Shown here in pieces: positions 1-64,000 of a stretch of DNA of 64,000 nucleotides. The DNA comes from Pseudomonas pergaminensis (GTDB lineage: Bacteria; Pseudomonadota; Gammaproteobacteria; Pseudomonadales; Pseudomonadaceae), in assembly GCF_024112395.2 (NCBI RefSeq), contig NZ_CP078013.2, positions 5,543,501 to 5,607,500 of the forward strand, given 5' to 3'. Position numbers and translations under genes: made by a program. The notes under the pieces are model-generated. The model saw only the letters and a list, made by a program, of their open reading frames with translations, ran no database searches and was not told the origin of the DNA. The stretch's first letter is position 1. Each line of letters starts with the position of its first letter.

Positions 1-551
1 GCTACCCGAAGGTCACTATCCAGTTGCTGGAAGGCGGCAGCCGCACGATTGAACACGCGATTCTCAATGGGGAGTTGGATGTGGGCGGCTGCCTGATGTC
101 CAGTGACCCGGCATTCGCCCGGCAGGCCTTCTGTGATGAACCACTCGACGCCCTGCTGCCGATGGATCACCCCCTGGCGCACAACGCACAGGTGCGCCTG
201 GAAGAACTGGCGGACACACCGTTCCTGATGTACCAACGCAGCTTTGTGCTCAATGACCGGTTGATCCAGGCCTGCCAGCAGGTGGGCTTTACCCCGAGGG
301 AGATCGGCCGCAGTGGCCAGGCTGACTTTCTCGCCGCGCTGGTTGCGGCCGGCCAGGGCGTAGTGCTGCTGCCCAGCGTGGTCGCCCGCGGGCTGGTGCG
401 ACCGGGTGTGGTGCGCCTCACTTTGAAAGCGCCCGATTACCTGCGCTGGGACATTGCATTTACCTGGCGTGAGGGCGCCTATCTGTCGAAAGCCGCCCAG
501 GCCTGGCTGGCGTTGTTGCGCGAGTTTCCGGTCAGCCGCGCAGTGCAGTGA
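1..551 (+). CDS. LysR-family regulator, C-terminal part (5' truncated by window edge)
   Basis: The open frame enters from the left edge (first complete codon at base 3) and stops with TGA at 549-551, leaving about 182 residues. What is visible is the effector-binding domain of a LysR-type regulator: a LLEGGSRTIEHAILNGELDVGG segment near the start, the 'P-L-D-A-L-L-P-M-D-H-P-L-A' strand, and the late 'V-A-A-G-Q-G-V-V-L-L-P' segment that is characteristic of this fold. The N-terminal winged helix lies outside the window, so target and effector cannot be read. Its last 20 bases overlap the end of the convergent flavodoxin gene. Confidence 0.85.
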   Translation, partial: YPKVTIQLLEGGSRTIEHAILNGELDVGGCLMSSDPAFARQAFCDEPLDALLPMDHPLAHNAQVRLEELADTPFLMYQRSFVLNDRLIQACQQVGFTPREIGRSGQADFLAALVAAGQGVVLLPSVVARGLVRPGVVRLTLKAPDYLRWDIAFTWREGAYLSKAAQAWLALLREFPVSRAVQ

Positions 552-987
552 CCAGCTCGGCCAGCCACGGTTCGGCGTCGGTTTCCGGGGTGACACTTTC
601 ACTGGCGTCCAGGCGCAGCATCGGCAGCACTTCGCGCACGCCCAGTTCGGCAAACAGCTCGCGCATTTGCTCGCCGCCGCCGCAGAAGGTGTCGCCATAG
701 CTGGCGTCGCCCAGGCCGATCACCGCACCCGGCAGGCCACGCCAGGCGGCGGGCAGTTGGTCGCGAAGGTTGGAGTACAGCGGTTGCAGGTTGTCGGGGA
801 GTTCGCCCATGCCGGTGGTGGAGGTCACTGCCAGAAATGCATCCGGCGCAAACGCCTGTACATCCGCCAGGCTGGCGCGAGCGTTGTGCCACGCCTCGAA
901 ACCGGCGGCATTGAGAATATCGGCAGCGTGGCGAGCGACTTCTTCAGCAGTGCCGTAGACCGAGCCGGAAAGGATGGCGACTTTCAT
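532..987 (-). CDS. MioC-type flavodoxin
   Basis: A 151-residue single-domain flavodoxin. The FMN phosphate loop is seen at residues 7-12 (SGSVYGTAEE region) and the later FMN loops around TSTTGMGELPDN and GLGDASYGDTFCGGG, so FMN binding looks intact. It resembles the MioC/short flavodoxin family, soluble one-electron carriers. I start at ATG 987 rather than the in-frame TTG at 990, with AGGAT about ten bases upstream. In P. aeruginosa a flavodoxin also lies near folM-folE-folX (from memory), so the neighbourhood is conserved. The physiological partner is not evident. Confidence 0.85.
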   Translation of the reverse strand: MKVAILSGSVYGTAEEVARHAADILNAAGFEAWHNARASLADVQAFAPDAFLAVTSTTGMGELPDNLQPLYSNLRDQLPAAWRGLPGAVIGLGDASYGDTFCGGGEQMRELFAELGVREVLPMLRLDASESVTPETDAEPWLAELVTALRG

Positions 988-1124
988 CAATCTGATCCTG
1001 TAGTTGAGCGAAAGCGTGGGATATTAGCAGCTCGACCGCCCCCTACAAAAAAACGTCACGCCCGATGGAAACATTGCCACGGTGCCTTAGACTTGCGGCA
1101 CCTCAAATGGATGGATCCACCTGC

Positions 1125-1592
1125 ATGATTAACGCCCAATTGATGCAAATGGTCATCGACGCCTCGAATGACGGCATCGTTATCGCCGAACGGGAAGGCA
1201 GGGATCTGCCGCTGATCTATGTCAATCCGGCCTTCGAGCGGATGACCGGCTATACGCGTGACGAAATTCTGTACCAGGATTGCCGTTTCCTGCAGGCCGG
1301 TGACCGCGACCAACCCGCCCTGATCGCCATTCGCGAAGCCCTCAGCGCCGGCGCCAGTTGCCGCGAAACCTTGCGCAACTACCGCAAGGACGGCACGCAT
1401 TTCTGGAATGAGCTGTCGCTGTCCACCACTTACAACCCGGCGGACAAACAGACGTACTTCGTTGGCGTGCAAAAAGATGTGACGGTTCAGGTCAAAGCCC
1501 AGCAGCGTGTGGTGCAACTGGAGGCGCAAGTCGCGGAGCTCAAGGCCGAACTGGCGGCGCTCAAAGCGACGAGTGGATCTAACAAAAATTAG
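1125..1592 (+). CDS. Short LOV-domain blue-light photoreceptor
   Basis: A 155-residue protein that is essentially one LOV (PAS) domain plus a C-terminal helix. All residues needed for flavin photochemistry are present: the adduct-forming Cys53 in DCRFLQ, Asn85, Asn95 and Gln116. It closely resembles the short LOV proteins PpSB1-LOV of P. putida and SBW25-LOV of P. fluorescens, which bind FMN and respond to blue light without an attached effector. Residues 119-150 form a probable coiled coil (QLEAQVAELKAELAAL) for dimerisation. I use ATG 1125, which reproduces the family numbering, not the ATG 60 bases upstream. It lies on the plus strand next to a LitR-like regulator on the minus strand, as in P. 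putida. Confidence 0.9.
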   Translation: MINAQLMQMVIDASNDGIVIAEREGRDLPLIYVNPAFERMTGYTRDEILYQDCRFLQAGDRDQPALIAIREALSAGASCRETLRNYRKDGTHFWNELSLSTTYNPADKQTYFVGVQKDVTVQVKAQQRVVQLEAQVAELKAELAALKATSGSNKN

Positions 1593-1655
1593 AAAAAATA
1601 GTCATTAAGAGGATAATGGCTTTTTAATACCTACCCGCCCCGTTGAGCAAGCCCC

Positions 1656-2261
1656 ATGCAACGCGATGCACTCCTGACGCAGGACGAGCTGGATTTCATC
1701 CAGACCATGCAGCACAACCCGCAATTGAACCTGCGTGATGCGTCGTCGAGCTTGACGGTCAACGGCGGGGCGCAGATTCGCGACCTCCTCACTCGCTTGG
1801 CTGCCCACGACCACGTCACCATCCAGGCACAGTTCGACAACCAGCAACTCACCTTCCCGCTGCACCTGGTGGAAGATGAGTTTCATGCCGTTCACCTGCG
1901 CCTGGGCGTGCCGAGTATTTTCGAAGACGGGCCGATGATCCGCCCGTGGCGACTGGCGCTCGAAACGCCGGTGGCCCTGGAAAATATCAAGGGCAACCCG
2001 GGCGCGCTGTGGGTGCATGAGGTGTCGTTCAAGGGTGTGCTGGTCGAGATTCGCGGCCGGATCAAGCCACCGAAAACCTTTTCCCTATGGTTCAGCCCTT
2101 CGGGTTACGAACGCATCGCGGTGCGCGGAACCTTCGAACGGGAAACCGCACGCGGCCTGTTCGCTTATCGGCTCAGCCAGGGCGATGCCGATGAAACCGA
2201 GCGCCTGCGCCAGTTCATCCTGCACCAGCACCGCCTGGCCCATCCTGAAGTGCACACCTGA
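1656..2261 (+). CDS. PilZ-like conserved protein
   Basis: A 201-residue soluble protein 63 bases after the LOV gene on the same strand. Around residues 120-130 the segment HEVSFKGVLVEI resembles the second PilZ motif (D/N-x-S-x-x-G), but with Glu in the first place, and no clear RxxxR motif precedes it. The flanks read as beta-strand-rich, as in a YcgR/PilZ barrel. If PilZ-like it might bind cyclic-di-GMP or have lost that ability; I cannot decide. Position suggests cotranscription with the photoreceptor. Family assignment is tentative; the gene itself looks real because of uninterrupted coding and conserved-looking composition. Confidence 0.65.
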   Translation: MQRDALLTQDELDFIQTMQHNPQLNLRDASSSLTVNGGAQIRDLLTRLAAHDHVTIQAQFDNQQLTFPLHLVEDEFHAVHLRLGVPSIFEDGPMIRPWRLALETPVALENIKGNPGALWVHEVSFKGVLVEIRGRIKPPKTFSLWFSPSGYERIAVRGTFERETARGLFAYRLSQGDADETERLRQFILHQHRLAHPEVHT

Positions 2262-2263
2262 AA

Positions 2264-3214
2264 TCAGGTATCCAAGCCGCCGCTCAGGAATTGCTGCAAG
2301 CGGCGCTGCATCAGCCGCCCCTCATTGCCCAGGCAGCCGATTGACGAACCGGCGAGGCTGTCCTGCGCCAAGTCCGCGGCATCACCGGCCAGCAGCAAGG
2401 GGCAATCGAGGGTCAGCGCCAGCCGCTTGAGCCGCAACGGCAGCTCACTGCCGGGGGCGCGATTGGAAAACAGCACCAAGGCTTGCGGTTGGGTCTTCTC
2501 GCAGACCAGTGTCAGTTCATCAAAGGGCTGGCCCACACCCAGGAGCTTGACGGCAAGTTTTTCACCCGTCAGCAGCAGGCCCGCGACCAACAGCTCCAGC
2601 TCGCGACATTCTCCGGCAATGGCTGCCAGCAGAACCCGTGGCAGCGGCGTGGCGGCGATCACCTGCAGCCGTTGCGCGGTGCGCGAGCGCAGGAAGTTAT
2701 CGAAAAACAACCACTCGCTGGCCTGGCCGAAGCGCCCTTGATGACGCAACAACGATTGCCAGAGCGGCATGAGAATGTCTTGAAAGACCACGGCAAGCGG
2801 ATAGGCAGAAAAAATCTGGCCGTACAGCCGGTCCAGTTGGCGGTCATCGAAGGCGCTGATTGCACTGCGCAATTGCCCGTGCCACTGAGCCCACTCCAAG
2901 CCGTCTCCAGGAGCCGTACCGGTTTCGCCGAGCGGCTCGCCGCGCGCGAGGATCTTGCCGACTTTGCTCACTGCAACGCCGCGTTCGATCCAGTCGAGAA
3001 TACGGTGCACCGTGTCGATATCGGTGCGCGAATACAACCGGTGCCCGCTTTCGGTGCGGATAGGCTGGATGAGGCCGTAGCGCCGCTCCCAGGCACGCAA
3101 GGTGACCGGGTTGACGCCCGTCAGCCGAGCGACTTCGCGAATCGGCAAAAGGTCATCGGAAACAGCAACGCGGTCAGGGGTCATTTCGCGCTGCAGAGCA
3201 ATAGTTTCGGGCAT
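2264..3214 (-). CDS. MerR-family regulator, class II LitR/CarH-like
   Basis: A 316-residue regulator with an N-terminal MerR winged helix (residues 21-65, with VTLRAWERRYGL and GHRLYS typical of the CarA/CarH/LitR group) and a C-terminal region with the outline of a cobalamin-binding fold. The lower-ligand motif E-x-H-x-x-G reads GECRELEL at 201-208, and the expected Glu-His pair in the helical bundle reads Glu167-Trp168, so both histidines that hold adenosylcobalamin in CarH are missing. This matches class II LitR proteins such as the P. putida PplR group, which take light information from a LOV protein. Start ATG 3214; ATG 3184 is an alternative. Convergent with the PilZ-like gene. Confidence 0.8.
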   Translation of the reverse strand: MPETIALQREMTPDRVAVSDDLLPIREVARLTGVNPVTLRAWERRYGLIQPIRTESGHRLYSRTDIDTVHRILDWIERGVAVSKVGKILARGEPLGETGTAPGDGLEWAQWHGQLRSAISAFDDRQLDRLYGQIFSAYPLAVVFQDILMPLWQSLLRHQGRFGQASEWLFFDNFLRSRTAQRLQVIAATPLPRVLLAAIAGECRELELLVAGLLLTGEKLAVKLLGVGQPFDELTLVCEKTQPQALVLFSNRAPGSELPLRLKRLALTLDCPLLLAGDAADLAQDSLAGSSIGCLGNEGRLMQRRLQQFLSGGLDT

Positions 3215-3432
3215 CAGAGGTCAAGAACATCCGTGTCAATTTGGGTCCTATTTAACGCTTATTCGGCCGAGCGATTCAAGCCGCGCGGCGAACCGACAGA
3301 AGTGTCTGGCGTATTTCAATAAAACAGGAATAATCCTTGCCTGCTTTTTCAAGGCGCAGCCGCATCACCCCGCGGCTGCACCTGGTGCCGTACCTACCCG
3401 GTCACGTGCCCCCCTTTATTTGGAGATACACA

Positions 3433-3993
3433 ATGTCTACCTCTCCCGTCACCTTGATGGTTGCGCGTCGCGTGGCCAAAGGGCGCTACGAAGAACTGAT
3501 GGCCTGGCTGCGCGAAGGCGAGCAATTGGCCACGGACTTTCCCGGCTACCTGGGTTCAGGCGTCCTGGCACCGCCGCCCAATGATGATGAATTCCAGATC
3601 ATTTTCCGCTTCGCCGATGAAAAGACCCTGCATGCCTGGGAGTTTTCCGCCTCCCGCAGCGCGTGGCTGAGCCGTGGCAGCGATCTGTTTGCCGACCCGT
3701 CGGAGCACCGCGTACGTGGCATCGATGGCTGGTTCGGCGCGGTGGGCGCACGTCCGCCACGTTGGAAACAGGCCGTGACGATCTGGTTGGCGTTTTTCCC
3801 GGTGTCGCTGCTGTTCAACTTTGTGCTGAACCCACTGCTCAGCGAACTGGACCTGGCGCCGCGCGTGCTGGTCAGCACCCTGGCGCTCACGCCTTTGATG
3901 GTTTACTGGTTCATCCCGCTGTCGACCCATCTGTTGGCAAACTGGCTGCATCCAGCTCCAGCACCGCGCAAGGCTACCGAAGCCGCAGCGTGA
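3433..3993 (+). CDS. ABM-domain membrane protein (antibiotic biosynthesis monooxygenase fold)
   Basis: A 186-residue protein. Residues 1-100 match the small ferredoxin-like ABM fold (VTLMVARRVAKGRYEELMAWL, then the AWEFSASRSAWL region). Residues about 118-175 contain two hydrophobic stretches (VTIWLAFFPVSLLFNFVL and a second ending in MVYWFIPL), so it is probably anchored in the inner membrane. GGAG seven bases before ATG 3433 sets the start. It is divergent from the LitR-like gene and reads toward folM, making it a likely light-regulated or pterin-linked member, by inference only. The substrate is unknown. Confidence 0.75.
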   Translation: MSTSPVTLMVARRVAKGRYEELMAWLREGEQLATDFPGYLGSGVLAPPPNDDEFQIIFRFADEKTLHAWEFSASRSAWLSRGSDLFADPSEHRVRGIDGWFGAVGARPPRWKQAVTIWLAFFPVSLLFNFVLNPLLSELDLAPRVLVSTLALTPLMVYWFIPLSTHLLANWLHPAPAPRKATEAAA

Positions 3994-4050
3994 ATACAGG
4001 GGCGGCCGCGCGCTGGTATAGTTTCAATCTGCCAGCGACGCGAGCCTCCC

Positions 4051-4761
4051 ATGACTGCAACAACCGCCCCGATCCTGATCACCGGCGCCGGCCAGCGTGT
4101 CGGCCTGCATTGCGCCATGCGCCTGCTGGACGACGGTCACCCGGTGATTTTCAGCTACCGCAGCGAACGCCCCGGCGTGCAGGCCTTGCGCGAACGCGGT
4201 GCGATCGGTGTGTTTGCCGACTTCTCCAGCGAAGCCGGGATTCTCGCGTTTATTGCTGAGCTGAACACCCATGCGCAAAGCCTGCGCGCGATTATCCACA
4301 ATGCCTCCGCCTGGATTGCGGAAACGTCCGACGAGCACAGCCACGCTTTTACCGACATGTTCAGCGTGCACATGCTTGCGCCGTACTTGATCAACCTGCA
4401 TTGTTCACCTTTGCTGCAACGCTCTTCACCCGCCGACATTGTGCACATCAGCGATGACGTGGTGCGCAAGGGCAGCCGCCAGCACATCGCTTATTGCGCC
4501 ACCAAAGCCGGGCTCGACAGCCTCACGTTGTCGTTTGCCGCGCAGTTCGCGCCGCTGATAAAGGTCAACGGCATCGCCCCGGCGATGGTGATGTTCAACG
4601 ACGGCGACGACGCAGCCTACCGCGCCAAGGTGCTGGCCAAGTCGGCATTGGGCATCGAGCCCGGGCCCGAGGTGATCTACCAGAGTGTGCGTTACCTGCT
4701 GGAAAACCCTTATGTCACCGGTACCACCCTGACCGTCAACGGCGGGCGGCATATCAAGTAA
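4051..4761 (+). CDS. folM: Dihydromonapterin reductase (SDR family)
   Basis: A 236-residue short-chain dehydrogenase. The cofactor loop TGAGQRVG is at residues 11-18, where the Arg favours NADPH, and the catalytic Tyr148-x-x-x-Lys152 is in YCATK. The sequence and the adjoining folE and folX identify it as FolM, which reduces dihydromonapterin to tetrahydromonapterin, the cofactor of phenylalanine hydroxylase in Pseudomonas. The folE start lies 20 bases after its stop, so the two are likely cotranscribed. Confidence 0.9.
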   Translation: MTATTAPILITGAGQRVGLHCAMRLLDDGHPVIFSYRSERPGVQALRERGAIGVFADFSSEAGILAFIAELNTHAQSLRAIIHNASAWIAETSDEHSHAFTDMFSVHMLAPYLINLHCSPLLQRSSPADIVHISDDVVRKGSRQHIAYCATKAGLDSLTLSFAAQFAPLIKVNGIAPAMVMFNDGDDAAYRAKVLAKSALGIEPGPEVIYQSVRYLLENPYVTGTTLTVNGGRHIK

Positions 4762-4781
4762 GCCGTTTGTGAGGATGTTGT

Positions 4782-5342
4782 ATGACCTTATCCCTGCCCC
4801 ACCACTACCGCGAGATCCTCAAGGGCTTGGGCGAAGACCCCGAGCGCGAAGGCTTGCTCGATACGCCCAAGCGCGCCGCCAAGGCCATGCAATACCTGTG
4901 TCATGGCTACGAGCAGAACCTGGAAGAGATCGTCAACGGCGCATTGTTTGCCTCTGACAACGACGAGATGGTGATCCTCAAGGACATCGAGTTGTACTCG
5001 CTGTGCGAACACCATTTGCTGCCCTTTATCGGCAAGGCCCACGTGGCCTATATTCCGACCGGCAAGGTACTGGGCCTGTCGAAGCTGGCGCGCATTGTCG
5101 ACATGTTCGCCCGCCGCCTGCAGATCCAGGAAAACCTCACGCGGCAGATCGCCGACGCCATCCAGGACGTGACCCAGGCGGCTGGCGTGGCAGTCGTCAT
5201 CGAAGCCAAGCACATGTGCATGATGATGCGCGGCGTGGAAAAACAGAATTCAACCATGAACACCTCGGTGATGCTCGGCGCGTTCCGCGAGTCGAACACC
5301 ACGCGCATGGAGTTCCTGCAACTGATCGGACGGAGCAAGTAG
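4782..5342 (+). CDS. folE: GTP cyclohydrolase I
   Basis: A 186-residue type I GTP cyclohydrolase, the usual length. The zinc ligands are visible as Cys75 and His78 in LCEHHLLPF and a Cys near residue 146 in HMCMMMRG. It makes dihydroneopterin triphosphate from GTP. Placed between folM and folX it probably serves the monapterin branch rather than bulk folate synthesis; P. putida has a light-induced folE copy, which fits the nearby LOV/LitR genes, though that regulation is inferred here. folX begins two bases after its stop. Confidence 0.95.
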
Positions 5343-5344
5343 CA

Positions 5345-5716
5345 ATGCCACAACTTCAACCAGGCATGGCGCGCATCCGGGTCAAGGACCTGTGCCTGCG
5401 CACCTACATCGGCATCAACGAGGACGAGATCCTCAACAAGCAGGATGTGCTGATCAACCTGACCATCCTGTATGCCGCCCAGGAAGCCGTACGCGACAAT
5501 GACATTGATCATGCGCTGAACTACCGCACCATCACCAAGGCAATCATCGCCCACGTCGAGGGCAACCGCTTTGCCCTGCTGGAGCGCCTGACCCAGGAAC
5601 TGCTGGACCTGGTGATGAGCAATGAGTCGGTGCTGTACGCCGAGGTCGAAGTGGACAAGCCCCATGCGCTGCGCTTTGCCGAGTCGGTTTCGATTACCCT
5701 GGCGGCCAGCCGCTAA
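5345..5716 (+). CDS. folX: Dihydroneopterin triphosphate 2'-epimerase
   Basis: A 123-residue tunnelling-fold protein of the FolB/FolX family: [19 protein letters not shown] at the start, NYRTITKAI and the helix [15 protein letters not shown] in the middle, and the closing strand with [15 protein letters not shown]. Gene order folM-folE-folX supports FolX, which epimerises dihydroneopterin triphosphate toward monapterin, over the aldolase FolB. Start ATG 5345; a second in-frame Met seven codons later is possible. Translational coupling with folE is likely. Confidence 0.88.
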
Positions 5717-5739
5717 CCCCTGAATTGTCAGTGAGCCCT

Positions 5740-6036
5740 ATGAACGACCAACAACGCCTCGAACTTGAAGCCGCCGCCTTCCGCCGGCTGGTGGCCCACC
5801 TGGACAGCCGCAAGGATGTGCAGAACATCGACCTGATGAACCTCTCGGGTTTCTGCCGCAACTGTTTGTCCAAGTGGTACAAGGCCGAGGCCGACGAGCG
5901 CCAGATTGAGCTGAGCCTCGATGACGCCCGTGAAGTGGTGTACGGCATGCCCTACGCCGAGTGGAAAGCCCAATACCAGAAAGAAGCCAGCGCCGACCAA
6001 CAGGCCGCGTTCGCCAAAGGAAAAACCCATGACTGA
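5740..6036 (+). CDS. DUF1244 family protein
   Basis: A 98-residue small protein whose signature is GFCRNCLSKWYKAEAD (residues 40-55), with two closely spaced cysteines, followed by REVVYGMPYAEWK. This is the DUF1244 family, widespread in proteobacteria without an assigned function; the Cys pair hints at metal or redox chemistry. Start at ATG 5740; in-frame GTG 5731 also exists. Its stop overlaps the start of the HopJ-like gene by eight bases, so the two are translationally coupled and follow folX in the same operon. Confidence 0.85.
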   Translation: MNDQQRLELEAAAFRRLVAHLDSRKDVQNIDLMNLSGFCRNCLSKWYKAEADERQIELSLDDAREVVYGMPYAEWKAQYQKEASADQQAAFAKGKTHD

Positions 6037-6367
6037 TTTGAACACCCTGCGCGCCAGCCTCAACAGCGGCGAACATGTTTTTGCCGATACGCTGGCGTTT
6101 GTTGCTGCAGGTTATGAGTACCAGCCCCAAGCCTTCACCAATGGCAACGTGGAAAACGCGGCTGGGCAGAACGAGGGTTCGTGCAAGACCCTGGGCCTGG
6201 CGCTGCTGGAAGGCCTGAGCGACCAGGAAGCACTGCTGGCGTTTGGTGAGCATTACCGTTCGGTGGTGGCGACGCCTGAGGGCAGTGATCACGGCAACAT
6301 CCGTGCGCTGATCGCCCATGGGTTGGCCGGTGTGAAGTTCAGCGCACAGCCCCTGACCCGCCGCTGA
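6029..6367 (+). CDS. HopJ/HopPmaJ-like small protein
   Basis: A 112-residue protein with the family segments LNSGEHVFADTLAFV, YQPQAFTNG and NEGSCKTLGLALL. It belongs to the family annotated from HopPmaJ(HopJ), first listed as a type III effector but found in many non-pathogenic bacteria. There is no secretion machinery in the window, so an effector role here is unlikely. The ATG at 6029 lies inside the end of the DUF1244 gene. Confidence 0.85.
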   Translation: MTDLNTLRASLNSGEHVFADTLAFVAAGYEYQPQAFTNGNVENAAGQNEGSCKTLGLALLEGLSDQEALLAFGEHYRSVVATPEGSDHGNIRALIAHGLAGVKFSAQPLTRR

Positions 6368-6388
6368 TTTAACTTGTAAACCCGGTCA

Positions 6389-6463
6389 CTGTGGGAGCCG
6401 GGCTTGCCCGCGATAGCGGTGGTAACTGACACACCGCTATCGCAGGCAAGCCAGCTCCCACAG
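6389..6463. repeat. REP pair (GTGGGAGC type)
   Basis: Two inverted arms, CTGTGGGAGCCGGGCTTGCC and its near-complement ending GCCAGCTCCCACAG, enclose a smaller inverted pair (gatagcggtg / caccgctatc). It is the common fluorescent-pseudomonad REP doublet and sits between two transcription units. Confidence 0.85.
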
Positions 6464-6512
6464 GGGCTGGGTTAACACTTCATGACCTGGGTGTTAGTTA
6501 AATTGCGGACAT

Positions 6513-6543
6513 AAAAAAACCGGCCTCTCAGCCGGTTTTTTTA
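6513..6543. terminator. Intrinsic terminator of trxB, bidirectional
   Basis: A short GC hairpin, ACCGGC-ctctca-GCCGGT, is flanked by an A-run on the left and a T-run on the right. It can end trxB transcription on the minus strand and the folM operon on the plus strand. Confidence 0.85.
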
Positions 6544-6554
6544 TTTCAACAGGT

Positions 6555-7520
<966 letters not shown>

Positions 7521-7800
7521 TCACTCCTATCGACCGCCCGGACTACAAGGCGGCTGGAATAAAAAAGGGACTACGAAGCACTTGGGGAAGGCTTGAACTC
7601 GCAGGCCCTGAAAAATAATGGGTGCAGCGTATCGAGGGGGGCAAGATTAAGGAAATACGGAATAACAATCCAGCTCATAGGTGGTCTCTATGCAGTCGGT
7701 CCAGTTGATCGACGCGTTTGTTACCGTTGATGTCGCCGCTTTCGTCTCCGATACAAAGTCGGTAAGGTCGGCGCGTTCGTCCCTCTGCTCGGAGTTCTCC

Positions 7801-8568
7801 ATGCCCGCCCCCGCTCTTTCCGGCCCGCAATACCTGCGTGAAGGCCTCAAACTGGTGCTGAGCCCCGGCCTGCGCCTGTTCGTGCTGCTGCCGCTGGCGA
7901 TCAACCTGGTGCTGTTCGTCGGCTTGATCTATTTCGCCGGCCATCAGTTCGGCCTGTGGGTCGATCATTTGATGCCGACGCTGCCGAGCTGGCTGAGCTT
8001 TCTGAATTACCTGCTGTGGCCACTGTTTGTGGTGCTGGTGGTGCTGATGGTGTTTTTCACCTTCACCATGCTAGCCAATATTATCGCGGCGCCCTTCAAC
8101 GGTTTTCTTTCAGAGAAAGTCGAGGTGGTGGTGCGAGGCACCGATGACTTCCCGGCCTTCAGTTGGGGTGAGTTGATCGCCATGGTCCCCCGCACCCTGG
8201 CGCGGGAAATGCGCAAGCTCGGCTACTTCCTGCCACGGGCCATCGGCCTGTTTATCCTGTCGTTCATTCCGGTGGTCAACCTGATCGCTGCGCCGCTGTG
8301 GCTGTTGTTTGGCGTGTGGATGATGGCGATCCAGTACATCGACTACCCGGCGGATAACCACAAGCTGGGTTGGAACGAAATGCTCGCCTGGCTGCGCCAG
8401 AAACGCTGGCAGAGCATGAGCTTCGGCGGGATTGTTTACCTGGTGTTGCTGGTGCCGGTGGTCAACCTGCTGATGATGCCAGCGGCGGTGGCCGGGGCCA
8501 CGTTGTTCTGGGTGCGCGAACAGGGTGCCGAGGCGATGGCACAGCAGCAAAAGATAACCCAGTCATAA
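7801..8568 (+). CDS. cysZ: Sulfate transporter CysZ
   Basis: A 255-residue inner-membrane protein with several hydrophobic segments (about 25-46, 72-95, 143-170 and 210-235) and the family segments [20 protein letters not shown] and [13 protein letters not shown]. CysZ mediates sulfate entry for cysteine synthesis. The frame is open 40 codons further upstream, but ATG 7801 follows GGAG and gives the usual N-terminus. trxB is divergent; the 283-base gap between them shows no gene. Confidence 0.9.
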
Positions 8569-8622
8569 ATCCATCATCTCGATGACACAATGACGACATG
8601 GCCCACGGCGACACTGTGGGTC

Positions 8623-9801
8623 ATGACGACAGCCTCGCTTCACATCACCCTCATTACCGAAACCTTCCCGCCAGAGATCAACGGGGTGGCCAATACCCTT
8701 GGTCGCCTGTGCGAGGGGTTACGGGCGCGTGGCCATCAAGTTGAGCTGGTTCGCCCGCGCCAAGGTGTCGACCAGAGCCGCCCCAGCGACGACGCGTTAT
8801 TGCTATGCCGTGGCTGGCCGCTGCCGGGATATCCTGGCCTGCAGTGGGGGCAGTCGTCGATGCACAAGTTACTGCGGCGCTGGACGCGTCAGCGTCCGGA
8901 CGTGCTGTACATCGCCACTGAAGGGCCCTTGGGCTTGTCTGCCCTGCGTGCGGCCCGGCGCCTGGGGATCAGTGTGGTCAGCGGTTTTCACACCAACTTC
9001 CAGCAGTACTCGAACCAATATGGCATGAGCATGCTGAGCCGGATGGTTACTCACTATCTGCGCTGGTTCCATAACCGCTCGACCCTGACCCTGGTACCCA
9101 GTGCCAGCCAACGCCTGGAGTTGGAACGCAAGCATTTCGAGCGTCTGGGCATGTTGTCGCGCGGGGTGGACAGCCAATTGTTCCACCCCGCCAAACGCGA
9201 CAATGCGCTGCGGGAACGTTGGGCACTGAACAGTGAGCAAACCGCCGTGCTCTATGTGGGCCGACTGGCGCAGGAGAAAAACCTGGGGTTGCTCAAGCGC
9301 TGTTTCGAGACCTTGCAGGACACCTATCCCCTGCGCCAGATGAAACTCATCATCGTGGGTGATGGCCCGCAGCGAGCGACGCTGGAGAAGGAACTGCCGG
9401 AGGCGATTTTCTGCGGCACCTTGCGTGGAGAGGAACTGGCGCGGCATTACGCCTCGGGCGATGTGTTCCTGTTCCCCAGCCTGACTGAAACCTTCGGCAA
9501 CGTGGTGCTGGAAGCGATGGCATCGGGGTTGGGCGTGGTGGCCTATGACCAGGCCGCCGCGACCCAGCATATCCGCCACGGCTACAACGGCGTGCTGGCG
9601 ATGCCGGGTGACGAAGGTGCTTTCTGCGATGCCGCCAACTGGCTGCTGGAAGACGCCGAAAGCCTGCGCCGCATGCGGCTCAATGCCCGGCAACATGCCA
9701 GCCGGCAAGGCTGGCCGGCGATTATCGAGCAGTTTGAGCAGCAGTTACGAGGTGTGTGCCAAGGAGAGTTCGTTGCTTCGCCGTTACCATCTACACACTG
9801 A
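8623..9801 (+). CDS. Glycosyltransferase family 4 protein
   Basis: A 392-residue GT-B fold retaining glycosyltransferase. The N-terminal domain begins LHITLITETFPPEINGVANT; the C-terminal domain has VLYVGRLAQEKNL, LIIVGDGPQRATLE and the nucleotide-sugar motif FPSLTETFGNVVLEAMASG (E-x7-E). It resembles the mannosyltransferases of the PimB-like group, but the donor and acceptor cannot be read. I use ATG 8623; the in-frame ATG 8590 would add 11 residues. Same direction as cysZ, 54 bases downstream. Confidence 0.85.
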   Translation: MTTASLHITLITETFPPEINGVANTLGRLCEGLRARGHQVELVRPRQGVDQSRPSDDALLLCRGWPLPGYPGLQWGQSSMHKLLRRWTRQRPDVLYIATEGPLGLSALRAARRLGISVVSGFHTNFQQYSNQYGMSMLSRMVTHYLRWFHNRSTLTLVPSASQRLELERKHFERLGMLSRGVDSQLFHPAKRDNALRERWALNSEQTAVLYVGRLAQEKNLGLLKRCFETLQDTYPLRQMKLIIVGDGPQRATLEKELPEAIFCGTLRGEELARHYASGDVFLFPSLTETFGNVVLEAMASGLGVVAYDQAAATQHIRHGYNGVLAMPGDEGAFCDAANWLLEDAESLRRMRLNARQHASRQGWPAIIEQFEQQLRGVCQGEFVASPLPSTH

Positions 9802-9935
9802 TCCGTCGACAGCGCCAGTCGTCCGCTTCACCTCTAAACGGCTACAACCGACGGCTTACGTGACAGCAATTCGGAATAGGCAATAGGCATTGTCGGAATC
9901 GCCGCTATCAAACAGCATATGTCGGGAACGCCGCT

Positions 9936-9992
9936 CAGATTATGACCACCCATAACACACCTGCCTGGTGAAGGTGGGTACCCCATAATCTG
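9936..9992 (+). promoter_or_regulatory. Inverted repeat in the leader of the 17-residue-repeat gene
   Basis: CAGATTATG at 9936-9944 is repeated inverted as CATAATCTG at 9984-9992, with further pairing inside (ACCACCC with GGTGGGT). The element ends one base before the AAAGAG ribosome site of the gene at 10005, so it could fold in the mRNA and control translation, or be an operator. Two similar 16-mers (TGTCGGAATCGCCGCT at 9891 and TGTCGGGAACGCCGCT at 9920) precede it. Confidence 0.45.
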
Positions 9993-10004
9993 AAAGAGAT
10001 TTTT

Positions 10005-10541
10005 ATGTCGACACACATCAGCGGAGCAGCGGCTCACAACAATTGGCACTTCAGCACTCCGGCGGCTACGGGCAATCCACTGCAAGCGTCCGAGGCAAAC
10101 CACCCGCAACAGTGGCATCGCCCGCGCCCATCCCGGCCGGATTACCAACATACCCAGCCAGCCTGGAATCGTCCGCACCGGCCACAACCGAACTATCAGC
10201 ACACCCAGCCAGGCTGGAATACACCCCATCGGCCACAACCGGACTACCAGCACACCCAGCCAGGCTGGAATACACCCCATCGGCCACAACCGGACTACCA
10301 GCACACCCAGCCAGGCTGGAATACACCCCACCGGCCACAACCGGACTACCAGCACACTCAGCCAGGCTGGAATGATCCCTACCCACGTCAACCGGATTAC
10401 GACTATGCACAACCCGGTAGGGACTATCTGCAGACCACATCAAGGCCTGTACCGACACAGCCCGACTATGATGACGTCTACCGGACGCCCTATGCCGAGC
10501 GACGGCCTCTACAACCACGCCACCGCTTGAGCAACCGCTGA
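10005..10541 (+). CDS. Pro/His/Tyr/Trp-rich tandem-repeat protein, unknown function
   Basis: A 178-residue protein of no family I recognise. Residues 45-129 are five copies of a 17-residue unit, PDYQHTQPGWNTPHRPQ, followed by degenerate copies (PDYDYAQPG, PDYDDVY). There is no signal peptide or membrane segment. Each unit has two His, one Trp and one Tyr, a make-up seen in metal-binding or low-complexity proteins, but this is only analogy. ATG 10005 follows AAAGAG. The opposite strand is also open here because the repeat length is a multiple of three; I prefer the plus strand because of its ribosome site and leader. Confidence 0.55.
   Translation: MSTHISGAAAHNNWHFSTPAATGNPLQASEANHPQQWHRPRPSRPDYQHTQPAWNRPHRPQPNYQHTQPGWNTPHRPQPDYQHTQPGWNTPHRPQPDYQHTQPGWNTPHRPQPDYQHTQPGWNDPYPRQPDYDYAQPGRDYLQTTSRPVPTQPDYDDVYRTPYAERRPLQPRHRLSNR
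10137..10391 (+). repeat. Five 51-bp direct repeats within a coding sequence
   Basis: Units start at 10137, 10188, 10239, 10290 and 10341. Units 2 to 4 are almost identical in DNA, not only in protein, which points to recent expansion by slippage or recombination. Confidence 0.9.
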
Positions 10542-10547
10542 AATAAA

Positions 10548-10573
10548 GGGCCGGGTATCGACATACCCGGCCC
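10548..10573 (-). terminator. Terminator after the OYE-family gene
   Basis: An 11-bp perfect stem, GGGCCGGGTAT and its complement, with a CGAC loop. On the minus strand it is followed by TTTATTT, suiting the reductase gene; the plus-strand repeat gene ends just before it and may share it. Confidence 0.75.
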
Positions 10574-10597
10574 ATCTCCAGCGCCCAACGGGCCTTA

Positions 10598-11701
10598 TCA
10601 GACCAACGTGGTCAACGCCTCACGGCTGAACGGCAGGATGTCGCCCTCGCGGCCTTCGCGCACCTTCAATGCCCAATCCGGGTCCACCAACAGGGCACGG
10701 CCCACGGCCACCAAGTCAAACTCGTCGTTATTCAAACGCTCCAGCAGTTTTTCCAGGCTGGCTGGCTGCGCGACCTTGTCGGTATTGACCATGAACTGCA
10801 GGAACTCACCATCCAGGCCAACGCTGCCCACGGTGATAGTCGGTTTGCCGGTGAGTTGACGGGTCCAGCCAGCCAGGTTGAGGTTGGAGCCTTCGAATTC
10901 CGGCTCCCAGAAACGACGGGTGGAGCAGTGGAAAATGTCCACGCCCGCGTCAGACAACGGCTTGAGAAACTCTCCAAGCGCCTCGGGGGTTTGCACCAGG
11001 CGCGCGGTGTAGTCCTGCTGTTTCCACTGGGAGAAACGGAAAATAATCGGGAAGTCCGGGCCGACCGCGGCACGGGTAGCCTGGATCAGCTCGATAGCAA
11101 AGCGCGAACGGTTGGCGAGGCTGCCGCCATATTCGTCGGTACGCTGGTTGCTGCCTTCCCAGAAGAACTGGTCGACCAGATAGCCGTGGGCGCCGTGGAT
11201 CTCCACGCCGTCCATGCCAATGCGCTGGGCGTCCTTGGCGGCTTGGGCGAAGGCGTTGATGACCTCCTTGATGTCTTGCTGGGTCATGCCATGCACGACC
11301 ACGTTACCGTCCTTGAGCTTCTCCATCGGACCGTAGGCCGGCACGCTGGCGTCAGGCTCGGTGCCGATGCGACGTACGCTGCCCACGTGCCAAAGCTGTG
11401 GAACGATCTTGCCGCCTTCGGCATGCACGGCGTCGACCACCTTTTTCCAGCCGGCCAGCGCGGCCTCACCGTAAAAGTGCGGGACATTGGGGTAGCCATT
11501 GGAGGCCTGGTGGCCGACCACCGTGCCTTCAGTGATGATCAGGCCCACGCCTGCGGCGGCGCGGCGACGGTAGTACTCGATCACTTTGGAATTGGGCACG
11601 CCGCCAGGGGAGAACGAGCGGGTCATCGGCGCCATGACGACGCGGGTCGACAGTTGCAATGCACCGAGCTGAAAGGGTTTGAACAAGGCTTGGACGGGCA
11701 T
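10598..11701 (-). CDS. Old yellow enzyme family alkene reductase
   Basis: A 367-residue FMN-dependent NAD(P)H oxidoreductase of the OYE/NemA family. Visible marks are LFKPFQLGALQLSTRVVMAPMTR at the start, the substrate-binding HGAHGYLVDQFFW segment near 175-187 (His-x-x-His), RTDEYGGSLANR, and the late VAVGRALLVDPDW. Such enzymes reduce activated C=C bonds, nitroesters or quinones. I start at ATG 11701 since the 23 extra upstream codons do not resemble the family. Convergent with the repeat-protein gene. Confidence 0.9.
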   Translation of the reverse strand: MPVQALFKPFQLGALQLSTRVVMAPMTRSFSPGGVPNSKVIEYYRRRAAAGVGLIITEGTVVGHQASNGYPNVPHFYGEAALAGWKKVVDAVHAEGGKIVPQLWHVGSVRRIGTEPDASVPAYGPMEKLKDGNVVVHGMTQQDIKEVINAFAQAAKDAQRIGMDGVEIHGAHGYLVDQFFWEGSNQRTDEYGGSLANRSRFAIELIQATRAAVGPDFPIIFRFSQWKQQDYTARLVQTPEALGEFLKPLSDAGVDIFHCSTRRFWEPEFEGSNLNLAGWTRQLTGKPTITVGSVGLDGEFLQFMVNTDKVAQPASLEKLLERLNNDEFDLVAVGRALLVDPDWALKVREGREGDILPFSREALTTLV

Positions 11702-11827
11702 GGGAGCACTCCACGGAAGACGGGATTTATGACGTGGATAATATGGGGAGCGCAAAGCCCTGGGTAGCACTATTGATCTGGGTGATTAAGGGGTAAAAGT
11801 GGCACGACCTGTTGCCGCTAACCTGTA

Positions 11828-11952
11828 GTGAGCGGGCTTGCCCCGCGCTGGGTGGCGAAGCCGCCCCAGAAAAAAACGCCGCGTTCTGTCTAGAAATGCG
11901 GCGTCTGATTTTAGGGCGGCTTCGCCACCCAGCGCGGGACAAGCCCGCTCAC
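11828..11952. repeat. Long REPIN-like palindrome (GTGAGCGGGC type)
   Basis: The outer arms GTGAGCGGGCTTG and its complement enclose a second pair (GGGTGGCGAAGCCGCC) and a central imperfect hairpin. It is a different REP class from the GTGGGAGC doublets and resembles the element at 41946-42126. Confidence 0.8.
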
Positions 11953-11974
11953 CACGAAAGCCTCCTGGACGTCT

Positions 11975-12457
11975 TCAGGCCAGGGCTTTTTCGATGGCCT
12001 GGACGATCGTCGGGTCATCTGGCGCGGTGCGCGGGGAGAAGCGTGCGAGCACTCGCCCATCCTTGCCCAACAGGAATTTTTCGAAGTTCCAGGTGATATC
12101 CCCAGGAAACTCGGCACCCTCGCCCGCCAGCAGGCGGTACAGCTGATGACGATCAGGCCCGTTGACCTCAAGCTTGCTGCCCAACGGGAAAGTCACCCCG
12201 TAGTTCAGGCTGCAGAACGCCTGGATCTCCTCCTCGGTCCCCGGCTCCTGGCCTGCAAACTGGTTGCACGGCAGGCCGAGCACGGTAAAGCCCTGGTCCT
12301 TGTACTGCTGGTAGAGGTTTTCGAGCGCGGCGTATTGCGGGGTCAAGCCACATTTGGAGGCCACGTTGACCACCAGCACAACTTGCCCCTTAAAGGGCGC
12401 CAGCGGCAGCTCTTGTCCGTCCAAAGCTTTGAGTTTCAGGTCGTGGAAAGCACTCAT
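11975..12457 (-). CDS. Glutathione peroxidase family (thiol peroxidase)
   Basis: A 160-residue peroxidase. The active Cys36 is in NVASKCGLTPQY, with Gln70 in LPCNQFAGQEPG and Trp in WNFEKF completing the catalytic triad; Cys replaces the selenocysteine of animal enzymes. Bacterial members usually draw electrons from thioredoxin. Start ATG 12457, with GGAG upstream, removes a spurious 29-codon extension. Confidence 0.93.
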   Translation of the reverse strand: MSAFHDLKLKALDGQELPLAPFKGQVVLVVNVASKCGLTPQYAALENLYQQYKDQGFTVLGLPCNQFAGQEPGTEEEIQAFCSLNYGVTFPLGSKLEVNGPDRHQLYRLLAGEGAEFPGDITWNFEKFLLGKDGRVLARFSPRTAPDDPTIVQAIEKALA

Positions 12458-12558
12458 GACGAACTCCAGATATCCCATGTTCTTCGCATTGCGGTGCTTC
12501 GAGATTACAACCCGCAAGCCTGCAATCATAGACGCCGATTGCAAAACTCGCCTGCGAG

Positions 12559-13023
12559 TTACTGAGCGGTCGGCCAGGGCAAAATCGGAATGGCCGTGAC
12601 GGCATTCTGCGGGCTGCCTTCGATCAGGCGGTCGCTGTAGACCAGGTACACCAGGGTATTGCGCTTCTTGTCGAGGAAGCGCACCACCTGCATGGTCTTG
12701 AACACCAGCGAGGTGCGCTCCTTGAACACTTCGTCGCCGTCCTTGAGCTCACCCTTGAAGCGGATCGGGCCCACCTGACGGCAGGCGATCGACGCTTCGG
12801 CACGGTCTTCGGCCAGGCCCAGGCCACCTTTCACGCCGCCAGTCTTGGCGCGCGACAGGTAGCAGGTCACGCCGTCGACCTTGGGGTCGTCAAAGGCTTC
12901 AACAACGATTCGGTCGTTGGGGCCGACAAACTTGAACACCGTCGACACCTGACCGATTTCCTCGGCCGAGGCCAACAACGGCATGGCCAGCAGCAGGCCG
13001 AGCAATCCCTTCATGACACGCAT
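12559..13023 (-). CDS. creA: CreA family periplasmic protein
   Basis: A 154-residue protein with a signal peptide (residues 1-20, cleavage after LLASA). The mature part has the CreA family run [27 protein letters not shown], the invariant [13 protein letters not shown], and SIACRQVGP; two cysteines may form a disulfide. Function is unknown. It lies 15 bases downstream of proB and is probably cotranscribed. Confidence 0.9.
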
Positions 13024-13038
13024 TGTGTATTCCTTTGG

Positions 13039-14157
13039 TTAGACCAGGATCAGGTTATCGCGGTGAACCAGCTCCGGTTCGGCCATGTAACCCAAGAGTC
13101 CGACAATCGCATCGGACGATTGTCCAATGATTTTCTGTGCTTCGAGGGCGCTGTAGTTAGCCAGGCCACGGGCGATCTCACGACCGTCCGGCGCTACGCA
13201 CACCACCATCTCGCCACGGCGGAAACTGCCCTGCACCAGCTTGACGCCCACCGGCAGCAGGCTCTTGTTGCCTTGGGACAATGCCGACACCGCACCCTCG
13301 TCCAGCACCAGCGTGCCACGGGTTTGCAGATGACCGGCCAGCCACTGTTTGCGCGCCGCAAGCATGCCGCGTTCCGGCGACAGCAGCGTGCCGATGCGTT
13401 CACCGGCCTTGAGGCGGTCCAGCACGCGCTCAAGGCGCCCGCCGACGATGATGGTGTGCGCGCCGGAACGTGCGGCCAGGCGCGCTGCACGCAGTTTGGT
13501 CTGCATGCCGCCACGGCCCAGGGCACCGCCGACGCTGCCGGCCACAGCGTCCAGCGCCGGGTCATCGGCACGAGCCTCATAAATAAGCTGGGCATCGGGG
13601 TTGTTACGCGGGTCGGCGTCGAACATACCGTCACGGTCGGTGAGGATCACCAACAGGTCGGCTTCCACCAGGTTGGCAACCAGGGCGGCCAGGGTGTCGT
13701 TGTCGCCGAAGCGGATTTCGTCGGTGACCACGGTGTCGTTCTCGTTGATCACCGGGATGACCTTGAGCTCGACCAGGGCGCGCAAGGTGCTGCGGGCATT
13801 GAGGTAGCGCTTGCGGTCGGACAGGTCGTCGTGGGTCAGCAGGATCTGCGCCGTGTGGCGGCCGTGCTCGGCGAAGCTGGATTCCCAGGCTTGCACCAGG
13901 CCCATCTGGCCGATGGCGGCGGCGGCTTGCAGTTCGTGCATCGCGCTGGGTCGCGCGGTCCAGCCGAGGCGGCTCATCCCGGCGGCAACCGCCCCGGACG
14001 ACACCAGCACCAACTCAACACCGGCCTCATGCAAGGCCACCATCTGCTCGACCCAGACGCTCATGGCTGCGCGATCCAGCCCCTTGCCATCCGCCGTCAG
14101 CAACGCACTGCCGATCTTTACGACCCAGCGCTGCGCACCTGTCACTTTGCTCCGCAT
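13039..14157 (-). CDS. proB: Glutamate 5-kinase
   Basis: A 372-residue enzyme for the first step of proline synthesis. The amino-acid kinase domain opens with [16 protein letters not shown] and includes [23 protein letters not shown] and the nucleotide site [13 protein letters not shown]; a C-terminal PUA domain covers roughly residues 275-372. I use the third Met (ATG 14157), which gives the length usual in Pseudomonas. It follows obg on the same strand with a terminator between. Confidence 0.96.
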
Positions 14158-14224
14158 CATCTTCAACCTTAGATTGAGGGCTGCGCGACCCAGCGCGGCC
14201 CATAACGTTAAACCCGGATACTAA

Positions 14225-14250
14225 AACGCCGCTCTATAAGGAGCGGCGTT
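14225..14250 (-). terminator. Terminator of obg
   Basis: A 10-bp perfect stem, AACGCCGCTC and its complement, with a TATAAG loop, followed on the minus strand by TTTTAG. It separates obg from proB. Confidence 0.85.
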
Positions 14251-14268
14251 CAAGTTTATCGCAACGGA

Positions 14269-15522
<1,254 letters not shown>

Positions 15523-15641
15523 TTAAGAAACCAAGACATAAGACTCTTGCAAAAATGAGCGCAGCGACCTCAATCAACGACCGCACATCCAGCGCTTGAG
15601 CCCATCACAAACAGCTTTGCAAGAGACTCACCCCACAAACG

Positions 15642-15671
15642 AAAAAGCCCCGTCGCAAGACAGGGCTTTTC
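15642..15671 (-). terminator. Terminator of rplU-rpmA
   Basis: AAAAGCCC and GGGCTTTT form a hairpin with flanking A and T tracts, located 15 bases past rpmA on the minus strand. Read-through to obg is possible. Confidence 0.75.
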
Positions 15672-15685
15672 CAGCGATCTCGCAA

Positions 15686-15943
15686 TTAAGCTGCGACAAC
15701 GCTCACGTAACGGCGGTTGAACGCGCCTTTTACTTCAAACTTGATCACGCCTTCGATTTTCGCGAAGAGGGTGTGATCTTTACCCATGCCTACACCGTAA
15801 CCGGCGTGGAATTGGGTGCCGCGCTGACGCACGATGATGTTGCCCGGAATGATTTTCTGGCCGCCATACATCTTAACGCCAAGGCGTTTGGCTTCTGAGT
15901 CGCGACCGTTACGGGTACTACCACCAGCTTTTTTGTGTGCCAT
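15686..15943 (-). CDS. rpmA: 50S ribosomal protein L27
   Basis: An 85-residue L27 with the diagnostic N-terminus [20 protein letters not shown], whose tail reaches the peptidyl-transferase centre, and the run [20 protein letters not shown]. It is 34 bases downstream of rplU and cotranscribed with it. Confidence 0.98.
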
Positions 15944-15977
15944 GAGTCAATTCTCCTAGTGAGGAATTAGGCTGAAA

Positions 15978-16292
15978 TTAAGCCTGAATACCGGTGATTT
16001 TGATCTCGGTGTACCACTGGCGGTGGCCCATACGCTTCATGTGGTGCTTACGACGACGGAACTTGATGATGCGGACTTTATCGTGACGACCTTGGGAGAT
16101 CACTTCAGCCACAACGGTAGCGCCAGCAACAACTGGAGCGCCGATGTTCACGTCATCGCCATTGGCGACCAACAGAACGCGATCAAAAGTAACGGATTCG
16201 CCGGTAGCGACTTCCAGTTTTTCGATCTTCAGGTATTCACCTGGGGCGACTTTGTATTGCTTGCCACCAGTAACAATTACTGCGTACGACAT
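15978..16292 (-). CDS. rplU: 50S ribosomal protein L21
   Basis: A 104-residue L21 beginning [15 protein letters not shown], with the C-terminal RNA-binding run [21 protein letters not shown] 16292 is chosen over a 49-codon open extension upstream that has no family resemblance. Divergent from ispB, with 239 bases between holding both promoters. Confidence 0.98.
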
Positions 16293-16531
16293 GGTATTTC
16301 TCCGATAATCCTGCTCACCCAGCGCTTTATAAGAAGAGGTATTGGCTGGCATGGCTGCATGGGATGGACGTCCCGAATGCAATTGCGTAAGGCAGGTGCT
16401 GCCCAGGAAGTTCAGGGTGCGCGATTGTACGCAAGGCAACGGGGTGTTGCAAGAGGCCGTCTATCGCGCCTTGACACTACGGGGCCTGGGTCCTAGCATG
16501 CCGCGCAACCCTTCTGGAGCGACTGTCGCTG

Positions 16532-17500
16532 ATGCAACCCCAAGCTTTCTACCGCGCGGTCGCGGACGATTTTAGCGCCGTCGACGGCATCATCAAGCAG
16601 CAGCTGACGTCTAAAGTGCCGCTGGTCTCCAAAATTGGCGACTATATTACGTCGGCGGGCGGTAAACGCCTGCGTCCTTTATTAGTGCTGCTGTGCGGCA
16701 AGGCCCTGGGTCGCGAAGGCGATGACCTGCGCCTGCTGGCGGCCACTATCGAATTCCTGCACACCGCCACCCTGCTGCATGACGACGTGGTCGACATGTC
16801 CGGCATGCGCCGTGGCCGCGAGACCGCCAACGCCATGTGGGGCAACGCACCCAGCGTGCTGGTGGGCGACTTCCTGTATTCGCGCTCGTTCGAAATGATG
16901 GTTGAACTCGGCTCGATGCCGGTGATGAAGATTCTTTCACAGGCCACCCGCATCATCGCCGAGGGCGAAGTGTTGCAACTGTCGAAGGTCCGCGACGCCA
17001 GCACCACCGAAGAAACCTATATGGAAGTGATTCGCGGCAAAACCGCGATGCTCTTTGAAGCCTCCACCCACAGCGCCGCTGCGCTGTGCGGCGCTACGGC
17101 CGAACAGGCCGAAGCCCTGCGCACCTTTGGTGACCACCTGGGCGTGGCGTTCCAACTGGTCGACGACCTGCTCGACTACAAGGGCGACGCCGAAACCCTT
17201 GGCAAGAACGTCGGTGACGACCTGGCCGAAGGCAAGCCGACCTTGCCGCTGATCTACACCATGCGCGAAGGCACGCCGGAACAGGCTGCCCTGGTGCGCA
17301 AGGCGATCCAGAAAGGCGGGATCGAAGACCTGGAGGCCATCCGTGCCGCTGTCGAAGCGTCGGGCTCCCTGGAGTACACCGCGCAACTGGCACGCGACTA
17401 CGTGGCCCGTGCAATCAAATGCCTGGAAGCCCTCCCCGCCAGCGAATACCGGGATGCCCTGGTTGAGCTGAGTGAGTTTGCGGTCGCGCGTACTCACTGA
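16532..17500 (+). CDS. ispB: Octaprenyl diphosphate synthase (polyprenyl synthetase)
   Basis: A 322-residue trans-prenyltransferase. The first Asp-rich motif is in LLHDDVVDMSGMRRG and the second in QLVDDLLDYKGD; GGKRLRPLLVLL near residue 43 binds isopentenyl diphosphate. It makes the ubiquinone side chain (probably C45 in Pseudomonas). The place next to rplU-rpmA is the usual one. Confidence 0.95.
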   Translation: MQPQAFYRAVADDFSAVDGIIKQQLTSKVPLVSKIGDYITSAGGKRLRPLLVLLCGKALGREGDDLRLLAATIEFLHTATLLHDDVVDMSGMRRGRETANAMWGNAPSVLVGDFLYSRSFEMMVELGSMPVMKILSQATRIIAEGEVLQLSKVRDASTTEETYMEVIRGKTAMLFEASTHSAAALCGATAEQAEALRTFGDHLGVAFQLVDDLLDYKGDAETLGKNVGDDLAEGKPTLPLIYTMREGTPEQAALVRKAIQKGGIEDLEAIRAAVEASGSLEYTAQLARDYVARAIKCLEALPASEYRDALVELSEFAVARTH

Positions 17501-17516
17501 TCCCGCACTGATTAAT

Positions 17517-17586
17517 GTGGGAACTGGCGTGCCTGCGATGACGGTAGTGAACTCACCATCGCTATCGCAGGCACGCCAGCTCCCAC
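17517..17586. repeat. REP pair (GTGGGA type)
   Basis: Arms GTGGGAACTGGCGTGCCTGC and the complement ending CCAGCTCCCAC surround a short spacer, in the gap after ispB. Confidence 0.8.
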
Positions 17587-17679
17587 GTTTAAAGCGCATT
17601 ACCAACTGAGCGCCCGCGCTCGCCGCAAAACCCTATATAATGTGCGACTTTTAGCCATCCTGACTCTCAAGGAGCTTTA

Positions 17680-18021
17680 GTGAGCACGTTGCCACCCTGC
17701 CCGAAATGCAATTCCGAATACACCTACGAAGACGGCGCCCAGCTGATCTGCCCGGAATGCGCCCATGAGTGGTCCGCCAATGGCGAGGCCGAAGCAGCCA
17801 GCGACGACACCGTGAAGAAAGATTCTGTGGGCAACGTCCTGCAGGACGGCGACACCATCACCGTGATCAAGGACCTCAAGGTCAAGGGCACTTCCCTGGT
17901 CGTCAAAGTGGGCACCAAGGTCAAGAACATCCGCCTGTGCGACGGCGACCACGATATCGATTGCAAGATCGACGGTATCGGCCCGATGAAGCTCAAGTCT
18001 GAGTTCGTGCGCAAAGTCTGA
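17680..18021 (+). CDS. yjdM: YjdM/PhnA-family zinc-ribbon protein
   Basis: A 113-residue protein with an N-terminal zinc ribbon ([13 protein letters not shown] then CPECAHEWS, two C-x2-C pairs) and the PhnA/YjdM C-terminal domain ([36 protein letters not shown]). The start is GTG at 17680 with AGGAG seven bases before it. Function is uncertain; older links to phosphonate use are not supported by any phn gene here. Confidence 0.9.
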
Positions 18022-18032
18022 ACCTGCTACCT

Positions 18033-18057
18033 CCATCCCGCGCCCGCCGCGGGATGG
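18033..18057 (+). terminator. Hairpin terminator after yjdM
   Basis: A perfect 10-bp stem (CCATCCCGCG and complement) with a 5-base loop, followed by a weak T-rich stretch, 12 bases past the stop. Confidence 0.6.
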
Positions 18058-18138
18058 CGTTTCGCCCTCTCCATTGATCGAACGCAATATCCACACAGAA
18101 AAAACCAGAAACCGCCAATAGGCACTTGCTATTCTACG

Positions 18139-18157
18139 AATAAGAATTATTCTCATT
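18139..18157. promoter_or_regulatory. Candidate Fur box
   Basis: AATAAGAATTATTCTCATT fits the 7-1-7 Fur inverted repeat (TGATAAT-n-ATTATCA) with few mismatches when read on either strand. It ends 25 bases before the start of the small gene at 18183. Confidence 0.55.
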
Positions 18158-18182
18158 GAAACCCATCAAGGAGATGCGACCC

Positions 18183-18440
18183 ATGACTTATTTGATAGAT
18201 GCCTGGCTGGACCGCCCACACCCTTACCTGCGGATCTTGCATCGGGAAACCGGCGAAGTCTGTGCAGTACTGGAAGAAGAAGCGCTGAACGAATTGCAGG
18301 ACCAAGGCGACCTGGACGTCAACGGGCTGAGCTCGAGTGAACCTGGGGTGTTGAAGGAGGTGGTGCGTAATCTGTTTCTGTTTTGCTATGCCCGAGCGTT
18401 GCGCCCGGCGACGGAGCTGAATGGCAAGTTCCATCCATGA
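18183..18440 (+). CDS. Small conserved pseudomonad protein, probably iron-regulated
   Basis: An 85-residue soluble protein with MTYLIDAWLDRPHPYLRILHRETGEVC at its start. ATG 18183 follows AAGGAG exactly, so the start is firm. It occupies the place of P. aeruginosa PA4570 near ispB and fklB (from memory), a gene reported in iron-starvation responses; the Fur-like box just upstream agrees with that. No domain or catalytic motif is recognisable and its function is unknown. Confidence 0.8.
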   Translation: MTYLIDAWLDRPHPYLRILHRETGEVCAVLEEEALNELQDQGDLDVNGLSSSEPGVLKEVVRNLFLFCYARALRPATELNGKFHP

Positions 18441-18460
18441 GCGAGGTTGAATGCACCTGC

Positions 18461-18556
18461 TTTATGTGGGAGCTGGCTTGCCTGCGATGGCATCAACTCG
18501 GTAAGACATCAGACCGAGTCGCCGGCATCGCGGGCAAGCCCGGCTCCCACATAAAG
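18461..18556. repeat. REP pair (GTGGGAGC type)
   Basis: TTTATGTGGGAGCTGGCTTG and the complement ending GGCTCCCACATAAA, convergent position between the small gene and fklB. Confidence 0.85.
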
Positions 18557-18579
18557 CCAGGCGCAGTAATCAGCAGGTC

Positions 18580-19197
18580 TTACAGAACGTCGAGCAGCTC
18601 GACGTCGAACACCAGGACGCTGTGCGGCGGGATGCTACCAACGCCTTGAGCGCCGTAAGCCAGTTCGCTAGGCACGTACAGGCGCCATTTGCTGCCGGCA
18701 TTCATCAGTTGCAGGGCTTCGGTCCAACCGGCGATCACGCCGCCTACCGGGAATTCTGCAGGCTGGCCGCGCTCGTAGGAGCTATCGAACACAGTGCCGT
18801 CGATCAGGGTGCCGTGGTAGTGAGTACGCACTTGGTCTTCACGGGTCGGCTTGGCGCCATCACCTGCGGTCAGCACTTCGAATTGCAGGCCGGAAGCCAG
18901 GGTAGTGATGCCATCACGCTTGGCGTTTTCAGCCAGGAACGCCAGGCCAGCGCCTGCCGCTGCTTCAGCCTTGGCAGCCGCTTCGGCTTGCATGATTTCG
19001 CGGATCACCTTGAAGCTGGCAGCCATTTGCTCTTGGTCTACGCGGCTTGGCTGGCCGGCGAACGCATCGGTCAGGCCGGCCAGGATCGCGTCCAGGCTGA
19101 CGCCCGGTGGTGGGTTGTCGCGCAGTTGGTCGCCCAACTGACGGCCGATACCGTAGCTGACGCGGGTTTCGTCGGTGGACAGATTAACTTCGGACAT
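18580..19197 (-). CDS. fklB: FKBP-type peptidyl-prolyl isomerase
   Basis: A 205-residue FklB/Mip-like foldase. Residues 1-90 form the helical dimerisation part (SYGIGRQLGDQLRDN, MQAEAAAKAEAAAG); the FKBP domain follows, with VRTHYHGTLIDGTVFDSSYERG, FPVGGVIAGWTEALQLM and WRLYVPSELAYG. There is no signal peptide, so it is cytoplasmic. Adjacent and divergent to the chemoreceptor gene. Confidence 0.94.
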   Translation of the reverse strand: MSEVNLSTDETRVSYGIGRQLGDQLRDNPPPGVSLDAILAGLTDAFAGQPSRVDQEQMAASFKVIREIMQAEAAAKAEAAAGAGLAFLAENAKRDGITTLASGLQFEVLTAGDGAKPTREDQVRTHYHGTLIDGTVFDSSYERGQPAEFPVGGVIAGWTEALQLMNAGSKWRLYVPSELAYGAQGVGSIPPHSVLVFDVELLDVL

Positions 19198-19443
19198 GAA
19201 GAGGCTCCGCTGTAGGACAACACTGGTTTCCCCGTGCTACCCAAAACTAAAAGGGCCAGCAGACTAGCACACAAGCCCCGCCCATGATCAGCCCCCTCCA
19301 CGGCCACTGCGGTAGCGCACTTTGTCATCCGGGACAAAATAGCATTTCAGATTCACCTCCTGCCGCCGATACAGCCCTACACAGCAGCTGGCTCCAAAAT
19401 CAATAACCGTCCAGCACACCCCATCATTCTTGCGGAGCATTCG

Positions 19444-21363
19444 ATGAATAGCTGGTTCGGTAACATCAGCGTCAACCTCAAACTGGGACTGGGCTTCGGC
19501 CTGGTACTGGTCCTCACATCTATTCTGGCACTCACTGGCTGGACCAGCCTGGGCGGCCTGATCGACCGTAGCAACTGGATGAGCGACATCACCCAGCTCA
19601 ACGCGTCGCTGACCAAACTGCGCATCGTGCGCCTGCAATACATGCTCGCCAACGGCGACGAAGCCGTGGCCCAGAACGTACAGACCAACCTGGATGCCTT
19701 CGCTGCCCAGCAACAAAATCTCCTGGACAGCTTCAAGAGCCCGGAGAACCTCAAGCTGCTCAATGAGCAGAAATCCATCATCACCGCTTACCAGCAATCG
19801 CTGAACAAAATGCGCGAGGCTTACCGTAACGGCAATGCCTCGCGCCAGGTGATGGGCGACAAGGCCGATATCGCCAACGCACAAATCGACGCGTTGGAAG
19901 CCAGCGTGAAGCAAATGCCCGACAGCTCGGAGCACCTGGCCCAGTTCCAGGCCGTGGCCGACGCCAAGATGCAGTTCCAGTTGGCCCGCTACGAAGTGCG
20001 CGGCTACACCGGTAACGTCAACCCGGAGACCGAAGCGCGCGCCGCCGCACAGATTGAAAAAGCCATCGCCGGCTTGAAAGGCCTCAGCACCGCCTTTGGC
20101 GCCAGCCAGCAAAGCGCACTGACCGCCCTGGAAACGGCTCTGGGTGCCTATCGCAGCGCCGTGCAGAACTACAAGGCAGCCAACGCCAACATCGTCACCG
20201 CCCGTGCCGAGATGACCACCCAGGGTGCCGATATCGTCACCATCAGCGACAAGCTGTACGAGATCCAACTGACTCGCCGCGACACCGAAAGCGCCCAGGC
20301 CCGTAGCCTGCAGTTGATCAGCACATTGCTGGCCCTGCTGGTGGGCATCATCGCCGCACTGGTCATCACCCGCCAGATCACTCGCCCGATCCAGGACACC
20401 CTGGCCGTGGTGGAGCGCATTGCCTCCGGTGACTTGAGCCACAACATCCAGGTCACGCGCCGGGACGAACTGGGTGTGCTGCAACAAGGCATCCAGCGCA
20501 TGGGCACCACCCTGCGCGAGTTGATCAGCGGCATCCGCGACGGCGTGACCCAGATCGCCAGCGCCGCCGAAGAGTTGTCGGCCGTGACCGAGCAAACCAG
20601 CGCCGGCGTCAACAGCCAGAAGATCGAGACCGATCAGGTCGCTACGGCGATGCACGAAATGACCGCCACGGTGCAGGAAGTCGCCCGTAACGCCGAGCAA
20701 GCCTCACTGGCGGCAGCCGATGCCGACGGGCAAGCCCGCGCAGGCGACAAGGTGGTGGCTGAGGCCATCGCCCAGATCGAGCGCCTGGCCGCTGAAGTGG
20801 CACGTTCCACCGACGCCATGACCCACCTGCAACAAGAGAGCAACAAGATCGGCAGCGTGATGGACGTGATCAAGGCCGTGGCCGAACAGACCAACCTGCT
20901 GGCCCTCAACGCAGCGATTGAAGCAGCGCGTGCCGGTGAAGCCGGTCGTGGATTTGCTGTGGTGGCTGACGAAGTGCGCGGCCTGGCCCAGCGCACGCAG
21001 AAATCCACCGAGGAAATCGAAGGCCTGGTTGCCGGCTTGCAGAACGGTACCCAGCAAGTGGCCAATGTGATGAACAACAGCCGCAGCCTCACCGACAGCA
21101 GTGTCGAGCTGACGCGCAAGGCGGGTGTGTCGCTGGAGAACATCACCCGAACCGTGTCGAATATCCAGTCGATGAACCAGCAGATCGCCGCCGCCGCCGA
21201 GCAGCAAAGCGCCGTGGCTGAAGAGATCAGCCGCAGCATTGTGAATGTGCGGGATGTGTCGGAGCAGACCGCTACGGCGAGTGACGAGACGGCCAAGTCG
21301 AGTGTTGAACTGGCGCGGTTGGGGAGCCAATTGCAGCAGATGGTCAGTCATTTCCGGGTGTAA
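19444..21363 (+). CDS. Methyl-accepting chemotaxis protein, HBM/McpS-like
   Basis: A 639-residue chemoreceptor: membrane segment near 10-32, a periplasmic all-helical region of about 250 residues, a second membrane segment near 285-305, a HAMP domain, and the cytoplasmic signalling domain with the conserved hairpin tip [19 protein letters not shown]. The size of the sensor region and total length match the helical-bimodular (HBM) receptors such as P. putida McpS, which sense TCA-cycle acids. The ligand is inferred from that resemblance only. Confidence 0.9.
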
Positions 21364-21493
21364 TAAAACGCCTGAAACCCCTTCATGTCGGTCATCGTTC
21401 GGTCTTGGCGTGGTGACATGACCAGCGTTAATATCGGCTTGCAGGTCGAATGCGCCGTTTGAGATCGCAACCCCAGCCACTAACTGGGTTTGC

Positions 21494-21527
21494 AAAAAAA
21501 ACCGCCCTACCAAGGCGGTTTTTTTTG
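21494..21527. terminator. Bidirectional terminator
   Basis: ACCGCC and GGCGGT pair around a short loop, with an A8 run before and T8 run after. It serves both the chemoreceptor gene and, on the minus strand, the glyoxalase-fold gene. Confidence 0.85.
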
Positions 21528-21542
21528 CCTGCGATTTACCCC

Positions 21543-21911
21543 TCAGCCCTCGCCTTCCTCGACAAACACCAAGCGGTTCCCAAACGGGTCCTTGATGCTC
21601 ATCTCCCGCGATCCCCAAGGCGTTTCCTCAACCCCGGGCTTGGCATACCGATAGTCCTTGCTCGCCAACTGCTGCTGATAGGCGTCCACGCCTTGCGCCT
21701 GAATTCGCACCGCCGCACCCGGCGAGGCATCACCATGATGCTCCGTCAGATGCAACACACAGTCGCCCAACGACACCTGCAGATACAGCGGAAAATTGGC
21801 CTCGAAACGATGCTGCCAATCCACCTTGAATCCCAGGAAGTCGACGTAGAATTCCAACGCCTTGGCCTCGTCGAAGATCCGCAAGATGGGGGTGACTTTT
21901 CCTAAGTGCAT
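21543..21911 (-). CDS. Glyoxalase/bleomycin-resistance fold protein
   Basis: A 122-residue vicinal-oxygen-chelate protein: TPILRIFDEAKALEFYVDFLGFKVDW, then LGDCVLHLTEHHGD and the closing SIKDPFGNRLVFVEE. This resembles the bleomycin-binding/VOC resistance group more than glyoxalase I. A real resistance function is not established; many homologues have unknown substrates. Start ATG 21911. Confidence 0.85.
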   Translation of the reverse strand: MHLGKVTPILRIFDEAKALEFYVDFLGFKVDWQHRFEANFPLYLQVSLGDCVLHLTEHHGDASPGAAVRIQAQGVDAYQQQLASKDYRYAKPGVEETPWGSREMSIKDPFGNRLVFVEEGEG

Positions 21912-21940
21912 GGCAACCGCTCCGTCTAAATAAGCGTCCA

Positions 21941-23404
21941 CTATAGAGACGAAAACCCCCGACGCAAATCCCCACTGCGCGCCAGGAAACGACCCGGCCG
22001 CTGACCATTCGCCTGCCCGTCGCTGTAGCTCAACACCCCGTTGACCCACACCCCATCGATGCCCTCGGCCGCGCGTTGCGGTTCCTTGAAATCCGCCACA
22101 TCGCGCACGCGCAACGGGTCGAACAACACCAGGTCGGCCCAGTGCCCTTCGCGGATTTCACCCCGCTCCGCCAGGCCAAAACGCGCGGCAGAAAGGCCCG
22201 TCATCTTGTGCACGGCGGTATGCAATGGGAACAGCCCGACATCGCGGCTGAAATGCCCCAATACCCGTGGAAATGCACCCCACAAACGTGGATGTGGAAA
22301 CGGGTCCTCGGGCAACCCATCCGACCCGACCATCGACAACGGATGCGCCAGGATCCGTCGCACATCCGTTTCATCCATCCCGTAGTACACCGCCCCTGCC
22401 GGTTGTAGCCGCCGTGCGGCGTCCATCAACGAAACATCCCACTCAGCGGCAATATCCTGCAAATCACGCCCGCCCATCGCCGGGTGCGGCGTCGACCAGG
22501 TGATGGTGATCCGAAAGGCGTCAGTCACCTGCTTGAGATCCAGGGTCGAAGAACTCGCCGCATAGGGGTAGCAATCACACCCCACGGGATGGGTTTTAGC
22601 CGCCAGTTCCAACGACGCCAACAGCTGCGGGCTACGCCCCCAGTTACCGGCGCCGGCACATTTGAGGTGGGAAATGATCACCGGCGCCTTGGCATGCCGG
22701 CCGATCATGAACGCCTCGTCCATCGCCTCAAGCACCGGCTCGAATTCACTGCGCAAATGAGTGGTGTACACCGCACCGAATGCGGTGAGTTCTTCACTCA
22801 GTTGCAGCACTTCATCGGTCTCGGCGTTGAATGCGCTGGCGTAGGCCAGGCCTGTGGATAAACCGAGGGCGCCGGCTTCGAGGCTCTCGTGCAACTGCGC
22901 GCGCATGGCGGCGATTTCATCCGCCGAGGCGGTGCGGTGCAGGTCGTCCATATGGTTGCTGCGCAACGCGGTATGGCCGATCAACGCCGCGACGTTCACC
23001 GCCGGATGCGCGTTCTCCACCGCCGCACGGTAATCGGCAAACCGCGGGTAACTGAACGCCTCACGCGTGCCCAACAGGTTCATCGGGTCTGGCGGATCAC
23101 TGCGCAAGCTCACCGGCGACGCACTGATGCCGCAGTTGCCGACAACCACCGTGGTCACGCCCTGGCTGAGCTTGGGCAGCATCTGCGGATGGCGGATCAC
23201 CACCGTGTCATCGTGGGTGTGCACGTCGATAAAACCCGGCGCCAGCACGCGCCCCGCCGCTTCGACTTCATGCTCGGCCACCGCCGCCGACAAATCGCCA
23301 ATCGTCGCGATGCGCCCATCGCGCAATCCCACATCGGCCACATAGCCCGGGGTGTTGCTGCCATCAATGATCAGCGCCTGGCGTATCAGCGTGTCGTACT
23401 TCAT
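21941..23404 (-). CDS. N-acyl-D-amino-acid deacylase (D-aminoacylase)
   Basis: A 487-residue amidohydrolase-superfamily enzyme. The metal motif is in APGFIDVHTHDD near residues 56-67, and the family-specific Cys is in VVVGNCGIS; later HLKCAG and the Asp in MVGSDGLPEDPFPHPR complete the site. D-aminoacylases release D-amino acids from N-acyl forms. The start ATG 23404 lies one base from the stop of the RpiR gene, so the two are translationally linked. Third gene of a gntP-rpiR-deacylase operon. Confidence 0.9.
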   Translation of the reverse strand: MKYDTLIRQALIIDGSNTPGYVADVGLRDGRIATIGDLSAAVAEHEVEAAGRVLAPGFIDVHTHDDTVVIRHPQMLPKLSQGVTTVVVGNCGISASPVSLRSDPPDPMNLLGTREAFSYPRFADYRAAVENAHPAVNVAALIGHTALRSNHMDDLHRTASADEIAAMRAQLHESLEAGALGLSTGLAYASAFNAETDEVLQLSEELTAFGAVYTTHLRSEFEPVLEAMDEAFMIGRHAKAPVIISHLKCAGAGNWGRSPQLLASLELAAKTHPVGCDCYPYAASSSTLDLKQVTDAFRITITWSTPHPAMGGRDLQDIAAEWDVSLMDAARRLQPAGAVYYGMDETDVRRILAHPLSMVGSDGLPEDPFPHPRLWGAFPRVLGHFSRDVGLFPLHTAVHKMTGLSAARFGLAERGEIREGHWADLVLFDPLRVRDVADFKEPQRAAEGIDGVWVNGVLSYSDGQANGQRPGRFLARSGDLRRGFSSL

Positions 23405-23405
23405 A

Positions 23406-24266
23406 TCAGTCTCCAAGCGGCAGGCTGTCTGGGCCTCCGCGATAATCGTCCAGGGCCAGCTTGATGCGGCGCAGGCGTTCCTGGTTGTCGTCCGGCAGGG
23501 CCAGCGCCAGCTCAGTGGCGAGCAGGTCGATGGCCAGCAGCATGCCGTAGCGGGCCGCCGTGGGTTTGTAGATAAAGCTGGTTTCGGCCGGTTGCAGGGG
23601 CAGCAGTACATCCGCCAACTGCGCCAAGGGCGAATCCGCCAGGGTGATGGCGACAATGCGCGCGTCGTAATTGCGCGCCAGTTCCACCACGTCCAGCAGC
23701 TCCGGGGTCAGGCCGGTCAACGAACACACGATCAGCGCATGCTCCGGCCCCAAGGTGGCGGCCGTGACACGCATCATCACCGGGTCATGACTGGCAGCAA
23801 TCGGATAGCCCAGGCGTACCAGGCGCACCTGCAGCTCGTCGCTGCACAGGCTCGATGGGCCGCCCATGCCGAATGCGTGGATCATCCGCGCCTTGCCCAA
23901 CAGGTGGACCGCATCGATGAAGCTCGCCTGGTTGAACCCCGACAAGTGTTGACGCAAGGTCGCTTCGATATCCCCCAGGATCTGCCGATGAAACGCCGAC
24001 TGCTCCGGCAACCCCGCAGGGTCAAGGAAGCGACTGCCCACCCCACTCGCCTGGGCCAATTGCAGGCGCAGGTCGCGCAAGTCCCGGCAACCGACGCTGC
24101 GCGCGAACCGCGACAAGGTGGCCGTGCTGACCTCGGCCCGTTGGGACAATTCTTCCAGGCTGGCCGACGCGGCAAATCCCACATCATCAAGCATCAGCTT
24201 GGCGATACGCCCTTCGCCGGCGCTGAACGAATCCTGGCGGGCGCGGATCTGGTAGAGAATGTCCAT
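23406..24266 (-). CDS. MurR/RpiR-family transcriptional regulator
   Basis: A 286-residue regulator with an N-terminal helix-turn-helix (residues 1-75, including ASLEELSQRAEVSTATLSRFARSVGC) and a C-terminal SIS sugar-phosphate-binding domain (GKARMIHAFGMGGPSSLCSDELQVRLVRLG). It lies between the transporter and the deacylase and is likely their local controller. An amino-sugar or acyl-amino-acid phosphate would be a plausible effector, but this is inference. Confidence 0.9.
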   Translation of the reverse strand: MDILYQIRARQDSFSAGEGRIAKLMLDDVGFAASASLEELSQRAEVSTATLSRFARSVGCRDLRDLRLQLAQASGVGSRFLDPAGLPEQSAFHRQILGDIEATLRQHLSGFNQASFIDAVHLLGKARMIHAFGMGGPSSLCSDELQVRLVRLGYPIAASHDPVMMRVTAATLGPEHALIVCSLTGLTPELLDVVELARNYDARIVAITLADSPLAQLADVLLPLQPAETSFIYKPTAARYGMLLAIDLLATELALALPDDNQERLRRIKLALDDYRGGPDSLPLGD

Positions 24267-24291
24267 GGGGTCTCCGGGTTACAAATGAGGC

Positions 24292-25641
24292 TCATAAAAC
24301 AAGAGACAGGCCGTAGGTGAGACCGAAGGCCACCACAGAAATCAAAGTCTCCAGCACGGTCCAGGTCTTGAAGGTCTGGATCACCGTCATATTGAAGTAT
24401 TCCTTGATCAGCCAGAAGCCGCCGTCATTGACGTGGGAAAAGATCACCGAGCCCGCACCGGTGGCCAGCACCAGCAATTCGGGGTGTGGATAACCCAGGC
24501 CCATGGCGACCGGCGCCACCACGCCGGACGCGGTGGTCATGGCAACGGTCGCCGAACCCGTGGCAATACGCATCAACGCGGCAAACAGCCAACCCATCAC
24601 CAGTGGCGACAAGTGGAACGCGTGGGCCAGGCCCAAAATTTCGTTAGTTACACCGGCGTCCACCAGGATCCGGTTCAAGCCGCCCCCCGCCCCCACCAGC
24701 AAGGTGATACTCGCGGTCGGCGCCAGGCATTCATTAGTGAACTTGAGGATCGACTCGCGGTTGAAGCCCTGCGCGATCCCCAAGGTCCAGAAGCTCACCA
24801 ATGTCGCCAACAGCAGCGCAATCACCGAGTTGCCGATAAACAGCAGGAACTGGTTGAAACCGGTACCGGGCGTGGAGATCACGTTGGCCCAACCGCCGAT
24901 CATCATCAGCACCACCGGCAACAGGATGGTGCCCATGGTCAGTGTGAAACTTGGCAAGCGTGTACGCGGTTCGCGCTCGATGAACTGGCGTTCCAGCGGG
25001 TTCTCCGCTGGCAGGTGAATGCGCGGCACGATGAATTTGGCATAGACCGGGCCGGCAATGATCGCCGTAGGAATGCCGATCAGAATCGCATACAGCACGG
25101 TCTGCCCCACCGACGCGTTATACGCCAGCACCGCCATCATCGCCGCCGGGTGCGGTGGCACCAGCGCATGCACCACCGACAGACCGGCGACCATCGGCAA
25201 ACCGACCATCAGGATCGACACGCCTACCCGCCGTGCCACGGTAAAGGCGATCGGCACCAGCAACACAAAACCAACTTCGAAAAACAGCGGCAGCCCCACC
25301 AGGAAGGCGATGCACACCATGGCCCAGTGTGCGTTGCGCTCGCCAAACCGATTGATCAAGGTGCGCGCCACCTGCTCGGCACCGCCGGACTCGGCCATCA
25401 TCTTGCCCAGCATGGTACCCAGCGCCACGACCAGGGCGATATGCCCCAGGGTCTTGCCGACGCCTGCTTCGTAGGAACCCATGATGGTGTCCGCCGGCAT
25501 CCCGGCCATCAGCGCCAGGCCGATGGATACCAGGGTGATGACGATAAACGGATTGAGCCGGTAACGTGCAATCAGCACGATCAAAGCAATGATGGCGATG
25601 GCAGCGTATGCCAATAGCCCGAAGCCCGGTGATGCGGCCAT
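24292..25641 (-). CDS. GntP-family gluconate/organic acid:H+ symporter
   Basis: A 449-residue inner-membrane carrier with about a dozen hydrophobic segments. Family marks are YEAGVGKTLGHIALVVALGTMLGKMMAESGGAEQVA, LPLFFEVGFVLLVPIAF and GSVIFSHVNDGGFWLIKEYF. GntP members import gluconate or related sugar acids; next to a D-aminoacylase and RpiR regulator the substrate may be an acylated amino compound. First gene of the operon; ATG 25641 follows GAGGAG. Confidence 0.9.
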   Translation of the reverse strand: MAASPGFGLLAYAAIAIIALIVLIARYRLNPFIVITLVSIGLALMAGMPADTIMGSYEAGVGKTLGHIALVVALGTMLGKMMAESGGAEQVARTLINRFGERNAHWAMVCIAFLVGLPLFFEVGFVLLVPIAFTVARRVGVSILMVGLPMVAGLSVVHALVPPHPAAMMAVLAYNASVGQTVLYAILIGIPTAIIAGPVYAKFIVPRIHLPAENPLERQFIEREPRTRLPSFTLTMGTILLPVVLMMIGGWANVISTPGTGFNQFLLFIGNSVIALLLATLVSFWTLGIAQGFNRESILKFTNECLAPTASITLLVGAGGGLNRILVDAGVTNEILGLAHAFHLSPLVMGWLFAALMRIATGSATVAMTTASGVVAPVAMGLGYPHPELLVLATGAGSVIFSHVNDGGFWLIKEYFNMTVIQTFKTWTVLETLISVVAFGLTYGLSLVL

Positions 25642-25708
25642 GCGGTACTCCTCGGAAAGGGTCACGTCGAATTGGTTGTGAAACTCATAAATCATTACCA
25701 AGGAGTAT

Positions 25709-25734
25709 TTTCAAATTCTATGAAAGTAATTTTC
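25709..25734. promoter_or_regulatory. Candidate operator upstream of the gntP operon
   Basis: Two overlapping small inverted repeats, TTTCA-n7-TGAAA (25709-25725) and GAAA-n5-TTTC (25722-25734), lie 68 bases before the gntP start in an unusually AT-rich patch. They are reasonable sites for the RpiR regulator, but unproven. Confidence 0.35.
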
Positions 25735-25889
25735 GCCCTCGGACAAGCGCTGTCGCACTGGGGTATGCCCGACAGGTGTGGATGAAAATTCGAGGGGTGT
25801 TCTTACATGAAGATCAGACGATGCCGGAAACTCAACGGGCGCCATTGAGTCTTAGAATGCGCCCCCACTCATGCCCAGGAAAACCGACC

Positions 25890-26270
25890 ATGATTCGCAC
25901 CTCCCTTGCCGCCAGCGCCCTGTTTCTTGCCCTGTGCAGCACGGCCTCTGCCGCCGACAACGCCGCCCTGAAAAAATGCATGGACAGCGCCAACACAACC
26001 GCCGACATGGTCAGTTGCAACGCCAAGGAAGCCAAGGTGCAGGACGCGCGCCTGAACAGGGCCTACAAGACCGCCCTCGCCGCCCAGGAAGGCGCGCGCA
26101 AGCAGCAACTGCAGGACGTTCAGCGCCTGTGGATAAAATACCGTGACGCCAATTGCGGCTTCGCCGGCTCTGCCACCGGAGGCACCATCGACCAGGTCAA
26201 CGGCTCCGGCTGCGTGCTGGACATGACCCAGACCCGCGCCCAGGAACTCGAAGACCTGGTCGGGCCATAA
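25890..26270 (+). CDS. LprI-like DUF1311 periplasmic protein
   Basis: A 126-residue exported protein: signal peptide to about residue 20 (LALCSTASA), then the DUF1311 domain with MDSANTTADMVSCNAKEAKVQDARLNRAYK and LWIKYRDANCGFAG. Four cysteines suggest two disulfides. Family members include the lysozyme inhibitor LprI, but function here is only suggested. Start ATG 25890; the long upstream open stretch is not coding. Confidence 0.85.
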   Translation: MIRTSLAASALFLALCSTASAADNAALKKCMDSANTTADMVSCNAKEAKVQDARLNRAYKTALAAQEGARKQQLQDVQRLWIKYRDANCGFAGSATGGTIDQVNGSGCVLDMTQTRAQELEDLVGP

Positions 26271-26282
26271 ACGCCCCCTGTG

Positions 26283-26331
26283 GGACCCGGATTGCCGGCG
26301 ATGGCGGTGGCGATCCCGAAACCGCCATCAC
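26283..26331. repeat. Degenerate REP-like hairpin
   Basis: GATGGCGGT and ACCGCCATC pair after a decayed GTGGGACCCGG arm, in the convergent gap between the LprI-like and SulP genes. It may also terminate transcription. Confidence 0.5.
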
Positions 26332-26338
26332 CCCAAGG

Positions 26339-27784
26339 TCAGTCGTGATGAACCTTGGCCCGCTTGAGCAACTTCTTGCAGCGCTCCGACAGATGCAGCA
26401 CCCGCAGGTGCTTGCCGGCCTTGCTGTAACGCTCACGCAGGGTCATCAGCGCAGCAATTGCTGAGTAATCGACAAAGCTCAGGTGACGGCAATCCAGCGT
26501 CACCTGGGCCGGGTCGTTGGCCGGGTCGAATTGATTCAAAAACGGCGTGGTCGAAGCGAAGAACAGGGTGCCATGCAGACGGTAAAGCTTGCTGCCATCG
26601 GCCTCCATATGCTCATCCGCATACAGCTCCCGCGCTTGTTGCCAGGCGAAATTCAGTGCTGCAATCACGATCCCGCACAGCACTGCGGTGGCCAGGTCGG
26701 TGAACACGGTGATGACCGTCACCGCAATGATCACCAGCACGTCATTGAGCGGCACCTTGTTGATCACCCGCAGCGACGCCCAGGCGAAGGTCTGCTGTGA
26801 CACCACAAACATCACGCCCACCAGCGCCGCCAGCGGAATCCGCTCGATCAACGGCGACAGGAACAAAATGAACAACAGGATCATCACCCCGGCGAACACC
26901 CCGGAGAAACGCCCGCGCCCGCCGGAACTGAGGTTGATCACCGTCTGCCCGATCATCGCGCAGCCGCCCATGCCGCCGAACAGGCCCGAGACCATGTTCG
27001 CGGCACCCAGCGCCACGCTTTCGCGGTCGGGGTAGCCACGGCTCTCAGTGATTTCATCGGTGAGGTTGAGCGTCAGCAGGGTTTCCAGCAGGCCGACCAT
27101 CGCCATCAGGAACGCGTAGGGGGCGATGATGCCCAGGGTTTCCAGGGTCCATGGAACCTGCGGCAGCGCGAAGGTCGGCAGGCCGCCGGCGATGTGGGCC
27201 ATGTCGCCCAGCGTGCGAGTGGGCAGGCCGAGCAGGTACACCGCCAGGCCCACGCCGAGGATCGCCACCAATGCAGGCGGCACGGCGCGCGTGATGCGTG
27301 GCAACAGGTAGACGATGGCCATGGTCACCAGCACCAACCCGGTCATCACGTACAGCGGCGTGCCACTGAGCCAGTGTTCACCGCTCTTGAAATGCTCCAA
27401 TTGCGCCAGGGCAATGATGATCGCCAGGCCATTCACGAACCCCAGCATTACCGGGTGCGGCACCATGCGCACTAGCTTGCCCAGGCGCAGCAGGCCGAAG
27501 GCGACCATGATCAACCCGCCCAGCAACACCGTGGCCAGCAGGTATTCCACACCGTGTTGCACCACCAGCGCCACGATCACCACGGCCATTGAGCCCGCTG
27601 CACCGGACACCATGCCGGGGCGACCGCCAAACAAAGCCGTAAGGGTGCAGATGATGAAAGCGCCGTAGAGCCCCATCAGCGGGTTGAGGTGGGCCACCAG
27701 GGCAAAAGCGATGCATTCGGGCAGCAGCGCAAAAGACGTGGTGAGGCCGGCCAGGGCATCGGCGCGCAGACGGGTGAGATTCAT
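26339..27784 (-). CDS. SulP-family anion transporter with STAS domain
   Basis: A 481-residue membrane transporter: about 10-14 hydrophobic segments, starting LRADALAGLTTSFALLPECIAFALVAHLNPLMGLYGAFI, and a C-terminal STAS domain (about 385-480) with DPAQVTLDCRHLSFVDYSAIAAL. SulP proteins carry sulfate, bicarbonate or dicarboxylates; none can be chosen from sequence or context. Start ATG 27784; ATG 27799 is in frame five codons earlier. Confidence 0.88.
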   Translation of the reverse strand: MNLTRLRADALAGLTTSFALLPECIAFALVAHLNPLMGLYGAFIICTLTALFGGRPGMVSGAAGSMAVVIVALVVQHGVEYLLATVLLGGLIMVAFGLLRLGKLVRMVPHPVMLGFVNGLAIIIALAQLEHFKSGEHWLSGTPLYVMTGLVLVTMAIVYLLPRITRAVPPALVAILGVGLAVYLLGLPTRTLGDMAHIAGGLPTFALPQVPWTLETLGIIAPYAFLMAMVGLLETLLTLNLTDEITESRGYPDRESVALGAANMVSGLFGGMGGCAMIGQTVINLSSGGRGRFSGVFAGVMILLFILFLSPLIERIPLAALVGVMFVVSQQTFAWASLRVINKVPLNDVLVIIAVTVITVFTDLATAVLCGIVIAALNFAWQQARELYADEHMEADGSKLYRLHGTLFFASTTPFLNQFDPANDPAQVTLDCRHLSFVDYSAIAALMTLRERYSKAGKHLRVLHLSERCKKLLKRAKVHHD

Positions 27785-27870
27785 GAGGTACCAGGGCATT
27801 GCGGGGGATAAGGCGGGGAATGGTACGGAATTGAGGGGGATGGGGCTAGTCTCGAAGACCGTATCGTCCC

Positions 27871-27961
27871 CTTCGCGAGCAAGCCCGCTCCCACATTTGA
27901 CCGAGTTCCAGCTTTGGAATGCAGTCAGTGTGGGAGCGGCGGTGCGACTTGCTCGCGAAAG
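27871..27961. repeat. REP pair (CTTCGCGAGCAAG type)
   Basis: CTTCGCGAGCAAGCCCGCTC and a less perfect complement ending CTTGCTCGCGAAAG, between two minus-strand genes. Confidence 0.8.
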
Positions 27962-27985
27962 AAGCGCCCCGGTATCAAGCGAACA

Positions 27986-28879
27986 TCACACCATCTCGTG
28001 ACGAATCCACTCCACCACCGACGTACGCTTCGGCGCCCAGCCCAGCTGTTCACGGGCATGCTTGCCGCGCACTCGGCTGTTGGAGCCCAGGCCGTAGTTG
28101 GCCATTTCATAACCCCACTCGGCCTCGGCGTCGGCCAATGGCCAATCCTGCGGTTTACCCAGGCCCAGCGCTTGGGCAATCGCGGTGGTCATGTCGATAA
28201 ACGACGCTTCGCCGCTCTCCACGAAGTAGAAGGTGCCCGGAACGTTTTTGGTCAGTGCCAGCAGGTACAGCGCCACCACGTCTTCAATGTGCACGTTGGA
28301 CCAGATGTTCTGCCCGGTGCCCACATGGCGCACTACGCCTCTTTTGCGTGCTTGTTTGAGCAGACGCGGCAATTGCACGCTGTCGCGCTTCACACCCAGG
28401 CTGTGGCCGTAGATCAGGGTGTTGCAGATCACTGCCGAATTCACGCCTTCTTTGGCCGCCGCCAGGATCAGGTTGTCGATGGCCACGCGGGCGGCCTTGT
28501 CGACCGTCGGCTCCGGCAAGCTATCTTCAAAATAGATGACATCGCTGGCCTTGCCACCCGACGCATCACCGACAATGCTCGAACCGCTGGTATGCAGGAA
28601 CGGCTTGTTCGAGCCCTTCAAGGCTGCCAACAAGGTTTCCACGGCAGCGCGATGGTCGCTGCTCGCGGCGTTGATCACCGCATCGGCCTTGTGCGCCTGT
28701 TCGGTCAATACAGCGGTGTCATCCAGGGTGCCGATCACTGGGACGATGCCCAGCGCAGTCATTTCAGCCGCTTGCTCGGCGCTGCGCACCAGGCCGGTCA
28801 CGGTGTGGCCAGCCTTGACCAGGCCAGTGGCGATGGAACCGCCGATAAAACCTGCAGCGCCGGTTACGAATACGTTCAT
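27986..28879 (-). CDS. NAD-dependent epimerase/dehydratase-like protein (atypical SDR)
   Basis: A 297-residue extended SDR. The nucleotide loop is VTGAAGFIGGSIATGLV at residues 5-21, with HTSGSSIVGD and the later NTLIYGHSLGVKRDS region. The classical catalytic Tyr-x-x-x-Lys is not evident, so it may be an atypical reductase acting on NADPH-linked substrates. Start ATG 28879. It is 103 bases downstream of a LysR gene on the same strand and may be its target. Confidence 0.85.
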   Translation of the reverse strand: MNVFVTGAAGFIGGSIATGLVKAGHTVTGLVRSAEQAAEMTALGIVPVIGTLDDTAVLTEQAHKADAVINAASSDHRAAVETLLAALKGSNKPFLHTSGSSIVGDASGGKASDVIYFEDSLPEPTVDKAARVAIDNLILAAAKEGVNSAVICNTLIYGHSLGVKRDSVQLPRLLKQARKRGVVRHVGTGQNIWSNVHIEDVVALYLLALTKNVPGTFYFVESGEASFIDMTTAIAQALGLGKPQDWPLADAEAEWGYEMANYGLGSNSRVRGKHAREQLGWAPKRTSVVEWIRHEMV

Positions 28880-28982
28880 GGAGAGTGCTCCTGACTGGGT
28901 AAGTGATGAGCCCAGTATCAAGGGCTCACTCCTGACGAATAAGCCCCTGTTGCCCAATTGACTCTTGCGCCAAAGTCACGAA

Positions 28983-29879
28983 TCAGCAGGCATACCGCGC
29001 CAGCTTGGCCTGGATAAAGTCCAGGAAGCACTGGATACGCAACGCCAACTGCGAGTTGCGATAGAACACCGCATGGATCGGCTGGCGATAACCACTGTTG
29101 AACGCCTCCAGCACGGGCACCAGGCGACCGGCGTCGATATCGTCGATGGTCATGAAGTTCGACAGGCAGCAGATGCCCTGACCCTCCAGCGCCAACTGGC
29201 GCACGGTTTCGCCACTGGACGCCGCCACGCTGGGCTGGATCAGCCAGCGGTCGCCCTCCACATGGCGCAATGGCCAGTGGTTGAGGGTTTCGGTCTGGGT
29301 GAACCCCAGCAGGGTGTGGTCCGCCAGCTCGGCCACTGTGGTCGGCGTGCCGTGCTGCTTGAGATACCCAGGGCTGGCGAGGATATGCAGCGGCGTACAA
29401 CCGAGCGCGCGCGCGTGCAGGGTGGAGTCGGCCAGGGCGCCGATGCGAATGGCGATGTCGGTGCTTTGTTCCAGCAGGTCGATGATCAAGTCATCGCTGT
29501 TCAGCTCCAGCTGGATGTCCGGGTAGAGGCTTCGAAACTCGGCAATGTACGGCACGATCCCATGCAGCATGAACGGCACGGCCGCGTTGATGCGCAGGCG
29601 CCCCGCCGGTTTTTTCTGGCGTGACGACAGGCGCTCTTCAAGCTCATCCATCTGCGCCAGGATCACCTTGGCTTGCTCGAAAAAGTACTTGCCCTCTTCG
29701 GTCAGGTCCATGCGCCGCGTGGTGCGGTTGATCAGCGTGGTGTCGAGCTTGGCTTCCAGGCGCGACAAGGTGCGACTGACCGCCGAGGGCGTCTGCCCGA
29801 CCTGCTCTGCGGCAGCGGAAATCGAACCGCACTCAATCACGCTGACAAAGATCTGTAGCTCATCGGATCGGGCTTTCAC
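28983..29879 (-). CDS. LysR-family regulator (CrgA-like group)
   Basis: A 298-residue regulator: winged helix at about 1-60 (ELQIFVSVIECGSISAAAEQVGQTPSAVSRTLSRLEAKLDTTLINRTTRR) and effector domain to the end. I use GTG 29879 with AGAGGA four bases before it, giving the common MKARSDELQIF start; ATG 29894 is the alternative. It precedes the SDR gene on the same strand and follows the TauE/SafE gene. Confidence 0.9.
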   Translation of the reverse strand: MKARSDELQIFVSVIECGSISAAAEQVGQTPSAVSRTLSRLEAKLDTTLINRTTRRMDLTEEGKYFFEQAKVILAQMDELEERLSSRQKKPAGRLRINAAVPFMLHGIVPYIAEFRSLYPDIQLELNSDDLIIDLLEQSTDIAIRIGALADSTLHARALGCTPLHILASPGYLKQHGTPTTVAELADHTLLGFTQTETLNHWPLRHVEGDRWLIQPSVAASSGETVRQLALEGQGICCLSNFMTIDDIDAGRLVPVLEAFNSGYRQPIHAVFYRNSQLALRIQCFLDFIQAKLARYAC

Positions 29880-29939
29880 ACGTTGTCCTCTCATATCGGT
29901 TCGCAGCAGCTTACACCGAGAGATTGAACGGCCGCGCCC

Positions 29940-30704
29940 TTAACCACTGATCAGAAGATGAGCGCCCAATAGCGCCATGCCGATGAAAAATACGCGCTTG
30001 AACAACAGCGCACTGATGCGCTGACGCAGCGCTTGCCCCAACCACATGCCCAGCAGCGCCGGCACCAATGCCAGTAGCGAAGCATTGAGTTCACCGCCAC
30101 CGAGGGTGCCGCGCCAGGCCAGCCCGGCCGCCAGTGCCAGGGTCGATACAGCGAACGACAGCCCCAGCGCCTGCACCAACTGGTCGCGGCTCAAGCCCAG
30201 GGCTTGCAGATAGGGCACGGCAGGAATCACGAACACACCGGTGGCCGAGGTGATAATGCCGGTGATCACCCCGCACAGTGGGCCCAGCCAGCGTTCGGTT
30301 TCAGGCTTCACCTTGAACGAGGGCAGGAACAAGCCGCTCAGGGCATAGACCATCAATGCACCGCCCAATGCATGAACCACCCAGCCACCACCGTCCATCC
30401 CCAGCCATAGCGTGCCAAGCCCGGTGCCAAGGAAGATCAGCAGCAGCATGGGCCACAGGCGTTTGATCAACGCGCTCAAGTGGCCGCCGAACGCCAGTTG
30501 CCACAGGTTGGTGACGGTCGATGGAATGATCAATAACGCCGCTGCCTGCGCTGGTAGCATAGCCAGGCCAAGCATGCCCATGGCGACCGTCGGCAAACCC
30601 AGGCCGATCATGCCTTTGACTGTACCGGCCAGTAGGAAGGTGCCGATCACCAGCAGCGTCAAGGCGGGGCCGATGTCTTGGTAGAATGCGAGGAAGGTAT
30701 TCAT
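29940..30704 (-). CDS. TauE/SafE-family membrane transporter
   Basis: A 254-residue protein with about eight hydrophobic segments and the two family repeats, GTVKGMIGLGLPTVAMGMLGLAMLPAQAAALLIIPS and ITGIITSATGVFVIPAVPYLQALGLSRDQLVQALGLSF. The family exports sulfite, sulfonates or small organic anions. Start ATG 30704; much of the longer open frame upstream overlaps the divergent LysR gene and is rejected. Divergent LysR at 30888 may control it. Confidence 0.88.
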   Translation of the reverse strand: MNTFLAFYQDIGPALTLLVIGTFLLAGTVKGMIGLGLPTVAMGMLGLAMLPAQAAALLIIPSTVTNLWQLAFGGHLSALIKRLWPMLLLIFLGTGLGTLWLGMDGGGWVVHALGGALMVYALSGLFLPSFKVKPETERWLGPLCGVITGIITSATGVFVIPAVPYLQALGLSRDQLVQALGLSFAVSTLALAAGLAWRGTLGGGELNASLLALVPALLGMWLGQALRQRISALLFKRVFFIGMALLGAHLLISG

Positions 30705-30788
30705 GGGGTGATTGTGCGGTTTTTCGATGGGTGCTGAAATTCGCCATATACTGAGGCAGCCTCTTGTTTTGCATGAGGCTGATAACCT

Positions 30789-30857
30789 CTTCGCGAACAA
30801 GCCCGCTCCCACAGTTGAAATGCATTCCACGTGTGGGAGCGGGCTTGCTCGCGAAAG
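30789..30857. repeat. REP pair (CTTCGCGA type)
   Basis: CTTCGCGAACAAGCCCGCTC and its complement ending GGGCTTGCTCGCGAAAG, in the short divergent gap between the TauE/SafE and LysR genes, so any promoters there must flank or include it. Confidence 0.85.
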
Positions 30858-30887
30858 CGTCAGTCCAGTCACCCGAGAAACCCAGCC

Positions 30888-31778
30888 ATGCACTTTGACC
30901 TGATCGACCTGCGCCTCTACCTGCACGTCCTCGACACCGGCAACATCACCGCTGGCGCCGGTCGTAGCCATTTGTCCCTGGCCGCGGCGAGTGCGCGTAT
31001 CCGGGCGATGGAAGCTTCGCTGGGCATCGAGTTCCTGGAGCGCGGCCGCCGTGGCGTCACGCCCACCCCCGCCGGCAAGGCCCTCGCCCGTCACGCCCGG
31101 CTTTTGCTGCAACAAGCCGAGCAACTGCAACAGGACCTGGCGGAATACGCCAATGGCGTCAAAGGCCAGGTGCGCCTGCTGTGCAATACCACCGCCCTGA
31201 GTGAATACCTGCCGGAACTGCTGGCGGACTTTCTGTGCGAGCACCCCAATCTCGATATCGACCTGCAGGAACTGCCCAGCCTGCGCATCACCCAGGCCTT
31301 GCGCCAGGGCACGGCAGATCTTGGGATCATTTCCGACGCGGTAGACACCCACGGCCTGCAGACCCTGGCGTTTCGCGATGACCCGCTGGTGCTGATCTCA
31401 CCGCAGGATCATCCGTTCACCGAAGGGAGTTTTGTCGATAGCCTGCAATACGACTTTGTCGGCCTCGCCCCCCACAGCGCATTGACGGTGTATCTCGAAG
31501 AACAGGCATTGCACGCCGGTTTCCGCCTGCAAACACGCATCCGGGCCGAAGGCTTTGATGGGGTGATTCGCATGGTCGCCCGCGGCGCTGGCCTGGGCAT
31601 CGTGCCCCAAGCCGCGCTGGAGCGCTGGCCTTTGGAACGCAGCTTCAAGGCCCACCCCCTGCAAGAAGAGTGGGCCCGCCGAATGCTGCTGCTCTGCGCG
31701 CGCTCGTTCGAGCAATTGCCCGGTTACGCCAGGGCCTTGTTCGATGCCTTGGCCCTGCCCTTGCGGAAGAACCCGTAA
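30888..31778 (+). CDS. LysR-family regulator
   Basis: A 296-residue regulator with helix-turn-helix HFDLIDLRLYLHVLDTGNITAGAGRSHLSLAAASARIRAMEASLGIEFLERGRRGVTPT and an effector domain showing VRLLCNTTALSEYLPELLADF. ATG 30888. Divergent from the TauE/SafE transporter, which is the natural candidate target. Its last 55 bases overlap the end of the convergent permease gene. Confidence 0.9.
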   Translation: MHFDLIDLRLYLHVLDTGNITAGAGRSHLSLAAASARIRAMEASLGIEFLERGRRGVTPTPAGKALARHARLLLQQAEQLQQDLAEYANGVKGQVRLLCNTTALSEYLPELLADFLCEHPNLDIDLQELPSLRITQALRQGTADLGIISDAVDTHGLQTLAFRDDPLVLISPQDHPFTEGSFVDSLQYDFVGLAPHSALTVYLEEQALHAGFRLQTRIRAEGFDGVIRMVARGAGLGIVPQAALERWPLERSFKAHPLQEEWARRMLLLCARSFEQLPGYARALFDALALPLRKNP

Positions 31779-33130
31779 TACACCGCCGACAGAATCAGCA
31801 GGAACGGCACACCAAACACCAAGGTCATCTTGAACGCCTCGGTGAAATACGTGGTGATCATCACCGCGCCCATCAGCACCAGGCCCAGCAGCGTGCTGTA
31901 GGGAAACAGCCGCAGTTGGAACGACAGCTTCGGCCCGCCATGGCGCTTGCGGTAGCGGCGGAAGAACAGGTGCGTGAGGAAGATCATGAACCAGGTAAAG
32001 ATCGCGCCAAACATCGAGATCGCCATCATCAGGGTGAACGAGCTTTCCGGGTACACCACGTTCAACAGCGTTGCCAGGGCAATGCCCGAGCTGGACAGCA
32101 GCAGCGCGTTCAGCGGGATGCCGCTCTGGCTCAGGGCACCCATGGCTTTGGGCGCGAAGCCGGCGCGGGACAGGCTGAACATCATGCGGGTGGTGATGTA
32201 GAGCTGGCTGTTCATCGCCGACAGCGCCGCGATCAGGATCACGAAGTTCATCACCCCGGTGGCCCCCGGAATGCCGATGGTCTGCATCACCGTCACGAAC
32301 GGGCTCTGGGTTTGCCCGGCCTGGTTCCACGGCACGATCGCCAGCATCAGCGCCAGGGTCAGCAGGTAGAACACCACCAGGCGCACGATGGTGGCGCGGA
32401 AGGCTTTCTTCACAGCTTGCTCTGGGTCAGCCGCTTCACCGGCGGCCACGGCAATCATCTCCACGCTCAGGTAGCTGAAGATCGACACGATGACCGCGAT
32501 CCACATGCCGCTCAGGCCATGGGGGAAAAAGCCGTCGTGGGCGGTGTAGTTCTGCACCCCGTATTCCGGGTTGCCGGAGCCGAACACCACGTACACGGCG
32601 AGGATGATGAAGCCGACAATGGCGCTGATCTTGATCGTCGAAAACCAGTATTCGAAGTTGCCGAAGGTCTTCACACTGATGGCGTTGAGCAGGATCAGCA
32701 CGCTGGAAAACGACACGATCCACACCCATTCCGGCACGTTGGCGAACCAGTACTTCATGTACATCGCCACCGCCGTGACCTCGGCGCCCACCGCCAGCAC
32801 GATCGCCGCCCAGTAGGCGTAGCGCACCAGGAAGCCGGCCAGTGGGCTGATGTAGAACTCGGCGTAGGCGCCGAAGGAGCCCGAGGTGGAATGCGCCACC
32901 GTCATCTCCGCCAGGCAACCCATCAACAGCAGCGTGATCAACGCGCCAATGGCGTAGCTCACCAGCACACTCGGCCCGGCATATCCGATGGCGTAGGCGC
33001 TGCCCATGAACAGCCCGGTGCCAATGGCGCCGCCGATGGCGATCATGCTCATCTGGCCGGAAGTGAGCTGGCGCCGCAGGCCCAGTTCGCGGTGGGTGAT
33101 CTCGGCAAAGCCGTTGTCTGGCGTGGTCAC
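31724..33130 (-). CDS. AAT-family amino acid permease, kynU-linked
   Basis: A 468-residue APC-superfamily carrier with about 12 membrane segments and the consensus SMIAIGGAIGTGLFMGSAYAI near the start; GSFGAYAEFYISPLAGF and SVEMIAVAAGEA also fit. The start is GTG 33130 with GGGG upstream. It lies downstream of kynureninase on the same strand, so uptake of tryptophan, kynurenine or an aromatic relative is likely, inferred from context. A REP pair separates it from kynU. Confidence 0.88.
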   Translation of the reverse strand: MTTPDNGFAEITHRELGLRRQLTSGQMSMIAIGGAIGTGLFMGSAYAIGYAGPSVLVSYAIGALITLLLMGCLAEMTVAHSTSGSFGAYAEFYISPLAGFLVRYAYWAAIVLAVGAEVTAVAMYMKYWFANVPEWVWIVSFSSVLILLNAISVKTFGNFEYWFSTIKISAIVGFIILAVYVVFGSGNPEYGVQNYTAHDGFFPHGLSGMWIAVIVSIFSYLSVEMIAVAAGEAADPEQAVKKAFRATIVRLVVFYLLTLALMLAIVPWNQAGQTQSPFVTVMQTIGIPGATGVMNFVILIAALSAMNSQLYITTRMMFSLSRAGFAPKAMGALSQSGIPLNALLLSSSGIALATLLNVVYPESSFTLMMAISMFGAIFTWFMIFLTHLFFRRYRKRHGGPKLSFQLRLFPYSTLLGLVLMGAVMITTYFTEAFKMTLVFGVPFLLILSAVYYGFFRKGRAKASNKALA

Positions 33131-33177
33131 GTGGTGTGCCCCTTTATTATTGTGATTGTTGTTGCTGACGCTGAACC

Positions 33178-33250
33178 CTGTGGGAGCTGGCTTGCCTGCG
33201 ATGGCGATGGTGCATTCACCACCGTCATCGCAGGCAAGCCAGCTCCCCCA
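33178..33250. repeat. REP pair (GTGGGAGC type)
   Basis: CTGTGGGAGCTGGCTTGCCT and the complement ending GCCAGCTCCCCCA, between the permease and kynU. Confidence 0.85.
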
Positions 33251-33267
33251 TTCTGATCGACGTAGTG

Positions 33268-34518
33268 TCAGGTGACGCTGTTGCGAACTTTGAATTGCGG
33301 CTGGTCCCAGGTGTGGTTGTCGAGGATCTCGCCGAGGATTTCCACCGCGTCCCACACTTCGGTAAAGCTGGTGTACAGCGGGGTAAACCCGAAGCGCATG
33401 ATGCGCGGTTCGCGGTAGTCACCGATCACGCCACGGGCGATCAAGGCCTGAATCACTGCGTAGCCTTCGGGGTGCTCGAAGCTCACATGGCTGCCGCGCT
33501 TGGCATGCTCACGCGGGGTGATCAACACCAGCTCATGGGCCGCGCAACGGGCCTCCACCAGCGCAATAAACAGGTCGGTCAACGCCAGGGATTTGCTGCG
33601 CAGGCTGGCCATGTCGGTCTGGCCGAAAATCTCCAGGCCGCATTCCACCATCGCCAATGAAGTGATCGGCTGCGTACCGCACAGGTAGCGGGCGATACCG
33701 GCGCTCGGCGCGTAGTTCGATTCCATGGCGAACTGCCGGGTGTGCCCGAACCAGCCCGACAGCGGCTGGCGCACCACGTCCACCAACGCCGGGTTGACCC
33801 ACACAAACGCCTGGGAACCCGGGCCGCCGTTGAGGTACTTGTAGGTACAGCCGATCGCATAGTCGGCACCGGCCTGATGCAGGTCGATGGGCACCGCGCC
33901 GGCCGAATGCGCCAGGTCCCAGATGCTCAGCGCGCCGCACTCATGGCTCAGGGCGGTGAGCGCCTGCATGTCGTACATGTAGCCGGTCTTGTAGTTGACG
34001 TGGGTGAGCATCACCACCGCCACGTCCTGGTCGATGGCTTGGGGCAGTTCGTCCGGGCTGTTCACCAGGCGCAGGGAATAGCCTTGCTGCAGCAGTTCGG
34101 CCAGGCCCTCGGCGATGTACAAGTCGGTAGGGAAGTTGCTCGCCTCGCTGACGATCACCTTGCGCCCAGGCTGGCGTTGGCGCTGCACAGTCAACGCGGC
34201 GCTGAGTACCTTGAACAGGTTGATGGAGGTGGTATCGGTGATCACCACTTCGCCGTCGCGCGCGCCGATCAGCGGGGCCAGGCGGTTGCCCAGGCGCTGG
34301 GACAAATCCGCCCAACCGGCGCTGTTCCAGCTGCGAATCAAGCCATTGCCCCACTCATCGGCAATCACCGCCTGCGCCCGCGCCAACGCCGCCACCGGGC
34401 GCGCACCGAGGGAGTTGCCGTCGAGGTAGATCACGCCCTGCGGCAAGGCGAACTGGGTGCGCAAGGGTGCCAGCGGGTCCTGTGCGTCGAGGGCTTGGCA
34501 ATGGCTTCGAGTGTTCAT
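33268..34518 (-). CDS. kynU: Kynureninase
   Basis: A 416-residue PLP enzyme. The start runs [28 protein letters not shown]; the phosphate-binding [10 protein letters not shown], the Asp in [15 protein letters not shown], and the PLP-lysine in [13 protein letters not shown] are visible. It splits kynurenine to anthranilate and alanine, the last step before AntABC. Divergent from kynR, with 144 bases between; separated from kynBA by about 10 kb, an arrangement in which one regulator must reach two promoters. Confidence 0.96.
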
Positions 34519-34574
34519 GGATTGTCCTGGTTTTTATAGGTAGGAATGAACCAAATAATGAACGAAGCTTAAGA

Positions 34575-34586
34575 GAATTTTCGTGC
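34575..34586. promoter_or_regulatory. Candidate KynR site upstream of kynU
   Basis: GAATTTTCGTGC differs in one base from GAATTTTCTTGC found upstream of kynB at 46361. Both lie in the same orientation, 56 and 49 bases before the start codons. A 12-base palindrome AAATTCGAATTT at 34621-34632, near kynR, may also belong to the control region. Confidence 0.4.
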
Positions 34587-34662
34587 AAAGTGGGAGGTAA
34601 CAGGCTAATTAAGCTGTAGGAAATTCGAATTTAACCTCCAAACACGCGGATTTATTCTAACC

Positions 34663-35136
34663 ATGATTCTTGACGCCACCGACCTGCGCCTCCTGCATTT
34701 CCTGCAACAGGATGGCCGCATCAGCAACCAGGAACTGGCAGAAAAAGTCGCGCTGTCACCGTCCGCGTGCCTGCGCCGTCTGCGCCTGCTGGAGAGTGAA
34801 GGGATCATCAGTGGCTACCGCGCCGTGCTGAATGCCGAGCAGTTGGGGATCGAGCTGGAGGCGATTGTGCACCTGTCGTTGCGCCAGGACGTGGAGGATT
34901 GGCACGAGACGTTTATCAAGAAGGTGCAGGGCTGGCCGGAAGTGGCCAGCGCCTATGTGATCACCGGCGCCAGCAACTATGTGCTGAGGGTGCAGGCGCG
35001 CAACCTCAAGCACTTCTCGGACTTTATCGTGAACCACCTGAACCGCACGGCGGGGGTGATGGATATACGCTCGGAGATTGTGTTGCAGAAGATCAAGGAT
35101 CGCGATGAGGTGCTTGACCTGGTCATCCGCAAATAG
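34663..35136 (+). CDS. kynR: Lrp/AsnC-family regulator of kynurenine genes
   Basis: A 157-residue Lrp-type regulator: helix-turn-helix (LDATDLRLLHFLQQDGRISNQELAEKVALSPSACLRRLRLLE) and an AsnC ligand-binding domain (VASAYVITGASNYVLRVQARNLKHFSDFIVN). Divergence from kynU and the known KynR of Pseudomonas, which responds to kynurenine, support the name. It probably activates both kynU and kynBA. Confidence 0.9.
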   Translation: MILDATDLRLLHFLQQDGRISNQELAEKVALSPSACLRRLRLLESEGIISGYRAVLNAEQLGIELEAIVHLSLRQDVEDWHETFIKKVQGWPEVASAYVITGASNYVLRVQARNLKHFSDFIVNHLNRTAGVMDIRSEIVLQKIKDRDEVLDLVIRK

Positions 35137-35154
35137 CCTCAACACCACCGCCCC

Positions 35155-35225
35155 TGTGGGAGCTGGCTTGCCTGCGATAGCAATGGCGCATTCACCGCCG
35201 TCATCGCAGGCAAGCCAGCTCCCAC
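35155..35225. repeat. REP pair (GTGGGAGC type)
   Basis: TGTGGGAGCTGGCTTGCCTG with its complement ending GCCAGCTCCCACA, in the convergent gap between kynR and catA. Confidence 0.85.
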
Positions 35226-35239
35226 ATTTTTAACAGCGT

Positions 35240-36169
35240 TTAGTCTTCAAGGGCGCGGACTCGTTGCATGCGCTTTTGCTCCACCGGCGCATTGGCAGTC
35301 TGCAACTCAAAGTCAAAATCAATCTGCGCCAACCGCCCTTCCACGCCAAACTCGCGCGCCAGCTGCGGGTCGTCACTGAAGCGAATCTCGGCGATCAACT
35401 CATCCCGCGTCGCATAGGCAAAGTCGTCATGCAGGTACGGGTCGTCCGACAGGTTGATCTGGGTGGTCAGGTGCCGGTGCCCCGGCGCGGAAATGAAGAA
35501 GTGAATATGCGCCGGCCGCTGCCCGTGGCGCCCCAGTTGATCCAGCAGTTGCTGGGTCGGCCCGCTCGGCGGGCAGCCGTAGCCGGATGGCACGATACTG
35601 CGGAATCGGTAGTTGCCCTGGGCATCAGTCTCGATGCGTCGGCGCAGGTTGAATTCGGATTGTGTCGGATCGAACCACGAATACGTACCGCCGGTATTGG
35701 CCTGCCACACATCCACAATCGCCCCCGCCAGCGGCTTGCCATCGGTACCGCGCACCTGCCCGCGCATGAACAGCGGCACCGCGTCGTCCGTGCCATCGTC
35801 CAGCCGCGCCTCGTAGTGGCTCAACGGCGCACCGGCCACATACAACGGGCCTTCGATAGTGCGCGGGGTGCCACCGGATTTACCGGCCTCTTCATCAGCG
35901 GCGTCCATCAACAAGTCAAGGTAATGCTCCAGGCCCAGCCCTGCCGCGAGCAGGCCGGCTTCCTGATTCTTGCCCAACTCGTTGAGGTAGTTGACCGCCT
36001 TCCAGAACTCTTCCGGGGTCACCTCCAGGTCTTCGATGATGTTCACGGTGTCGCGCAGAATCCGGTAGATCAGCGCCTTGGTACGCGGGTTGCCCGCGTC
36101 GTTGAGGTTGCCGCTGGCTTCTTCAAGAAACTGTTGGGCGTGGGCAGTCTGGGACAGTCGGATGGACAT
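35240..36169 (-). CDS. catA: Catechol 1,2-dioxygenase
   Basis: A 309-residue intradiol dioxygenase. The four ferric ligands read as Tyr163 (GGTYSW), Tyr197 (PSGYG), His221 and His223 (RPAHIHFF). It opens catechol to cis,cis-muconate. Last gene of catB-catC-catA; the pathway continues here from AntABC-made catechol. Confidence 0.97.
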   Translation of the reverse strand: MSIRLSQTAHAQQFLEEASGNLNDAGNPRTKALIYRILRDTVNIIEDLEVTPEEFWKAVNYLNELGKNQEAGLLAAGLGLEHYLDLLMDAADEEAGKSGGTPRTIEGPLYVAGAPLSHYEARLDDGTDDAVPLFMRGQVRGTDGKPLAGAIVDVWQANTGGTYSWFDPTQSEFNLRRRIETDAQGNYRFRSIVPSGYGCPPSGPTQQLLDQLGRHGQRPAHIHFFISAPGHRHLTTQINLSDDPYLHDDFAYATRDELIAEIRFSDDPQLAREFGVEGRLAQIDFDFELQTANAPVEQKRMQRVRALED

Positions 36170-36210
36170 GGGGCATTCCTCATCTTGTAATTATTGGGTG
36201 CATGACAGGC

Positions 36211-36501
36211 TTAACGGTCGTCCTCATGGATCGACGAAGGGTGCCGGCACAGGGCGTTCACTTCGATGGCCATGTAGGGGAAAAGCGGCAGTTGCATCAG
36301 CAGGTCGTGCAGTGCTTGCACGCTGTCGACGTCGAACACGCTGTAGTTGGCGTAGTGCCCGGCAATGCGCCACAGGTGGCGCCACGTGCCCTCCTCCTGC
36401 AGCCGCTGCGCCAGCGCTTTTTCGTCGGCCTTGAGGCTGGCAGCGCGTTCGGGGTTCATGTCGAGTGGCAGGTTCACGGTCATTTTTACGTGGAACAACA
36501 T
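36211..36501 (-). CDS. catC: Muconolactone delta-isomerase
   Basis: A 96-residue enzyme of the usual length starting MLFHVKMTVNLPLDMNPERAA, with HYANYSVFDVDSVQALHDLLMQLPLFPYM near the middle. It turns muconolactone into beta-ketoadipate enol-lactone. It lies 12 bases after catB. Confidence 0.97.
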   Translation of the reverse strand: MLFHVKMTVNLPLDMNPERAASLKADEKALAQRLQEEGTWRHLWRIAGHYANYSVFDVDSVQALHDLLMQLPLFPYMAIEVNALCRHPSSIHEDDR

Positions 36502-36513
36502 GGCAGGCGCCTC

Positions 36514-37641
36514 TTAGTGTTTGTCACGACGGAAGAACGCCAGGCGCTCTTCATCGATGGCCAGGCCCAGGCCCGGTGCGGTGGAGACATGCAAATGGAA
36601 ATCGCGGTACACCAGCGGCTCGATGAGGATGTCTTCGGTGAGCAACAACGGGCCGAACAGTTCGGTGTCCCACGCCAGCGTGTTCAGCGTGAGAAAGGCA
36701 TGCGCCGACGCCAGGGTACCGATGCCACCTTCGAGCATGGTGCCGCCATACAGGCCGATCCCCGCGGCCTCGGCAATCGCCGCTGTACGCAGCACCGCAC
36801 GCGGGCCGCCATTCTTGGCGATCTTGAGGGCGAACACCGACGCCGCGCCTTCGCGCGCCAGGTTGAATGCATCTTCGACGCACTCGATGGATTCATCCGC
36901 CATGATCGGCGCCGGGCTCGACAGGTTGAGTCGCGCCATGCCGCCCCGGTTGTTGCGTGAGATGGGCTGCTCGATCAGGTCGATGCCGTTGTCGCCGAGC
37001 ACCTGGCACGCCCGCAATGCCACCGCCTCGTCCCAGGCCTGGTTGACGTCGACGCGCACACTGGCACGGTCGCCCAAGGCCTTTTTGATCGCGATCACAT
37101 GGGCCAGGTCCTGGCTGACCTCACCGGCGCCGATCTTCAATTTGAAGATGCGGTGGCGGCGCAGGTCGAGCATCTTCTCGGCCTCGGCAATGTCCTTTTC
37201 GGTGTTGCCGCTGGCCAGGGTCCAGGCCACCGGCAAGGCATCGCGCACGCGGCCACCGAGCAGTTCGCTGACCGGCAGGTTCAGGCGTTTGCCCAGGGCA
37301 TCGAGCAAGGCGCTTTCGATCCCGGACTTGGCAAAGGTGTTGCCGCGAATGCTGCGCTCCAGGCGCAACATGGCGGCGTTGATATTGCTCGCGTCTTGGC
37401 CGATCAGCAGCGGCGCGAAGTGACGGTCGATGTTGACCTTGATGCTGTCGGGACTTTCATTGCCATAACTCAGGCCGCCAATGGTGGTGGCCTCGCCAAT
37501 GCCTTCGATGCCGTCGGCGCAGCGCAGGCGGATGACCACCAAGGTCTGGTTTTGCATCGTGTGCATCGCCAGCTTGTGCGGGCGGATGGTCGGGAGGTCG
37601 ACGATGATCGTTTCGATCGACTCGATGGCGCAAATCGGCAT
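36514..37641 (-). CDS. catB: Muconate cycloisomerase
   Basis: A 375-residue enolase-superfamily enzyme. The start MPICAIESIETIIVDLPTIRPHKLAM, the catalytic Lys in FKLKIGAG near 170, metal ligands Asp in VRVDVNQAWDEA, Glu in LIEQPI and Asp in IMADESI are all present. It converts cis,cis-muconate to muconolactone. First gene of catBCA, divergent from catR. A longer open frame upstream overlaps catR and is not coding. Confidence 0.97.
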   Translation of the reverse strand: MPICAIESIETIIVDLPTIRPHKLAMHTMQNQTLVVIRLRCADGIEGIGEATTIGGLSYGNESPDSIKVNIDRHFAPLLIGQDASNINAAMLRLERSIRGNTFAKSGIESALLDALGKRLNLPVSELLGGRVRDALPVAWTLASGNTEKDIAEAEKMLDLRRHRIFKLKIGAGEVSQDLAHVIAIKKALGDRASVRVDVNQAWDEAVALRACQVLGDNGIDLIEQPISRNNRGGMARLNLSSPAPIMADESIECVEDAFNLAREGAASVFALKIAKNGGPRAVLRTAAIAEAAGIGLYGGTMLEGGIGTLASAHAFLTLNTLAWDTELFGPLLLTEDILIEPLVYRDFHLHVSTAPGLGLAIDEERLAFFRRDKH

Positions 37642-37727
37642 GGCTATACCCGTTGGGTTCTTTATAGGTTTGAGCCGATTCTGTGCCGTATCTTTCAAGG
37701 GTTCCAATATAGAATGGGTCTCGAACA

Positions 37728-37742
37728 ATACCCTCAAGGTAT
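37728..37742. promoter_or_regulatory. CatR binding site, ATAC-N7-GTAT
   Basis: ATACCCTCAAGGTAT is a perfect inverted repeat that fits the ATAC-N7-GTAT consensus known for CatM/BenM-type LysR proteins. It is 86 bases before catB and 13 before catR, suiting muconate-dependent activation of catBCA and autoregulation. Confidence 0.65.
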
Positions 37743-37755
37743 GAAAGGAGTCGTC

Positions 37756-38631
37756 ATGGAACTGCGTCACCTGCGCTATTTCCAGGTGCTGGGGGAGACC
37801 CTCAACTTCACCCGTGCTGCCGAACGCCTGCACATCGCCCAGCCGCCGTTGAGCCGGCAGATCCAGCAATTGGAGGATGAACTGGGCGTCATTTTGCTTG
37901 AGCGTGGCCGACCGCTGCGGCTGACCGAGGCCGGGCGGTTTTTTTATGAACACGCCAACGTGCTGCTGGAACAACTGAACAAGGTCTGCGACAACACGCG
38001 ACGCATCGGCCAGGGCGAGAAGACTTGGCTGGGCATCGGCTTTGCACCTTCGACCCTCTACGGCGTGCTGCCGGAACTGATTCGCCGGCTGCGCACCCAT
38101 GAGGCGCTGGAGCTGGAGTTGGGGCTGTCGGAAATGACCACCTTGCAGCAGGTCGAAGCGCTCAAGGCCGGGCGCATCGATGTGGGATTCGGTCGGATTC
38201 GCATCGACGACCCGGCCATTGTCCAGCGCGTGCTGGTGGAAGATCGGTTGGTCGCCGTGCTGCCCGCCGGCCACCCGCTGCTGGACGCGCCCGCCACCCT
38301 CGCCCAACTGGCCGCCGAGCCTTTTGTGCTCTACCCCGGCAACCCACGCCCCAGCTACGCCGACCATGTGATCGCGCTGTTCGATGCCCACGGCCTCAAC
38401 CTCAAGGTGGCGCAGTGGACCAACGAATTGCAAACTGCCATCGGGCTGGTGGGCGCGGGGATGGGCGTAACGTTGGTGCCTGCGTCGGTGCAGGTGCTGC
38501 ACCGTGCAGACATCGGCTACACGCCGATTGTGGAAGCCACGGCGACCTCGCCAATCATTCTGAGCCGACGGGTGAATGACCAGTCGCCGGGGCTGAATCA
38601 TTGCCTGCAACTGGTGGAAGAGCTCATCTGA
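37756..38631 (+). CDS. catR: LysR-family activator of the cat operon
   Basis: A 291-residue regulator starting MELRHLRYFQVLGETLNFTRAAERLHIAQPPLSRQIQQLEDELG, typical of the CatR/BenM group, with an effector domain containing the VGFGRIRIDDPAI and LYPGNPRPSYAD segments. AAAGGAG precedes ATG 37756; ATG 37741 is in frame five codons earlier. Divergent from catBCA; the likely effector is cis,cis-muconate. Confidence 0.93.
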   Translation: MELRHLRYFQVLGETLNFTRAAERLHIAQPPLSRQIQQLEDELGVILLERGRPLRLTEAGRFFYEHANVLLEQLNKVCDNTRRIGQGEKTWLGIGFAPSTLYGVLPELIRRLRTHEALELELGLSEMTTLQQVEALKAGRIDVGFGRIRIDDPAIVQRVLVEDRLVAVLPAGHPLLDAPATLAQLAAEPFVLYPGNPRPSYADHVIALFDAHGLNLKVAQWTNELQTAIGLVGAGMGVTLVPASVQVLHRADIGYTPIVEATATSPIILSRRVNDQSPGLNHCLQLVEELI

Positions 38632-38657
38632 TTTATCCCAAACACTACAAAACCCCT

Positions 38658-38745
38658 GTGGGAGCTGGCTTGCCTGCGATAGCGGTGGGTCAGCTGGCAC
38701 ATCAGCTGACTGACACATCACTATCGCAGGCAAGCCAGCTCCCAT
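38658..38745. repeat. REP pair (GTGGGAGC type)
   Basis: GTGGGAGCTGGCTTGCCTGC with its complement ending GCCAGCTCCCA, in the convergent gap between catR and antR. Confidence 0.85.
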
Positions 38746-38764
38746 ATTTGGATCTTCATTGTAT

Positions 38765-39745
38765 TCAAAGGCTGCGCAGGCGCTTGCGCTGCAGGGTTTG
38801 GCTAGGGGACTCGTCGAACAATTTTCGATACTCCGCCGAGAACCGCCCCAGGTGGGTAAAGCCCCAGCCCAGGGCGATCTCAGAGATGGTACGGGTAGAG
38901 CCGTGTTCAAGGATTTCCTGGCGCACGACGCCCAGCCGGTACTTCCTCAGATAGGCCATGGGCGACAGCGCGAAGTATTTGCGAAAGGCATCGAACAGCT
39001 TGAACCGCGACACCCCCGCAGCGGCTTCCAGGTCTTCCAGGTGCACGGCTTCGCGGGCGTTGTCGTGGATGTACTGGCGCGCACGGATCAGGTAGTGCGG
39101 AAGCTTCACACCGAGGACATCGCGCAGTTCTTCGGAATAGTTATTCGGCTGGGCCAGGATAAGGCCCTTGATCAGCGAGCTTTCCAGGTCGCAGGTAAAG
39201 GCGGCCTGGCCATACAACTCGCTGCCGTGCTCCAGCTCGGCGATGAAGTAGCGCGCCATGCGCCACCACGAGGCCGACGCGCCGTCTACCGCGTCCATCA
39301 CCGATTCAAAGCGCAGCGGCGCTTCGATGGGCCGTTGCAGCAAACCTTCCAGTGACTCACTCATGGCCGCACGCGTGATCACCACCTGCAACTTGCGGCA
39401 GTCGCCAGAGATCGCCAGCACCTGATGCTCATTGGGCGAGATGATCACGCCCTGGTCGCGGTTGGAACTCAAGCGCTCACCGTTCTTGCTCAACTCCTGC
39501 TCGCCCACCAGCGGCAGGCTCAGGCTGTAGCTGCTGAAGTGCTCGGCGTCTTCGATGTCGATGGTTACATCGGTGCCGTACTCGATCACACCCAAGGTGG
39601 TGGCGCGGGACTTGAATACGTTGGCGCTGTGGTGAAAGCGCAGGCGTTCGGGCGTGGCGGTGGCCAGGCGATGGGGCCCGCAGATGCCGGACATCCAGCT
39701 GCGGGCACCTTCCAGGTCGAAGCGTTGAATCGTTTGGCTGCTCAT
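38765..39745 (-). CDS. antR: AraC/XylS-family activator of anthranilate genes
   Basis: A 326-residue regulator: an N-terminal AraC-binding-like domain and a C-terminal double helix-turn-helix (HLEDLEAAAGVSRFKLFDAFRKYFALSPMAYLRKYRL, TISEIALGWGFTHLGRFSAEYRKLFDESPS). Divergence from antABC supports AntR, which activates that operon with anthranilate. ATG 39745 is chosen; 32 codons of open frame upstream lie in the promoter region. Confidence 0.9.
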   Translation of the reverse strand: MSSQTIQRFDLEGARSWMSGICGPHRLATATPERLRFHHSANVFKSRATTLGVIEYGTDVTIDIEDAEHFSSYSLSLPLVGEQELSKNGERLSSNRDQGVIISPNEHQVLAISGDCRKLQVVITRAAMSESLEGLLQRPIEAPLRFESVMDAVDGASASWWRMARYFIAELEHGSELYGQAAFTCDLESSLIKGLILAQPNNYSEELRDVLGVKLPHYLIRARQYIHDNAREAVHLEDLEAAAGVSRFKLFDAFRKYFALSPMAYLRKYRLGVVRQEILEHGSTRTISEIALGWGFTHLGRFSAEYRKLFDESPSQTLQRKRLRSL

Positions 39746-39844
39746 CAGGGTGCACCCACGGCGGTTAGGCTTTTGCGCGCTCTGGCGGCGCGTCGTTATG
39801 GTTCGAAAGCAAGTAATGCGCCACGCCAGCGCAATGGCCACTGG

Positions 39845-39873
39845 GTGGATAGCAACGGTCGACTATGTGGATA
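39845..39873. promoter_or_regulatory. Candidate AntR direct repeats in the antR-antA gap
   Basis: GTGGATA occurs at 39845-39851 and again at 39867-39873, a 22-base spacing, roughly two helical turns, as for operators of XylS-type activators. The whole 310-base gap (39746-40055) holds no gene and must carry both promoters. Confidence 0.35.
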
Positions 39874-40055
39874 AGTCGCAGGCTTTTGCACCACCTGCCC
39901 CGCCAGACAGTAGCGCATCCCGTCACCGCTGCGCACCGGGTTGGGTATTTGCTGCCCAATTTTCCGGCGCAGGTTCCCCCACTAAGCGGATAGCCCGCAC
40001 CCTGCCCCGCTGCCTCTAATAAACCACCGATTAGCCCTATCAAAAGGTGCCTCCC

Positions 40056-41447
40056 ATGAGTGGTGCAAGAAGCGTCGAGCAGTGGAAAACATTTATCGAA
40101 GGTTGTCTGGATTTTCGCCCGGCGGACGAGGTGTTCCGTATCGCCCGCGACATGTTCACCGAGCCGGAACTGTTTGATCTGGAGATGGAACTGATCTTCG
40201 AAAAGAACTGGATCTACGCCTGCCACGAAAGCGAACTGGCCAACAACCACGACTTCGTGACGATGCGCGCCGGGCGCCAGCCGATGATCATCACCCGCGA
40301 TGGCGAAGGTCGGCTCAATGCACTGATCAATGCTTGCCAACATCGCGGCACCACGCTTACCCGTGTCGGCAAGGGCAACCAATCCACCTTCACCTGCCCG
40401 TTCCACGCCTGGTGCTACAAGAGCGACGGCCGGCTGGTTAAGGTCAAGGCGCCGGGGGAATACCCGGAGGGTTTCGACAAGGCCACACGCGGCCTGAAAA
40501 AGGCGCGTATCGAGAGCTACAAGGGCTTCGTGTTTATCAGCCTGGACGTGAAGGGCACCGACAGCCTGGAGGACTTCCTCGGCGACGCCAAAGTGTTCTT
40601 CGACATGATGGTTGCGCAGTCTGCCACCGGCGAGCTGGAAGTGCTGCCGGGCAAGTCTGCCTACACCTACGACGGCAACTGGAAGCTGCAGAACGAAAAC
40701 GGCCTGGACGGTTATCACGTCAGCACCGTGCACTATAACTACGTGGCCACGGTGCAGCATCGCCAACAGGTGAACACCGAGAACGGCACCGGCGCAGGCA
40801 GCACCCTAGACTACAGCAAGCTCGGTGCCGGCGATGCGAACACCGATGACGGCTGGTTCGCCTTCAACAACGGCCACAGCCTGTTGTTCAGCGACATGCC
40901 CAACCCCAGCGTGCGCTCCGGCTACGCCACCATCATGCCGCGCCTGGTAGAAGAACACGGCCAGCAAAAGGCAGAGTGGATGATGCACCGCCTGCGCAAT
41001 TTGAATATCTACCCGAGCCTGTTCTTTCTCGACCAGATCAGCTCGCAACTGCGCATCATCCGCCCGGTGGCGTGGGACAAGACCGAGATCATCAGCCAGT
41101 GCCTGGGGGTGAAGAACGAGTCCGACGCCGACCGTGAAAACCGCATTCGCCAGTTTGAGGATTTCTTCAACGTATCGGGCATGGGCACGCCGGATGACCT
41201 GGTGGAATTCCGCGAAGCCCAGCGCGGCTTCCAGGGCCGGCTTGAGCGCTGGAGCGATATCTCACGCGGCAGCCATCGCTGGGAAACCGGGCCCACGCCG
41301 AACAGCGAAGCCATCGGCATCCAACCGGCCATGACCGGCACCGAATTCACCCATGAAGGCCTTTACGTGAACCAGCACCGCAACTGGCAGCAATTCCTGC
41401 TCAAGGGCTTGGACAACCAAGCGCTGACACTGCGGGAGGTGAAGTGA
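40056..41447 (+). CDS. antA: Anthranilate 1,2-dioxygenase, large subunit
   Basis: A 463-residue Rieske oxygenase alpha subunit. The [2Fe-2S] motif is split as CQHRG near residue 92 and CPFHAWCY near 112; the mononuclear iron site follows in the NENGLDGYHVSTVHYNYV segment. It is nearly identical to P. aeruginosa AntA as I remember it. With AntB and AntC it converts anthranilate to catechol, ammonia and CO2. Start ATG 40056 with AAGGTG before it. Confidence 0.97.
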   Translation: MSGARSVEQWKTFIEGCLDFRPADEVFRIARDMFTEPELFDLEMELIFEKNWIYACHESELANNHDFVTMRAGRQPMIITRDGEGRLNALINACQHRGTTLTRVGKGNQSTFTCPFHAWCYKSDGRLVKVKAPGEYPEGFDKATRGLKKARIESYKGFVFISLDVKGTDSLEDFLGDAKVFFDMMVAQSATGELEVLPGKSAYTYDGNWKLQNENGLDGYHVSTVHYNYVATVQHRQQVNTENGTGAGSTLDYSKLGAGDANTDDGWFAFNNGHSLLFSDMPNPSVRSGYATIMPRLVEEHGQQKAEWMMHRLRNLNIYPSLFFLDQISSQLRIIRPVAWDKTEIISQCLGVKNESDADRENRIRQFEDFFNVSGMGTPDDLVEFREAQRGFQGRLERWSDISRGSHRWETGPTPNSEAIGIQPAMTGTEFTHEGLYVNQHRNWQQFLLKGLDNQALTLREVK

Positions 41448-41938
41448 TGAATGCGCAACTGCAGTACCAGATCGAGCAGTTCTTCTACCGTAAATCCGAG
41501 CTGTGCGACGCCCAGGATTGGGACGCCTATGTGCAATTGTTCGACCCGCAGAGTGAGTTCCACCTACCGCAGTGGGACTCGGAGCACGTCTACACCCGCG
41601 ACCCCAAGCGCGAGATGTCGCTGATCTATTACGCCAACCGCTCGGGCCTGGAGGACCGCGTGTTCCGCCTGCGCACCGGCAAGGCGGCGTCAGCCACGCC
41701 GATGCCGCGCACCTTGCACCTGATCAATAACGTGCGCATTGCGGAGCAACCGGATGGCACGCTGGAGGTGAAATTGAACTGGCACACGTTGTTCTATCGC
41801 TTGGCTACGTCGGAGCAGTTCTACGGACAGGCTACCTACAGCCTCAAGCCCCATGGCGACAGTTGGTTGATCACCCGCAAACACGCGTTGCTGCTCAACG
41901 ACACCATCAACTCGGTGCTGGATTTCTATCACCTCTAA
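41447..41938 (+). CDS. antB: Anthranilate 1,2-dioxygenase, small subunit
   Basis: A 163-residue beta subunit of the ring-hydroxylating dioxygenase family (QIEQFFYRKSELCDAQDWDAYVQLFDPQSEFHLP, ending LLNDTINSVLDFYHL). It has no cofactor and stabilises the alpha subunit. The antA stop and antB start overlap by one base (TGATG), and GGGAGG lies in the antA end, so translation is coupled. Confidence 0.95.
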   Translation: MNAQLQYQIEQFFYRKSELCDAQDWDAYVQLFDPQSEFHLPQWDSEHVYTRDPKREMSLIYYANRSGLEDRVFRLRTGKAASATPMPRTLHLINNVRIAEQPDGTLEVKLNWHTLFYRLATSEQFYGQATYSLKPHGDSWLITRKHALLLNDTINSVLDFYHL

Positions 41939-41945
41939 AGCGCCC

Positions 41946-42126
41946 TTGTTGTGGTGGTGAGCGTGCTTTTTTGTGGTGAGCGGGTTTGCCCCGCGCTGGG
42001 GCGCGCAGCGGCCCCTGGTCCAAACACTGCGGTTTGGCGGGAAAAATGCGGCGACTTTCATGGGGCTGCTTCGCAGCCCAGCGCGGGGCAAGCCCGCTCA
42101 CCACAAAAAGCACGCTCACCACAACA
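41946..42126. repeat. Large REPIN palindrome between antB and antC
   Basis: Arms of over 50 bases run from TTGTGGTGGTGAGCGTGC inward through GGTGAGCGGG and GCCCCGCGCTGGG, with the complement ending CACGCTCACCACAACA. Same class as the element at 11828. It fills nearly all of the 225-base antB-antC gap and must be transcribed if antABC is one operon. Confidence 0.85.
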
Positions 42127-42163
42127 GGCCGTGCGTACGTCATAAATAGGCAGAGAACAATAC

Positions 42164-43171
42164 ATGAATCACAAAGTGGCCTTCAGTTTTGCCGACGGCA
42201 AGACCCTGTTTTTCCCAGTGGGCGCGAATGAAATCTTGCTGGATGCGGCGCTGCGCAACGGCATCAAGATCCCCCTGGATTGCCGCGAAGGCGTGTGCGG
42301 CACCTGCCAGGGCCGTTGCGAGTCCGGCGACTACAGCCAGGACTATGTGGATGAGGAAGCCCTCTCCAGCCTCGACCTGCAACAGCGCAAGATGCTCAGT
42401 TGCCAGACACGAGTGAAGTCCGACGCGACGTTCTATTTCGACTTCGATTCGAGCCTGTGCAACGCGCCGGGCCCGGTGCAGGTGCGTGGCACAGTGAGCG
42501 CGGTGCAGCACGTGTCGACCAGTACCGCGATCCTGCAGGTGCAGTTGGATCAGGCGCTGGACTTCCTGCCGGGCCAATATGCCCGCCTGTCGGTGCCTGG
42601 CACGGACAGTTGGCGGTCATATTCTTTCGCCAACCTGCCGGGTAATCACCTGCAATTTTTGGTGCGCCTGTTGCCCGATGGGGTGATGAGCAACTACCTG
42701 CGCGAGCGTTGCCAGGTGGGCGATGAACTGGTGATGGAAGCGCCACTCGGCGCCTTCTACCTGCGCCATGTGACCAAGCCCTTGGTGTTGGTGGCGGGCG
42801 GCACCGGCTTATCGGCGTTGCTGGGCATGCTCGATGAACTGGCCGCCAACGGCTGCGACCAACCCGTGCACCTCTACTACGGCGTGCGCGGGGCCGAGGA
42901 CTTGTGCGAAGCGGCGCGCATCCAGGCGTATGCCGCGAAAATCCCGGGCTTTCGCTACACCGAAGTCCTCAGCGCACCCGCGCAGGATTGGCCCGGCAAG
43001 CGCGGTTACCTCACCGAGCATTTTGACCTGGCCGAATTGCGGGACAGATCGGCGGATATGTACTTATGCGGCCCCCCTCCAATGGTCGAATCCATCCAGC
43101 AATGGCTGGCGGATCAGGCACTTGATGGCGTTCAGCTGTATTACGAAAAGTTTACGCAGAGTAATATCTGA
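42164..43171 (+). CDS. antC: Anthranilate dioxygenase reductase component
   Basis: A 335-residue electron-transfer subunit. The N-terminal plant-type [2Fe-2S] domain has CREGVCGTCQGRC (residues about 41-53) and a fourth Cys in LSCQT near 85. An FAD domain follows (RSYSFAN) and then an NADH domain (LVLVAGGTGLSALLGML). It passes electrons from NADH to AntAB. Confidence 0.96.
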   Translation: MNHKVAFSFADGKTLFFPVGANEILLDAALRNGIKIPLDCREGVCGTCQGRCESGDYSQDYVDEEALSSLDLQQRKMLSCQTRVKSDATFYFDFDSSLCNAPGPVQVRGTVSAVQHVSTSTAILQVQLDQALDFLPGQYARLSVPGTDSWRSYSFANLPGNHLQFLVRLLPDGVMSNYLRERCQVGDELVMEAPLGAFYLRHVTKPLVLVAGGTGLSALLGMLDELAANGCDQPVHLYYGVRGAEDLCEAARIQAYAAKIPGFRYTEVLSAPAQDWPGKRGYLTEHFDLAELRDRSADMYLCGPPPMVESIQQWLADQALDGVQLYYEKFTQSNI

Positions 43172-43243
43172 CCCCTCAGCACTTCTGAGGGGCTGATGCG
43201 GCGTGCACTCAACCCTGAGAAAAACAAGTAGAAGGGAATGTTA

Positions 43244-44647
43244 ATGGCGGATGACATGGTTAACCCGGTAGGCCTCAAGCGTGGCCTGAAGAACCGGCAC
43301 ATTCAGCTGATCGCCTTGGGAGGGGCGATTGGCACGGGGTTGTTCCTCGGCTCGGCCGGGGTGCTCAAGTCGGCGGGGCCGTCGATGATCCTGGGCTACG
43401 CGATTGCGGGTTTCATCGCGTTCCTGATCATGCGCCAGCTCGGCGAGATGATCGTCGAAGAGCCGGTGGCCGGCTCCTTCAGCCACTTCGCGCACAAATA
43501 CTGGGGCGGCTACGCAGGCTTCCTGGCGGGCTGGAACTACTGGGTGCTGTACGTGCTGGTGGGCATGGCCGAACTGACGGCGGTGGGTAAGTACATCCAG
43601 TTCTGGTGGCCGGAGATCCCGACCTGGGTCAGTGCACTGGTGTTTTTTGTCGCGGTGAACCTGATCAACACCCTGAACGTGAAGTTCTTCGGCGAGGCCG
43701 AGTTCTGGTTCGCGATCATCAAGGTGGTGGCGATTGTCGGCATGATCGTGCTCGGTTGCTACCTGCTGTTCAGCGGCACCGGCGGCCCGCAAGCCTCGAT
43801 CAGCAACCTGTGGAGCCACGGCGGGTTCTTCCCCAATGGCGGCATGGGGCTGTTGATGTCCATGGCGTTCATCATGTTCTCGTTCGGTGGCTTGGAGCTG
43901 GTGGGCATTACCGCCGCCGAAGCCAGCGAGCCGCGCAAGGTCATCCCGAAAGCGATCAACCAGGTGGTGTACCGGATCCTGATTTTCTACGTCGGCGCCC
44001 TCACCGTGCTGCTGTCGCTGTACCCATGGGACCAACTGCTGCAAACCCTCGGCGCGTCGGGCGATGGCTACAGCGGCAGCCCGTTTGTGCAGATCTTCTC
44101 GCTGATCGGTAACGACACGGCTGCGCACATCCTCAACTTCGTGGTGCTGACCGCCGCGTTGTCGGTGTACAACAGCGGCGTGTACTGCAACAGCCGCATG
44201 CTGTTCGGCCTGGCCGAGCAAGGCGATGCGCCCAAGTCGCTGATGAAACTGAACAAGCAAGGCGTGCCGATCCGCGCCCTGGCGATTTCGGCCTTGGTGA
44301 CAATGCTGTGCGTGGTGGTCAACTACGTGGCGCCGCAGAGTGCCCTGGAGTTGCTGTTTGCGCTGGTGGTTGCCTCGTTGATGATCAACTGGGCGCTGAT
44401 CAGTATCACCCACATCAAGTTCCGCAAGGCCATGGGCGAGCAAGGCGTGACGCCGTCGTTCAAGACCTTCTGGTTCCCGTTCAGCAACTACCTGTGCCTG
44501 GCGTTCATGCTGATGATCATCAGCGTAATGCTGGCGATCCCGGGTATTCGCGAGTCGGTGTATGCGATGCCGGTGTGGGTGGGGGTTATCTATGTGGCCT
44601 ATCGGTTGCGGGTTCGCAAAAGCAACGCGGTAGTGAACGCACAGTGA
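43244..44647 (+). CDS. AAT-family amino acid permease, ant-linked
   Basis: A 467-residue APC carrier with about 12 membrane segments and the consensus LIALGGAIGTGLFLGSAGVLKSAGPSMILGYAI. AAGGGA six bases before ATG 43244 favours it over ATG 43238. It resembles the GABA/proline-type permeases (GabP/ProY). Located 72 bases after antC on the same strand, it may import tryptophan or an aromatic amino acid feeding this pathway, but sequence does not tell. Confidence 0.88.
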   Translation: MADDMVNPVGLKRGLKNRHIQLIALGGAIGTGLFLGSAGVLKSAGPSMILGYAIAGFIAFLIMRQLGEMIVEEPVAGSFSHFAHKYWGGYAGFLAGWNYWVLYVLVGMAELTAVGKYIQFWWPEIPTWVSALVFFVAVNLINTLNVKFFGEAEFWFAIIKVVAIVGMIVLGCYLLFSGTGGPQASISNLWSHGGFFPNGGMGLLMSMAFIMFSFGGLELVGITAAEASEPRKVIPKAINQVVYRILIFYVGALTVLLSLYPWDQLLQTLGASGDGYSGSPFVQIFSLIGNDTAAHILNFVVLTAALSVYNSGVYCNSRMLFGLAEQGDAPKSLMKLNKQGVPIRALAISALVTMLCVVVNYVAPQSALELLFALVVASLMINWALISITHIKFRKAMGEQGVTPSFKTFWFPFSNYLCLAFMLMIISVMLAIPGIRESVYAMPVWVGVIYVAYRLRVRKSNAVVNAQ

Positions 44648-44650
44648 TTC

Positions 44651-44756
44651 CTGTGGGGGCCGGGCTTGTGTGGGAGCCGGGCTTGCCCGCGATGCAGACG
44701 ACTCGGTTTACAGTGAGACCCAGGTGATGCCATCGCAGGCAAGCCAGCTCCCACAG
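44651..44756. repeat. REP pair with duplicated left arm
   Basis: TGTGGGGGCCGGGCTTG is followed at once by TGTGGGAGCCGGGCTTGCCC, then a spacer and the complementary arm ending GCCAGCTCCCACAG. The doubled left arm suggests a partial duplication or insertion of one REP into another. Confidence 0.8.
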
Positions 44757-44776
44757 TTTTGAATGCATCCAAAATG

Positions 44777-44804
44777 AAAAAGCCCCGGTAATCCGGGGCT
44801 TTTT
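44777..44804. terminator. Bidirectional terminator between permease and kynA
   Basis: AAAAGCCCCGG-taat-CCGGGGCTTTTT, an 11-bp stem with A and T tracts at both ends, two bases from the kynA stop. Confidence 0.9.
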
Positions 44805-44806
44805 GT

Positions 44807-45664
44807 TTAGAGCGTGGAACGTACTCGCCAGAGCTCTGGGAACAGCACGGTGTCGAGCATCTTGCGCAAATACCCCACGCCTTCCGTGCCGCCCGTACCG
44901 GGCTGGAAGCCGATGATCCGCTCTACCGTCGTCACATGGCGGAAGCGCCATTGGCGGAACGAGTCTTCCAGGTCGATAAACTTCTCGGCCAACTGATACA
45001 GGTCCCAGTAGCGGTTCGGCTCGCGGTATACCTCACGCCATGCCGCCTCCACGGACTCATCGTGAACCGTCGCCGCCGTCGGGTCGCGCTCGGCACGTTT
45101 CGGGTCAATCGCCAGGCCGGCCTTGATCATCAGGTTGATCGCTTCGTCGTACAGCGACGGCGTGGCAATCGCCACTTTCAGCTCGTTCAACAGCTCCGGC
45201 CGATGGGCGTGAGGCCGCAACAGCGCCGCGCTTTTATTGCCGAGAATAAATTCGATCTCGCGATACTGGAACGACTGGAACCCCGACGACTGCCCCAGGA
45301 ACGGGCGGATCGCTTTGTATTCCGACGGCGTCATTGTCGCCAGCACGGCCCAGGCGTGCACCAGCTGATCGAAGATCCGCGACACCCGCGCCAGCATCTT
45401 GAACGCTGGTGGCAGCTCGCCCAGGCGCACGTGTTCACGGGCGGCCTTGAGTTCGTGAAGCATCAGTTTCATCCACAACTCGGAGGTCTGATGCTGGATG
45501 ATGAACAGCATTTCGTTGTGGTCCGGCGACAGCGGGTGCTGGGCGCTGAGGACTTTGCCCAGGTCCAGGTAATCGCCATAGCTCATGGACTCGGAAAAAT
45601 TCAGCTCGGCGTTATGCCATTCTTCCGGGGGTTGGTAATCGGCAGAGAAGGGACATTGGCTCAT
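44807..45664 (-). CDS. kynA: Tryptophan 2,3-dioxygenase
   Basis: A 285-residue heme dioxygenase. Substrate-pocket and heme-region marks are [58 protein letters not shown] and [29 protein letters not shown]. It opens the indole ring of tryptophan to N-formylkynurenine. Its start overlaps the kynB stop by four bases, so kynB-kynA are coupled. Confidence 0.97.
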
Positions 45665-46311
45665 CGCGTGGGCTCCTTGAGCGGACGGAGAATGGCGCGG
45701 ACCGGGCTCGCGTCCAGGTTGGCAAAACGCAGCGGCAGAGCAATCAGTTCATAGTCGCCTTCCGGTACGTCATCGAGCACGATGCCTTCGAGAATCGCCA
45801 TGCCGTGGCGCGCCACGGCGTTGTGGGCATCCATGGTCTTGGACTGTTGCGGATCCAGCGAGGGCGTATCGATCCCGATCAAACGCACGCCCAGGCTGGC
45901 CAGCAGCGCGATGGTTTGCGGGGCGATGGCGGTGAAATTCGAATCCCATTCAGTCAGCGGCGCTTGTGGATAAGTGCGCAGCAACACACGCTCGGGCAGG
46001 TTATCCACACGGCCTTGCAACTGATGCGGCTGCACCAGCGCGCCGCTGTCCAGGCAATGCAACACCCGGCACGGGCCCATGTACACGTCCAGCGACACCT
46101 CGCCGATGGGTGCGCCGTCTGCGCTGTAATGCAGCGGTGCATCCACATGGGCGCCAGTGTGCGGCGACAAGGTGATACGCCCGACATTCACCGGACACTC
46201 CGGGCCAAACTGCCACACGCGCTCTTCCTGGAACGGCGTATCCCCCGGCCAGGTCGGGGTCGCCGTACTCAAGGGCGGGCTGATATCCCACCACGTTTTT
46301 ATTGGGTTCAT
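45661..46311 (-). CDS. kynB: Kynurenine formamidase
   Basis: A 216-residue cyclase-family metal hydrolase starting [27 protein letters not shown]. The metal-binding run [14 protein letters not shown] fits the H-x-G-x-H-x-D-x-x-x-H family motif. It releases formate from N-formylkynurenine. The open frame extends 92 codons upstream through a REP element and is non-coding. First gene of kynBA. Confidence 0.95.
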
Positions 46312-46360
46312 TTGAAGGCTCTCGGCGGTTACTGGGGTGAATGATACGAGGGCCGGCTGC

Positions 46361-46372
46361 GAATTTTCTTGC
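46361..46372. promoter_or_regulatory. Candidate KynR site upstream of kynB
   Basis: GAATTTTCTTGC, matching the kynU site at 11 of 12 bases; GCGAATT occurs twice here (46359 and 46371). The 375-base gap 46312-46686 otherwise holds a REP pair and no gene. Confidence 0.4.
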
Positions 46373-46464
46373 GAATTCTGGCGTGAGACGGGAAATCTTT
46401 CGCACTTACTGCGAAGAAAGGACGATAAATCGCACGAATATATCGTCCGGATGCGCCACCGTGC

Positions 46465-46563
46465 CCTGTGGGAGCCGGGCTTGCCCGCGATGACGGTGAC
46501 ACTGCTTGCATCTTCATAGCCTGACACTCCGCTATCGCGGGCAAGCCCGGCTCCCACAAGGGT
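46465..46563. repeat. REP pair (GTGGGAGC type)
   Basis: CCCTGTGGGAGCCGGGCTTG and its near-perfect complement ending GCTCCCACAAGGG, upstream of kynB and of the cupin gene. Confidence 0.85.
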
Positions 46564-46686
46564 TCGCGGTAATTTCCGGATCATCACACCGCTGCGCTTC
46601 TGGGCATCCCGATGTCGAGTTCAGACCACTGACGCAACGCCCTAGGCCTTAGGGTGGATCTTTCCATTCCCTGCCCTGGAGACATC

Positions 46687-47031
46687 ATGTCCAAGCCCAT
46701 CACCGTACTGCGCGACACCCACCCCCTGCCGGTCCTGGACGCGTGCAAATGGGAAAAACTCGAAGGCGACCCGCACACAGTCAACCTCAACGCCTACACT
46801 AGCGAAGACGGCAGCAAGATCATGGGCACCTGGATCTGCACCCCGGGCAAGTGGTACGTGGACTACGTGAAATGGGAATACTGCCACTTCCAGGAAGGCT
46901 ACTGCATCATCACCCCGGAAGGCCTGGAGCCGATTCACTTGCGAGCAGGGGATATCTTCGTGGTGGAACCGGGGATGAAGGGGACGTGGGAAGTGGTCGA
47001 GACAGTGCGTAAGTATTTTGTGTTTGCTTGA
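46687..47031 (+). CDS. Cupin-domain protein
   Basis: A 114-residue single-domain cupin (DUF861/EutQ-like): MGTWICTPGKWYVDYVKWEYCHFQEGYCIITPEG followed by LRAGDIFVVEPGMKGTWEVVETVRKYFVFA. The classical metal His-rich first cupin motif is mostly missing, so metal binding is doubtful. GGAG precedes ATG 46687. Monocistronic; no functional link to neighbours is evident. Confidence 0.85.
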   Translation: MSKPITVLRDTHPLPVLDACKWEKLEGDPHTVNLNAYTSEDGSKIMGTWICTPGKWYVDYVKWEYCHFQEGYCIITPEGLEPIHLRAGDIFVVEPGMKGTWEVVETVRKYFVFA

Positions 47032-47042
47032 GCCGCAAAAAC

Positions 47043-47071
47043 CCGGGAGCCCACTATTAGCAGGCTCCCGG
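47043..47071 (-). terminator. Terminator of mmsB
   Basis: CCGGGAGCC and GGCTCCCGG form a 9-bp stem; on the minus strand it is followed by GTTTTTG. It may also act on the convergent cupin transcript. Confidence 0.8.
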
Positions 47072-47079
47072 AAACGCCC

Positions 47080-47967
47080 CTACTTGTGCTTGCGATAGCT
47101 ATTGATGATCGCCGAGAAGTCCTTGCCCCCTTCCCCACGCTGGCTCATCGATTGGTACAACTGCTGGGCCACAGCGCCCAGAATCACGGGTTGCTTGGCC
47201 TGACGTGCAGCCTCAGTAGCCAGGCCCAGGTCCTTGAGCATCAGGTCGGCGCCGAAACCGCCGGTGTAGCCACGCGACGACGGTGCGGTTTCGATCACCC
47301 CCGGCCATGGGTTGTAGGTATCGGAACTCCAGCAGCGCCCGGTGGAGCTGTTGATGATGCCAGCCAGCACCTGGGTGTCGATGCCCAGCGCGTCGCCCAA
47401 GGCCATGGCCTCACTGACGCCGACCATGCTGATCCCCAACAGCAGGTTGTTGCAGATCTTGGCGATTTGCCCGGTGCCCACTTCACCGCAGTGCACGATG
47501 TTGCGGCCCATCTGTGCCAGCACCGGGTGCAGGGTGGCGAACAGTTCCGGGGTGGCGCCGACCATGAAGGTCAGCGTCCCTGATGCGGCGCCGCCGGTGC
47601 CGCCGGAGACCGGGGCGTCGGCTACGGTTACGCCTTGCTTGGCCGCCGCAGTCGCTACGTCGCGGATGGTCTGCGGGTCGATGGTGCTGCAATCCACCGC
47701 TGGTACGCCTTTGCCGATGCCAGCCAAAACCCCGTCTTCATTCAGCCACACGCTGCGCACATGCGCCGCCGCCGGCAGCATGGTAATCACCAGCTCAGCG
47801 TCTTTTGCCGCATCGCGTGGTGAATCGCTGACAGTGCCACCCAGTTCGGCCAGTTCCTTGAGTACTGTCTGGTTCAAGTCGAACAGGTTCAGCGCATGGC
47901 CGGCCTTGATCAGGTTGCGGGCCATGGGTGCACCCATGTTGCCCAAGCCGATAAATGCAATCTTCAT
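47080..47967 (-). CDS. mmsB: 3-hydroxyisobutyrate dehydrogenase
   Basis: A 295-residue beta-hydroxyacid dehydrogenase. The NAD loop is MKIAFIGLGNMGAPMARNL; the substrate-binding segment DAPVSGGTGGAASGTLTFMVG, the catalytic Lys in TGQIAKICNNLLLGISM, and KDLGLA near 240 follow the family. It oxidises 3-hydroxyisobutyrate in valine degradation. It lies 15 bases after mmsA. Confidence 0.95.
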   Translation of the reverse strand: MKIAFIGLGNMGAPMARNLIKAGHALNLFDLNQTVLKELAELGGTVSDSPRDAAKDAELVITMLPAAAHVRSVWLNEDGVLAGIGKGVPAVDCSTIDPQTIRDVATAAAKQGVTVADAPVSGGTGGAASGTLTFMVGATPELFATLHPVLAQMGRNIVHCGEVGTGQIAKICNNLLLGISMVGVSEAMALGDALGIDTQVLAGIINSSTGRCWSSDTYNPWPGVIETAPSSRGYTGGFGADLMLKDLGLATEAARQAKQPVILGAVAQQLYQSMSQRGEGGKDFSAIINSYRKHK

Positions 47968-47982
47968 GGTCGTCTCCCGGTA

Positions 47983-49500
47983 TCAGCGCAGGTTGATGGT
48001 GGTGTTGACGCCATCGTTGACCGTGTCGTCATCGAACCAGCGGCTGGTGACGGTTTTGGTCTGGGTGTAGAACTGCACCACTTGCTTGCCGTACGGGCCG
48101 AGGTCGCCGAGCTTGGAACCGCGCGAGCCGGTGAAGCTGAAGAAAGGGACCGGCACCGGAATAGGAATGTTGATGCCGACCTGGCCTACATCGATCTCGC
48201 TCTGGAACTTGCGTGCCGCCGCACCGCTCTGGGTGAACAGGCCAGTGCCGTTGCCGAACGGGTTGGCGTTGACCAGGGCGATGGCCTCGTCGAGGGTCGC
48301 CACTTCCAGCACCACCAGCACCGGGCCGAAGATTTCCTGGGTGTAGATCTGCATATCGGTGGTCACGCCCGAGAACAGGGTCGGGCCGACAAAGTTGCCT
48401 TGCTCGAAGCCCGGCACCTTGATGTCGCGGCCGTCCAGTTCCAGCTTGGCGCCTTCTTTCACGCCGCTCTCGATGAGTTCCAGGATACGTGCCTTGGCAC
48501 GCTTGGAAATCACCGGGCCGACATCAGTGCCCGCTTCACTGCCCGCGTTGACCTTGAGCTTTTGCGCCAGCGCTTTCAGGTCCGGCAGCCATTGTTTGGA
48601 CGCGCCCACCAGCACCACCACCGAGGTGGCCATGCAACGTTGGCCCGCCGCGCCAAAACCGGCACCGACCAGGGCATTGAGGGTGTGTTCGCGGTTGGCA
48701 TCCGGCAGCACCACCGCGTGGTTCTTGGCGCCCATCATCGACTGCACGCGCTTGCCGTGTTTGCCGGCCAAGTCGTAGACGTGAGTGCCCACGGCGGTCG
48801 AGCCCACGAAGGACACGGCCTTGATATCTTTGTGGGTGCACAGCGCATCCACCACGTCCTTGCCGCCGTGCACCACGTTGAGCACGCCAGCCGGCACGCC
48901 AGCTTCCAGCGCCAGCTCCACCAGCAGCATCGTTGACAGCGGGTCCTGCTCGGACGGTTTGAGAACGAAGGTGTTACCGCAGGCGATGGCCATCGGGAAC
49001 ATCCACAGCGGGATCATCGCCGGGAAGTTGAACGGGGTGATACCGGCGCACACGCCGATGGGTTGGCGCAGGGTGTAGGTGTCGACACCACCGGCGACGT
49101 TCTCAGCGAATTCGCCCATTTGCAGGGTGCCGATGGAACAGGCGTGTTCCACCACTTCCAGGCCACGGAAAATATCGCCCTCGGCATCGGCAATGGTCTT
49201 GCCCTGCTCGTTGCTGAGGACCACGGCGATGCGCTTGGAATGTTCGCGGATCAAGGCCTGCAGCTTGAGCATGATGCGCATGCGCGCACCGATCGGCGTC
49301 AGCTTCCAGGTCTGGAAGGCGCGATGGGCGGCATCGATAGCAGCGTTGACCTCATCGGCCGTGGCGAACGGGACTTTGGCCAGCACCTCTTGGGTGGCCG
49401 GGTTGACGATGTCTTGCCACTCTGTGGTCTTGGACTCGACCCACTCGCCGTTGATCAGCAACTTGACCTGTTGCACGGAAATATCGGCAGATGCGTTCAT
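47983..49500 (-). CDS. mmsA: Methylmalonate-semialdehyde dehydrogenase (CoA-acylating)
   Basis: A 505-residue aldehyde dehydrogenase. The family marks are [21 protein letters not shown], the catalytic Cys in [10 protein letters not shown] near residue 288, and EIFGPVL; the MMSDH-type ending [21 protein letters not shown] distinguishes it from other ALDHs. It makes propionyl-CoA from methylmalonate semialdehyde. ATG 49500 begins the protein; an upstream open stretch is ignored. Confidence 0.95.
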
Positions 49501-49629
49501 GTGGTCTCCAATCTTATATTTATGCAGAGACAAGGCGCGTAACCGCCTTGGGAAATGAGGCGTTCGGACTGTTTTTGGAGTATAGATGTGCAAATCTCTA
49601 ATAAGAACGCACATAAAAGCCGGACCAAT

Positions 49630-50577
49630 ATGCAAAAAAACATCACGTCGCTGGGCTCCCTGAACTGGGATGACCTGAAGTTTTTCCTCGAAGTGGCCCG
49701 CACCCGCAAGGCCAGCGTGGCCGCCAAGCGCCTGGCGGTGGACTACACCACCGTGTCGCGGCGCATCAGTTCACTGGAAGTGTCACTCGGCACCCTGCTG
49801 TTCGAAAAATCCCGGACCAACGGTTTCGTGCTCACCACCGAGGGCCAGCGTCTGCTGGGCTATGCCGAGTCCATCGAAAGCACCCTGCACATGGCCTGCG
49901 AGCAAGTTTCCGGCTCCGGCGTTGCGCTGTCGGGCCATGTGCGCATGGGCTGCACCGAAGGGTTCGGGAGCTTCTTCGTCACCCCGCAGTTGAGCCACTT
50001 CGTCGACACCTACCCGGCCATCTCGGTGGACATCCTGCCCCTGCCCCACTTCATCAGCCTGTCCAAGCGCGAAGCCGACATCGTCATCGCCCTGGAACGG
50101 CCGGAACATGGGCCGTATGTGTGCTGCAAACTGTGCGACTACAAATTGCAGCTGTACGCGACCCAGGAATACCTGGACCAACACCCGCCCATCCGCAAAC
50201 CTGCGGATTTGGCCGAGCATCCGTTTATCAGCTATGTAGATGACTTGGCGTTCAGCTCGGAGCTGCTGTACCTGGCAAACGTGGTGCCCGGCGCCAGCGC
50301 CAGCCTGCGCAGTACCAGTGTGATCGCGCAGTACGTGGCGGCGCAGCAAGGACGGTCGATGGCGATATTGCCGTGTTTTTTGGCGGCGCAGGATCCACGG
50401 TTGTTACCGGTGTTGGGGGAGCAGATTTCCATCACTCGCCAGTTCTGGATGTATTGCCGGGAGGACCTGAGGAAGTTGAAGCGGATTACGTTGTTGTGGG
50501 ACTACATCAGGGAGGTGACGGAGCAGAATCAGGGGCTGTTGATGGGGGAGACCAGGGAGATCAGGTTCGCGGATTAA
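49630..50577 (+). CDS. LysR-family regulator, divergent from mmsAB
   Basis: A 315-residue regulator: helix-turn-helix [54 protein letters not shown], then a LysR effector domain. Position opposite mmsAB suggests control of valine or 3-hydroxyisobutyrate breakdown. In P. aeruginosa mmsAB is controlled by an AraC-type MmsR, so this family is different. Start ATG 49630. Confidence 0.9.
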
Positions 50578-50684
50578 AGGGCCATCAACGATGATTCGCT
50601 TTAATTTGCAGGACGTTTCCTAGAGAATCTCCGGCCTATTGTGCCTTAGGGTTCGAGTCATTAGCCTCCGTACTTCGCTGACAT

Positions 50685-50890
50685 CAGAGAACGGGTTTAG
50701 CGACCCGACCCCGGACACAGCCTCCAACGTCAAGCGTTTCATGCTTGTCGTTGTCGTGTTATGCCGGCTGTGCGTGGGAGACCTTTGGGTCTGCCGGGTC
50801 CTGGGGCCGGTTCGCTAATCTGCGCACAGCTGCACCCTTTCATGTTTAGCGACATGAGTGGGTGGCTCCCTAAACTCCCAGGTATGGATC
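50685..50890 (+). ncRNA. Candidate structured RNA leader/element
   Basis: This gene-free stretch folds into a dense series of hairpins: CGGGT-TTAGCG-ACCCG (50692-50707); CACAGCC/GGCTGTG (50716-50722 with 50766-50772) enclosing an 11-pair stem at 50725-50753; AGACC-tttg-GGTCT (50779-50792); and TCATGT-TTAGCG-ACATGA (50840-50857). The first and last have different stems but the same loop, and CGCTAA at 50813-50818 is its exact complement. It ends just before the ATG of a frameshifted DUF3077-like frame, so it may be its leader RNA. No known family is assigned. Confidence 0.5.
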
Positions 50891-51158
50891 ATGACTAAAA
50901 TCGTCCCCGATCCACCGCTCTCCTCCATCACCACCCTCGGCGTCGTCACCTTTCGGGGACTACGGCGAAAACGAAAAACCCCTGTTCCGCGTCAACGCCG
51001 GCATGCCCATTGAGGAAGCGTTAGAGCACGCCTCCACCCTGCTTTTCTACTCCAAGAAACTCGCGATGGAAGCCGCCCTAGATATGCACGCCGGACCGTT
51101 AAGCGCACACCGTTCAGATGTGGGGGCCTGCCTTCGACGGCGGTGGGTAAGGCAATAG
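50891..51158 (+). pseudogene. DUF3077-like gene with a one-base frameshift
   Basis: Reading from ATG 50891 gives MTKIVPDPPLSSITTLGVVTF, then the frame is lost; skipping one base of the GGGG run at 50955-50958 restores DYGENEKPLFRVNAGMP, IEEALEHASTLLFYSKKLAMEAAL and a stop at 51156-51158, about 88 residues. PLFRVNAGMPIEEALEHAS resembles the DUF3077 family of small pseudomonad proteins; the C-terminus after residue 70 does not. It could be a decayed gene or a sequencing error in the G run. Confidence 0.55.
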
Positions 51159-51178
51159 ATTCTTAACTGAATGACCGC

Positions 51179-51337
51179 ATTCGCGAGCAAGCCCGCTCCC
51201 ACAGTTGAACTGGGTAAGCCGCAAAATCCAGGCCTTGCACAAATAAGTGTGGGAGCTGGCTTGCCTGCGAAGGCGGTGTGTCAGTCAGCACATTCTTTGC
51301 TGATGGACCGCTATCGCCGGCAAGCCAGCTCCCACAG
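51179..51337. repeat. REP half-element and REP pair
   Basis: A single CATTCGCGAGCAAGCCCGCT arm near 51179-51206 is followed by a full pair at 51249-51337 (GTGTGGGAGCTGGCTTGCC and the complement ending CCAGCTCCCACAG). With the RNA element and pseudogene this accounts for the 796-base gap 50578-51373; nothing was recognised in 50578-50684. Confidence 0.8.
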
Positions 51338-51373
51338 TTGATTGGGTTTCACATTGAGATTGGCGGGACGGGT

Positions 51374-51865
51374 TCAGTCCGCAATCACCACAATCGACAC
51401 CCGCCTATTCTCCGTGCGCCCCTCCACCGTGGTATTCGGCGCCACCGGCTCGCTGCTGCCCAGCCCGCGCAGCTGGATGTTCTCTTCCTTCATGCCCACA
51501 CCGGTCAACACCGTCGCCACACTTTTTGCGCGGCGCAGGGACAGTTGCTGGTTGTAGGCTTCCTTGCCCGACGCATCGGTGTGGCCGTCGATGCGGACGC
51601 GTTCGATGCCGACGCCCAGCAGGGCCTTGCCTATGCGCTGGACGATCTCGGTGCTGGGTGGGTTGAGCGTCTCGACGTCGCTGCCGAACAGCACTTTGCC
51701 GGACAGGCCGAATGCCCAGCCTTCGTCGGTCAGTTCAAAGCCTTGTTGCTTGAGGACGGCCACTTGCGCCGGGGTAAGGCCTTTGGGGGGTGGCGTCTGG
51801 CAGCCGCCGAGGGCGAGCAGTGCCACCAGCAGGGGGATAAACATGAAACGCACGGTCGAGAACAA
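51374..51865 (-). CDS. yfiB: OmpA-family outer-membrane lipoprotein YfiB
   Basis: A 163-residue lipoprotein: signal sequence with lipobox ending LALLALGGC, then an OmpA-like peptidoglycan-binding domain (VRIDGHTDASGKEAYNQQLSLRRAKSVATVL, GRTENRRVSIVV). YfiB sits in the outer membrane and sequesters YfiR, freeing YfiN. I place the start at TTG 51865 because AGGAG lies eight bases before it within the end of yfiN; GTG 51853 and ATG 51844 lack such a site. Confidence 0.85.
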   Translation of the reverse strand: MFSTVRFMFIPLLVALLALGGCQTPPPKGLTPAQVAVLKQQGFELTDEGWAFGLSGKVLFGSDVETLNPPSTEIVQRIGKALLGVGIERVRIDGHTDASGKEAYNQQLSLRRAKSVATVLTGVGMKEENIQLRGLGSSEPVAPNTTVEGRTENRRVSIVVIAD

Positions 51866-51869
51866 GGGA

Positions 51870-53132
51870 TCAGCTCCTGTGGTGAACGTTGGCGGCGGAG
51901 GGCTCCGACTCTGCCGTTTGCTGGCCGCCCGAGGACAAACGTTTGGCCTGGTACATCGCCGCGTCGGCAGCATTGAGCAAGGTGCCGGGTGTGGCGCCAT
52001 GATCAGGGTAGATGGCGATGCCAATACTGAGGGAGGTCAATACCTGAGTGTTGCCGGGCACGGGGATGGGCTGGTCCATGCTGGCGATGATCTTGTCGGC
52101 GATGCGGTGGGCGTCTTCTACCTTGTGCAGCGGCGCCAGCAGGATGGCGAACTCGTCACCGCCCAGGCGCGCCACCAGGTCATCCTCACGCAGCTGGGCC
52201 CGTACACGTTCGGCGACGGCCACGAGCACGGCGTCACCGGCCGCGTGGCCAAAGCTGTCATTGATCTCTTTGAAGCGATCGCTGTCGAGGTAAAGCACTG
52301 CCACCTGCTCTTTGGCCTTGGCCGCGCTGCGCAGGGCACGGATCAATCGGCCTTCGAAGAACGCGCGGTTGGGCAGGCCGGTGAGGCTGTCGTGGTTGGC
52401 CTGATGGGCAAGGGATTCGTTTTCGCTTTGCAGGTGGTTCTGCCAGGCCTCCATCTCGCCGAGCAGGGCGTTGAAGTCACTGCCCAGGCTGTCGAGTTCG
52501 GCGATTTTTGCCGGTGGTACGCGGCGGTCGAAGTCGCGCTCGCTGCGGGCGGCGTGGGCCACGGCGGCGAGGCTTTGCAGTGGGCCGGTGATACCGCGTA
52601 ACAAGCGTCGCGCCAAGTGCAGGGCGATCCACGCGCTGAGCGCGGTGCAGATGAGGATCCCGGCCAGGCCGCTGAGCAGGAAGCGGAGCAGGCTGCCACC
52701 GTGACCCGTGAGGTGAGTGCTGCCGATGGCTCGCCCTTGGTGGAGGATCGGCTGGCTGATGGGTTGTTCGAGCAAGGTGTGCGCCAGTTCCAGCTCAACC
52801 CGCGAGAGCATGCCGGTATCCGGGCGTATCCACTGCGCCAGCAACTTGCCATTGGCGTCGAAGACTTCGGCCTGGGCCACCTCTTCGGTGGAGGCGATCA
52901 GGCTGAGGGCTTCGGTGGCTGCCGCGCTGTCGTTGAACACCACCGCCGCTTCCACGGTGTAGTTGATGGAGCGCGCGATCAGGTGCAGGTTGTGTTCGGC
53001 ATACACCCGCAGCGCCAACACCCCCAGCAAGGTCAGCGAGACGCTCGCCAGGATCACGGCCACCAGCGCCAGGATCAGGTGCCCTCGGCCGATGACCGAG
53101 CGCAATGTCGGTCGCACTTTATCGACCTTCAT
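51870..53132 (-). CDS. yfiN: Membrane diguanylate cyclase YfiN (TpbB/AwsR-like)
   Basis: A 420-residue inner-membrane enzyme: membrane segments near 18-40 and 150-172, a periplasmic sensor region between, HAMP, and a GGDEF domain with an intact GGDEF at 324-328 and the inhibitory RxxD site (Arg315, Asp318). It makes cyclic-di-GMP and is held off by periplasmic YfiR. Its ATG overlaps the yfiR stop by four bases, so expression is coupled. Confidence 0.93.
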   Translation of the reverse strand: MKVDKVRPTLRSVIGRGHLILALVAVILASVSLTLLGVLALRVYAEHNLHLIARSINYTVEAAVVFNDSAAATEALSLIASTEEVAQAEVFDANGKLLAQWIRPDTGMLSRVELELAHTLLEQPISQPILHQGRAIGSTHLTGHGGSLLRFLLSGLAGILICTALSAWIALHLARRLLRGITGPLQSLAAVAHAARSERDFDRRVPPAKIAELDSLGSDFNALLGEMEAWQNHLQSENESLAHQANHDSLTGLPNRAFFEGRLIRALRSAAKAKEQVAVLYLDSDRFKEINDSFGHAAGDAVLVAVAERVRAQLREDDLVARLGGDEFAILLAPLHKVEDAHRIADKIIASMDQPIPVPGNTQVLTSLSIGIAIYPDHGATPGTLLNAADAAMYQAKRLSSGGQQTAESEPSAANVHHRS

Positions 53133-53704
53133 GGCGCAGGCGCTCGACGACGGGACAACTGCAGCACGCTGGGGTGAATGCGCACGCCGCTGCGCGCCAC
53201 GGAGTCGAGGTTGACCTCGAAGGACACCTGCTCATCCCCCACCCGCAGGCAGAACAGGCTTCCCACCGTACACTGGTCGCCGCCTTCGCTGATGCTGAGC
53301 ACCGGATGACCGATCAACGAGGTAAACATCTGACCACGCTCATCGGCACTGAGTTTTCCGATGTACACCGCATCGCACGCGTTGACGATATCCGAATGGC
53401 TGGCCAGCAGACGCTGCACCACGACCGGACGGCCGGTAGCCTGTGTGGTGCCTTTGATCAGGTCGTCGGTGTATTGGGTCGGGCCGACGATACACAGGCG
53501 CAATTGCGCAGGCTCAACCGGCCAGCGCGCATAACTGAGGATACCCAGTACCACTTGGGTGACCGCCTGGGCGCGTTGCGCGGCAAGGCCTGCGGGGTCG
53601 GATGCCTGGGCAAAAGCGTGTGGCGTAAGCACACACAGGACCGCCACCAGCAGCAGGCGTCTCCAGCTCAAACTGCGCTCTGTGGGCGAGACAGCCACGT
53701 TCAT
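53129..53704 (-). CDS. yfiR: Periplasmic repressor YfiR
   Basis: A 191-residue exported DUF4154 protein: signal peptide to about residue 33 (LLLVAVLCVLTPHAFA), then the YfiR domain (AVTQVVLGILSYARWPVEPAQLRLCIVG). Several cysteines allow the disulfides known in the family. It binds YfiN in the periplasm and blocks its cyclase activity. First gene of yfiR-yfiN-yfiB, equal to awsX-awsR-awsO of P. fluorescens. Confidence 0.93.
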   Translation of the reverse strand: MNVAVSPTERSLSWRRLLLVAVLCVLTPHAFAQASDPAGLAAQRAQAVTQVVLGILSYARWPVEPAQLRLCIVGPTQYTDDLIKGTTQATGRPVVVQRLLASHSDIVNACDAVYIGKLSADERGQMFTSLIGHPVLSISEGGDQCTVGSLFCLRVGDEQVSFEVNLDSVARSGVRIHPSVLQLSRRRAPAP

Positions 53705-53760
53705 GCAGCGATTCTCTCAGGTGTTTTTTAAATGATGCCGCAACGATAGCACAGCGGCGG

Positions 53761-53781
53761 AAAACCCCGCGAAGACGGGGC
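53761..53781 (-). terminator. Terminator of the recCBD operon
   Basis: CCCCG and CGGGG pair, and on the minus strand the hairpin is followed by TTTTCC. It is 64 bases past recD and just before yfiR on the same strand. Confidence 0.65.
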
Positions 53782-53845
53782 TTCGTGGGGGTCGCTATTT
53801 TTTCAGAAAAATCAGACGCCTGAATCAGAAATATCACATGATCTG

Positions 53846-55915
53846 TCAGTCAGTTTTTTCAGGCTCGTGACCCAACTCCAGCATCAACCCACTCAAGCGC
53901 TTGACCTTGCGCCTGACGGCTTCTTCGAACACGCCGCCACGGGGCTCAATCAGGCTGAACCAGCGCTTGGCCCGGGTGATGCCGGTGTAGATCAACTCTT
54001 TGGTGAGCACCGGGTTCAAGGCATCCGGCAGGATCAGCGCAGTGTGGGTGAACTCCGAGCCCTGGGATTTATGCACGGTCATGGCGTACACGGTTTCCAC
54101 ATCATTCAGACGGCTGGGCAGCACAAACCGCACGCCGCCCTGGCCATCGTTACGTGGGAAGGCCACACGCAGCACCTGGGGGCCGCCGTCGCTTTCGGGC
54201 AATTTGAGGGCAATGCCGATGTCACCGTTCATCAAGCCCAGGCCATAATCGTTGCGGGTCATCAGCACGGGGCGGCCTTCGTACCATTGCTCGTCGCCTT
54301 CGATCAGCCGCACCTTGCGCAAGGCCGCGGTGATGCGCAGGTTCAGGCCTTCCACACCCCAGGGACCTTTGCGTACCGCACAGAGCAGTTGGAACGCGTC
54401 GAAGGCTTGCAGCAGCTGCTGCGCCCAGAGAGTCCAGGCGGGGTCTTCACGTGGGGTGCCGGGGGCTGGCCGCGCGCTTTGCAACAGGTTGAGGTAATAG
54501 CGATAACCCTGGGCACCGCCACCTTGCCCGTCCAGTACCAAGCGTTCCAGGGCGTGGTCATGCTCGCCCTTGAGGCTGACACAGAACAGGTCATCGTGAC
54601 TGCGCGCCGCCAACAGCTTGCGGGCTTCTTCGGCGTTTTGCTGGTTGACCCAACGTGCCAGTTGGCCGATGCCACTGCCTTCACCGAAACGTCGCGAGTA
54701 GCGCAGCATCACCACTTGCTGTGCCAGGGGATGGGTACCGTCGAGATCTTCCTGCAGGCCAGTGGCGCTGAGGTCTTCACCGCTGACGGCTTGCAGCCAT
54801 TGGCGGGTCTCGGCGCTGTAGAAGCCAGCTTCGGCGTCGCGGCACAAATCACCCAGTACCGCGCCCGCCTCTACCGACGCCAGTTGGTCCTTGTCGCCCA
54901 ACAGGACCAGGCGAGCATGGGGCGGCAAGGCGTCGAGCAGGTTGGCCATCATTTCCAGGTCGATCATCGAGGCTTCGTCGACGACCAGCACATCCAGGGG
55001 CAATGGGTTGCCGATGTGATGACGAAAATGCCGCGTGCCCGGGCGACTGCCCAGCAAGCGGTGGACGGTGGTGACCTGGGTCGGGATCTTTTCCTTCACG
55101 TTGTCCGGTACTTTCAGCGACAGCACTTGCTGGCTGATGGACTCGGTGAGGCGTGCCGCCGCCTTGCCGGTAGGCGCGGCGAGGCGAATGCGCAATGGAC
55201 TGCCGGACTCCACAGCCGGCGCCTGCAACAGCGCGAGCAGACGCACCACGGTGGTGGTCTTGCCGGTACCGGGGCCGCCGGTGACGATGCTGAATGCACC
55301 GCGGGTAGCCAGTGCGCAGGCGAGCTTTTGCCAGTCGATCACACCATCGGGCGGCGGTTGGTCGAACAGGCTGTCGAGGCGCTGCGGCAAATCGGTGGCG
55401 ATGCTTTCCTGAGTGGCGAGCCGCAGGCGCAAGGCGGTGTCGATGCGCCGCTCGTAGGTCCAGTAGCGGCGCAGGTACAGGCGCTTGCCGGACAGGACCA
55501 AGGGGCGACTCTGGGCGGCTTCGCTGCCATCAACTGCCAACGCCACCAGATGGCTGGCGGCCAGCGCATGGCACCAGTGGGCGCCATCGAGGCCGTCGAG
55601 CAACTGCGACGGCAGCAGCATGGCGCCGGTTTGCAGGTCGCCTTCAGGCGGCAACGACAGGGCAAAGTCCGGTGCCTTGAGGGTTTCGAACAGGTCGAGG
55701 CAGACGTGGCCATGGCCCAATTGATGGCTGGTCAGCGCGGCAGCCAGCAGCACCAGCGGGTCAGCGTGGGGTTCAAGTTCGTGCAAGAAGCCGACGAAGG
55801 CTTTGTCCAGGGCGCGCAACCAACCGCGATCGACCCAACGTTCCAGCAGTTGCACCAGGTCGGCGGCGTTGCTGAGGGGCATCAGCGCCTCCAGCGGTAA
55901 CGGCGACAGGCTCAT
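53846..55915 (-). CDS. recD: Exodeoxyribonuclease V, alpha subunit
   Basis: A 689-residue SF1 helicase. Walker A is in VTGGPGTGKTTTVVRLL; DEASMIDLEMM is the DExx motif and the C-terminal VHKSQGSEF carries motif V/VI. It is the 5'-3' motor of RecBCD in double-strand-break repair. Its start overlaps recB by four bases. Confidence 0.96.
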   Translation of the reverse strand: MSLSPLPLEALMPLSNAADLVQLLERWVDRGWLRALDKAFVGFLHELEPHADPLVLLAAALTSHQLGHGHVCLDLFETLKAPDFALSLPPEGDLQTGAMLLPSQLLDGLDGAHWCHALAASHLVALAVDGSEAAQSRPLVLSGKRLYLRRYWTYERRIDTALRLRLATQESIATDLPQRLDSLFDQPPPDGVIDWQKLACALATRGAFSIVTGGPGTGKTTTVVRLLALLQAPAVESGSPLRIRLAAPTGKAAARLTESISQQVLSLKVPDNVKEKIPTQVTTVHRLLGSRPGTRHFRHHIGNPLPLDVLVVDEASMIDLEMMANLLDALPPHARLVLLGDKDQLASVEAGAVLGDLCRDAEAGFYSAETRQWLQAVSGEDLSATGLQEDLDGTHPLAQQVVMLRYSRRFGEGSGIGQLARWVNQQNAEEARKLLAARSHDDLFCVSLKGEHDHALERLVLDGQGGGAQGYRYYLNLLQSARPAPGTPREDPAWTLWAQQLLQAFDAFQLLCAVRKGPWGVEGLNLRITAALRKVRLIEGDEQWYEGRPVLMTRNDYGLGLMNGDIGIALKLPESDGGPQVLRVAFPRNDGQGGVRFVLPSRLNDVETVYAMTVHKSQGSEFTHTALILPDALNPVLTKELIYTGITRAKRWFSLIEPRGGVFEEAVRRKVKRLSGLMLELGHEPEKTD

Positions 55916-58900
55916 AACAACACTCCTTGTTCCCAGGCGGGCTCAACCTTGGGCGGGATGGGCTTGCCCTGGAACAACAGGTCCAGGCCTTCGATCAGTT
56001 CCCGTGGCGGCCGGGTGAAATACGCACCCTGGCTCGCCGACTGGGTGCCGCGCAGGAACAGGTACAGCGCGCCGCCGACATGGCGGTCGTAGTCGTAGTC
56101 CGGCACGCGCGCCTTGAGTTGGCGATGCAGGGCCAGCAGGTAAAGCACGTATTGCAGGTCGTACCGATGATCGAGGATCGACTGTTCCATAGCGTCCGGG
56201 GTGTAGGCCGAATCGTCGGGACCGAGCCAGTTGGATTTGTAATCGGCCACGTAATAGCGGCCGTCATGTTCGAAGGTCAAGTCGATAAACCCTTTGAACA
56301 TACCATTGAGCAGCACGGGTTCGGCGGCAACGCGGGAAACGCCGTTATGGGTGTATTGGCATACCAGTTTGTCGAGAGCGAGGACGTCAACTTTGTGGCT
56401 GGCGAACCAGAACTCCATCTCGATTTGGTACTGCTGCAAATCGCTGAGGGAGACATGCCCGTTATCCACCGGCAGTGGCGTTTGCAACAGGTGGCCGAGC
56501 CAGCCGCTGAGGGTGATGATCCAGCCTTCCCAGTTGCGCCGATTGCAGCGTGCGCCGACTGCCTTTTCGATGGCCTCGGGTGTGACGTTGAAGCCCTCCT
56601 CCCCCGCCCATTCCAGCAGACCGTGAAGGAAAGTCCCTGGGTTCGGGCCGCGTGGGAAACGGTGAATATCGCCGCCGGACGCCGCCACTTCGCGCGGTGC
56701 ATCGGGGTCGAGGCGCTCGTCATCGAAGAGCTTCTGGGCCTGTGGGCTCTCCGGCGCTTCGAGCGAGGCAGCGCTCATGCTGTCGCCGATGCGCAACGCG
56801 CTGTAGGAGGCAATCCACCAGTTTTCTGCGGCCTTGCGCTTGGGCAGCAAGGGCGCCCGCAGCCTGGCTTCGTTGCGAGGTGGGTGAAAGACGATGTCTT
56901 GCGCGTCGGGCACTTGGGTGTAGTCGATGGCGGGACACCCTGCTTGCAGGTCCAATAGCCAGCGTGCCAAACCGGCAGACTCCGCCAACGACGCTCCAGC
57001 GCCGAGCAAGTAGCCCAGCGCTGAAAGATGCAATACAGAGCTATTGCTGTTGCCGCGCTTGAGGTCGGCGATGCCCAGCCAGCATGCATGCTTGGCGCGG
57101 GTAAGCGCTACATACAACAGGCGCAGGTCTTCGGCCAGGCGCTCGTTATCAGCCTGGACGATCAACTCAGGCGTTGGGCGCAGGCTGACCTGGGATTTGC
57201 CGTGTTCATCGTGGTAGTGCAGCGGCAACCGGCTGCCGTCCACTGGTTTGGCCGAGCAGATAAACGGCAGGAAAACCAGGTCGTACTCCAGGCCTTTTGA
57301 CTTGTGGATCGTCACCACCTTGACCAGTTGCTCATCACTCTCCAGACGCAGGATTTGTTCTTCACCCGCTTGGCCGGAGAGTGCCAGGTGTTCGGCCAGA
57401 TGTCGGATCAGTGCCTGTTCGCCATCCAGTTCCGATGCCGCTTGTTGCAGCAATTCACTGAGGTGCAGCAGGTTGGTCAGCACGCGTTCGCCATCGCTGC
57501 GTGCGATCAGGGTTTGCGGCAATTTAAAGTCGTGCAGCAGGCGGCGCAGCATCGGCAGCACGCCTTGGGTCCGCCATATTGCGCGGTAGCCACGGAACTG
57601 CATGACGCGGCTTTCCCACGCCAGCTCATCCTGGTTCAGACGCTCCAGTTCCGGCAACGACAGGTTCAGGGTGACGCATGCCAAGGCGGCGCGCAGCGGG
57701 CGCTCGACATCCGGCTCGGCGCAGGCCTTTAGCCAGGCGAGCAGGTCGTGGGCCTCTTGGGCAGCGAACACCGAGTCCTTGTCGGACAGATACACACTGC
57801 GCACACCACGGGCAGCCAGTTCGGCACGTACGGCCTGGGCCTCCTTGCCATCGCGCACGAGGATGGCGATGTCTGACGGGAGCACGCCCTTGAAGCTTGC
57901 ATCTGGCTGCAGGAAGCCAGCAGTACCTTGCTGCCCGCCGTTGAGCAATTCAACAATGTGTGTGGCACAGGCGGCAGCCAATTGCTGACGATAAACCGCA
58001 TTGGACACCGGCTGGTCGGTGGGCAAGTGCCAGAGGTTCATGGCCGGCATTGTCTGGCCATCCACCTGAAGTTGCTCTTTGCGCCCCTGGGACTGCACCG
58101 AATGGAAAGGCACCGGGTTTTCACCCTTCGGCTCGCGGAACAGGAACGCGCCGCGACCTGTTTCTGCACGCTGGAACACGTGGTTCACCGCCTCCACCAT
58201 TGCGTGGCTGGAGCGGAAGTTGGTGCCCAGTGTGTGGTGGCGGCCGGTAGTGGATTGCCGGGCGCGCAGGTAGGTGTAGATGTCGGCGCCCCGGAAGGCG
58301 TAAATCGCTTGCTTGGGATCGCCGATCAGGAACAGCCCGCTGTCGAGGTGGTTTTCTTCGATGCGGTAGATACTGTCGAAAATGCTGTATTGCACCGGGT
58401 CGGTGTCTTGGAACTCATCGATCAAGGCCACGGGGAACTGCTCGCGGATCACACTGGCCAGGCGTTCGCCACCGTCGGCCTGGAGCGCAGCGTTGAGGCG
58501 GATGAGCATGTCGTCGAAACCCATTTCGGCGCGGCGCCGCTTTTCTTCCTCGAAGCGTTTGCCCACCCAGCCGGCGGCGTGCTGCAACACGGCGGCGTCG
58601 GGGGTCGGCAGCGCATCAAGGGCCGCCTTGAGTCCGGCCATGGCGTCGATACCGGGGTGCTGGGGCGGCTCGCCTTTCCAGGCTTCGGCCATGCCGTCGG
58701 GCGTCAGGCGGGTGAAGCCGGTGCCGATGTCCAGTTGCTCGAGGGATTCGTCAGCGGCCCAGGCGCTGATCTTTTCGAACCAGGGCTCGAAGTAGCGCGC
58801 TTGCATCTTGCGGCCATCGACGGCCTTGGCGGCCACGGCTTGCAGGCAGATATCGCGCAGCTCGGCGGCCCATTGTTGCCAGGGGGCCTTGAGTGTCTGC

Positions 58901-59586
58901 AGTGCTTCGCGGCGCTCTTGCAGGCAGGCGTTGATCAGCTCGGCAGGCTCGCGGGTTTCATCCGTAGGCCGTTCGCTGCCAAACAACGCGCGTACCCGTG
59001 GCATCAACGCGGCGGGGCCGCTCCAGTTATTGCGTACCCAGTTGAGCGCATCGTCGTGCATCGGGTAGCAGAACAGCCGCCAGTAATCACGCAACACTTC
59101 GCCGAGCAAGTCGCTGTGGTCTGTTTCCAGGGTCTGGGTGAACAGGCTGCCACTGTCGAAGGCATGTTCGCGCAGCATGCGCTGGCACCAACTGTGGATG
59201 GTTGAGACAGCGGCTTCGTCCATCCACTGGGCGGCGATGTCCAGGCGATTGGCGCAGGCAGGCCATTGTTCGGAGGGGTAGTCGGCGCGCAGATCGGCGA
59301 TCAGGGTGTCGGGCTGTTCGATTTCTTCGCGGAAAAAGCGCGCGGCTTCAGCCAGACGGATGCGGATCCGTTCGCGCAGCTCCTTGGTGGCGGCGTCGGT
59401 GAAGGTCACCACCAAGATTTGTGGCGGCAGCAATTCACGGCCAAAGCCTGCGTCTTCGCCACCGTGGCCGAGGACCAGGCGCAGGTAAAGGGCGGAGATG
59501 GTGAACGTCTTGCCGGTGCCGGCGCTGGCTTCAATCAGTTGACTGCCTTTGAGCGGAAACGCAAGGGCCAAGGGTTTGCTGGTCAT
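55912..59586 (-). CDS. recB: Exodeoxyribonuclease V, beta subunit
   Basis: A 1224-residue helicase-nuclease. Walker A is in LIEASAGTGKTFTISALYLRL, motif II in VALIDEFQDTDPVQY, and the C-terminal nuclease active site in YYVADYKSNWLG (Asp-x-Lys). It unwinds 3'-5' and cuts DNA, loading RecA after Chi. Start ATG 59586 overlaps recC by four bases. Confidence 0.97.
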   Translation of the reverse strand: MTSKPLALAFPLKGSQLIEASAGTGKTFTISALYLRLVLGHGGEDAGFGRELLPPQILVVTFTDAATKELRERIRIRLAEAARFFREEIEQPDTLIADLRADYPSEQWPACANRLDIAAQWMDEAAVSTIHSWCQRMLREHAFDSGSLFTQTLETDHSDLLGEVLRDYWRLFCYPMHDDALNWVRNNWSGPAALMPRVRALFGSERPTDETREPAELINACLQERREALQTLKAPWQQWAAELRDICLQAVAAKAVDGRKMQARYFEPWFEKISAWAADESLEQLDIGTGFTRLTPDGMAEAWKGEPPQHPGIDAMAGLKAALDALPTPDAAVLQHAAGWVGKRFEEEKRRRAEMGFDDMLIRLNAALQADGGERLASVIREQFPVALIDEFQDTDPVQYSIFDSIYRIEENHLDSGLFLIGDPKQAIYAFRGADIYTYLRARQSTTGRHHTLGTNFRSSHAMVEAVNHVFQRAETGRGAFLFREPKGENPVPFHSVQSQGRKEQLQVDGQTMPAMNLWHLPTDQPVSNAVYRQQLAAACATHIVELLNGGQQGTAGFLQPDASFKGVLPSDIAILVRDGKEAQAVRAELAARGVRSVYLSDKDSVFAAQEAHDLLAWLKACAEPDVERPLRAALACVTLNLSLPELERLNQDELAWESRVMQFRGYRAIWRTQGVLPMLRRLLHDFKLPQTLIARSDGERVLTNLLHLSELLQQAASELDGEQALIRHLAEHLALSGQAGEEQILRLESDEQLVKVVTIHKSKGLEYDLVFLPFICSAKPVDGSRLPLHYHDEHGKSQVSLRPTPELIVQADNERLAEDLRLLYVALTRAKHACWLGIADLKRGNSNSSVLHLSALGYLLGAGASLAESAGLARWLLDLQAGCPAIDYTQVPDAQDIVFHPPRNEARLRAPLLPKRKAAENWWIASYSALRIGDSMSAASLEAPESPQAQKLFDDERLDPDAPREVAASGGDIHRFPRGPNPGTFLHGLLEWAGEEGFNVTPEAIEKAVGARCNRRNWEGWIITLSGWLGHLLQTPLPVDNGHVSLSDLQQYQIEMEFWFASHKVDVLALDKLVCQYTHNGVSRVAAEPVLLNGMFKGFIDLTFEHDGRYYVADYKSNWLGPDDSAYTPDAMEQSILDHRYDLQYVLYLLALHRQLKARVPDYDYDRHVGGALYLFLRGTQSASQGAYFTRPPRELIEGLDLLFQGKPIPPKVEPAWEQGVLL

Positions 59587-62500
59587 GCGCCGTCCTCGCC
59601 AGTGAGTGATCGCCAGGGTGCGTTGAGCAGCGGGCGATACAGGGTTTCGCACCACCCTTCGAACTCTTCGCTGGCGATGAGTGTGGCGTAGTCGGGAAAT
59701 TGCCGGGTGAGCGCCGGGGTTTCGCGACGCTCGCCATCGGTGGTCAGGCCGTCGCCTTCGTAGGCTTTACTGGCAGCTGCTTGCGCCTTGGCAGGATCGG
59801 TTTGGCTGAGCCACGCGAAAGCGGTTTTCACGGCAACGGGCAGTGGCTGGCTCATTCCGATTTGCCAGGCGAGCAGCAAGTTGCCGAGGACTTCCTGGGC
59901 ATTGGATCTGTCCAGTGGTGGCAGGAGCAGGGTCTCGTCGCTGGCGACCAAGCCGGTGCTTAACGGCAGACCGCAGGCACAGGCGACCACGTGATTGACC
60001 CAGGGGCGAATCAGGCGATGCCATTTGCGGGTCTTGATCGAGCCGATACTGTTGGGAATGGTGGTGACGCTGAGTAAACCGCCATCACTGCGCCGATGCA
60101 GACCGCTGACCCAGCCTTCCAAGTGAACGCCATGATGCTCAAAACTGACGGGCTCGGCGCCGGGGTGCGGGGTGGGCCAAAGGGCCAGCAACTGCTGGTA
60201 GCGTCGCAGCAGATCGGGCAAGGGCTCGATCAGCTCGTTGCGCAGGCACTCACCGAAACCCACCATCGGCAACAGGCCACTGCCTTGTAAACGCAAGGCC
60301 TGGGCGTTCAGCGCCTGGTCGAGGTGATCGGGTTGTGTGAGTGCGGCGCTGAGCAGGCTGTCGCTCAGGCTATAGCGTTGCAGTGCGTCGAGAACGAAGG
60401 GCTCTTCGTCAGCCAGCGGCACCTCGGCGGCTTCGAAGAACACTTTCAGGCGTTGGCTGAAGAAGTGTTTGACTGGGTTGCGCAGGAAATCTTGAAGCTG
60501 GCCGAGACTCAGGGGTTCTTCCTGTTGATGGGGGGCTAGGTCGTGTTTGGCTGGGATGGCATCGGAGGCCTCGTGGAGCAACTGCCATTCGCGCGCGTAG
60601 CTGAACAGCGCATCGCCCTCATGGAAATAACGGGCGCTGAACGGTTGCAGCGGATGCTCTTGTGTCATGGCTTCAATCAGCGGCGTGTCACTGTTTGCGA
60701 GGTGCCAGCCGCTGGCGAGATGGTCACGCAGCTGGCCGATCAGTACCGAGGCCGGGCGGTCACTGTTGTCACGGATGCTGCGGCCGACCCAGCTGATATA
60801 CAGCTGGTCACGTGCTGAAAGCAGGGCTTCGAGCAGCAGGTAGCGGTCGTCTTCACGGCGTGAACGGTCGCCGGGGCGGTAGTCGCTGCCCATCAGGTCG
60901 AAGTCCAACGGAGGTTGCGCACGCGGGTAATCACCGTCGTTCATGCCGAGCAGGCAGACCAGCTTGAAGGGGATCGCACGCATGGGCATCAGGGTGCAGA
61001 AATTGACAGCTCCAGCGAGGAAGCGTTGGGACAGGCGACCTTGGTCGAGGCCGGCGAGCCAAGCTTCACGTACTACGGTAAGTGGTAATTGGTCCTGCAA
61101 CCCTACGGACTCGCAGGTTTCCAACCAAGTCTCTCTGAGTTGCTCGAGTTGGCTCAGCAGGTAGTCGTCGTGTTCGCTGCTCGGCAGGAAGAACAGTTGC
61201 ATCAGGCGTTGCAGGCGTTCGCCCCACTCTTTGGGCGATGCGGGCTGCGACAAAGCTTGATGGGCGTCGTTGAGTGCGTCGAGCAAGGCAACCAGTGGAC
61301 CAATCAGGGCGGCGTCGAGGCCACCGATTTCGTCGTAGGGCTCGATGCCATCACACGCGGCGCCGGTGCCTACGGCGTAACCGAGCAACATGCGGCGCAG
61401 GCCGAAACGCCAGCTGTTTTGTTCCAGCTCCGGTGGTAGGCCAAGGCTGGCACGTTGTTCGGCGCTAAGCCCCCAGCGGATGCCGGCGCCTTCTATCCAG
61501 CGGTGCAATGTGGGCAGGTCACGCTCTTTGATGACAAAGCGTTCGCGTAGGGCCGGAACATCAAGCAGGTCGAGGATTTCGCTGACGGGGAAGCGGCTAT
61601 CGGGGAGTTTCAGCAAGTGTTCGACGGCGATGAGCAGAGGGTCGCGACCGCGCTGGCCTTGATCAGTCAGGGTGAACGGGATGAAGCGTGGGTCGTTGCG
61701 CTCAAGCTGGCCGAATACGGCGCGGATGTGCGGCGCGTAGCTGTCGACGTCGGGGACCATGACGATGATGTCCCGGGGGCGCAGCGTGGGGTCGGCACTG
61801 AAGCGCTGGAGCAGTTGGTCGTGGAGGATTTCCACTTCGCGTTGGGCGCTGTGTGCAATGTGGAAACGGATTGAGGTATCGCGGTCCAGATCGACAGCTG
61901 GCCATAGCTCGCGGGTTTCGTTGAGTGGGCGCAGTTCGAGGATATCGTCCTGGAGCTGGTTGAGCAGTGTGGTCGGTTCGCTGTCGCTGAACAGGTCGAT
62001 GCGGCCGTCACGGAATGCGGCGCGGTAGCTGTTGGGATCGTCGTAGCTGTCCAGGAGGCTGATGTAGTCACGGCCTTGTTTACCCCACGCGGCCAATAAC
62101 GGGTGAGCGTGCTGGTGCAGGGTTTGTGGGTCGATGGTGACCGGCATGCCCGCTTTGCGAGCCTGACGCTTGTATTCGTTACGTAGTAGGTCTTTGTCGG
62201 CGACGATGTCGGACCAATGATGGCGACAAGGGTTATGTACGCAGAGCAAGACTTGGCTGAATCGCGCGAGACCGGCGAGGGCTTCCAGTGCCTGTGCTGG
62301 CAACGAGGAGATGCCGAAAACGATGACCCTGGATGGCAAGCCTGGGGGCACGCTGTCTAGGGAATTGATGCGCTCGATGAAGCGCTGGTGAACGCCGGCA
62401 CGGCTTTCGGCCATGCCTTCTTCACCTACATCCAACAGTAATGCGCGCCACAGTTCGGCTTGCCAGCAGTTGGCTGGGTTAAGGGGCTTGGATTCGCCCC

Positions 62501-63032
62501 GGCCGTTACGCAATTGGTGGCGGCCGGCGGCCCAGTCTTCCAGCCAGTCGGCGCGGTAAACCTGGTATTGGTCGAACAAGTCAGCCAGGCGTTCGGCGAG
62601 TTGGTAGCGTTTGCGCAGGTCGGTGTCGTGGGTGAGGAAGCGCTGCAGCGGTTCGAAGTGCGGTTGATCGATAAGCTCCGGGAGCAGACGCATCAGGCGC
62701 CAGGTCAATGGGGCTTTATCGAGCAGGGACTTGGGCGGAATTTCGTCACGACCCAGGACCATACGGTAGAGCTGCCACATGAAGCTGCCGGGCAGTTGCA
62801 CGTCAATTGCGGCAGCGATGCCACAACCGCCCATGTCGTCGTCTTCCGGATCTTCAGCCAGGGCCAGCTTGAGCCACTGGGCGATGCCGTTGCTTTGTAC
62901 CAGGGCGATTTCGTTTTCCAGAGGGGCCAGGGGATAGCGACGCATCCAGCTGACCACCAGGCTGCGCAGCTCGTCCAGGCGGTTGCCGTGAACCACCATG
63001 AATCCAGCACTGAGGGACGTCGCATCCGGCAT
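59583..63032 (-). CDS. recC: Exodeoxyribonuclease V, gamma subunit
   Basis: An 1149-residue protein starting MPDATSLSAGFMVVHGNRLDELRSLVVSWMRRYPL with the RecC run NEIALVQSNGIAQWLKLALA. RecC has helicase-like folds without a working Walker A, as here, and recognises Chi. First gene of recC-recB-recD; the promoter must lie in 63033-63130. Confidence 0.96.
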   Translation of the reverse strand: MPDATSLSAGFMVVHGNRLDELRSLVVSWMRRYPLAPLENEIALVQSNGIAQWLKLALAEDPEDDDMGGCGIAAAIDVQLPGSFMWQLYRMVLGRDEIPPKSLLDKAPLTWRLMRLLPELIDQPHFEPLQRFLTHDTDLRKRYQLAERLADLFDQYQVYRADWLEDWAAGRHQLRNGRGESKPLNPANCWQAELWRALLLDVGEEGMAESRAGVHQRFIERINSLDSVPPGLPSRVIVFGISSLPAQALEALAGLARFSQVLLCVHNPCRHHWSDIVADKDLLRNEYKRQARKAGMPVTIDPQTLHQHAHPLLAAWGKQGRDYISLLDSYDDPNSYRAAFRDGRIDLFSDSEPTTLLNQLQDDILELRPLNETRELWPAVDLDRDTSIRFHIAHSAQREVEILHDQLLQRFSADPTLRPRDIIVMVPDVDSYAPHIRAVFGQLERNDPRFIPFTLTDQGQRGRDPLLIAVEHLLKLPDSRFPVSEILDLLDVPALRERFVIKERDLPTLHRWIEGAGIRWGLSAEQRASLGLPPELEQNSWRFGLRRMLLGYAVGTGAACDGIEPYDEIGGLDAALIGPLVALLDALNDAHQALSQPASPKEWGERLQRLMQLFFLPSSEHDDYLLSQLEQLRETWLETCESVGLQDQLPLTVVREAWLAGLDQGRLSQRFLAGAVNFCTLMPMRAIPFKLVCLLGMNDGDYPRAQPPLDFDLMGSDYRPGDRSRREDDRYLLLEALLSARDQLYISWVGRSIRDNSDRPASVLIGQLRDHLASGWHLANSDTPLIEAMTQEHPLQPFSARYFHEGDALFSYAREWQLLHEASDAIPAKHDLAPHQQEEPLSLGQLQDFLRNPVKHFFSQRLKVFFEAAEVPLADEEPFVLDALQRYSLSDSLLSAALTQPDHLDQALNAQALRLQGSGLLPMVGFGECLRNELIEPLPDLLRRYQQLLALWPTPHPGAEPVSFEHHGVHLEGWVSGLHRRSDGGLLSVTTIPNSIGSIKTRKWHRLIRPWVNHVVACACGLPLSTGLVASDETLLLPPLDRSNAQEVLGNLLLAWQIGMSQPLPVAVKTAFAWLSQTDPAKAQAAASKAYEGDGLTTDGERRETPALTRQFPDYATLIASEEFEGWCETLYRPLLNAPWRSLTGEDGA

Positions 63033-63132
63033 AACGGCTTCCTTGGGAAAAGCAAAATCGAGGGTGCGACTTTAGCACCGTGGGCAGTTTTTGGCGGAAC
63101 TCGGATGTTAGCTGTCTTTTCGACCGCCCAAA

Positions 63133-63165
63133 ACAAAACCCCATCTGCTTTCGCAAATGGGGTTT
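63133..63165 (-). terminator. Terminator of the rRNA operon
   Basis: AACCCCAT and ATGGGGTT pair around TTGCGAAAGCAG, followed on the minus strand by TTGTTTT. It lies just past the 5S gene. Confidence 0.85.
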
Positions 63166-63174
63166 CGGAATTTA

Positions 63175-63294
63175 ATCTTGACGATGACCTACTCTCACAT
63201 GGGGAAACCCCACACTACCATCGGCGATGCATCGTTTCACTACTGAGTTCGGGATGGGATCAGGTGGTTCCAATGCTCTATGGTCGTCAAGAAA
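63175..63294 (-). rRNA. rrf: 5S ribosomal RNA
   Basis: The minus strand reads the pseudomonad 5S sequence: TTGACGACCATAGAGC near the 5' end, ACCTGATCCCATCCCGAACT, and GTGAGAGTAGGTCATCGTCA at the 3' end. The ends are set by family resemblance and may be off by a few bases. Confidence 0.93.
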
Positions 63295-63448
63295 TTCGGG
63301 TACTGAGTCGTGGCCAGCTGGCCTCGCTTCAGCAAATTGGGTATGTGATAGCTTTCGGTGTTTTGTGAGCGTCGAACTTTCGGTTCATTTCGTCTTCACA
63401 CACCGCAATCTGATGCTCGTTAGAGTAGTCAAATTGCTTGGGTGTTAT

Positions 63449-64000
<552 letters not shown>

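Follow-up and report, generated by a model that had tools for sequence, protein, structure and literature searches.

A predicted C4 antisense RNA locus ahead of a frameshifted DUF3077 gene in Pseudomonas pergaminensis, and its counterparts in other Pseudomonas genomes

Identity and layout of the locus

Which kind of RNA carries one six-base loop on two hairpins with unrelated stems, and the complement of that loop between them, directly in front of a small gene? This arrangement had been picked out from the letters alone in a 64,000-nt stretch of Pseudomonas pergaminensis DNA (NZ_CP078013.2, positions 5,543,501 to 5,607,500; hereafter the window, whose numbering is used throughout), and the original prediction took it to be a cis-acting leader or a free small RNA. 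The two hairpins sharing the loop TTAGCG on different stems are present at 50692-50707 and 50840-50857, and a 221-nt region is predicted to fold at -89.6 kcal/mol, compared with a shuffle mean of -75.1 kcal/mol (z -3.14; none of 200 dinucleotide shuffles was as low). Searching the whole window against Rfam, a check which the prediction had itself proposed, identified a match to C4 antisense RNA (RF01695) at 50757-50839, scoring 61.6 bits against a gathering cut-off of 45 (E 1.7e-9) and covering the model over its full length (1-87). The proposal of a structured RNA was thus borne out, and the element proved to be of a kind already described, namely C4 with its a1 and a2 hairpins. Family membership appears to follow from the covariance score, the P1, P2 and P3 stems, and two guides with a target at a ribosome binding site; on these sequence grounds the element is almost certainly a chromosomal C4 antisense RNA locus. 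Its features are as follows.

50639..50667 (+): presumed promoter, TTGTGC (50639-50644) and TAGCCT (50662-50667) separated by 17 nt; a weak match
50661..50711 (+): c4-a1b1-like upstream target region (RF03163); covariance match below cut-off
50692..50707 (+): a1 hairpin, CGGGT-TTAGCG-ACCCG, stem paired in 9 of 9 loci; putative upstream target of the single-strand guide
50710..50714 (+): b1, putative upstream target of the P3-loop guide; 5 nt located by ordered search, weak and doubtful
50726..50752 (+): spacer hairpin, in which four pairs have double-sided changes; no U-run
50757..50839 (+): C4 antisense RNA (RF01695), with a non-standard pair in outer P1
50779..50792 (+): P2 hairpin of C4
50794..50810 (+): P3 hairpin of C4, its loop holding the first guide, CCTGGG (50800-50805)
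50811..50818 (+): single-strand guide of C4, TTCGCTAA, containing CGCTAA (50813-50818)
50840..50857 (+): a2 hairpin, TCATGT-TTAGCG-ACATGA; putative downstream target of the single-strand guide
50877..50882 (+): b2, CCCAGG, covering the Shine-Dalgarno AGG; putative downstream target of the P3-loop guide
50891..51158 (+): frameshifted DUF3077 gene with start codon at 50891; the PF11275 match lies in another frame, at 50943-51155

Several elements of the original prediction find their place in this layout. Its small hairpin at 50779-50792 is P2 of C4, and its loop complement CGCTAA lies where it was reported, within the single-strand guide, which links P3 to the 3' arm of P1. The loops of a1 (TTAGCGA, 50697-50703) and a2 (TTAGCG(A)) are each a 7-nt complement of this guide, such that the two mutually exclusive loop pairings proposed earlier correspond to a true pairing system of one guide with either target loop. 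A second guide had been overlooked: the P3 loop CCTGGG (50800-50805) has a 6-nt complement in b2, within the Shine-Dalgarno region (50877-50882) and 8 nt 5' of the start codon at 50891. The locus therefore possesses the two guide complements characteristic of C4, of 7 and 6 nt, the latter at the ribosome binding site. Where the immI region of phages P1 and P7 has icd and ant, it carries a frameshifted DUF3077 gene.

Upstream of C4, the match to c4-a1b1 reached 31.1 bits (E 5.6e-6), below the gathering cut-off of 46.7, and a related locus (L124) scored 42.9 bits with the same model. By position and complementarity the region appears to fit c4-a1b1, yet it is not filed as such, and no covariance match to IsrK (RF01394) was detected within the window. 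The b1 match is partly against the P3 stem instead of the P3 loop, and the spacer hairpin occupies the place where other copies possess an intrinsic terminator. At the presumed promoter a sigma-70 consensus scan found no site; similar letters recur there among related loci, and a loose promoter-like motif was identified in 77 of 109 C4 upstream regions, compared with 14.6 in single-base shuffles.

Further observations concern the surroundings of these features. A 45-codon ORF (50761-50901, + strand) begins at the AUG of the C4 5' end, crosses C4 and ends over the DUF3077 start, resembling orf45 of the Salmonella phage Gifsy-1. Such an ORF was rejected as a general feature of C4 loci: the lengths scatter, and in 15 of 102 loci the stop is no more than 12 nt away from the following start. 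Directly 3' of the broken DUF3077 gene, palindromic repeats that we take to be REP-like extend over 51170-51340 and are matched several times by the flanks of three related loci (L126, L127 and L128). A 5S rRNA gene and the end of a 23S rRNA gene lie at 63176-64000 on the reverse strand.

Structure conservation was examined over nine loci, the window copy and eight relatives (L124 to L131). Two of these (L125 and L128) lie at the same genomic place, with a match spanning the window's LysR-type and OmpA-family genes, and the remainder have in common only the C4-DUF3077 unit or one flank. Across both hairpins and the counted P1, P2 and P3 pairs of C4, 97.1% of cells were paired, compared with 28.4-41.0% when the alignment was slid by 1-3 columns; P1 (8 inner pairs), P2 (4) and P3 (4) were paired in 100, 100 and 97.2% of cells over the nine sequences, and the outermost pair of the a2 hairpin was unpaired in six of nine loci. 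The proposal that the loops stay fixed while the stems drift agrees with these data, the a1 loop being the same in 9/9 and the a2 loop differing by one base in L124 alone. Covariation proper was confined to 2 of 27 pairs changing on both sides, so that the expected pairing is kept with few compensating changes. Of the nested stem proposed at 50716-50772, the inner hairpin showed four double-sided changes, while the outer helix was paired in 79.4% of cells with none changed on both sides, and excludes the C4 fold because it occupies the 5' arm of P1. As a functional unit the nested stem is only half supported.

Several lines of evidence suggest that the window copy is probably decaying, and it looks like a bacterial version, somewhat decayed, of C4, the antisense RNA by which phages P1 and P7 silence a gene. 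The DUF3077-like frame noted originally is a real domain match (PF11275, 57.7 bits, cut-off 21), but it lies in a frame other than that of the start codon at 50891, for which reason the gene is called frameshifted, a defect missed in the original prediction. The ORF that opens at this start codon encodes 40 aa and has lost its C-terminus, compared with 93-96 aa in 8/8 relatives. The presumed 5' end of C4 reads AUGC instead of the AUGG found in 8/8 relatives, apparently a further sign of decay, outer P1 contains a non-standard pair (two v marks), and the RF01695 score falls under those of 9 of the other 10 copies in the same genome. No terminator was found in the window leader. Given the low score, altered C4 5' end, weak b1, lack of a detected terminator and frameshifted gene, the window copy may be inactive. 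There is in our estimation an even chance that it represents a dead remnant, in which C4 ceased to function once the DUF3077 gene was disrupted and the remaining structure and complementarity have simply outlasted it, a reading to which the missing consensus promoter also lends weight and which is compatible with the explanation that we favour for intact copies. Against it, both guides still match their downstream targets, both TTAGCG hairpins are intact, and this C4 RNA might still have effects at other loci.

Guides, targets and downstream genes across Pseudomonas

C4 matches were identified in 73 of 79 sampled Pseudomonas genomes, at least 46 of the 79 holding 10 or more and at least 29 holding 20 or more, and in 0/14 control genomes. 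The P. pergaminensis genome carries 11 copies, and another genome, G049, carries 55 matches, 52 of them above cut-off. Phylum-wide, in a sample including Pseudomonas, a match was present in at least 42 of 299 genomes, from at least 28 of 153 genera. Tandem C4 copies, about 0.7 and 1 kb apart, were observed in G251 (contig 237, 13851-15365) and G049 (1293410-1294479).

Guides and targets were compared over 109 loci, comprising all 11 found in the P. pergaminensis genome, the best 30 of the 55 from G049 and 68 from other genomes, one locus at a contig end (L034) having been dropped from an initial 110. The 68 are among the best-scoring and the 30 are the best of their genome, which biases the set towards intact copies. 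Identical guides were collapsed, and the upstream tests drew on 84 of the 109 loci, those where a1 could be placed independently of the guide. The P3-loop guide paired with its own Shine-Dalgarno region at -13.0 kcal/mol, versus -6.8 kcal/mol with those of other loci (z -27.6, 88 distinct guides), and 0 of 20000 permutations were as low as the cognate pairing. Corresponding z values were -9.0 for the single-strand guide with a2 (37 distinct guides), -17.7 for the P3 loop with upstream b1 (67) and -11.4 for the single-strand guide with a1 (31), in tests that treat the loci as unrelated, kinship between them being present. In 77 of 94 loci a P3-loop complement of at least 6 nt lay over positions -13 to -7 relative to the start, compared with 8.6% of non-cognate pairs; for the single-strand guide, a hairpin-first test in which many hairpins were misplaced found at least 5 nt in 81 of 109 loci, compared with 10% of non-cognate pairs.

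Specificity differs among copies. All 30 P3-loop guides from G049 are distinct, and by summed two-site energy the own target was the best one for 20 of 30 guides in G049 and 9 of 11 in P. pergaminensis; the copies are therefore largely, not fully, orthogonal. Private specificity is weak for the window copy, since its own target is best only by a hair (-21.3, versus -21.1 and -20.8 for L004 and L011 of the same genome). Within the set of nine related loci the single-strand guide is identical and the P3 loop falls into five groups, with own P3-loop/Shine-Dalgarno pairing averaging -11.3 kcal/mol versus -6.5 kcal/mol with the regions of the others. Exact P3-loop matches measured 6, 6, 5, 4, 4, 11, 5, 6 and 4 nt (window, then L124 to L131); in the five of these with just 4-5 nt (L125, L126, L127, L129 and L131), four rely on G-U pairs, and the P3 loop of L125 pairs slightly better with the leader of another relative.

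Downstream ORFs with a Shine-Dalgarno sequence were taken at 104 of the 109 loci (none for L007, L008, L011, L019 and L115), and 98 of these were scanned for protein families, six (L002, L024, L026, L050, L096 and L098) being omitted as near-duplicates, truncated or in the wrong frame. The expectation that copies precede DUF3077 genes held for 19/98, with 54/98 belonging instead to DUF6124 and 5/98 to Bro-N. Phage anti-repressor families match five downstream ORFs, presumably the five Bro-N ORFs. In G049, 40 of 55 C4 copies have a DUF6124 or DUF3077 gene within 700 nt on the same strand, and among the places listed C4 stands in front of 35 of 41 for DUF6124 and 5 of 5 for DUF3077, of which six were counted in all. 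In the P. pergaminensis genome the C4-gene arrangement takes in 7 of 11 C4 copies, 7 of 11 DUF6124 places and 2 of 4 DUF3077 places. At three loci (L018, L030 and L039) a 52-54-aa ORF beginning MHALNPS lies between C4 and the DUF3077 match, an order like that of P1, in which icd precedes ant.

The two main downstream families are likely kin, as both models match the same two ORFs of the P. pergaminensis genome (C1:4281638-4281832 and C1:4220138-4220329); the direct profile match is weak, with an E of 0.001 yet a probability of 21.5%. Both were modelled with moderate confidence as helical hairpins (mean pLDDT 68.0 and 69.8), with which Foldseek returned nothing at E 0.001 or better. Sequence comparison with solved structures gave no match better than E 0.03, and NCBIfam models gave just two weak hits on the downstream proteins, one member each. 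DUF6124 looks to be a mainly chromosomal family, since a search of 50,697 phage records with one DUF6124 protein found a relative encoded in just one. In the open-access literature we found no mention of DUF6124, no paper placing C4 in front of DUF3077 or DUF6124 genes and, by title among publications on 'c4 antisense' and sRNAs, none on a Pseudomonas C4; the parts of that literature seen mention DUF3077 rarely and without C4.

These distributions bear on whether chromosomal C4 copies might serve superinfection immunity, acting in trans on incoming phages with a C4 circuit, the downstream gene being secondary. Such a role has been suggested for Acinetobacter (PMC5320573), and a stretch similar to the window locus occurs in 32 phage records, 31 bearing the name of a Pseudomonas phage; both of the two records examined carry C4 with its upstream and downstream targets. 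The preference of most guides for their own target, and the proximity of DUF6124 or DUF3077 genes to most G049 copies, argue instead for local control, and we consider the immunity explanation unlikely.

The upstream target and its relation to IsrK

A role for the upstream target was sought among the 102 loci whose a1 match reached at least 6 nt. A hairpin followed by a U-run was present between a1 and C4 in 26 of these, compared with 1.9 expected from shuffles, and in 1 of 109 control stretches 3' of C4; by the same rule a terminator was absent from the other 76. In many loci b1 overlaps, with its last bases, one arm of a hairpin whose formation competes with that of the terminator. Predicted terminator formation stood at 0.39 in the free leader; blocking b1 took it to 0.81, and blocking the loop, as a control, to 0.46. 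Over the 26 loci, which include related ones and hence are not independent, blocking b1 raised it by more than 0.1 in 19, compared with 9 for the control block. It was lowered by the b1 block in four, all with a b1 match of 4-5 nt. On this modelling, the upstream target is somewhat more likely than not a transcription attenuator under the control of C4, which on binding b1 may halt transcription before reaching the C4 sequence itself.

The leader also links C4 to IsrK. In 20 loci chosen by hand, many for a terminator already seen, the c4-a1b1 model matched 18 regions upstream of C4 at E 0.01 (10 above cut-off) and the isrK model 18 (9 above), with L039 passing the IsrK model at 60.0 bits (cut-off 50). 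In Gifsy-1 the order is c4-a1b1, isrK, C4 (69.0 bits) and anrP, with guide matches of 7, 7, 7 and 6 nt. For twelve mutation letters published for the IsrK locus (PMC4825925), one start position fits 12/12, the other 20 tried fitting at most 6. With that numbering, G28:C162 and G31:C159 fall within the pairing of the a1 loop with the single-strand guide of C4, and orf45 begins at the AUG of the C4 5' end.

The published genetics agree in part with this correspondence. Double mutants restoring G28:C162 and G31:C159 regained the wild-type conformer on native gels (PMC4825925), while their translation, at 224 and 327 units versus 4 in the wild type, was not returned to its low level; single mutants gave 484 and 926 units on the orf45 side and 93 and 218 on the isrK side (PMC4825925, Table 1D). 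With IsrK supplied in trans, anrP fusions rose 8-fold (transcription) and 139-fold (translation), and IsrK was presented as an activator that remodels the mRNA (PMC4825925). Co-expression of STnc1160, which lies at the C4 position, led to stronger IsrK growth arrest (PMC4825925), a result that counts against a plain decoy model. The same report likens STnc1160 to P4 CI, and the terms 'C4 antisense' and 'C4 RNA' do not occur in it. A table footnote on Burkholderia cenocepacia describes C4 and isrK as one transcriptional unit (PMC4603805), and in the literature seen isrK stands alongside 'C4 antisense' in a table of Xylella RNAs. Open-access searches found neither 'C4 antisense' in publications on STnc1160 nor a paper joining Pseudomonas C4 copies, DUF6124 or DUF3077 genes and IsrK.

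The original suggestion of a switch-like leader would have CGCTAA act solely in cis, its two exclusive pairings switching the mRNA on a signal with no free C4. The minimum-energy fold of the leader does pair the first TTAGCG loop with CGCTAA, resembling the inactive 'structure A' of IsrK (PMC4825925). This reading is nevertheless very improbable, given that C4 homologues in Acinetobacter show higher read coverage in the C4 part and a GGW start in all but two (PMC5320573), and that STnc1160 is reported as a stable RNA (PMC4825925).

Six-base loops and their complements are common in GC-rich DNA. An origin of the hairpins by chance is nonetheless effectively ruled out by the Rfam match, the fold z of -3.14 and the cognate pairing tests.

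Proposed mechanism and significance

Very probably, then, the intact loci are chromosomal C4 loci that block translation of the downstream gene through a Shine-Dalgarno target. A single promoter would give a transcript comprising the upstream target (a1, b1), the C4 RNA and the downstream target (a2, b2), the last lying over the ribosome binding site of the small DUF3077 gene. The single-strand guide (CGCTAA in the window) would pair with the loop of either target hairpin and the P3-loop guide with the sequence behind that loop, which downstream is the Shine-Dalgarno sequence. In P1 and P7, C4 is released by RNase P as an RNA of about 77 nt. Released likewise in Pseudomonas, C4 would block translation of the gene, and in cis the upstream target would compete for the same guides. 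In copies bearing a terminator, C4 on b1 is predicted to shut transcription off, and a short terminated leader of the IsrK type would act as a decoy that frees the gene. Family membership, both downstream pairings, their co-change across copies and the terminators in part of the copies are shown by the sequences; expression, processing, repression, attenuation and decoy activity in Pseudomonas are steps that we infer.

Comparison with known systems places the locus as a variant of a familiar one. Like C4 of P1 and P7 (immI, c4-icd-ant), it combines a three-stem RNA, two guides and targets upstream and downstream within one predicted transcript, with the downstream target at the ribosome binding site. 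Unlike the phage system, the window locus is chromosomal, precedes DUF3077 in place of icd and ant, is one of 11 copies in its genome and is partly decayed. With c4-a1b1 (RF03163) and IsrK (RF01394) it shares the promoter-proximal leader upstream of C4 that is also seen in Gifsy-1, although the window copy falls below the c4-a1b1 cut-off, has no IsrK match and lacks the U-run. The Group 1 sRNAs of Acinetobacter baumannii, 21 C4-like copies that are expressed and apparently processed, are similar in their many chromosomal copies and variable guides; in the account seen they have no downstream gene or upstream target of their own assigned (PMC5320573), whereas most Pseudomonas copies examined have both. 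P4 CI RNA with seqA and seqC is, as described, likewise an antisense RNA between two complementary targets that involves premature termination (PMC4825925), and differs in that the downstream target of C4 covers the Shine-Dalgarno sequence. Both c4 antisense RNA and c4-a1b1 were listed by Weinberg 2010 (PMC2864571). The C4 family and its occurrence in many copies per genome, in Acinetobacter, are thus already known, and the window copy belongs to a known RNA family; the many mostly private locks that C4 would form on small-protein genes of the host, some of them with an attenuator leader, are a variant of this known system.

Taken together, these findings suggest a wider picture whose odds we place as evenly balanced. 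Pseudomonas chromosomes would carry, scattered along them, domesticated RNA locks of three parts that are orthogonal for the most part, one genome having 55 matches. Each lock would comprise an IsrK-type attenuator leader also serving as decoy, C4 and, covering the start of a silent small-protein gene (DUF6124, DUF3077 or Bro-N), a target that matches the guides. P1 c4 and Salmonella IsrK-AnrP would then be two views of one system, with the upstream target as a transcription attenuator under C4 control. If true, a phage immunity RNA would have multiplied into many mostly private gene locks within one genus, and the upstream target of C4 would gain a testable function. Two unnamed protein families hardly mentioned in the literature, DUF6124 and DUF3077, would gain a regulator, and the published IsrK genetics would become readable as C4 genetics. 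The natural antisense pairs with altered specificity described here would also provide material on how RNA specificity diverges.
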